From Fervidobacterium thailandense (GTDB lineage Bacteria > Thermotogota > Thermotogae > Thermotogales > Fervidobacteriaceae): a DNA stretch of 32,978 nucleotides. The DNA is taken from assembly GCF_001719065.1 (NCBI RefSeq), contig NZ_LWAF01000018.1, positions 1 through 32,978 of the forward strand. Direction: 5' to 3'. A model generated the notes under the pieces. The model had not been told where the DNA came from. It did no database searches and saw only the letters and a list, made by a program, of their open reading frames with translations. Positions 1 to 32,978 of the stretch are shown here, piece after piece; position 1 is the stretch's first letter, and the number at the start of each line of letters is the position of its first letter. The position numbers were made by a program, and so were the translations under genes.

Positions 1-24
1 TCATTTTATACAAGGGGTGAGTTT

Positions 25-1143
25 ATGGTTAACAATCCCAAACAGACAATAGGATTTTATTTAAGTACTCCGGTTCCTGCTATTACTGCTGAAAAGGCTC
101 GTCAGGATTGTGAGCAAATACTTGAGACGCTCTCCCTAGAACGGGTTCCGGTGAGTGCGAGGAATATAGGGCTTAAACTGTGGGGATCGGGAAAAACGTT
201 TCCAAGACTTGTTAAATTTTCTCTTGGAATACGATTTGCGGTTGTTTATGCGAGAGACGTCATAACCTATTTTAAAGGAAAGGATGTTTCAAAACAGAAT
301 ATTTTCTTCCAAGGGTTGTTAAGCCCTTGGGAGATTCCCGCAGTTTTTTGTATTAGATTTTTATTTCGAAGAGGTAAGAGAGTTTTATTGGTTCACGACC
401 TTGAAAGTATTCGTTTACGTAGTCCTCTTCGTTTACTACTGGAACGGATATTTCTGAAACAGTTCACCGATGTTATAGTCCATAGCTCGAAGATGGAAGA
501 ATATGTTAAGGAACGGTTGAAATATCGAGGAAAATTACACGTACTGGGACTCTTCGATTTCTTAATAAGCGATGTTTCAAACCTTCCACGAGTCGGATTT
601 CCAGATAGCGGCAAATTTGAAATCGTTTTTGCAGGGAATTTATCTCCACAGAAATCTCGCTTTCTATATGAACTCATTGCATTAAGAAACTTTAACCCAC
701 AAAAATTTGTTTTAAAAATTTATGGACCAAATTTTTTAATGGAAGAACATTCTCATCCCGCGGTTCGATATTGTGGTTATTTTCCTCCGTCTACGATATA
801 TAAGGAGCTGTCGGGGCATTTTGGACTTGTTTGGGATGGAGATAGTGCGGAGAAGCTATCAGGAAATACAGGGCTATATCTCTTGTATAATTCGCCGCAC
901 AAAGTATCTGCTTACATAGTAAGCGGAATGCCGATAATCTGTCCAAAGTCTTCTGCTATTAGTGAGATGATCGAAAAATTTAACATCGGATTTTGTGTTG
1001 ATTCTTTGCTTGAGCTTGACAAAACCTTAGAGAAAATTTCTAAAGCGCAGTACGAGGAATGGAAGAAAAATGTTGAATCAATAGCAAAAAAAATTTCGAG
1101 TGGCGAATTCCTGAAACGAATTGTCAAGGAGATCTTAAGCTAA
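25..1143 (+). CDS. Galactofuranosyltransferase-like glycosyltransferase
   Basis: This 372-residue cytoplasmic protein probably transfers galactofuranose, or a related sugar, from a nucleotide sugar to a lipid-linked glycan. It resembles the beta-1,6-galactofuranosyltransferase (WbbI-like) group. The N-terminal half has the short motif LVHDLESIRL near residues 122-131. The C-terminal half has FGLVWDGDSAEKLSG followed by NSPHKVSAYIVSGMPII near residues 292-308, the donor-binding region of that group. The ATG follows GGGGTGAG by a normal spacing. A decayed glf copy lies just downstream and an intact glf at 22828, which fits use of UDP-galactofuranose. The gene looks intact, and its upstream operon lies outside the window. 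The exact sugar and linkage are inference; a glucosyl-type GT-B enzyme is the alternative. Confidence 0.75.
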   Translation: MVNNPKQTIGFYLSTPVPAITAEKARQDCEQILETLSLERVPVSARNIGLKLWGSGKTFPRLVKFSLGIRFAVVYARDVITYFKGKDVSKQNIFFQGLLSPWEIPAVFCIRFLFRRGKRVLLVHDLESIRLRSPLRLLLERIFLKQFTDVIVHSSKMEEYVKERLKYRGKLHVLGLFDFLISDVSNLPRVGFPDSGKFEIVFAGNLSPQKSRFLYELIALRNFNPQKFVLKIYGPNFLMEEHSHPAVRYCGYFPPSTIYKELSGHFGLVWDGDSAEKLSGNTGLYLLYNSPHKVSAYIVSGMPIICPKSSAISEMIEKFNIGFCVDSLLELDKTLEKISKAQYEEWKKNVESIAKKISSGEFLKRIVKEILS

Positions 1144-1427
1144 GGTCTCACGTTTTCTGTGAAAAGTATTCTTGAACACGCTACCAAGATTTACAAAAAA
1201 CTCGTGTACTTATGTACTTTCCTTCGCAAAACAATAATATACCTAATATACCTAACATCGTGATGTGTTCGAGATTTCTGTTACAATATCAACCCGGAAC
1301 TCCACACACAAACATTACCTTACAAGAATATTACATATGATAGTAGCTTTTTAAGTTGGTTGAATAAATTTTTCACGCAGTCTTGATAAATGAAAAGTCT
1401 CAAGGAACTTTCCACGCAATTGTTTCT
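1144..1427. other. Gene-free stretch
   Basis: This 284-base A+T-rich interval lies between the first glycosyltransferase and the glf remnant. I see no convincing ORF, RNA gene or terminator in it. The short open frame that leads into the glf remnant (about 1383-1427) does not match the corresponding part of the intact glf at 23530-23609, so the junction near 1428 is probably a recombination or deletion boundary. Confidence 0.5.
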
Positions 1428-1762
1428 GTGGAAATGGACCAGGAGTATTACCAGCCGGTTGCGGTGGTGAATTATCCGAATGATTATGATTGGACAAGGA
1501 TAACGGAGTACAAGTATTTTTTGGGAGAAAAGAGTCCGAAAACGGTTGTGCACTTTGAATATTCCATGCCAAAAGGAGAGCCATACACGTAGTAATGACC
1601 GCTGAGAATATGGAAAGACGGGAGAAATACATGAAAGAAGTTGAAAAACTTGAGAGAACAGGTGAGTACATTTTTGTTGGCAGGTTGGCTGAGTACAAGT
1701 ACTATAATATGGATCAGGTAATCGCGCGAGTCATCGAAAAAATGAAAGAGAGGTTATCGTAA
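1428..1762 (+). pseudogene. glf: 3' remnant of glf (UDP-galactopyranose mutase)
   Basis: Only the last ~110 codons of a glf gene survive. Read in frame, the DNA gives VEMDQEYYQPVAVVNYPNDY and then TRITEYKYFLGEKS, nearly identical to the intact Glf encoded at 22828-23934. A one-base deletion around 1586-1591 shifts the frame; reading on in the new frame gives the rest of the C-terminus, including the conserved GRLAEYKYYNMDQV stretch, and ends at a TAA at 1760-1762. The first ~260 codons, including the FAD-binding Rossmann motif, are missing, so no mutase can be made. The nucleotide match to the intact gene is very high over 1428-1560, which points to a fairly recent duplication or horizontal exchange of the glf-wzx module. 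Confidence 0.85.
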
Positions 1763-2467
1763 TTGGGTGTTGTGAAGAATTATGTTTACAATACTACGAT
1801 AACGATCTTAAATATACTAGTTCCGTTTATCACGACGCCCTATCTGACAAGGTTTTGGATCCGGCAGGGTTAGGTGCTGTAGCGTTTACTTCATCAATTG
1901 TTCAGTACTTTGCTTAATTCGCAATTCTTGGGATTGAACTTTACGCTACTAGAGAGCTTGCCACCTTGAGAGAAAATTTTGGGCAGTTTTCTCAAACTTT
2001 TTAGGAGATTTTCTTTTCCAGATTCGTGAGTTTCATAACCTCAATGCTATTTTATCTGCTTTTTATTATCCATTTTGGAAATAGGTACAAGTCCTTGTTC
2101 ATAATTCAAAGCCTTGTATTACTGAATACGGTGATTAATATCTCATTTTTGTACACGAGCTTAGAGGATTTTAACAAGATCACCCAAAGGGGAATTCTTT
2201 CGAGATTGCTGTGCGTCGCACTTATCTTGATGCTTGTGAGAAAACCTTCTGATTTTATCAAATATGCACTTATTGGAGTAATGTACGAAACCTTGGCAAA
2301 TATATGGATGTGGTTCGGAGGACCTGTACGATTGAGTTTTAGGTTACCAAAATTCAGCGAAATAAAATTACATTTAGTCGGTGCACTGAAACTTTTTATT
2401 CCACTTCTTGCTATACAAGTCTATGTTGTTCTGGACAAAACCATGGTTGGATTGCTCACAGACGAGA
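1763..2467 (+). pseudogene. Truncated, frameshifted wzx flippase remnant
   Basis: This is a broken copy of the flippase gene at 23934-25373, directly after the glf remnant as in the intact pair. The first codons give VVKNYVYNTTITILN, followed by a one-base loss near 1850 where the intact gene encodes the TRVLDPEG stretch. In-frame stops follow at 1915 (TAA) and 2002 (TAG). From 2026 the frame is open again and matches well, including KLFIPLLAIQVYVVLDKTMV near its end. The homology stops at 2467, exactly where IS copy A begins, and the remaining ~240 codons do not reappear on the far side of the element. The gene was therefore both interrupted and deleted. Confidence 0.85.
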
Positions 2468-2646
2468 GTCTGTTCGACGATATGATTAGGGTACGATAGT
2501 AAAGGGTATGCCGCCCGGTCTCCAACAAGAACTTCGGTCTTTGAAATCTTTTTTGACTCTCAAAAGCGCTATTTTCCACAGCTTTGCCAAAACATCATCC
2601 CCGCTGCTCTTGCAGCTCACTTACTTTGTATTCCGTTTTCTTTCAC

Positions 2647-3319
2647 TCAATACGCATCCAATTCAGCAAACGCAAATAGCTCTTCAAAGTGATTCACCAG
2701 GTACTCCACCAGCAGTCTTTGTATCTTCACCCAGTCTCCTGGCTCTTGCATTCTCAACTCCCGCTTGATGTTGTGCAGTACAACGAACGCTTTGATGTAG
2801 CTGATCACGTTCGATAACTTCTTGAACCCTCTTCTGACTTGCGTGAACATCGCAAGAAGGCTGTTTCTGGATTCTACCGCTTGATTAGTCTTTGAACTGA
2901 TGGTCTTGTGTTGGACGTTTAGGTACTCACAAGCTTGGGCATATGAGGTTAATCCATCAGATAGCACAAGCTTAGGTTGGCAAGGGAATATTAGCTTGAT
3001 GGCTTGGAGCATATCGCGATTGAGAGAAACACCGAAGTTGGCAATCAGGTAGTTATCAAGACTGACAGCAAGAAAGACATAGACGGTATCGGTCTTTCCC
3101 TTTGAGGCGAGTTTTTCGAACTTTTCATCGACGCAAAGGACCTTGAAGTGGATAGGTGAGAACTTGATGGCAGAAGAGAGAGTTTTTATCCAGCAGTAGA
3201 TGGAGAAACACTCGGGCAGTAGCCGTTGAAAGACAGAATGTTTCTGAATGGGCGTAGACTTTGGGATGATGGCAGTAAGAACAAGAGGGTCTTTGAGGAA
3301 GGTTGAGTTTTCTTGGCAT
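2647..3319 (-). pseudogene. IS transposase, frameshifted (copy A)
   Basis: This is a DDE-type transposase of the IS6/IS240-like kind that would cut and join IS ends. The natural start is the ATG at 3319 (MPRKLNLPQRPSCSYC), preceded by AGGAGG. It begins with a half zinc ribbon, CxxC. The catalytic part lies in another frame: the first D in LCVDEKFEKL, the second in LVLSDGLTSY, and the E in NQAVESRNSLL. Between the zinc ribbon and the catalytic part the frame is lost, as in the other two copies. Copy A also has an extra one-base deletion near 3201 relative to copy C, inside the SxSTIYRW stretch. The frame holding the catalytic domain is otherwise open from 3378 to 2647. It is probably inactive unless translated by an unusual frameshift. 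Confidence 0.7.
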
Positions 3320-3369
3320 ATGGTATACCTCCTTTCGTGGGGTGGAGGGGGGGTACCCCTTTTTAAGGA

Positions 3370-3398
3370 ATTATACAATAATTCGGTGGGTTTTTCAT
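3370..3398 (-). promoter_or_regulatory. Putative transposase promoter in IS copy A
   Basis: On the - strand a TATAAT box (3370-3375) sits about 50 bases ahead of the transposase ATG, with an ATGAAA-like -35 about 17 bases further up (3393-3398). The -10 box is conserved in copy B (21762-21767) and nearly so in copy C (27643-27648, TATAAC). The -35 box is weak, so this is a moderate call. Confidence 0.4.
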
Positions 3399-3444
3399 AA
3401 TTCCGTGGAACAGTCTAATAAACTATTCTGAGAGGTGTATTGAC

Positions 3445-4518
3445 ATGATAATATTTCATAAATATGTCGGTTTCAAACAAGAATTCCAGACTGTGGTCCG
3501 CACTCTCAAAGAACACAAAGTCAAGCATGGTGAGGTGGTCCTAGCTAATCCAGGTTTACGGAAGTTTCATGTCCTTTTAAGAGTTCTCGTGTCAGGACTA
3601 ATTATAAATGAACCGGTGATTCATGTTTTCCAAGCTTATTCGCGAATGGTTTCAAGAATTTGCCGAAAGCAGATAAATATCTACTTAAACCACGGCTGGG
3701 GGACAAAGAAAAGTCCAGGAAACTTAGAGATAATTGATCCTGAAACACTGAAAAAGTGGCGGCAACTAAAGAAAAAAACTGACTTTGTAATATGCTATTC
3801 AGATTTTGATGCTGAATACTTTATGAAAAATGAATATTTAAAGGACATTCCGGATCCAAAGTTCATCCCTTTAGGTCATCCGCGAAATGACTTTTTAGTT
3901 AAAAACAAGGAGAATGAAACTTTCAGAAGTTTTCTAAAAAAAATCCTGGAAATTCCGGAATGTGAAAAAATAATACTCTTCGCCCCCACACATAGGGAAA
4001 GTAAGTTGGCAAGGACAGATTATGACGAAAGGATGATGACATCCTTTCTTGAGCAAATTGCTGTTCTGGACAAAAAACTACAAGAACGTAGATTCTTTCT
4101 AATTTTTAAGCCCCACTATTTGAGTCGCAAATTTAGAAACTTTCCACGATTTTCGAATATAAAAGTTTCGCATGATACAGATCCTCGGTTACTCATGCTG
4201 GTGTCCGACATTTTAGTAACCGACTACAGTTCAATTTATGTTGACTATTTACTGCTTCAGAGGCCAATTGTTTTTTATCAGCCTGATCTGGAATATTACC
4301 AGCATATCAGGGGATTAGTTGTTGACCCAAAAAACCCGATCCATATGCCTGGTCCGAAGATATCAAAATTGTCACAAATCTTAGAACTCAAAGAAGAAGA
4401 CTTTAAAAGTTTTGATTTAGAGAAATCAAGAGCGTTCTTCCATAAGTACTGGGATGACAGAGCTTCAGAACGGCTTGCAAGTTTTCTTCAGAAATTGTTG
4501 TCACAAGACGATCTTTAA
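3445..4518 (+). CDS. CDP-glycerol/CDP-ribitol-type polyol-phosphate transferase
   Basis: This 357-residue protein belongs to the CDP-glycerol:poly(glycerophosphate) glycerophosphotransferase family (TagB/TagF/TarL type, Pfam Glyphos_transf). These enzymes move glycerol-phosphate or ribitol-phosphate from a CDP-activated donor onto a lipid-linked glycan at the cytoplasmic membrane. Visible signatures are FAPTHRES near residue 179, FKPHY near 221, and LVTDYSSIYVDYLLLQRPIV from about 257, the family's donor-site and acidic core. The length matches a single-domain transferase rather than the longer bifunctional TagF. The ATG follows GAGAGGTG, 30 bases after the end of IS copy A, and may depend on a promoter in or near the IS. 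The next gene probably supplies CDP-ribitol, so ribitol-phosphate is the best substrate guess. Confidence 0.8.
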   Translation: MIIFHKYVGFKQEFQTVVRTLKEHKVKHGEVVLANPGLRKFHVLLRVLVSGLIINEPVIHVFQAYSRMVSRICRKQINIYLNHGWGTKKSPGNLEIIDPETLKKWRQLKKKTDFVICYSDFDAEYFMKNEYLKDIPDPKFIPLGHPRNDFLVKNKENETFRSFLKKILEIPECEKIILFAPTHRESKLARTDYDERMMTSFLEQIAVLDKKLQERRFFLIFKPHYLSRKFRNFPRFSNIKVSHDTDPRLLMLVSDILVTDYSSIYVDYLLLQRPIVFYQPDLEYYQHIRGLVVDPKNPIHMPGPKISKLSQILELKEEDFKSFDLEKSRAFFHKYWDDRASERLASFLQKLLSQDDL

Positions 4519-4558
4519 GAATTTCTGTGATAACTTTTGGCAACCTGGAGGTGGTAAA

Positions 4559-5932
4559 GTGTTTGACGGAAAAAGAGTTTATGCTTTTATTCTCGCAGCA
4601 GGAAGTTCAGAGCGTTTCGGAATGGACATACCTAAGCAGTACGTAAGAATTTCGGGAAAGACTGTTCTAGAGCATACGTTAGAGGTTTTTGAAAATAATG
4701 AATTTATCGATGAAATATATCTCATTGTTAACCCGCAGCACAGGGACCTTGTCGAAGAAATAATGGTCAGAAATTTTTTTAAGAAAGTTTCGAAGATTTT
4801 GAATGGAGGAAAGACACGTCAGGAAAGTACGAAAGTAGCGATCTCGGCTCTTGAAGACTTAGATTCTTACGTTCTAGTCCACGATGCTGTGAGGCCGTTC
4901 GTATCTCATAGGATTATCAATGCAGTACTTGACAAGCTTAAAGAGTTTGAATCTGTTGATGTTGCGATTCCGGCAACTGACACTATCATAAAAGTCAGTC
5001 AGAATTTGATTAGTGAAGTACCAAATAGACATGAGCTCATGCTTGGACAAACTCCCCAAGGCTTTAGAGCGGGGGTGTTAAAAAAAGCGTACGAAATTTT
5101 TGATCGGAACCCAATTGCAGCAACTGATGACTGCACTCTTGTTTTAAAGTACAACTTAGGAAGAGTTTACGTAGTGGAGGGTGAACGATTCAATATTAAG
5201 ATAACATATCCGGAGGACCTTTATCTCGTGGATAAGATTTTCCAAGTTCGTACAGCAGGCGTGACAAATTTAGAGACTGCTGATCTGCGGTCACTGAAAG
5301 AAAAAGTTCTCGTTGTTTTTGGTGGAAATACAGGCATAGGTCTTAAGATTTGCGAACTTGCTCAAAAGTACGGAGCAAAAGCCTATGCTTTTTCAAGAAG
5401 AAATGCTTGTGATGTATCAAGTCCTGATGATGTGAGAAAAGCGCTTAGAGAAGTTAATGATAGGGAAGGAAAAATCGACTTTGTGGTTGATTCTGCAGCA
5501 GTACTGAGCTTATCAACCTTGGATTCTTCAAGTTATGACTCGATTCTTACGCAAATCATGACTAACTATTTTGGGGCAATTGTGATTGCGAAAGAGTCGT
5601 TTCCATTCCTTCAAAAGACAAAAGGTGCTTTGTTACTTTTTGCGTCAAGCTCATACACCCGAGGTAGAAAATTGTACTCAATATACTCCTCTACAAAAGC
5701 AGCACTTGTAAATTTGGCTCAGGCATTATCTGAAGAATGGGCAGTACATAACTGTAGAGTGAATGTAATAAACCCAGAGAGAACTAATACAGAACTACGA
5801 AGGAAAAATTTCGGACTTGAGGACCCAAGTTCTTTGTTGGATCCTCATGTAGTTGCGGAGGTTGCTCTAAAGGTTCTGCTCTCCAATTTCACTGGACAAG
5901 TGATTGATATAAGAAAGCAAGACTACTTTTAA
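4559..5932 (+). CDS. Bifunctional cytidylyltransferase / SDR oxidoreductase (CDP-ribitol synthesis)
   Basis: This 457-residue fusion should reduce ribulose 5-phosphate to ribitol 5-phosphate and couple it to CTP, giving CDP-ribitol; Haemophilus Bcs1 is the known model. Residues ~8-235 are an IspD/TarI-type cytidylyltransferase, with the nucleotide loop ILAAGSSERFG then the lysine in IPKQY, and VHDAVRPFVS near 109. Residues ~245-457 are a short-chain dehydrogenase, with the NAD(P) loop VFGGNTGIG near 251-259 and the catalytic YxxxK pair at about Y376 and K380. I place the start at GTG 4559, preceded by GGAGGTGG at normal spacing. A longer frame from 4454 would overlap the upstream gene and lacks a ribosome site. 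The C-terminal SDR half makes a plain isoprenoid IspD unlikely. Confidence 0.8.
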   Translation: MFDGKRVYAFILAAGSSERFGMDIPKQYVRISGKTVLEHTLEVFENNEFIDEIYLIVNPQHRDLVEEIMVRNFFKKVSKILNGGKTRQESTKVAISALEDLDSYVLVHDAVRPFVSHRIINAVLDKLKEFESVDVAIPATDTIIKVSQNLISEVPNRHELMLGQTPQGFRAGVLKKAYEIFDRNPIAATDDCTLVLKYNLGRVYVVEGERFNIKITYPEDLYLVDKIFQVRTAGVTNLETADLRSLKEKVLVVFGGNTGIGLKICELAQKYGAKAYAFSRRNACDVSSPDDVRKALREVNDREGKIDFVVDSAAVLSLSTLDSSSYDSILTQIMTNYFGAIVIAKESFPFLQKTKGALLLFASSSYTRGRKLYSIYSSTKAALVNLAQALSEEWAVHNCRVNVINPERTNTELRRKNFGLEDPSSLLDPHVVAEVALKVLLSNFTGQVIDIRKQDYF

Positions 5933-5953
5933 ATATAGTTCTTGTGCTGATAT

Positions 5954-6139
5954 TTGGGACAGCTTGAAGTTTTAGCTCACGTTGTTGAAAAAATTGGGCG
6001 GTCTGTCGTTCGCAAACCAATTTTAAAACCAATTTTAGAAACAACCTTAGCTGCAAGTTTGAACGCTATACACTTCAATGGAATGCGAAATGAAAAAGTG
6101 GCGCAACATACTGTTCACAGTTACTTTGGCACCTCTTAA
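5954..6139 (+). CDS. Doubtful 61-codon ORF, unrecognised
   Basis: This short frame opens with TTG and has no good ribosome site. The translation is basic and has no domain I recognise. A small direct repeat (AAACCAATTTT twice, about 6017-6042) lies inside it. It fills the 250-base gap between the CDP-ribitol gene and the flippase. It may be a scrap of a lost gene or chance; I would not treat it as a confirmed protein. Confidence 0.15.
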   Translation: MGQLEVLAHVVEKIGRSVVRKPILKPILETTLAASLNAIHFNGMRNEKVAQHTVHSYFGTS

Positions 6140-6184
6140 CAAATGGTTGTTGAAGTACTGCTTACATCGTTAGGAGTGTAGTTC

Positions 6185-7612
6185 ATGTCAAGATATAGAA
6201 AGTTATTTACCGACACCTTAATACTAGCTGCTGGCAATCTTGGGACAAAAACGGTTCAGTTTTTGCTTCTGCCAGTTATTACGCGCTATCTTAGTCCAAA
6301 GGACCTTGGCAAGCTGGACATACTCTCTACAACTGTTTTGCTCATAGTCCCATTGTTTTCTCTGCAAATTCCAGAGGCTGTATTACGTTTTACAGTTGAA
6401 TATACGCGGAACAACGTTGAAACTACTGAATTACTTGTATCAGCACTCGTTTTTTCGTTCTTCAGTGCGGTACCCGTATTCTTCTTATGTTTGATTTCTT
6501 CAAAGCTCGAAACATTTAAAAACTTCGGCTTGTTCCTCTTTATTATTTACGTTTTATCTGTGCTCAACACTGTGCTTAGGCAGTACATCCGTGGCATAGA
6601 CAAAGTGAGAGTTTATGTCATTAGCGATCTTTTATATTCACTTAGCTTCGCTGTTTCGCTAGTTTTACTATTGAAAATTTTTAGCCTGGGTTTGAATGGA
6701 TATTTGCTTTCCATGGTGCTTGCTTTTTCAACATCGTTACTGTTTGTCGCACCAATCGTCTTCGTTTCGGTTGGCTGGTCAAAAAAATTATTACCCATCA
6801 ATACGGCGATTTTACGGCAGATGCTAATCTATTCTCTCCCGTTAGTTCCCAATGGTATAATGTGGTGGGTCATCACTGCTTCCGATAGATACATTCTGAG
6901 AGCTTTTTTGGGTTACGAAGCTACAGGAATTTATTCGGTTGCAACGAAGATTCCATCATTAGTTACGGTTTTTTACAGCGTTTTTCACCAAGCATGGCAA
7001 GTATCATCCATGGAGGAATCTTCAAACCAGAATTATCCAAAATACTTTACTATGGTTTTCTCCGCAGTTCAAACTTACCTCTTTCTAGGGGCGTCAATGG
7101 GCCTTCTCATTCTAAAGCCGTTTCTAAGTGTTTACATAAATGAGTCCTACGGTGAGTCGTGGAAGTATGTTCCGTTTTTGTTGCTCGGAGCAGTGTATCA
7201 AGTTTTTTCTGGATTCTTTGGGGTAAATTACGGGAACTTTAAAAGAACCGCGGGTGCATTTTACTCTACATTTATAGCTGCCTTAGTGAAGATTACAACG
7301 TTCCTATTTCTTCTTAAACCTGCCGGAATCCAGGCTGCATCTATTTCAACAATGCTCGGATATCTCTCGATGTGGATTATCCGGATTAGACATACTAAGG
7401 AGATAGCAAATGTGTATATCGACTCTAAGTTAAATATTGTTTGTTCCATTTTGTTAACTGCTCAAGCCACCAGTCTTACTATCCTTGGTGAGAATTCTTA
7501 CATTGTTCAACTTGCAATTTTTGGCGCTCTTCTGGGTTCAGTTCGTCGACATTTAAAGGCTCTCTTTGCTCTTTCTTTTTCATACATCAGGAGCGTGATG
7601 AAAGTTAAATGA
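6185..7612 (+). CDS. Wzx-type polysaccharide flippase (first)
   Basis: This 475-residue integral membrane protein of the MOP superfamily (oligosaccharide flippases) should move undecaprenyl-linked repeat units across the inner membrane. It opens with the family pattern DTLILAAGNLGTKTVQFLLL followed by LPVITRYLSPKDLGKLDIL, and has roughly 12-14 hydrophobic segments spread over its length, with short charged loops. The ATG at 6185 follows TTAGGAGTG. It is only distantly similar to the second flippase at 23934, so the two probably belong to different glycans. It is the last gene of the cassette with the CDP-ribitol synthase and polyol-phosphate transferase, and probably exports the product of that set. 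No terminator is evident after it. Confidence 0.9.
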   Translation: MSRYRKLFTDTLILAAGNLGTKTVQFLLLPVITRYLSPKDLGKLDILSTTVLLIVPLFSLQIPEAVLRFTVEYTRNNVETTELLVSALVFSFFSAVPVFFLCLISSKLETFKNFGLFLFIIYVLSVLNTVLRQYIRGIDKVRVYVISDLLYSLSFAVSLVLLLKIFSLGLNGYLLSMVLAFSTSLLFVAPIVFVSVGWSKKLLPINTAILRQMLIYSLPLVPNGIMWWVITASDRYILRAFLGYEATGIYSVATKIPSLVTVFYSVFHQAWQVSSMEESSNQNYPKYFTMVFSAVQTYLFLGASMGLLILKPFLSVYINESYGESWKYVPFLLLGAVYQVFSGFFGVNYGNFKRTAGAFYSTFIAALVKITTFLFLLKPAGIQAASISTMLGYLSMWIIRIRHTKEIANVYIDSKLNIVCSILLTAQATSLTILGENSYIVQLAIFGALLGSVRRHLKALFALSFSYIRSVMKVK

Positions 7613-7956
7613 TCGAGTAAATCATTGTGTGGTGGTGCAGGTATTCAATTAGCGTGGTTTGAACTGGTCGGGTTCGATGAGATCTACTTTGAATGAATTT
7701 CAAAAAGACAGATGTAGACTTTAAATCACAACTCTTATCCAACGTTCGCAGTGATTTTAATAAGGTTCGTATCTTTTGCTTCCTTCGCTGAAATCATCCA
7801 AGCTATCTCACTGCAAGCACATGTAGAAATCTACCCCTCGAGTGTGTTGAACTTATAAAGCGTACCTCAGAAGAAACGACGAAGTTCTGTAAGTGTTAAT
7901 TTTAATCAATACTTCAAAAGAACACGGATCTCTTTAAAGACCTCAAGAGTATTGCC
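7613..7956 (+). other. Decayed stretch with a scrap resembling a 5mC methyltransferase
   Basis: No intact gene is present. At 7625-7690 one frame gives LCGGAGIQLAWFELVGFDEI, which resembles motif I of DNA cytosine-5 methyltransferases (typically FxGxGGxxxGxxxAGF with a following acidic residue), then a stop. The downstream bases to 7900 contain stops in all frames and nothing I can name. I read this as the residue of a lost restriction-modification gene, but the match is short and one glycine of the loop is missing. Confidence 0.3.
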
Positions 7957-8265
7957 ATGTTGATGAGAGTGCAGCCGAGGATTTGTATTGCGGATTTTAG
8001 GAGACTCGGTGAAACAGTATGCAAGAGGGTTCTTGAAAGACTCAGGCTCATGAAGGAAGGTTACACCTTTAAAGAAATGGTGGACGTGCTTGGTAGGGAG
8101 AATATACTCAGCAAGAAGGCGATAGGATATTTGAACGTGGTGCGGACCATTGGAAATTTTGCGGTTCATCCATCGGATGACGTTTTTACCGACGAGGATG
8201 TGAGAGTTGTTTCGTATGCTTTTTCTCAGGTGCTTAAGGAGATACTGGAAAAGGGGTTGTTGTGA
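7957..8265 (+). CDS. DUF4145-like protein, probably a C-terminal fragment
   Basis: This is a short 102-residue frame. The stretch containing RRLGETVCKRVLERL, then a helical middle, then LNVVRTIGNFAVHPSDDVFT and a final helix, follows the DUF4145 pattern (helical domain with a conserved R-x-x-GN-x-x-VH core). Such domains often accompany restriction or other defence proteins. The open frame continues upstream of the ATG to about 7909 with coding-like sequence and no clear ribosome site, and usual family members have more at the N-terminus, so this is likely a truncated gene or the tail of a longer one. The last nine codons and the terminator are duplicated at 27689-27769. Confidence 0.5.
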   Translation: MLMRVQPRICIADFRRLGETVCKRVLERLRLMKEGYTFKEMVDVLGRENILSKKAIGYLNVVRTIGNFAVHPSDDVFTDEDVRVVSYAFSQVLKEILEKGLL

Positions 8266-8316
8266 GAGGTTGTCAATTCTTTACCTTGGGGCGTGATTTG
8301 AAGCGCCCCATTTTTT
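8237..8316 (+). repeat. Direct repeat, left copy (gene tail plus terminator)
   Basis: This 80-base segment covers the last codons of the DUF4145-like gene and its terminator. It matches 27689-27769 in the same orientation. The gene tail is almost identical; the bases between stop codon and hairpin are more diverged. The two copies enclose the whole exopolysaccharide operon plus IS copies B and C. Confidence 0.75.
8288..8316 (+). terminator. Rho-independent terminator after the DUF4145-like gene
   Basis: The stem is GGGGCG (8288-8293) pairing with CGCCCC (8304-8309) around a 10-base loop, followed by A and six Ts. It ends transcription ahead of the exopolysaccharide operon. The same terminator with a slightly changed loop occurs at 27740-27769. 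Confidence 0.85.
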
Positions 8317-8761
8317 GTTGAGAGGCTTTTGGGAAGTTGCAACCAGAAAAAGTTGTTGTGTAAAAACGGTAAAAGATATGTAATAAAAAAACAAATATAA
8401 TCAAGGTATGGAAACATTGCCCAACTGAAATACGGTTCAACGAGATTCTTTGGACCGTATGAAGCCAGCATCCCTGTAAGGGGAACTTTCGAAGCCATGG
8501 TGCACGTGAAGCTCTCCAACATCGGTTCTGAGGGATATCAACGTAGTCCAAGAAGCAAAGATGTTCGATTTTGCGTTAACGATTAAAGAAACGCGAAATG
8601 ACGTCTTTGAAAAACTCAGGTAAAACTTGAAGGAAAAATTGGCAGGGCTGAAACGTGAGAAAAATTTGGCTTCGACGAAAGGTGTAATGGTCAAGGTTCC
8701 TCTTGAAAAAGTCTTACAGACTAATGGAAAAATTACGAAGAACTCATCCTGAGTTGCGCAC
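8317..8761 (+). other. Degraded coding sequence, no intact gene
   Basis: This 445-base stretch has coding-like segments broken by stops. From 8410 to 8585 one frame reads GNIAQLKYGSTRFFGPYEAS and continues to a TAA at 8583-8585. From about 8560 another frame gives FDFALTIKETRNDVFEKLR, a stop, then a lysine-rich run to 8750. They look like the end of one or more decayed genes. I do not recognise the family. No RNA gene is apparent. Confidence 0.35.
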
Positions 8762-8790
8762 TTGAAGTGGAATACGTAGAATGGTAAAAT
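8762..8790 (+). promoter_or_regulatory. Promoter of the exopolysaccharide operon
   Basis: TTGAAG (8762-8767) and TAAAAT (8785-8790) are separated by exactly 17 bases, close to the sigma-70/SigA consensus (TTGACA, TATAAT). The transcript would start near 8797, leaving a leader of about 30 bases before the GTG of the SLBB gene. There is no comparable promoter before the next genes, which are spaced by 0-100 bases and partly overlap, so this probably drives the long operon. Confidence 0.7.
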
Positions 8791-8827
8791 ACAAGGTTGG
8801 ACGCTGACACCAAAGGAGGAGTATGTT

Positions 8828-11800
8828 GTGCCCAAACATGTCGCTAAGAAGCTTTGGTTTGGTTTTCTGCTCTCTGTTGTTCTCTTATCAGCGCAAACAG
8901 TTGTATCCTATACCATCAGAGTCGGTGATGTTATTGGTATTGATGTTTTCAACCAGCCAACCCTTTCAAGGAACGTCACCGTAGCCCTCGACGGAACTAT
9001 TTCGTATCCCTACGTAGGCACGGTTAAAGCCGCTGGTTTAACGGTTGATCAATTGAGAGGGATTATAGAACAGGGTGTTCGGAGAATTTTGAAAGACCCG
9101 ATCGTAACGGTTTATATCGTGCAACACGCTCCCGCTTACGTGTACATTCAGGGCGCAATCAATACGACAGTAAATATCTCCACGATCCCCAACCTCACGC
9201 TGACAAGACTCTTTTCCCACCTTGGGATAAACAAGAACGCTGAGGTTGACTTTTCGGATGTTCGGATCATACGCTCTGGACAGTCGCGTAGCTACAACAT
9301 GTTGGATTACATTTACGGTGGAATTCTCAAAGAAGACCCGGTTATCCAGGAGGGTGATATCGTCTATCTCCCTCCACTCACCGCCTCGAAGCTAATCACC
9401 GTTAACGGTGCTTATACACTTTCCACACCGTTCGAGCCCGGTATGACTTTGAGAACTGTCTTGCTGAAACTGGGACCACTTGATCGAACGAAGGCCATGA
9501 CCGAATCATCAAGCGTTCTTATCGACGGCCGACTCATCCCCGTAAATCTCGAAGATGTGGTACTTGGGAAATTTGATTTACCCCTCAAACCTGGTGCAAG
9601 TGTCTACATTCCGCGAAGAGATGTTCGCTACGTTTACGTTGTTGGGTTTGTCCCGTCCCCGGGAATGAAAGAATTCCAACCTGAAGAGCGAATGACACTG
9701 GCACTTGCGCTCACTAAAGCAGGAGGAATTCAGAAGAACGACGAGAAGTGGATTAGGAATATAAAAATAATTGCTCCAGATGGCAAAGTTACCGAATATG
9801 ATAAAGAAATACTGGGCAATGCCGTAAACGTTTCGCTAAGTTCCGGAACGACGGTGGAGGTAATCAAACATCCGGAGTTCAGGATATACCTTACTGGAGA
9901 CCTGCAAACGGGCATTATTACGTTCGATCCCGAAGAACCGAAGACGCTGGCAGGATTACTCTCAAAGATTGGTGGTCTGAAGACCGCAGATTTGAAGTGG
10001 ATTCAATCGGTAACTGTTAACGGTCGAGTTGTGGAGCTTTCGAAGGCGACTCAGGTGCCTTTGTCGAACAACGACGTTGTCGAAATCAAAAAGTATCCGG
10101 AATTTAAAGTTTACATCACGGGTGATTTTACAAATCAAAGTGTTGTAAGCTTTGAACCGGATGAACCGAAGACCTTGCAGCAACTGTTGGTCAAACTGGG
10201 TGGGTTAAAGACTGACCAAATCAAGTGGATCGAGAGTATCAAACTCAACGGGCAAACTGTTGACCTATCCAAGTTGTCGGTGTACAGTCTAAACGATAAA
10301 GATGTGGTCGAAATCAAAAAATATCCGGAGTTTCGTGTGTACTTGACTGGGGATTTCACCACGCAGACGCAGATAATCTTCGAGCCGGACGAGCCGAGGA
10401 CCATTCAACAGCTTCTTGTTAAAGTCGGAGGGCTCAAGACCGACCAACTTAAATGGATAGAGAGTATAAAATTGAACGGCCAGCCGGTGGAATTGTCAAA
10501 ACTCTCCAACTACACCCTCAAGGATAAAGACGTTGTCGAGATTAGAAAGTACCCAGAGTTCCGCGTGTACATAACCGGGGATTTCACAAACCAAACGCAG
10601 GTAAATTTTGAACCAGACGAGCCGAAAACACTCGAGCAACTCTTTATCAAAATCGGAGGTTTCAAAACAGACCAACTTAAATGGATAGAGAGTGTGAAAC
10701 TCAACGGGCAACGTGTGGATCTTTCCAAGTTGTCTAACTACGTACTAAAAGATAAGGACGTGGTCGAAATAAAGAAATATCCCGAGTTCTACGTTTATGT
10801 TCAGGGCCTCGTGAACACAAAGGGAAGAATCTTATTTGATCCTGAGGAGAAACGAACACTCAAGACACTCCTTGCAAAAGTTGGGCTTCCGAACGACGAA
10901 GTGGAAAACGAAGGCATGGTTCTAATCAACAACGAAACGACGATTGCCGTAAAGGATGTATTGTACGGAACAAAGGACTTACCACTTGCGCTCGGTGACA
11001 TGGTGCAAGTTTCGTACGAACCGTTCATTGTAAACGTGATTGGTCCTTCCGCTGGAACTGTCCAGCTTAGTTACAAAGAACCGCGTACATTGTCGTACTT
11101 GGTCAAGAAAGTTGGGATTACCGATCCTGAATCGGTGGAGAAAATCGTTCTGGTACGTGGAGGAAAGCAAACTGAATATGACGCAAAGCAGCTGCTGTTC
11201 GGGAACATACAGATTCCATTAAGCAAACTCGATACGGTAGTCGTCAAACCTGCTCTTGCGAACGCTGTCTACGTAACCGGTGATGTTGCTGCGTACGTAA
11301 CATTTGCTTCGAACGAACCGATAACACTTCAGAGGGTGATCTCGAAGATAGGTCTGAGTGATTTGAGAAGGGTTGATAAAATTATTGTTGAAGGTAAAGA
11401 AATACCAAAAGAAAGTGATGTACAACTTCAGCGAGGAACGATAGTCAACGTATCACTCAAGAAACCTATCTTCGTTACCGCAATGGGATACATACGCACC
11501 ACGGGTCGGGTGACGTTCGAGTACTACGAGACGGCAGATCTGAAAAACCTATTTGCCAAACTTGGTGGTTTGATCATCAATCCGGAAAGTTACTACTCAT
11601 CCGATACGGTGTACATCATCAGAGATGGCCGTGTCGTTGAGAGCTTCAACGCGTTCGAAGTATACACCGGTGTGAAGAACGCAGAACTGAAAGACGGCGA
11701 CTTTGTATACGTTACCGAAACACAACCAAAGCAAGTGTACGTCTTCGGAAAGGGTATGCCGAATGGACTTGTAAGGTTCACAGTGGGTGAGGAATTTGAC

Positions 11801-12523
11801 CTGAGAACCTTAATTGGAAAACTTGGTGGAATGCGCGATGGTGTGAGCAAGAACATCTCCATCGTTGACGGTGAAAAAGTCCAAACGATAACTTGGAACG
11901 AATATGTGAACATGAAACTCACAACGAATGCGATCGTACTTTTCGACGTTGACAAAGAAAACTTCATCTACATCATCGACGCAAACGGAAAACCGGACAT
12001 GTTCTACACCGACAGACCGGTCACACTGTACGAAGTACTGACAAAAGTCGGATTGAACAAAAACTATCGCAGGATAGAGATAACTTCCGGGACACAAAAG
12101 CAAACAGTTCAGCTGAAAGACATCTCACAAGCTCGAAGCTACAACGTTAAACCGGGGGATGTAATAAGGGTCTTGGACGTACCTGAGAACTTTGCGTACG
12201 TACTCGGCGAAGTCAATAGACCGGGCATAATCACGCTCAATGAAAACACAACGGTCTTGCAGGCCATAATTCAAGCGGGATACTTTACATCAAAAGCCGT
12301 ACCCTCGAGCGTCTGGCTGTACAAAGGTGGAGTAAACGGTAAACCAGTGCGAGTCAACCTGCAGGCAGCGGTTAGCGGTGGAAACATCGACTTCAACCCG
12401 GTCGTGGAACCTGGAGACATCGTGTTCGTACCAACAGATATGTTTAAAACAGCCCTCGAATGGATACCGATTATAAACAATCTTATCCAGTTCTACAACA
12501 ACGTTAGTAACTTATTCAAATGA
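8828..12523 (+). CDS. Giant SLBB-repeat polysaccharide export protein
   Basis: This 1231-residue envelope protein is probably the export channel or periplasmic conduit of the polysaccharide system. Residues 1-28 form a signal peptide (KK then a hydrophobic run, cleavage near SAQTVVSYT). Residues ~28-105 are the Wza-type polysaccharide export domain (RVGDVIGIDVFNQPTLSRNV, then DGTISYPYVGTVKAAGLTVD). The rest is about a dozen SLBB (beta-grasp) domains; Wza has two to three and is about 380 residues. Four units at 9869-10777 (residues 348-650) are tandem copies of 75-76 residues, the last three nearly identical. The tail near WIPIINNLIQFYNNV is amphipathic and could contact the membrane. Start: GTG 8828, eight bases after AGGAGG; the nearby ATG 8823 is out of frame. 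It is the first gene of the operon, ahead of the Wzz-like gene. Confidence 0.85.
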   Translation: MPKHVAKKLWFGFLLSVVLLSAQTVVSYTIRVGDVIGIDVFNQPTLSRNVTVALDGTISYPYVGTVKAAGLTVDQLRGIIEQGVRRILKDPIVTVYIVQHAPAYVYIQGAINTTVNISTIPNLTLTRLFSHLGINKNAEVDFSDVRIIRSGQSRSYNMLDYIYGGILKEDPVIQEGDIVYLPPLTASKLITVNGAYTLSTPFEPGMTLRTVLLKLGPLDRTKAMTESSSVLIDGRLIPVNLEDVVLGKFDLPLKPGASVYIPRRDVRYVYVVGFVPSPGMKEFQPEERMTLALALTKAGGIQKNDEKWIRNIKIIAPDGKVTEYDKEILGNAVNVSLSSGTTVEVIKHPEFRIYLTGDLQTGIITFDPEEPKTLAGLLSKIGGLKTADLKWIQSVTVNGRVVELSKATQVPLSNNDVVEIKKYPEFKVYITGDFTNQSVVSFEPDEPKTLQQLLVKLGGLKTDQIKWIESIKLNGQTVDLSKLSVYSLNDKDVVEIKKYPEFRVYLTGDFTTQTQIIFEPDEPRTIQQLLVKVGGLKTDQLKWIESIKLNGQPVELSKLSNYTLKDKDVVEIRKYPEFRVYITGDFTNQTQVNFEPDEPKTLEQLFIKIGGFKTDQLKWIESVKLNGQRVDLSKLSNYVLKDKDVVEIKKYPEFYVYVQGLVNTKGRILFDPEEKRTLKTLLAKVGLPNDEVENEGMVLINNETTIAVKDVLYGTKDLPLALGDMVQVSYEPFIVNVIGPSAGTVQLSYKEPRTLSYLVKKVGITDPESVEKIVLVRGGKQTEYDAKQLLFGNIQIPLSKLDTVVVKPALANAVYVTGDVAAYVTFASNEPITLQRVISKIGLSDLRRVDKIIVEGKEIPKESDVQLQRGTIVNVSLKKPIFVTAMGYIRTTGRVTFEYYETADLKNLFAKLGGLIINPESYYSSDTVYIIRDGRVVESFNAFEVYTGVKNAELKDGDFVYVTETQPKQVYVFGKGMPNGLVRFTVGEEFDLRTLIGKLGGMRDGVSKNISIVDGEKVQTITWNEYVNMKLTTNAIVLFDVDKENFIYIIDANGKPDMFYTDRPVTLYEVLTKVGLNKNYRRIEITSGTQKQTVQLKDISQARSYNVKPGDVIRVLDVPENFAYVLGEVNRPGIITLNENTTVLQAIIQAGYFTSKAVPSSVWLYKGGVNGKPVRVNLQAAVSGGNIDFNPVVEPGDIVFVPTDMFKTALEWIPIINNLIQFYNNVSNLFK
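9869..10777 (+). repeat. Tandem 225/228-bp SLBB-domain repeats
   Basis: Four in-frame direct repeats begin at 9869, 10094, 10322 and 10550 (lengths 225, 228, 228, 228 bases). Each encodes a unit starting YPEF or HPEF, then VYxTGDF, a DEPKTLxQLL stretch, GGLKTDQ, KWIES and ending KDVVEIKK. Units 2-4 differ at few residues, so they arose by recent internal duplication. The bases differ mostly at third positions, so the protein is under selection. Confidence 0.9.
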
Positions 12524-12552
12524 GAAGAGGTTAATTTAGGAGGGAAACGTTC

Positions 12553-14430
12553 GTGACGACGAGCAATTACGTTAGGGTAAAGGATGATATCACTGTAACA
12601 GATATTCTTAAAATATTGAAGAAAAGGATCAAGGTGGTCTTCCTTGTTTTCACCATTACTTTGCTCTTCACCATTCTCTACGTAGAATTTGTGGCCACTC
12701 CTTTGTACGAAGCGACCGCTAAACTGAAAATTCCTGCAACTTCCAGTGGATTCGGAACGTTAGGGTCAGTTGCAGCTCTAATACTTGGAACCGAAGGTAC
12801 AGGTAGTCCAGATGTTACGACACAGCAAGAAATAATGTTGAGCAGAACGGTTTTAGAGGAGGTTGTGAGAAAAACAGGTCTGCTCGAGGTAAAACAAAGG
12901 CGGGAAAATAACAAAAATTTAACCATGGATCAGGTGGTTGACTACTTGAAACGTAAGAAAACGATTTCAATTTCAAGTGTAAAAAATTCATCTATAATTG
13001 AGATCAAGGTATACGACAGCGATCGAGAGCTGGCCAAAAAGATCCTCGAGGAATTGATTAACAGCTACATAGCCACGTATGTGAGACTCAACAAAGACGA
13101 AAAGACCGCGCAACTTGAGGTTCTTGAGCGCCAAATTCCGGAGCTTGAACGTGAAATTGCTGAAATAGGTGAAAAGATAAAGAATTTTAAGTTAACAAAG
13201 TCGGTTTCTCCAAGTCAAGAGGGTGAACTGTACGTATCAGCGATAGCGACACTGGCAAAGGAAAAGTATGAAACTGAAAACGAAATCCAGAGCACGAAAG
13301 CGGCGGTTGCGAGGATAGAGGCTCAAATAAATGCTTTGCAAGCCGACAAGAAAAAACTCGGATACACACCAACGAGTGGATTGCTTGAAAAATACCGTGC
13401 TGAGCTTGCCGAGCTTCAAACAAGGTATAGCTCTTTGATTCAACAATACACGGAAGATCATCCCGACGTAAAATCAACCAGAGCTCAAATAGAACAGGTT
13501 GAGCGGGAGATCGAAAAGGAAATACAGAGGATAGTATCTTCAAAAATAGAGTCTCCAAGTCCGTTACTTCAAGAGCTATACAGTCAGCTCATTGAAAACA
13601 AGCTCAAGTTACCGATTCTTGAAACGAAACTCTCGGCTTTGAACAAGTCAATTCAAGATGTTGAGTCAAAGCTCAAAAAACTACCGCTTATAGAGCAAGA
13701 ATACCTGAACTTAGAAAGAGACTACAAAATAAAGCAAACGATTTACGCAGCCCTGGTGCAAAAATACGAAGAACTCAAACTTAACGCTGCCGGATCAGAG
13801 GCGAACAAACCACAGATAGTTGATCCTCCGTACGTGCCAGAACGTCCGTCAAAACCAGACAAAAAGTTGTCATTAGCCATAGGAGCTGTTGCAGGGCTAT
13901 TCATGGCTTTTCTTAGCGCTTTTCTGAGGGAGGGCTTGGATAAGAAACTGAGGACTATCGAAGATTTATTAAGTATTATCTCCGTTCCGTTAATACTCTT
14001 GGCGAAGTCTGATAGAGAAAAAGCTTTAAGTACAATGTTTACGCATATTCTCAATAACTTTCCTAAAGATCATAACTTCGCGTTAATTAGTCCCGATAGT
14101 GAACGTGCTTTAGAACTTGCCTACAACTTGAGTCAAAAGGTACTTAATGACAGCAAACTATCTTTCAGCGTACTATCAATTGATGACACTGAATTAGTTT
14201 GCCTTGATAAAAAAATTGGCAACGAACATAATGATAACGGAATACTTATATTAAAAGCTCCCGTTCTCGAAAAAAGTTACCAGGGGTACATCGTAGCCAA
14301 GAAATCCGATGGTGTGATCTTAGTCGTGGAATTACATCATTCCTTAAAGACGAATGTCTTGAACTTCCTCTCGTGGTGCTCCGAGAATGAAATAAAAGTT
14401 TACGGAGTGATAATCTTTGAGCAAACCTGA
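12553..14430 (+). CDS. Wzz/BY-kinase-like polysaccharide co-polymerase with degenerate kinase domain
   Basis: This 625-residue inner-membrane protein probably sets chain length and couples polymerisation to export. The N-terminal Wzz domain has its first membrane helix near residues 27-50 (VVFLVFTITLLFTILYVEF). A long charged coiled coil follows (~170-410), then a proline-rich PYVPERPSKPDKK stretch and a second helix near 437-460. The remaining ~165 residues follow the fold order of a tyrosine autokinase but lack a usable Walker A loop: FALISPDSERALELAYNLSQ sits where GxxxxGKS/T is expected, and there is no tyrosine-rich tail. The late strand SDGVILVVELHHSLKT still matches. The domain is therefore a pseudokinase. 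GTG 12553 follows AGGAGGG; the stop overlaps the next start by one base. Confidence 0.85.
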   Translation: MTTSNYVRVKDDITVTDILKILKKRIKVVFLVFTITLLFTILYVEFVATPLYEATAKLKIPATSSGFGTLGSVAALILGTEGTGSPDVTTQQEIMLSRTVLEEVVRKTGLLEVKQRRENNKNLTMDQVVDYLKRKKTISISSVKNSSIIEIKVYDSDRELAKKILEELINSYIATYVRLNKDEKTAQLEVLERQIPELEREIAEIGEKIKNFKLTKSVSPSQEGELYVSAIATLAKEKYETENEIQSTKAAVARIEAQINALQADKKKLGYTPTSGLLEKYRAELAELQTRYSSLIQQYTEDHPDVKSTRAQIEQVEREIEKEIQRIVSSKIESPSPLLQELYSQLIENKLKLPILETKLSALNKSIQDVESKLKKLPLIEQEYLNLERDYKIKQTIYAALVQKYEELKLNAAGSEANKPQIVDPPYVPERPSKPDKKLSLAIGAVAGLFMAFLSAFLREGLDKKLRTIEDLLSIISVPLILLAKSDREKALSTMFTHILNNFPKDHNFALISPDSERALELAYNLSQKVLNDSKLSFSVLSIDDTELVCLDKKIGNEHNDNGILILKAPVLEKSYQGYIVAKKSDGVILVVELHHSLKTNVLNFLSWCSENEIKVYGVIIFEQT

Positions 14431-15740
14431 TGAAAAACCTCAGTGTAAAAGGTTTGATAAAATATGGTGAGGGCAATGAGAAAAGCGGGGGTGTTAAAAT
14501 TTTAATCCTTGTAAGCCTGTTGACCGTGTATACCATCTTCTTTACTGTTACTAAGAACATCCTAATAGCAACTTTTGCATCGGTCATTTGGGTGATAACA
14601 GCATACGCGTTTAGAACATTCGAGTTTGATGCCCTTGAGAGCCTCAACGAACAGTTGGTTAGAATCTTAGTTTCATCGTTTTTTTCAGGCATGTTCATTC
14701 TTTTACCAGAGCTTACAGATACCCCAAACTTCTCGGGAAAACAGATTTTGAAAGGACTTCTTTACACTTATTTCGCCACTCCCTTCTTAAATTACGTACT
14801 CTACAATTTCCTCTTCTTGCGTCTTTCAAAGCCAAGACATTATTTGGTGATTGGTAGAAAAGAAGAAGAGGTCGGCCGTATACTTGACGAAATAACTGAG
14901 AAGTCCCGTGGCAAAATTGTTTTTGAAGAATTTTTAAATCCATCCCCCGCTGTTCTCAAAGTGAAACTGGATAACTTTAATGATATACTAGTTGCAGACT
15001 TTGAACTTTACAAACGCGTAAAACATATCTTGGAACCGTACAAGTCTTCTAAAAAGATAGAGTATTTATCCGATCTGTCGGAGAAGATACTCCGAAGGAT
15101 TCCTCTCGAAGTTGTCGATAGATTTCGAGAGTATTATGAAATAGAGTTCGAAAATGCAAAAGAATCACCTACTAAGCGTATTCTTGATATGTTTGGAGCA
15201 ATATTAGGGCTCGTGTTTTTTGCACCGATCATACTAATCGCGGCGGTTGCGATTTTAATTGAGGATGGTCCACCCGTAGTTTTCAAGCAACTCAGAGTTG
15301 GAAAAAACAATAAGGAGTTCATGATTGTCAAACTCCGGAGTATGAAAAAACAAACCGATGGCCAAGCTCGGTTTGCAGACCAAGAAAAGGATCGAATACT
15401 CAAAATAGGCAAGATAATACGTCCCACCAGGATAGATGAAGCACTTCAGTTCTGGAACATTCTGAAGGGTGATATGAGTCTCGTCGGTCCCAGGCCAGAG
15501 CAAATACCGTTTGTCAGGGAGTTTGAGCAGAAGATTCCGTACTATTCCTACCGCCACAAACTCAAACCAGGTCTCACAGGATGGGCTCAGATAATGTACC
15601 AATACAGCTCAACGCTTGAAGAGGTTAAAAGAAAACTTGAGTACGATTTGTACTACATAAAGAACCGCTCAACACTCATGGACCTAAGAATAATTCTCCA
15701 GACGATAGAAGCGGTATTTTGGAGAAGAGGGGCTAAATGA
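14430..15740 (+). CDS. Polyprenyl glycosylphosphotransferase (WbaP/WcaJ-type initiating enzyme)
   Basis: This 436-residue membrane enzyme transfers a sugar-1-phosphate from a UDP-sugar to undecaprenyl phosphate, the first step of repeat-unit building. The N-terminal ~130 residues contain about four membrane helices; a soluble linker follows. The C-terminal bacterial sugar transferase domain (~248-430) has TKRILDMFGAILGLVFFAPI (membrane-associated helix), VFKQLRVGKNNKEFMIVKLR, the catalytic-region DE in RPTRIDEALQFWNILKGDMS, LVGPRPE near 351, and the KPGLTGWAQ stretch. This is the classical full-length (PHPT) layout. ATG 14430 overlaps the Wzz stop by one base, so translation is probably coupled. 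The sugar is most often glucose or galactose in this family; here it is undetermined. Confidence 0.93.
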   Translation: MKNLSVKGLIKYGEGNEKSGGVKILILVSLLTVYTIFFTVTKNILIATFASVIWVITAYAFRTFEFDALESLNEQLVRILVSSFFSGMFILLPELTDTPNFSGKQILKGLLYTYFATPFLNYVLYNFLFLRLSKPRHYLVIGRKEEEVGRILDEITEKSRGKIVFEEFLNPSPAVLKVKLDNFNDILVADFELYKRVKHILEPYKSSKKIEYLSDLSEKILRRIPLEVVDRFREYYEIEFENAKESPTKRILDMFGAILGLVFFAPIILIAAVAILIEDGPPVVFKQLRVGKNNKEFMIVKLRSMKKQTDGQARFADQEKDRILKIGKIIRPTRIDEALQFWNILKGDMSLVGPRPEQIPFVREFEQKIPYYSYRHKLKPGLTGWAQIMYQYSSTLEEVKRKLEYDLYYIKNRSTLMDLRIILQTIEAVFWRRGAK

Positions 15741-16873
15741 TGGAAAAAAGAAAAAAGCGGATGCTGCAAATGATTACTCGCTCCGACTGGGCTGGAGGCC
15801 AGAAGGTTTTGTATTCGCTTGTTTACGGTCTACTCAAGTACTATCCGGACGAGTTTGAAATCGAAGTAGCTTGTGGGAAAGAGAACGGGATGTTAATACC
15901 GGAATTGGAAAAGTTAGGTATCAAAGTGTATGTTATACCTGATCTTGTGAGGGAGATTTCTCCTCTTAGGGATTTGAAAGCTTTTATTCGAATCTTTAAA
16001 CTAATTAAACGCGGGAAATACGATATTGTCCATTTACATTCTTCGAAAGCTGGATTTCTTGGTCGAATAGCGGCGAGGTTAGCTGGTGTTCCAAAGATAG
16101 TTTACACAATTCATGGCTGGTGGCCGATAGAGCAATACAACGGTTGGAAAAAGAAAATTTTGATTTTTGTTGAAAGAATCGGGGCGAAATTTTGCGACAA
16201 GTTGGTATTCTTGTGTCATAACGACATGAAAAAAGCTGAGAATTGGAGGATAGGAAAAAAAGAACAGTACGTAATCATTCCAAATGCTATCATTCCCATT
16301 GATAACTCTAAATTTCAGAGTGGCAAGTTAAGAAAGGAACTTGGAATTTCGGATAATATCAAAATTGTAGGAAATGTTGCGAGGTTGGATCCACCGAAGA
16401 ATCCAATAAGATTTCTTGAAATTGCACGGCAAGTACTGATGAAGAGACAAGATGTGAGGTTCGTTTGGATAGGGGGTAGTGTTGTCGAGGACTTCTACGG
16501 TGAACAAGTTGAACGTTGGTTATCCGAACATTCAGAAATGCGCGAAGTGGTATATTTCTTACCCTTTAGGAAGGATTCCATTGAACTGATGGCTGATTTT
16601 GATGTTTTATTGATAACGTCGGATATGGAAGGCTTGCCGTTAGTAGCCCTTGAGGCCAAAAACTTAGGAATACCGGTAGTAAGTACAAACGTTGGTTGCC
16701 TTGTCGAACAATCGTACGTACGTACCTTTATGAACCAGGAACAAATTGTTTCGCATTTAGTGGAACTTTTGAATGGTAATTCACGAAAGCCGTCATCTTA
16801 TGAAGAACTTGGTATCGAGTTTAGAAACTCGTTCGTTAAGGGTTATGTTCAAATCTATCTCAATTCACATTAG
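15737..16873 (+). CDS. GT4-family glycosyltransferase
   Basis: This 378-residue cytoplasmic GT-B enzyme adds a sugar to the growing lipid-linked unit. The N-terminal domain has the glycine-containing acceptor loop TRSDWAGGQKVLY, then HLHSSKAGFLGRIAARLAGV and the GT4 marker VYTIHGW. The C-terminal domain has VGNVARLDPPKNP and the donor-binding EGLPLVALEAKNLGIPVVST with the E-x7-E motif. The ATG at 15737 overlaps the stop of the initiating transferase by four bases (ATGA), so the two are translationally coupled, and this enzyme may well add the second sugar. A second ATG directly follows the first. Donor and linkage cannot be read from sequence. Confidence 0.9.
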   Translation: MMEKRKKRMLQMITRSDWAGGQKVLYSLVYGLLKYYPDEFEIEVACGKENGMLIPELEKLGIKVYVIPDLVREISPLRDLKAFIRIFKLIKRGKYDIVHLHSSKAGFLGRIAARLAGVPKIVYTIHGWWPIEQYNGWKKKILIFVERIGAKFCDKLVFLCHNDMKKAENWRIGKKEQYVIIPNAIIPIDNSKFQSGKLRKELGISDNIKIVGNVARLDPPKNPIRFLEIARQVLMKRQDVRFVWIGGSVVEDFYGEQVERWLSEHSEMREVVYFLPFRKDSIELMADFDVLLITSDMEGLPLVALEAKNLGIPVVSTNVGCLVEQSYVRTFMNQEQIVSHLVELLNGNSRKPSSYEELGIEFRNSFVKGYVQIYLNSH

Positions 16874-16897
16874 AGAAGTGAAGAGGGGCTCTTTAAG

Positions 16898-18271
16898 ATG
16901 CTAATCTCCATCTCAGTTATGTTTATCCTGCTATCGATAGTGGCTGAGATTTACTTCTTGAAAACTGGTCCATTCGTAAGGTTAATGAATATCCCAAATC
17001 TAATCTACATTTACTTACTAAGGCCGATGGCTATCCTTTCTATAGGGACATCAATCTTGTACTCGAGGGAGTTTGATATCCAGTCTTACAAGTTGGGATG
17101 GTTCCTTGCTTCACTGTATATTATCAGCGAAAATATCGGGTACCTTTTCACATTTCCACGACTTAGCAAGATGGTAGGTAACAATGGAGTAATTTCTGAA
17201 GTAAGTGTTGGATTCCAAGATTACGAAGCTCATCAGGAAGAAATTCTTAGAGTAATTAAGTCCTCAATATTTTGGTTGGTCATGTTTTCTACGACATTTT
17301 TACTTACGATGTTCCTGACAGCGGGTACTTCGTTTTTAGCCCAGAACAGGAACATGGCAATGGCTGCTGTGAATCCTCTTTTGCGTTACATTTATCCATT
17401 CGTTCAGTTATCAGCAGCTGTGTTGGCATTCTCCGCTGTGATACTAATTTTTTCCTACAAGCGGTTATTTTTTGGTGTTTCAACCTTGATCGTATCGCTG
17501 GTTATAACGAGCATTATTTATCAGCGAGGAATGACTACTGGGTTTTTGGTCCTTGCTGGTACAGTAGCTTTTGATCTTTACAGACTGAGGAGAGGTAAAA
17601 TAAGCCTGAAGCTTCTGCTACGCTATCTGATTGTGCTGCTTTTTCTCTTCATACTTCTTGTTTTCTTGAGAGATATTTATAATCTATTTGTCACGGGACA
17701 GTTTAACTTATTTAAGTCATTGCAGAAAAGCGAGTTTGACAATCTGAATATGTTCTTTTTGATTTTGTCATCGAGACCTGACGGAGACGTGTTGGAAATC
17801 TGGAGTATTCTTCTCCGTTTTCTTTCCAGGAATGGGCCGCTGCTCGGGGAAACGTTGATTCGGGCCCCATTAATGTTAATGAGTTCTAACTTCCGGTTGA
17901 AAACTGGTATGAAAACGGGTGTTGACATTTTGAACGAGTACTACGACTTTAACACATACTGGTTCAGAAAATTTGGATTCAATGTAAATGCCGCCCAAGA
18001 GTTGGTTTTGAATTTTCACTTTATCAGTGCCTTGTACGGGTTTTTTGTAGGTGCACTGAACGGTCTTTTAGTGAGATGGTATTACAAGAGATTGCGAAAG
18101 GGTGAATTCATCAAATCAACAATATACTTTAGCGCAGTTTCTTACTTCTTGACAACGTTTGCTGCCTTCCAGTGGATGATTTTTGAAATTATCTTTGCGG
18201 AGATCCTTTCGCTTCTGCTGAAAATTAAACTTCGCACATCAAGAAATGGAACGATAGTTTTCGAAACTTGA
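16898..18271 (+). CDS. Wzy-like O-antigen/capsule polymerase
   Basis: This 457-residue hydrophobic protein has about 10-12 predicted membrane segments and a large external loop in the C-terminal third (~280-370, containing SSRPDGDVLEIWSILLRFLS and an NEYYDFNTYWFRKFGFN stretch). This layout matches oligosaccharide repeat-unit polymerases, which join flipped repeat units on the periplasmic side. Sequence conservation in this family is low, so the call relies on topology, size, and position between the initiating transferase and later glycosyltransferases in an operon that otherwise lacks a polymerase. The ATG follows GAGGGGC with a slightly long spacing. An O-antigen ligase is the less likely alternative. 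Confidence 0.75.
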   Translation: MLISISVMFILLSIVAEIYFLKTGPFVRLMNIPNLIYIYLLRPMAILSIGTSILYSREFDIQSYKLGWFLASLYIISENIGYLFTFPRLSKMVGNNGVISEVSVGFQDYEAHQEEILRVIKSSIFWLVMFSTTFLLTMFLTAGTSFLAQNRNMAMAAVNPLLRYIYPFVQLSAAVLAFSAVILIFSYKRLFFGVSTLIVSLVITSIIYQRGMTTGFLVLAGTVAFDLYRLRRGKISLKLLLRYLIVLLFLFILLVFLRDIYNLFVTGQFNLFKSLQKSEFDNLNMFFLILSSRPDGDVLEIWSILLRFLSRNGPLLGETLIRAPLMLMSSNFRLKTGMKTGVDILNEYYDFNTYWFRKFGFNVNAAQELVLNFHFISALYGFFVGALNGLLVRWYYKRLRKGEFIKSTIYFSAVSYFLTTFAAFQWMIFEIIFAEILSLLLKIKLRTSRNGTIVFET

Positions 18272-18316
18272 GGTCTTACGTAATGTACGTGCACGACCGC
18301 GCATAGCCTTCGACGT

Positions 18317-18345
18317 GTGACAAAGTTTTATCCATGTTGTGAAAT
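18317..18345 (+). promoter_or_regulatory. Possible internal operon promoter
   Basis: GTGACA (18317-18322) and TGAAAT (18340-18345) are 17 bases apart in the longest gap inside the operon. If used, transcription would start near 18352, downstream of the GTG at 18339 but upstream of the GTG at 18375, which supports the later start for the next gene. The -10 match is only 4 of 6. Confidence 0.3.
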
Positions 18346-18374
18346 TAAGGAGAGCATTAGGGAGGAATGAATTC

Positions 18375-19505
18375 GTGAAGAGAATTCTGGTATGCTATTT
18401 TGGTCACTCTGGTTCTGGTCCTTTGATATCGTATCAACTTGTTAGATCGTTCTCACTTCGTAATGATACGAAAACAATGGTAGCTTTATCTTCAAAATTG
18501 TCGAAGCACTCGGAGTGGTTATCACTTGAAAATGTAGACATTCGCTTTTTTGACTTGCCAAACAAATTTACCGAAATTCTAAGTTTTTCACATCTCTCAG
18601 CCGAGCTTGGTAGATTAGCTGCCCAGGTAGTTAATTTTTCACCAAATGCTGTCGTATTTACCATGATACATCCCCTAAACTATATTGTGGCAAAAAAGTT
18701 GAAACAGAGCTGTGGTAAAAACACCAAGTTCATTTCCATTATCCATGACCCAAAACCACACCTCGGTGAAAGGGTTTGGGTACGAGTTCTCCAAAGACTT
18801 GAACTGCGGTTTCCAGATGCTTTTATTACACTCTCGGAAAGTTCCAAAGAGATTCTCAAAAAACAAACTTCGAAGCCGATCATGGCTCTTATGCACCCGT
18901 TACTGGCTTCTGAAGTGAATGAGAGTGCCGAAATCTCTTTTTTTGACACGAGATCAGTAATGAATAAGTTCATTTTCCTATTTTACGGGAGGTTAGAGCC
19001 GTACAAAGGTCTTGAGTTTCTGATTGAAGCGTTTAAGAGGCTACAATTTGAGAGAGACGATGTTTACCTTGTAGTAGCGGGAAAGGGAAAGATTTCACGC
19101 CGACTAAGAGCCGAAATAAGAGAACTCGAGGATAGAAAGACCGCGGTGTTTATTAACCGTTATCTTTCAGATAAAGAGGTGCATTCTCTAATACGTTTGT
19201 CGGATGTGGTCGTCATACCATATACCGAAGCAACACAGTCTGGAATAATCCCACAGGTATTACCTTTGAGAAAACCGATAATAACAACCTGCGTGGACGG
19301 ACTTGTTGAACAGTCCTTCTTTGGGCAGTTAGCTATGCTTGTTCCTCCGAAAAACTCGTTTTTCCTGTACCTTGCCATGAAGCGGTTTTGCGAAAACAAC
19401 GAAACTATAAAGGCTCATTTTGCTCGAGCACTTGAGAAAGAGTACAAGCTTCCCACATTTGACGACTTAGCGGAGAATATCATAAATTTCGTTGAAAGTT
19501 TATGA
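18375..19505 (+). CDS. GT4-family glycosyltransferase
   Basis: This 376-residue GT-B enzyme begins KRILVCYFGHSGSGPLIS, with the typical N-terminal glycine loop. The C-terminal half has FLFYGRLEPYKGLEFLIEAF, then VYLVVAGKGKIS and VVIPYTEATQSGIIPQVLPL, where the usual donor-site E is followed by SGxxP; this is the pattern of GT4 enzymes of exopolysaccharide clusters. I choose GTG 18375 because AGGGAGG lies nine bases upstream. An in-frame GTG at 18339 would add 12 residues but has no ribosome site. It should act in the cytoplasm on the same lipid-linked repeat unit as its neighbours. Its sugar is not determinable. Confidence 0.85.
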   Translation: MKRILVCYFGHSGSGPLISYQLVRSFSLRNDTKTMVALSSKLSKHSEWLSLENVDIRFFDLPNKFTEILSFSHLSAELGRLAAQVVNFSPNAVVFTMIHPLNYIVAKKLKQSCGKNTKFISIIHDPKPHLGERVWVRVLQRLELRFPDAFITLSESSKEILKKQTSKPIMALMHPLLASEVNESAEISFFDTRSVMNKFIFLFYGRLEPYKGLEFLIEAFKRLQFERDDVYLVVAGKGKISRRLRAEIRELEDRKTAVFINRYLSDKEVHSLIRLSDVVVIPYTEATQSGIIPQVLPLRKPIITTCVDGLVEQSFFGQLAMLVPPKNSFFLYLAMKRFCENNETIKAHFARALEKEYKLPTFDDLAENIINFVESL

Positions 19506-19569
19506 GAGTTTCATCCTTAAATTCAGGCTCCTTTTTTAGACTCACGTACATCAAAGAAGGGGAGATAAG

Positions 19570-20757
19570 ATGAAAACACTTTTCATTTCCACAATACAAC
19601 CAAGTCGAAAATTAGCTGGATGGCATTATATAGAAGTTATCTCCGAACTCTTCAGTTCTTTTTCTGAAGTGCATTTCTGGTTTTCGTTGCTGAATGGTGG
19701 TGAACGCTTTGAGAAGGATGTTGGATTTAGGTTCGCAAAAGTAGTTTCCTACAAAAGTCCTTTCGTTCTTAAAACAAAGTCTGTCTTTTCGAATACTTAC
19801 TTTGCACATGCATTTCACAAAGATCACATCCCTTCCCTTGAAGATACACTTAGGCATCTTCAGCCAGAGAACGTTGTTTTTACCAACCTTTCCGCTGGTT
19901 GCTACCTTGATGTAGTGAAAAAAGCAAAGCCAGATGCTAAAACCGTCTTACTTCAACACAATGTGGAATACTTAGTGATATCTGAATTTTCGAAGTATGC
20001 GAGTACCAGAATTCAAAGGATTTACTACCTCCTTCAGAAACGATCCGTCAAAAGACTTGAGAATAAGATTCTAAATACTGTTGATTACGTTATAAGTATT
20101 TCTCCCTCTGACAAAGAAAACTTTAGGCGAATTTACAATATTGAAGAACGGAAGATAAGTGTAATTAGGCCTTTCTTTAGCTATTCCGCAGGCCTTTACA
20201 AACTCGATAACAAAGAGGATGATAATTTTAAGAATCTCCTTTTTGTAGCGGCATTCGACTGGTATCCGAACATAAGGGGTGCGGAGTTTTTTGCAAAGAA
20301 CGTTTTAGATAAAGTACTTAAGCACTCGCCAGACGTCAGGCTTTATCTGGTCGGCCGCAATCCATCAGCAGCTGTTCTCGGTCTTAAGAAACTATATCCG
20401 GACAACATAGTTATAACTGGGACAGTCCCTGACGTTGACGAATACTACAAAATCAGCGATTGTGTAATCATTCCAGTTTTCCTTGGCCCCGGAATAAAAC
20501 TCAAAGTGCTTGAGGCCATGGCAAGTGGTGTGCCCACAGTGATGACGTCGTACGTGGCAAAGGATTACGATCTACTGGGCAAAGGATTTCTTATAGCGGA
20601 CACACCAGAGGAATTTGTGGATGCCATACAAAAAGTCCTCGAGGACCAGAATTTTGCCAACGAAATAAGCCGAAAGCAAGTAGAGTGGTATGAAAACTAC
20701 CTTGCACAAGAAAAAACTCGTGCGTTGGAGGTAATAAAGAAAATTCTCGAGGAGTGA
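19570..20757 (+). CDS. GT4-family glycosyltransferase
   Basis: This 395-residue enzyme has the GT4 pattern most familiar in exopolysaccharide loci. The first domain has LLQHNVEYLV and SISPSDKENFRRIY. The second domain has FVAAFDWYPNIRGAEFFAKN, RLYLVGRNPS, ITGTVPDVDEYYKISDCVII and GPGIKLKVLEAMASGVPTVM, the conserved donor-binding region. The ATG is preceded by AGAAGGGGAG. The gap from the previous gene is 64 bases with no clear terminator, so it belongs to the same transcript. The gene looks complete. Directly downstream is a broken GT2 gene, so in its original setting it was followed by yet another transferase. Confidence 0.88.
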   Translation: MKTLFISTIQPSRKLAGWHYIEVISELFSSFSEVHFWFSLLNGGERFEKDVGFRFAKVVSYKSPFVLKTKSVFSNTYFAHAFHKDHIPSLEDTLRHLQPENVVFTNLSAGCYLDVVKKAKPDAKTVLLQHNVEYLVISEFSKYASTRIQRIYYLLQKRSVKRLENKILNTVDYVISISPSDKENFRRIYNIEERKISVIRPFFSYSAGLYKLDNKEDDNFKNLLFVAAFDWYPNIRGAEFFAKNVLDKVLKHSPDVRLYLVGRNPSAAVLGLKKLYPDNIVITGTVPDVDEYYKISDCVIIPVFLGPGIKLKVLEAMASGVPTVMTSYVAKDYDLLGKGFLIADTPEEFVDAIQKVLEDQNFANEISRKQVEWYENYLAQEKTRALEVIKKILEE

Positions 20758-20766
20758 TTTCGAATA

Positions 20767-20959
20767 ATGTCTGTAGCGTTCGTGACTTTGAACTTGAACG
20801 AGCCTAATCGCACGAAAATTGCCGTTGAAGCGTTAAATGAATGGGAATTAAGAACAAACAGCTCAAAATATATTTATTATTGTTGTGGATAACTGTTCTG
20901 ACTCTGAGACCAAAAGAGCCTTAGTAGATTACTTTCAAAGCAATGGATGGAACGCAAGA
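20767..20959 (+). pseudogene. Truncated GT2 glycosyltransferase remnant
   Basis: The first ~65 codons of a GT-A (family 2) glycosyltransferase remain. From ATG 20767 the frame gives SVAFVTLNLNEPNRTKIAVE and goes on to a TAA at 20890. After a one-base shift the reading continues as IIVVDNCSDSETKRALVDYF, which carries the family's VVDNxS nucleotide-binding strand. The homology ends at the left end of IS copy B, and no matching C-terminal part appears on the far side: the GT2 at 21833 has its own complete N-terminus. The gene is both frameshifted and cut off. Confidence 0.7.
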
Positions 20960-21806
20960 ATCTGTTCCACGACACATTTTTCTCTGCTTTGCCAAAACAT
21001 CATCCCCTCTGCTCTCGCAGCTTAACTTCTCCAGTATTCTGTTTTCATTTACTCAACACGCTCCACAACTCAGCCAAACGCAAATAACTCTTCAAAATGA
21101 TTCACCAGCTACTCCACCAGCGGTCTTTGTATCTTCACCCAGTCTCCTGGCTCTTTCATTCTCAACTCCCGCTTGATGTTGTGGAGCACAACGAACGCTT
21201 TGATGTACTTAATCACGTTCGTTAGGTTCTTGAACCCTCTTCTAATTTGCGTGAAGAACGCAAGAATGCTGTTTCTGGATTCTACCGCTTGATTTACTCT
21301 GGAGCTGATGGTTTTGTGGGAAATGTTCAGATACTCACAGGCTTGAGCGTATGAGGTTAATCCATCAGATAGCACAAGCTTTGGCTGACAAGGGGATATT
21401 AGCTTGATGGCTTGGAGCGTATCACGGTTGAGAGCAACACCGAAGTTGGCAATCAGGTAGTTATCAAGACTGACAGCAAGAAAGACATAGACGGTATCGG
21501 TCTTTCCTTTTGAAGCGAGTTTTTTGAACTTTTCATCGATGCAAAGGACCTCAAAGTGGATGGGAGTAAACTTGATGGCAGAAGAGAGTGCTTTTATCCA
21601 GCGGTAGATGGTAGAAACACTTGGAGAGTAGCTGTTGAGAGATAGGATGTTTCTGAATGGACGTAGACTTTGTGATGATGGCAGTAAGGACAGGAAGGTT
21701 GATTTTTCTTGGCATAAGGTATATCTCCTTTCGCGGAGGGGAGTGTACCCCTTTTTAAGGAATTATACAATAATTCGGTGGGTTTTCATAATTCCGTTGA
21801 ACAGTC
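20960..21806 (-). mobile_element. IS copy B (about 847 bp, internally deleted)
   Basis: This is the same element as copies A and C. The right end (read in reverse complement) is GACTGTTCAACGG; the left end is CTGTTCCACGACA. About 85-90 bases just inside the left end are missing compared with A and C, and a 13-base deletion lies near the transposase start (around 21700), at a short GAAGGT direct repeat. There is no target duplication (left flank AACGCAAGA, right flank TAAAATTCT). The element separates a GT2 remnant from the intact GT2-glf-wzx set and lies inside what looks like one operon. Confidence 0.8.
21109..21715 (-). pseudogene. IS transposase, frameshifted and prematurely stopped (copy B)
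   Basis: The natural start would be ATG 21715, but a 13-base deletion shortly after it destroys the frame. The DDE part is readable in another frame: LCIDEKFKKL, LVLSDGLTSY and NQAVESRNSIL. A TAG at 21109-21111 (where the other copies have TAC) removes the last ~10 residues. The sequence is closer to copy C than to copy A over the catalytic region. It is not expected to be active. Confidence 0.75.
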
Positions 21807-21832
21807 TAAAATTCTTGAAAGAAGGTGATAAT

Positions 21833-22807
21833 ATGGAGAAGGTTGTTGCTGTTGTACCAACTTTCAATAGGAGCTCAACACTTACTAGGTGCATACAGTC
21901 TCTTTTATCACAAACGCATCCGCTGTACAAGATACTAATCGTTGATAACAATAGTGGTGAGAAACACAAGGAGAAAATTTTACAGCTCATTCGGGAAAGT
22001 CCCAACCTTGTCGAAGCGCTTTTCCTGGATGAAAACTATGGTGGTGCAGGTGGTTTTGAAAAAGGTGTTAGGTTTGCTTTCGAGAAGTTTCATCCTGATT
22101 TTCTATGGTTGATGGACGATGATGCTTATCCTACCGAAAGCTGCTTAGAAAATTTGGTACAAACTTATAAGACTCTTACTTCGCAAGGAAGACCAGTAGG
22201 TGCTGTGGCCCCACTGATCCAGGGAATAGACACGGGAAAATACCAGTTTTATCATCACAAGAGAGTTAGCAGTGTAATTTTAAAAGAAAAGCCTGTTAAG
22301 TCGACTTTTGAGGAGTTAGAAGATATTGAAGAGCTTGATGCAAATGCTTTTGTTGGTCTGTTGGTTCCAAGAAGATCCATTGAGATAGCAGGAACACCGG
22401 ACGGTAGCTTTTTCATCTATGGAGATGACACAGAATATACTTTACGGTTATCAAGAAAGTTTAAACTGAAGATTTACTTGGTAAAAAAATCTGTAATTTA
22501 TCACCAAGACACACCCCAAGTTAACGGTTCAGTACCTCCTCAGCAGCTTTGGAAATACTATTACCAGGTGAGAAATAAGTATTTGATGCTGGAATCGTTT
22601 GGAAAAAATCGTATGTTGAAGGAATACTCGAAACTGCTTTTCACTCTGAGTCAAGTTAAGTCCTTGATAGCTTGCTTGATAAAAACAGAGTATAGAGGCT
22701 ATCGAAGGCTAAGATTCGCTATTATATTGAAAGGTATTTTACACGGTTTATTGCGCTACAAGGGAAAGACCTTATCTCCTGAGAACTTCAAAATTAAAGG
22801 CAACTAG
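21833..22807 (+). CDS. GlfT-like GT2 glycosyltransferase (probable galactofuranosyl- or rhamnosyltransferase)
   Basis: This 324-residue GT-A fold enzyme begins KVVAVVPTFNRSSTLTRCIQ, then ILIVDNNSGEK, DENYGGAGGFEKGVRFAF near residues 67-84, and WLMDDDAYPT with the metal-binding aspartates at 95-97. The GGAGGF motif with a DDDAxP box is typical of the galactofuranosyltransferases GlfT1/GlfT2 and related rhamnosyltransferases. A base is likely at the FFIYGDDTEYTLRL stretch near 195-207. The start is ATG 21833, preceded by GAAGGTG; the same frame runs upstream through IS copy B but that part is IS sequence. The neighbour 20 bases downstream is glf, supporting a UDP-galactofuranose donor. Confidence 0.85.
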   Translation: MEKVVAVVPTFNRSSTLTRCIQSLLSQTHPLYKILIVDNNSGEKHKEKILQLIRESPNLVEALFLDENYGGAGGFEKGVRFAFEKFHPDFLWLMDDDAYPTESCLENLVQTYKTLTSQGRPVGAVAPLIQGIDTGKYQFYHHKRVSSVILKEKPVKSTFEELEDIEELDANAFVGLLVPRRSIEIAGTPDGSFFIYGDDTEYTLRLSRKFKLKIYLVKKSVIYHQDTPQVNGSVPPQQLWKYYYQVRNKYLMLESFGKNRMLKEYSKLLFTLSQVKSLIACLIKTEYRGYRRLRFAIILKGILHGLLRYKGKTLSPENFKIKGN

Positions 22808-22827
22808 CATCTGAGGAGTGTTCAAAT

Positions 22828-23934
22828 ATGCTCAAGGCTATGGTAGTTGTAGGTGCTGGTCTTTCTGGTGCTACTGCGGCTCGGATCTTGGCCGAAGCGG
22901 GTTACAAAGTCCTAGTCATCGAACGTCTCAAACATGTTGCTGGCCATTGTTACGATTACAAACACGAAACGGGAATCACTGTTCATTCGTACGGTCCGCA
23001 CATATTCCACACAAACAACAAAGAAGTGTGGGATTTTGTAAATAGGTTTTCACCTTTCGTTTACTACCAACACAGGGTTTTAAGCTACGTTGACGGAAGG
23101 CTCATCCCGTTCCCAATCAACCGCGATACCATTGCTCAACTTTTCGGCATCGAGCTATCAACGTACGAAGTGGAAGAATTCCTGGAGAAGGAGGTTAAGA
23201 AGTCACGCTACAACGATCCACCGAAGAATTTTAGGGACGTTGTGGTTTCGCAAGTTGGTGAGAGATTGTACGAAGCTTTTTTCAAGAACTACACGATCAA
23301 GCAATGGGGAAGGGATCCGGAAGAATTGTCACCTGAAGTGGCTCGTAGGATCCCAGTGAGGACAAACAGGGATGACAGGTACTTTTCCGATAAGTACCAG
23401 GGAATCCCAAAGTATGGCTACACGAAAATGGTTGAAAGAATGTTGGAACATGAAAACATATCGTTATTGCTGGGAGTAGACTATTTTGAGGTAAGGGACC
23501 TCTTTAAACCTAAGTTGACGGTTTACACAGGGGAGCTGGATAGATTCTTTGATTACGTACACGGAGAGCTGGAGTATAGGTCTTTGAGGTTGGAATTAGT
23601 GGAGATGGACCAGGAGTATTACCAGCCGGTTGCTGTGGTGAATTATCCGAATGATTATGATTGGACGAGGATAACGGAGTACAAGTACTTTTTGAATGAA
23701 AAAAGTTCAAGGACAGTTGTGCACTTTGAATACCCGTTGGCAAAAGGGGAGCCGTACTATATAGTGATGACACGTGAGAATATGGAAAGAAGAGAAAAGT
23801 ATATGAAAGAAGTGGAGAAACTTGAAAAGACAGGGGAATACTTATTCATAGGAAGGTTGGCAGAATACAAATATTACAATATGGACCAAGTGATTGAAGC
23901 AGCCATGGAAAAAATAAAAGAGAGGTTAAAATAG
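22828..23934 (+). CDS. glf: UDP-galactopyranose mutase
   Basis: This 368-residue flavoenzyme interconverts UDP-galactopyranose and UDP-galactofuranose using reduced FAD. The N-terminal Rossmann motif is VVVGAGLSGATAARILAEAG (residues 6-25), followed by VIERLKHVAGHCYD and HSYGPHIFHTNNKEVWDF. Later signatures are YTIKQWGRDPEEL, RIPVRTNRDDRYFSDKYQGI, the active-site arginine region, and the C-terminal GRLAEYKYYNMDQV. Length is normal for bacterial Glf. ATG 22828 follows GAGGAG. The stop overlaps the GTG of the flippase by one base. A decayed tail of a nearly identical gene lies at 1428-1762. The GlfT-like gene upstream and the galactofuranosyltransferase-like gene at 25 are the likely users of its product. 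Confidence 0.97.
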   Translation: MLKAMVVVGAGLSGATAARILAEAGYKVLVIERLKHVAGHCYDYKHETGITVHSYGPHIFHTNNKEVWDFVNRFSPFVYYQHRVLSYVDGRLIPFPINRDTIAQLFGIELSTYEVEEFLEKEVKKSRYNDPPKNFRDVVVSQVGERLYEAFFKNYTIKQWGRDPEELSPEVARRIPVRTNRDDRYFSDKYQGIPKYGYTKMVERMLEHENISLLLGVDYFEVRDLFKPKLTVYTGELDRFFDYVHGELEYRSLRLELVEMDQEYYQPVAVVNYPNDYDWTRITEYKYFLNEKSSRTVVHFEYPLAKGEPYYIVMTRENMERREKYMKEVEKLEKTGEYLFIGRLAEYKYYNMDQVIEAAMEKIKERLK

Positions 23935-25373
23935 TGGGAATAGCAAGGAATTACGTTTACAATGTAACGCTAACAATAATGAATTTGCTTATTCCATTCG
24001 TCACAACACCGTACATCACAAGGGTGCTCGATCCAGAAGGAATAGGAAGTGTAGCTTTCACAGCGTCGATAGTACAATACTTTGTTCTTTTAGCAACCTT
24101 AGGAATAGATTTATACGGCACAAGAGAATTGGCAGTACTTAAAAATAATCCAAGAGAATTTCAGCAGGCATTTTGGAATATATTTTTCACAAAGCTTATA
24201 ACTTTCTGTATATCATTCGGCTTATTTTTTGCTTTCATTGCTTTTTACAGAACAACATACATGCCGTTATTTTTAATACAATCAATATCAATAGTAAATG
24301 CGCTGATAGACATAACATTCTTGTATAGCAGCCTAGAAGATTTTAAAAGCATTACGATAAGGGGAATAGTAGTAAGAATAATAGGAGTTGGATTATTGTT
24401 TACATTAGTCAAGAAACCGTCGGACTTTTACATTTACGCGGTGATAAACGTTGCAACAGGTACGCTTGGAAACATATGGATGTGGTTAAAAAAGCCAAAA
24501 GAATTGGAGATAGTAAAGCCAGAATTAAAACAAATAAAAGAGCATTTGTTAGGTTCATTAAAGTTATTCATACCGTTGTTAGCAATTCAAGTGTACGTTG
24601 TGCTTGATAAAACGATGGTGGGAATACTTTCAAATGAATCAGAAGTGGCATACTATGACATGTCACAAAGATTAGTAAAAATGGCACTTGGTTTAGTTAC
24701 AGCGATAGGACCTGTAATGATACCAAGGATGTCAAACATACTTGCGCAAGAAAGAGAAGAAGAAAAAACGAGGTACGTGAAGAATGTATTCGAATTTGTG
24801 ACGTACAGTTCGGTTATAATAATTGTGTTAATAGTAACAACGATGCAAGACTTTGTGCCCATATTTTTTGGGAGTAAATTTTTAAAGGTAAAGGAATTGA
24901 TTATTTATGTTTCACCTATAATACTGTTTATCTCATGGAGCAACTTATTTGGAATGCAAATAATGGTACCGATGAAGAAAGAAAAATACCTTACGATATC
25001 GGTTTTAAGCGGAGCGATAGTAAATTTTACAATGAACATGATACTAATTCCAAAATACAAAGCACTTGGAGCAGTGATAGGTACAGTAGTAGCAGAATTC
25101 ATTGTCACTTTCGTTCAAATGATATTAACCCACAAAATTGTGAATTTGAAGAGTCTTTACAGTGGTGTCTGGAAACATTTTCTGTCTGGTCTCTTAGTCT
25201 TATTATTTTTGATGGTTTTGAGAAAGATAAATTTTGGGAGTGTTGGAAGGATTTTAATGGAATTGTTGATAGGGGCTGTTTTATACATACTTTTGGAATG
25301 GTTATTGAAAACAGATATTAACAACATTATCTTGAAGAAAATTCATGCAATCTTTGTTGGTGTTTTTAAATAG
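23934..25373 (+). CDS. Wzx-type polysaccharide flippase (second)
   Basis: This 479-residue MOP-superfamily flippase (RfbX/Wzx type) should translocate the lipid-linked repeat unit made by the preceding genes. It opens VGIARNYVYNVTLTIMNLL and has the family marker TTPYITRVLDPEGIGSVAFT, then about 12-14 membrane helices. A charged segment, FIPLLAIQVYVVLDKTMVGI, in the middle is shared with the broken copy at 1763-2467. It starts with GTG overlapping the glf stop by one base. The DNA is clearly richer in A+T than the SLBB gene, with many ATA, TTA and AAA codons, which suggests separate recent origin. It differs strongly from the flippase at 6185. Confidence 0.93.
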   Translation: MGIARNYVYNVTLTIMNLLIPFVTTPYITRVLDPEGIGSVAFTASIVQYFVLLATLGIDLYGTRELAVLKNNPREFQQAFWNIFFTKLITFCISFGLFFAFIAFYRTTYMPLFLIQSISIVNALIDITFLYSSLEDFKSITIRGIVVRIIGVGLLFTLVKKPSDFYIYAVINVATGTLGNIWMWLKKPKELEIVKPELKQIKEHLLGSLKLFIPLLAIQVYVVLDKTMVGILSNESEVAYYDMSQRLVKMALGLVTAIGPVMIPRMSNILAQEREEEKTRYVKNVFEFVTYSSVIIIVLIVTTMQDFVPIFFGSKFLKVKELIIYVSPIILFISWSNLFGMQIMVPMKKEKYLTISVLSGAIVNFTMNMILIPKYKALGAVIGTVVAEFIVTFVQMILTHKIVNLKSLYSGVWKHFLSGLLVLLFLMVLRKINFGSVGRILMELLIGAVLYILLEWLLKTDINNIILKKIHAIFVGVFK

Positions 25374-25474
25374 GTACAAATAACAACTATCTATCATAAG
25401 ATTCTATCAACAGCGCAACTTACATATTTCATTCTGTTAGAACTTCCCGAGAACTAATTGATAGATTCATAAGC

Positions 25475-25666
25475 ATGCTATCTAACGTTTCATACTTCAA
25501 ATTTGTTACGGGAGAAACATGTGTGAATGCTCAAAAAAAGTTGAATGTTTCGAAAGATACTGATTTTTATATTTGTGACAGTGCGGAGTTTGTTAAAAAG
25601 TTTGAAAAGGAAATTAGAGAAAATAGATTTGAAAATATCTATTCCGAAAGTTTGGGGGTAAGCTGA
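25475..25666 (+). CDS. Small unrecognised ORF, possibly the 3' end of a lost gene
   Basis: This is a 63-codon frame ending GVS. It has no ribosome site before the ATG at 25475. The same frame is open back to 25400, giving 25 further coding-like codons (including HSVRTSRELIDRF) but no ATG, GTG or TTG. This favours a 5'-truncated gene whose front was lost next to the flippase. The peptide is soluble, with a lysine/glutamate-rich helical end; I recognise no domain. The DUF3800 gene follows 56 bases later, so a functional pair is possible but unproven. Confidence 0.35.
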   Translation: MLSNVSYFKFVTGETCVNAQKKLNVSKDTDFYICDSAEFVKKFEKEIRENRFENIYSESLGVS

Positions 25667-25722
25667 CCCAAAGTGTTAATTAAAGATAGTTGAATTTGAA
25701 CTGATTAGGTGGTGATTTTTAA

Positions 25723-26604
25723 ATGAAAGCCATCGAAAACTTTATTGAAATCTTTATGGACGAGTCTGAGTCTGAAGATAAAAGATTCACGTCCATTTGT
25801 TCTATTAGTGGAAATCCTACTACACTGTTAGCTAAGGAAAATGAACTAAGGAAACAGCTAAACAGATTCCAGATAAGTGAACTAAAGTTTTCTGAACTTC
25901 ACAGAAGGAATGTTCCTAAGGAACTGATTTACACTTTTTTAGATATTGCTATACTATCCTCAATAAATGGAGAGATACGGATAGACGTTCTAACTTTTGA
26001 TAAACATGATAGCCGGCATAATGTTAGAGGTCGGGATGATGAGGAAAATTTAAAAAGGATGATTTATCATTTGCTTCGGAATGTTTGTTATAACTGGAAA
26101 GCGAAAAGTTTCGCTTTTTACCCAGATCAACATACCAATTTCTCCAGATTTTTAGAACCTTCCAAATACATTGAACTGACCAAATTAAATCCTTTATCGA
26201 AAAAAATAAAGGATAAAAGCCTTTTTCGTGATGAGAGTTGGTTTCCCAAAGTCGAGAAGGTTGAGATGAAAGATTCTAAAGCTGTTGCTATTATACAACT
26301 TTGCGACATTTTTGCTGGTATTCACAGATTTTCGCTATCAAGAATGGAAAAGCTAAAATACATAAAAAATTGCAGGTTAGGTCAAATGCCAATGTTTCAA
26401 CCACAAGAAATCAAAGAAGAGAGTTCTTCAGAAAAGCTTAGATTCGATATTATCTTTTACATCAAAGAACAAGCTGAAAAGCATAAGTTACCTATAAGCC
26501 TTGAAAGCAAGGGATACTTGTGTACTCACGATCCAAAATGCAACTTGAATTTTTGGTTTTATTCTCCCCAATCAGAAAAAGATAAAGCACCCACAAGAAG
26601 GTAG
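25723..26604 (+). CDS. DUF3800 family protein
   Basis: This 293-residue protein of unknown function matches the DUF3800 pattern, a predicted RNase H-like fold. It has IFMDESES near residues 10-17 with the acidic pair D13/E14, an ISELKFSELHRR stretch near 45-56, and AIIQLCDIFAGIHRF near 189-203, where the aspartate at 195 would complete the acidic site. DUF3800 genes are common in phage, plasmid and defence regions, and a nuclease role is often suggested but not established for most. The ATG follows AGGTGGTGA. The gene is intact, lies between the end of the polysaccharide operon and IS copy C, and does not belong to glycan synthesis. It was probably acquired with mobile DNA. Confidence 0.75.
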   Translation: MKAIENFIEIFMDESESEDKRFTSICSISGNPTTLLAKENELRKQLNRFQISELKFSELHRRNVPKELIYTFLDIAILSSINGEIRIDVLTFDKHDSRHNVRGRDDEENLKRMIYHLLRNVCYNWKAKSFAFYPDQHTNFSRFLEPSKYIELTKLNPLSKKIKDKSLFRDESWFPKVEKVEMKDSKAVAIIQLCDIFAGIHRFSLSRMEKLKYIKNCRLGQMPMFQPQEIKEESSSEKLRFDIIFYIKEQAEKHKLPISLESKGYLCTHDPKCNLNFWFYSPQSEKDKAPTRR

Positions 26605-26738
26605 TTTTTATTTTTGTCGTATATTTTAAGTGCATACCTTTGTTTTTTTTCTCATACTGACACCCTGTCCAAAGTAAGTAGGAAATGATACTTGAAAAAA
26701 CGAGCTACACCAAATAACATTCTATTAGTTACTCTTGG

Positions 26739-27687
26739 GTCTGTTCGACGATATGATTAGGGTACGATATTAAAGGATATACTGCTCGGTCTTCGACAAA
26801 AATCTCGGTCTTTGAAATCTCCTTCGGCTCGCAAAAACGATATTTTTCTCTGCTTCAACAATACACTATCTCCACTGTTCTCGCAGTTCACTTGCTTGTG
26901 TATTCCGTTTTCTTTCACTTAACACGCTCCACAACTCAGCCAAACGCAAATAGCTCTTCAAAGTGATTCAGCACGTATTCCATCAACGGCTTTTGTATCT
27001 TCACCCAGTCTCCTGGCTCTTGCATTCTCAACTTCCGCTTGATGTTGTGGAGCACAACAAACGCTTTGATGTACTTAATCACGTTCGTTAGGTTCTTGAA
27101 CCCTCTTCTAATTTGCGTGAAGAACGCAAGAATGCTGTTTCTGGATTCTACCGCTTGATTTACTCTGGAGCTGATGGTTTTGTGGGAAATGTTCAAATAC
27201 TCACAGGCTTGAGCGTATGAGGTTAATCCATCAGATAGCACAAGCTTTGGCTGACAAGGGGATATTAGCTTGATGGCTTGGAGCGTATCACGGTTGAGAG
27301 AGACACGGAAGTTAGCAATCAGGTAGTTATCGAAGCTAACGGCAAGGAAGACATAGACAGTATCGGTCTTTCCCTTTGAAGCGAGTTTTTCGAACTTTTC
27401 ATCGACACAAAGGACCTCAAAATGGATGGGAGTAAACTTGATGGCAGAAGAGAGTGCATTTATCCAGCGGTAGATGGTAGAGACACTTGGAGAGTAGCTG
27501 TTGAGAGATAGGATGTTTCTGAATGGACGTAGACTTTGTGATGATGGCAGTAGGGACAAGAAGGTCTTTGAGGAAGGTTGATTTTTCTTGGCATGTGTAT
27601 ACCTCCTTTCGTGGGATGGAGGGGTGTACCCCTTTTTAAGGAGTTATACAATAATTCGGTGGGTTTTCATAATTCCGTGGAACAGTC
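26739..27687 (-). mobile_element. IS copy C (about 949 bp, IS6/IS240-like)
   Basis: This is the best preserved copy by length. Left end GTCTGTTCGACG; right end in reverse complement GACTGTTCCACGG. Left flank ACTCTTGG and right flank TAGGAGATA show no target duplication. The right flank is the tail of a DUF4145-like gene also found at 8237-8265, so this copy replaced or deleted the front of that gene. Orientation is the same as copies A and B. Confidence 0.82.
26936..27594 (-). pseudogene. IS transposase, one frameshift (copy C)
   Basis: The start is ATG 27594 after AGGAGG, giving MPRKINLPQRPSCPYCHHHK (half zinc ribbon). The frame must then move back by one base (or forward by two) to join LRPFRNILSLNSYSPSVSTI and the catalytic core: LCVDEKFEKL, LVLSDGLTSY, NQAVESRNSIL. 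The core frame is open from 27559 to the stop at 26936. The second half of the zinc ribbon seems to be missing, suggesting an ancestral internal deletion shared by all three copies. Activity would need programmed frameshifting; no obvious slippery heptamer is visible at the join. Confidence 0.7.
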
Positions 27688-27688
27688 T

Positions 27689-27717
27689 AGGAGATACTGG
27701 AAAAGGGGTTATTGTGA
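27689..27717 (+). pseudogene. Tail of a second DUF4145-like gene
   Basis: Nine codons encoding EILEKGLL and the TGA at 27715-27717 are the same as the end of the gene at 7957-8265. IS copy C directly abuts this fragment, so the rest of the gene has been lost. Confidence 0.7.
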
Positions 27718-27739
27718 CAGGTCATTGTTTAGTTACCAA

Positions 27740-27769
27740 GGGGCGTGATTCAAAGCGCCCCATTTTTTT
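27740..27769 (+). terminator. Rho-independent terminator (duplicate of 8288-8316)
   Basis: The stem GGGGCG (27740-27745) pairs with CGCCCC (27756-27761) around a 10-base loop, followed by A and seven Ts. Confidence 0.85.
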
Positions 27770-27868
27770 ATTGGTTTTTGGGAATTTTCTTTGTCAAAAA
27801 AGCCCTGGTAATATCGTCAATATTTTTGGAATGCAATAACCAGAATGACGGTGAAAGGAGGAATCCTC

Positions 27869-28267
27869 ATGAGGTTCGAGCGAAGAGATCGGGATAATGC
27901 AAAAAGAAGGTTCTACCAACTACAGGAAGGTGTCGACCCATTAACCGATGGCAGATTTGTAATTAGTGAGGAACAAACAATACTCCGGTTACTGGAAAAC
28001 TTTCCATTTGGAGAAGTTGTTAGAACTGTCTTGGCTTTCGTATCGATGCTTAAAGATTACTTTGATGGTAGGTATAAAGAGGTACCGTTGGGGACGATTA
28101 CGGCGATAATTGCTGCCATGTTGTACTTTCTCATGCCGATGGACGTGATTCCAGACCTGATTCCATTTGTTGGCTGGATCGACGATGCTTTCGTAATTAG
28201 ATTTTGCTTTGAACTTGTCAGAAGCGATGTTGAAAGGTACCTGGAGCAAAAGGAAAACTTCATGTGA
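27869..28267 (+). CDS. DUF1232 (YkvA-like) membrane protein
   Basis: This 132-residue protein contains the DUF1232 core: a membrane helix with AAMLYFLMPMDVIPDLIPFV near residues 83-102 and GWIDDAFVIRF after it. The P-x-D-x-I-P-D motif is diagnostic of the family. Its function is unknown, and homologues are small inner-membrane proteins. The true start is ATG 27869, six bases after AAAGGAGG; an in-frame ATG at 27845 has no ribosome site. The gene follows the duplicated terminator, so it must have its own promoter, and I see no strong one in the 100 bases upstream. It is not obviously linked to polysaccharide synthesis. Confidence 0.85.
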   Translation: MRFERRDRDNAKRRFYQLQEGVDPLTDGRFVISEEQTILRLLENFPFGEVVRTVLAFVSMLKDYFDGRYKEVPLGTITAIIAAMLYFLMPMDVIPDLIPFVGWIDDAFVIRFCFELVRSDVERYLEQKENFM

Positions 28268-28372
28268 ACCTGGTTTTCATCAGTGCTTCACCGTTTTGGG
28301 GCTTCCCCTTGCAGAAATTATAACACATACGATGTAAGAATTTTGTAATGACCTTCCAGTGGAAGTGGGATT

Positions 28373-29875
28373 GTGAGGAGGCTCGTCTTTTACGGTATTT
28401 TCCTTCTCGTATTGAGCGTTGACATAGTGTTTGCCGATTTTGTTTTAAATGTGACTAATCATGATTTTAGTAGTTTCGTACCTGTTGGTTCTGGAACACG
28501 AGTTGTGTTTACTCCTGCTCTGTTTGTGTCGAACTACCCTCGCAACGTGGTATCGAGTAAGGGTTCCACCGGCTACGTTTTGGTAAACCCTGCTGAGGGC
28601 ATTTTTTATCTCCATGATCAACTCCCGCCGCTTGCTGAGTTTGGACTTAGTTACAGAGGACGGAATTTCGGTCTGCAGCTGAACTTCGAGCATAAGTACT
28701 CGTTGGGAGCTGCGCTGGTGAAACTTGAAAAATTCACAAACGTGCCCTTAAACCTCGTTGAATATCTTACGGTGGACTTGCCAAGAGCCTTCGATACCAC
28801 AACACCTCACGAGGCTTTTGCTTATTGGTACACTGAAGACCTGTTCTTAGCGTTAGGGCGTTTTAAGATTAAGTGGGGAGATGCGCGCTATCCGATTCAC
28901 ATTTCCGATGTCACATTCCAAGATAACTTAACGTTCAGCGCTAACATTGAACCGTTTCGTTTCACTTTTCACATCATATCGATACTTCCTTGGCTAACGG
29001 CTGAAGAGTTGTACGTTCAAAGTAATTACACACGGGGCGGAGAAACGAGAACTGCGTACACCGAGCCGTACAGAACGATTTTTGCACATAGATTTGATTG
29101 GTTTATTAACTTTCTGGAAGCCACCGTTAGGGTCGGGTTAAGTGAATTGAATCTTGTCGGTGGGAAAATGCCAGATTTGATCGATTTAAGTCCGGTCATG
29201 TTTTTACACAATACCTGGGGCGAGGCGTACAGCAACGTGACCGGGGGACTGGATTTTTCAGTGAGATACAAGGATAGGTGGAAAATATATGGAGAGCTTG
29301 TTTTTGATAACCTCCAACTTCCCACTGAAAAGGGTGACACTTCAAATCCTGAAGCTTACGCGTGGAACGTCGGGGTGGAATATTCAACAAAGCAGGCAAC
29401 CTTTGACCTTACGTTGTGGAGCGAGTATTCGTTCATCAGTGAATGGATGTATGTCTCTGTTGGACTGCCTTACTTAACGTTTGCCACGAGGCAATATCGG
29501 TTAGATCAGTACGTAGGAAAGGCATTTCTCGTAGACTACCCTCTTGGGTTCATCTACGGTCCGGATGCGCGAATGTTTTCTGCGGGTCTGGATTTGAAAT
29601 TTCCCTCGCAGGATTTAAGAGCATCATTCGAGTACAACTACCTTACAAAGGGTTGTGTAAAAGACGAGGAAGTAATAAGGTGGAAATGGTTTTGGGATAG
29701 ATGGACAGCGAACATCCCCGGGCTGAAAAGTGAAACAGAGCCCGCTGGATATGTAACACTTCACATATTCAAGCTAATTTTAGGCTGGAAAAACTTGAGC
29801 TCGACGTTAGTTTTCAATTTGGGTTGGCCAGAAAATTCAGTACTTTTCATGCTTTCATGTAGACTTCCTTTTTAA
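28373..29875 (+). CDS. Predicted outer-membrane beta-barrel protein (possibly Wzi-like)
   Basis: This 500-residue protein has an N-terminal signal peptide (MRRLVFYGIFLLVLSVDIVFA) and then long runs of alternating hydrophobic and polar residues rich in Y, F and W (for example FGLSYRGRNFGLQLNFEHKY), as in outer-membrane barrels. It ends in LPF, with the terminal aromatic residue typical of barrel-assembly signals. Size and layout resemble capsule-assembly Wzi-type barrels, which would fit the nearby polysaccharide locus, but I cannot show the Wzi core motifs, so the specific name is a guess. The start is GTG 28373, with GGAAGTGGG just upstream. It is preceded by a 105-base gap with no convincing promoter. 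Confidence 0.65.
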   Translation: MRRLVFYGIFLLVLSVDIVFADFVLNVTNHDFSSFVPVGSGTRVVFTPALFVSNYPRNVVSSKGSTGYVLVNPAEGIFYLHDQLPPLAEFGLSYRGRNFGLQLNFEHKYSLGAALVKLEKFTNVPLNLVEYLTVDLPRAFDTTTPHEAFAYWYTEDLFLALGRFKIKWGDARYPIHISDVTFQDNLTFSANIEPFRFTFHIISILPWLTAEELYVQSNYTRGGETRTAYTEPYRTIFAHRFDWFINFLEATVRVGLSELNLVGGKMPDLIDLSPVMFLHNTWGEAYSNVTGGLDFSVRYKDRWKIYGELVFDNLQLPTEKGDTSNPEAYAWNVGVEYSTKQATFDLTLWSEYSFISEWMYVSVGLPYLTFATRQYRLDQYVGKAFLVDYPLGFIYGPDARMFSAGLDLKFPSQDLRASFEYNYLTKGCVKDEEVIRWKWFWDRWTANIPGLKSETEPAGYVTLHIFKLILGWKNLSSTLVFNLGWPENSVLFMLSCRLPF

Positions 29876-29927
29876 CGGAACGAATGTTCAGATAGCTTTG
29901 ACTGAAACATCTGGGCTTTCCTAACCT

Positions 29928-30361
29928 TTGTCATGTCCTCACGTAATTCCTAAAAGTCTGGTATTTGTACGCTCTTGGATATTTTTCGGCTTGCTTCTAT
30001 TTTTCTTATTTAGTGAGCATGCGAAGGAATATTCAAGTAGGAGAAGCGTGCGAACGTTAATGCAGTACATGTTTCCTTATTTTTTAGCAGACCATGTTTG
30101 GTTGATGTTTGGATTCCTGGCACTTGTGATATTGGTCTGTATTTACTTGTGAATATTTTCCTATCCTTAAGAAGGATGTTCTTTGGTATCTCTTCCTCTT
30201 CGCCGTTCCCGGCTTCTACATCGCATTCTCCTCGATTTTGAATTTTCACACCAGCTACGATCCTCTTTTTGGACGGTTGGGAGAACCATTTATTCGTGGA
30301 ACGATAAGATCCACGGTTGGAAACGTCATCTTCGTTGCAAATTACAAAACATCAAGGTTCT
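29928..30361 (+). pseudogene. Broken membrane-protein gene
   Basis: Two coding-like segments in different frames abut. The first (29928-30152) encodes 74 residues with two hydrophobic helices (WIFFGLLLFFLFSEHAKEYS and LMFGFLALVILVCIYL). The second is open from 30130 to a TAA at 30359-30361 and encodes KKDVLWYLFLFAVPGFYIAF followed by a soluble stretch. A single indel near 30140 would join them into a ~145-residue membrane protein. The first has no strong ribosome site. I do not recognise the family. Its position after the beta-barrel gene does not clarify its role. Confidence 0.4.
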
Positions 30362-30447
30362 AAAGCTCCACATTTCAACGCGGGAATTCAGAGCCGTTAA
30401 CTTAATCAGATTCTCCGTGGTATACTCCTTTTATTACTCCTCAAACC

Positions 30448-31254
30448 GTGGTGATGCTCTTGAAGAAGTACATAACTAAATCTTTCGCCTTTGACTTGTC
30501 AAGAAAAACACCTAAGAAGCTTGCTATTATTTTCGGACACCTAACATATTCAGCATCCAAACTGTGGAATGTTGCTAATTACGAAGTAGAGAAGAACGGT
30601 GTGTCTATCTATGAACTTGAGTATAAGCTCAAGATAACTTCTTTCCTCGTAACTTGCATTCTCAGAGTGCTCAAGCTGTCTTCCAGAAGCTTCAAGTTGC
30701 CTGGAAGAATACGTTCGATAGGCATACCAAACGTCCACGCTACCAACCCAAGGACGGGCCATTTCCCAGTGACTTGGAAACAGAACGGCTTCAAAGTCGT
30801 TGGTCGTAAGCTCAGGTTGTCTCTTTCAAAGCAAACCAAGGACTACCTCAAATCAGCCCACGGAATCGAGTCCAAGTACGTATGGATAGAGTTACCAAGA
30901 ACTCTATCGCTCGATTCCGTGAAAGTTCAGCAAGTTGAACTTGTTCCGTATCAAGCCTTTGGGCACATCTCTTATTCACTCAGGATAATCTACAGAGAAC
31001 CTATCCAAGATTTCAAAGACCGGCCACAGCTAAACGAGCGCAAGATTTTAGCCATCGACCTGGGTGTTAGTAACTTTACAACGTGCACTGATGGAGCCAA
31101 GAGCTTCGTCATCGATGGCAGGGTACTACAAGGTATCTCCGAGTTTCCAAAAGGGGCTAGGAGTAGTGGCTTTGGCCAGCCCAGCGCGGTTAAGGTTAGT
31201 AAGCTAACATACCGCACGAAGAATCCTCGCATTTTAATGCGGGGAGTAGGTCAA
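30448..31254 (+). pseudogene. tnpB: Decayed tnpB of an IS200/IS605-type element
   Basis: This is a remnant of an RNA-guided TnpB endonuclease gene. The start region reads KKYITKSFAFDLSRKTPKKL (wedge domain). Around 30655-30770 the true frame is another one (RNLHSQSAQAVFQKLQVAWK, then NTFDRHTKRPRYQPKDGPFP), so there are two compensating frameshifts. The original frame then resumes with TWKQNGFKVVGRKLRLSLSK. RuvC-I is present (ILAIDLGVSNFTTCTDGA, D near residue 200). RuvC-II, the zinc finger and RuvC-III are gone: after RVLQGIS the sequence jumps to the 3' end of the element. The product cannot cut DNA. No tnpA is nearby. Confidence 0.8.
31195..31254 (+). ncRNA. 3' end of an IS605-type element with omega-RNA-like hairpins
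   Basis: Two hairpins lie at the right end of the tnpB remnant. GTTAG (31195-31199) pairs with CTAAC (31204-31208). CCTCGCATT (31225-31233) pairs with AATGCGGGG (31236-31244) through nine pairs and a TT loop, followed by AGTAGGTCAA, which looks like the right end of these elements. In known TnpB systems this part forms the omega-RNA scaffold, with the guide beginning just past the end near 31254. RNA identity is inferred from position and fold only. Confidence 0.45.
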
Positions 31255-31310
31255 GTGGAACAGTAAATGATATCAGTTGGGAGTTGTTTATCGATAGATT
31301 CTTTGTTCAA

Positions 31311-31342
31311 AGCAGGCCGTTCGGTCTGCTTTTTTGTTTTTT
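31311..31342 (+). terminator. Rho-independent terminator
   Basis: AGCAGGCCG pairs with CGGTCTGCT (31311-31330) around a minimal loop, followed by a T-rich run to 31342. It closes transcription from the tnpB remnant side before the AAA-ATPase gene. Confidence 0.8.
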
Positions 31343-31510
31343 AGGTGTATAATTTCTTATGTAGGCTCGTTCGTTGGTTTTTTTTGACTTTTGTTACATA
31401 GTGTTGCGTGTTCGATGAAGTTCTCAGGGAGGATAGTTTCGAGCTCTTTCATGAGGTTGGTAGTAAGCGTGGAATAAAGAGTTGGGAAAGCAAGAAGGCG
31501 AGGTGAACGG
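31343..31510. promoter_or_regulatory. Leader of the AAA-ATPase gene with a possible -10 box
   Basis: TATAAT at 31348-31353 follows the terminator directly, but no good -35 lies at the right distance, partly because the T-run of the terminator occupies it. The remaining 150 bases before the ATG hold no gene I can support. Confidence 0.25.
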
Positions 31511-32978
31511 ATGAAGGAATTACCCTTGGGGTTGAATGACTTTAAGGATTTAATAAAGGGCAACTTTGTATATGTTGACAAAACGATGTACATACACGAG
31601 TTGGTAAAGAGGCAAAAGGGATTGTACCTTCTGTCCCGGCCGCGCAGGTTTGGGAAGAGTTTGTTGTTGAGCACGTTGTATTACTTGTTCAAGGGTGAGC
31701 GAGAGTTATTCGAAGGCACGTGGATATACGACAAATGGAGCTGGGAAGAGTATCCGGTGATAAGGATCAACCTTGCCGATGTCAACTCCGAGACGATCGA
31801 GATTTTGAACAAGGAACTTATTAACATTCTCAAGGAGCAGGCAAAGGAGCTGGGAATAGAGCTTGAGGAGTTAGATGAGGCGAGTATAGCTTTCAGGGAA
31901 CTGATACTGAGATGTAAGGAGAAGTACGGAAAGAAAGTGGTCGTGCTGGTGGATGAATACGAAAAGCCGGTGTTGGACAATGTGACGGAGAAGGAGAAGG
32001 TGGAAGAAATAAGGAGGAAATTGAGGAACTTTTACGGTGTGTTGAAAGCGCAAGAGGAGAAGATAAGTTTTTTGTTGATCACGGGACTGACGAAGTTCAC
32101 GAAGATGGGTGTGTTTAGTGCGCTGAATAACTTGACGGACATCTCGTTCAAACCTGAGTATGCGCAGATGCTGGGGTACACGCACGAGGAAGTGATTGAA
32201 TATTTCGATGAGTACATCGCCAGATACCTCCAACTCACAGGGCTGAGCAAAGATGAGTTCTTGGAGATGTTCAGGGAGTACTACGATGGATATTCGTTTG
32301 ATGGGATATGGTACGATGAGGAAGGTAAGGACCGGAGGGTGTACAATCCGTATGCGGTGCTGTTGTTTTTCGATAACATGCGGTTTGCACCGTACTGGAG
32401 CGAGACGGGAGCTCCGAGTTTTGTTTACGAGTACCTCAAGAAACACAAAGTCTCCAGGAAAGACTTGTTTGCTCAGAAGATAGCCCAGAGCGACTTTTCG
32501 CAGTGGGAGATAGAGGACAACCCACCGCACTTGTTCTTAGCACAAGCCGGGTACCTTTCGACGAAGTTAGTGACATCCCGTACGGCTCCACAGCCGATAT
32601 ATGAGTTGTACGTGCCGAACACGGATGCGAGGATAGGGGTGGAGAAGTTGCTGTTTGCGGTGGAGCACAAGCTGGATTTGGCGATGGTGACGAGCAAGGT
32701 GAACGAGCTGGTGTGGGCAGTTGAAACGAGGGATGTGGAGAGGATGGTAGGGGTGATAGACAGTGTGTATGCGAGAGTGAGCTGGAGGGTGAGGAGGCGG
32801 ATAGAGAGGAGTGGGGGGAAGGATCGATTGACACACCTGGAGTCGTTTTATCAGGGGGTTATGGTGAGTTTGATGGAGTCGGCAGGTTTGAGTGTGGTGG
32901 TGGAAGAGGAGAGTGCTGGGGGAAGTGCGGATGTGGTGGTGAGGATGAACGGAGTGGTGTATGTGATCGAGTTGAAGG
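31511..32978 (+). CDS. AAA-ATPase with C-terminal PD-(D/E)XK nuclease-like domain (3' truncated by window end)
   Basis: At least 489 codons are open from ATG 31511 (after GCGAGGTG) to the window edge. The N-terminal AAA-ATPase-like domain begins LPLGLNDFKDLIKGNFVYVD, has Walker A RPRRFGKSLL (lysine near residue 49) and Walker B VVVLVDEYEKP (D148, E149), then a sensor-like FLLITGLTKFTKMG. The end shows GGSADVVVRMNGVVYVIELK (residues ~471-489), the D...E-x-K active-site pattern of the PDDEXK_9 nuclease-like domain usually fused to this ATPase. The family is highly amplified in Thermotogales and Bacteroidetes; its function is not settled (mobile or defence-linked roles are proposed). Only the last few tens of residues should lie outside the window. 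Confidence 0.85.
   Translation, partial: MKELPLGLNDFKDLIKGNFVYVDKTMYIHELVKRQKGLYLLSRPRRFGKSLLLSTLYYLFKGERELFEGTWIYDKWSWEEYPVIRINLADVNSETIEILNKELINILKEQAKELGIELEELDEASIAFRELILRCKEKYGKKVVVLVDEYEKPVLDNVTEKEKVEEIRRKLRNFYGVLKAQEEKISFLLITGLTKFTKMGVFSALNNLTDISFKPEYAQMLGYTHEEVIEYFDEYIARYLQLTGLSKDEFLEMFREYYDGYSFDGIWYDEEGKDRRVYNPYAVLLFFDNMRFAPYWSETGAPSFVYEYLKKHKVSRKDLFAQKIAQSDFSQWEIEDNPPHLFLAQAGYLSTKLVTSRTAPQPIYELYVPNTDARIGVEKLLFAVEHKLDLAMVTSKVNELVWAVETRDVERMVGVIDSVYARVSWRVRRRIERSGGKDRLTHLESFYQGVMVSLMESAGLSVVVEEESAGGSADVVVRMNGVVYVIELK

Follow-up and report, generated by a model that had tools for sequence, protein, structure and literature searches.

SLBB domain number in the Wza-type export proteins of Thermotogota correlates with the length of the OmpA rods of the toga

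The Wza-type (OPX) proteins of Thermotogota are enlarged by SLBB domains, and the number of these domains rises with the length of the longest OmpA (r = 0.90, Spearman 0.91; 52 genomes). We consider it probable that the protein from Fervidobacterium thailandense described here forms a conduit of stacked rings whose length is adjusted to the toga gap. With less assurance, we lean towards the wider proposal that Thermotogota keep export tube and toga rods in step through whole SLBB rings, SLBB number then gauging the depth of the periplasm. On this reading, the protein exports the polysaccharide of a Wzx/Wzy-type pathway across the outer membrane and would assemble as a Wza-like oligomer with one ring per SLBB domain, its 14 domains giving a tube of ~40 nm that is seated on the copolymerase and whose far end is a pore of C-terminal helices in the toga membrane. 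Tube length would be an evolvable trait that changes as an internal cassette gains or loses units, and selection for the fit between tube and gap would over evolutionary time have kept SLBB number in step with the length of the coiled-coil OmpA rods, which set how far the toga stands from the cell body.

The export protein and its locus

The window, which is the whole stretch of 32,978 nucleotides that was analysed, carries the OPX gene at positions 8828–12523 of the forward strand, where it starts at a GTG and encodes 1231 residues with 14 SLBB domains (ORF call, Pfam and clade profile). A signal peptide region, of the Sec type by inspection, covers residues 1–25 (8828–8902, +) and is followed by the Poly_export domain PF02563 at residues 26–97 (8903–9118, +), which Pfam scores at 77.7 bits against a cut-off of 28. 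The general Pfam SLBB models each rise above threshold over one stretch, at the C-terminal end of the protein (SLBB_2 121.9 bits, SLBB 75.4 bits). The count of 14 was obtained by cutting the sequence at a motif that recurs along it and then searching with a clade-specific profile built from the units, which tile residues 104–1203; an earlier, sequence-only reading had put about a dozen SLBB domains in the 1231 residues, and this estimate held up. Unit alignment divides the chain into a conserved N-terminal frame of S1–S3 (residues 104–350; 9137–9877, +), a cassette of S4–S7 that is variable among relatives (residues 351–653; 9878–10786, +) and a conserved C-terminal frame of S8–S14 (residues 654–1203; 10787–12436, +). 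The tail is conserved in relatives and contains a helix in the AlphaFold2 model (residues 1209–1229; 12452–12514, +), which is a candidate outer-membrane anchor or pore helix.

The protein belongs to the OPX family, with its Poly_export domain, downstream SLBB domains, and copolymerase and Wzx/Wzy genes nearby. It has no cysteine anywhere and hence no lipobox, so the lipoprotein signal of class 1 is absent; this signal occurs in ~78% of class 1 OPX proteins and is common but not obligatory (PMC9603273). Pfam found no match in the protein at E 0.01 to Wza_C, the amphipathic C-terminal helix with which class 1 proteins cross the outer membrane, and none to GfcC (PF06251; class 2, KpsD type), and in model superposition the last SLBB domain with the helix resembles GfcC 3p42 (Z 9.6, 3.5 Å over 95 residues). 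Class 3 OPX proteins are without the C-terminal helix and often have a paired beta-barrel porin gene. The sole barrel-like ORF noticed in the window (28373–29875, 500 residues) lies outside the core operon and has a signal peptide, a beta-barrel-like sequence and a terminal Phe; it may encode an outer-membrane barrel, and Pfam assigned it to no confident family, the best weak hint being the MtrB/PioB barrel at E 0.08.

Immediately downstream lie genes for a polysaccharide copolymerase with Wzz and GNVR domains (12553–14430, +; Pfam) and an initiating sugar-phosphate transferase (Bac_transf; 14430–15740, +; Pfam), and upstream is a Wzx-type flippase candidate (Polysacc_synt, 10 TM-like segments; 6185–7612, +; Pfam and TM inspection). 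The window also encodes flippase candidates, glycosyltransferases and a UDP-galactopyranose mutase. The copolymerase, transferase and flippase candidates around the gene indicate that the OPX protein is that of a Wzx/Wzy-type polysaccharide locus. No kinase domain was detected in the copolymerase at 12553–14430. A second OPX gene, 84% identical, is present in the same genome (G000:C2, L102:6316–10056, −), where the copolymerase (L102:4084–6300) keeps an AAA/BY-kinase-like domain and is followed by a CpsB/CapC phosphatase gene. The two OPX genes are 94–100% identical over ~11798–12067, with window positions 12455–12501 listed alongside, and 187 nt (11858–12044, +) are identical against a background of ~70–75%. 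Judged from the sequences, this identity in S12–S13 is best read as a recent gene-conversion tract between the two genes.

Phylum-wide enlargement and the age of the repeats

PF02563 was found in 83 of 103 Thermotogota genomes. The complete Thermotogota OPX ORFs that were extracted carry 8–20 SLBB domains each by the clade profile, and none has two or three. Enlargement is thus phylum-wide, which rules out a strain oddity. In the family of the window protein, the units match S1, S2 and S8–S14 one to one, and the S4-type units between S3 and S8 number 0, 1, 2 or 3 in relatives and 4 in the window; S3 is missing from the 9-unit relatives G010, G005 and G011, and unit assignment is less clear for the divergent 9-unit pair G008/G014. 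Because the ends are kept while the S4-type copies range from 0 to 4, the internal cassette is the main site of length change. A search of genome contigs with a narrower alignment gave matches only in Fervidobacterium and Thermosipho MAGs and one weak match in Kapabacteria. In one Fervidobacterium MAG (L108, G006:C2), the OPX gene is broken into two open frames of 428 and 665 residues, by a frameshift or an assembly error.

Within the cassette, S5, S6 and S7 form three tandem 228-bp units (10103–10786, +; Tandem Repeats Finder and unit comparison). The sequence-only reading had recognized these three consecutive units, in a register 9 nt off (10094–10777), and had described them as almost identical products of recent duplication. 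Neither description fits: the units share 68–74% of their DNA (67.5, 74.1 and 72.8% among the three) and ~79% of their protein sequence (78–80%), and Tandem Repeats Finder reports 74% matches. Between 41 and 51 of the 76 third codon positions differ, and synonymous differences are saturated (pS 0.73–0.94), which excludes a recent duplication and indicates that the three units are old. The same triplet is present in the second OPX gene, and the like-positioned units are closest in protein, so the triplication is older than the duplication of the OPX gene. On this sequence evidence, the units appear to have been held by purifying selection since before that gene duplication. The same reading had predicted length variation between strains by way of the 228-bp units. 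Close relatives do vary in length, but the changes lie elsewhere: G002 and G017, with rpoB 99.9% identical, are one whole unit apart, and G095 has adjacent units identical over 225 nt of DNA.

SLBB number and the length of the toga rods

A tube that bridges the space from cell to toga is expected to follow in length the rods that set the gap. In Thermotoga maritima, this rod is OmpA1, which consists of an SLH domain and a 316-residue coiled coil and holds the toga ~50 nm from the membrane (PMC3387000). As a yardstick, the stretch of OmpA from the SLH domain to the C-terminus was measured in 100 SLH ORFs from the phylum, 96 of which have a coiled-coil-like hydrophobic period, and OmpA length was taken as a proxy for the cell–toga gap. 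Two ORFs were left out by inspection, L124 (864 residues) and L188 (no coiled coil, high Pro/Gly). The gap relevant to the tube is the regular, OmpA-set spacing along the cell and not the ballooned poles; the sequence-only reading had let the tube span a wide, ballooning periplasm. L124 (G000:C16:6300–9600) encodes a third SLH protein that is mostly coiled-coil-like and about twice the length of OmpA, and very long SLH ORFs (980–1053 residues) also occur in genus g2; such a third long SLH protein might serve where the gap widens, at the ballooned poles.

Across the phylum, rods of ~250 to 520 residues pair with OPX proteins of 8 to 20 SLBB domains. The relation holds for the shortest OmpA as well (0.84; 52 genomes) and is strong inside family f1 (r = 0.98, n = 15) and family f9 (r = 0.93, n = 12); in family f2, where there is little variation, SLBB number is unrelated to OmpA length. 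When families were left out one at a time, unit number was predicted with an error of 1.2–1.5 units, except for f11, which exceeds the prediction by up to 6 units (14 predicted and 20 seen in two genomes). Genome size did not predict OmpA length (P = 0.29). Copolymerase (PCP) length was rejected as a co-varying ruler, being unrelated to OmpA length under PGLS (P = 0.43), and SLBB number remained significant for OmpA length beside either PCP length or genome size. TamB was considered as a second trans-periplasmic yardstick and dropped, as PF04357 occurs in 0 of the 103 Thermotogota genomes; it is present in several control genomes of other diderms. In eight f9 genomes (G060, G074, G078, G095, G076, G050, G064 and G068), an ompA-like SLH gene lies within ~10–15 kb of the OPX gene, whereas those of the window genome lie far from the OPX gene or on other contigs.

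Shared ancestry, or a lineage-wide lengthening of repeat-rich envelope proteins, might produce such a correlation without any functional fit. The relation was therefore examined on an rpoB tree. PGLS with maximum-likelihood lambda (0.92) gave 16.7 ± 1.9 coil residues per SLBB (P = 1.4e-11), and genus-level PGLS under Brownian motion gave r = 0.85 (P = 1.5e-8, n = 27). At the species level, independent contrasts under plain Brownian motion showed no relation (r = 0.06) and PGLS with unscaled branches gave r = 0.27 (P = 0.05), and the likelihood strongly favours lambda < 1 (−232.5 vs −255.6). We attribute the null species-level contrasts to pairs that rpoB hardly separates and that nevertheless differ in a single trait; between G002 (12 units, 420 residues) and G017 (13 units, 404 residues), one trait shifts without the other. 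These null contrasts, together with the position of f11 as a whole high on both axes, are what ancestry alone would lead one to expect, but it does not account for the strength of the relation inside f1 and f9, for its survival under lambda-PGLS and genus-level Brownian PGLS, or for the copolymerase taking no part in it, and we regard this explanation as unlikely. On the timescale of genera, SLBB number and OmpA length match to within one to two units; at the finest scale they do not.

SLBB stands for soluble-ligand binding. The additional domains might then be glycan-binding beads that raise affinity or processivity or give a hold on peptidoglycan, their number having nothing to do with distance. 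SLBB domains have indeed been proposed to bind sugars (PMC1796856), and in G095, where the units are identical in DNA, recent duplication altered unit number with little change in OmpA. Neither the correlation with OmpA nor a slope close to one ring for each unit would be expected of such beads, and we hold this reading slightly less likely than shared ancestry. A tube whose length is fitted to the gap thus remains the reading that we prefer.

Predicted geometry and known systems

At 0.1485 nm per residue, the rod lengthens by 2.5 nm (PGLS) to 3.7 nm (Theil-Sen) for each SLBB domain; f1 alone gives 4.9 nm, which is more than one ring. Wza, made up of three periplasmic domains and a membrane barrel, has a length of 140 Å, and the Wza–Wzc complex measures 360 Å (PMC12881504). 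From these dimensions one ring would be of the order of 3 nm, so that the slope per SLBB is roughly one Wza ring. In the window genome, 14 rings would make ~42 nm against a rod of ~62 nm, and the remainder could be taken up by the Poly_export ring and the copolymerase; the regression intercept of 9 nm is compatible with such a remainder but not specific to it.

Class 1 OPX proteins of the Wza type are octameric stacks of rings. Two segments of the window protein, N-terminal and distal, were modelled as monomers with AlphaFold2 (mean pLDDT 90 and 87). Poly_export-S1-S2 superposes as a single body on Wza (Z 15.4, 3.7 Å, 237 residues), and S11–S12 superposes on the two SLBB domains of Wza (3.1 Å over 154 residues); S12–S13 fits the Wza pair less well (4.8 Å over 149). 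The SLBB domains might instead fold back as a compact periplasmic cap, and the pTM of 0.49 for the distal model leaves room for other long-range arrangements. A cap would, however, have no need to follow the length of a spacer, and the Wza-like geometry of the N-terminal module and of S11–S12, whose counterparts in Wza are axially stacked, favours axial stacking in these models, making a cap very improbable. The sequence-only suggestion of a long periplasmic tube thus finds strong, though indirect, support in the co-variation with the toga rod and in the Wza-like modules; its premise of recent, near-identical duplication is wrong for this gene.

Like E. coli Wza (class 1 OPX; PDB 2j58, 2w8i, 9r60 and 9r64), the window protein has a Poly_export domain followed by SLBB domains, an adjacent copolymerase gene and a predicted C-terminal helix. 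It differs in having 14 SLBB domains instead of 2, in having neither lipobox nor cysteine nor a Wza_C domain detected by Pfam, and in the helix, which spans ~21 residues in the model versus 35 in Wza. Earlier records of SLBB number in OPX proteins run from 1 to 8 (PMC1796856), and Saidi et al. 2022 give 1–14 for class 1, including long Poly_export-SLBB(n) proteins with up to 14 domains like the one described here (PMC9603273). Since numbers up to 14 were already on record, long OPX proteins as such are not unknown. The main text of that study contains no term beginning with Thermotog- and draws no link between SLBB number and periplasm depth (PMC9603273), whereas 8–20 units are found here; in the open-access literature, we found no paper on Thermotogota OPX forms or on SLBB number versus periplasm depth.

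To our knowledge, there is little natural comparative evidence for trans-envelope proteins fitting the periplasm, and Thermotogota as a phylum seem to have carried out this test in nature. SLBB number would offer a predictor of toga gap width from sequence alone, and the relation provides a direct test of whether a Wza-type exporter has to extend to the copolymerase in order to function. The yardstick itself is of the OmpA1/Omp-alpha type of T. maritima (PMC3387000), with an SLH domain, a long coiled coil and a hydrophobic C-terminus; such rods are not part of the export machine and are encoded outside the OPX locus in the window genome. In E. coli, RcsF no longer signals when Lpp is made longer, unless RcsF is extended as well (PMC5736177). 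There (PMC5736177, PMC8824477), the gap is set by a coiled-coil spacer with which a trans-envelope protein has to agree in length, and the same would apply here; the E. coli case is an engineered change with a flexible linker, whereas ours is a comparative pattern in which a repeat protein that would form rings is paired with OmpA rods. Fit as a principle is thus already known from E. coli, and the comparative relation between SLBB number and OmpA length is new.
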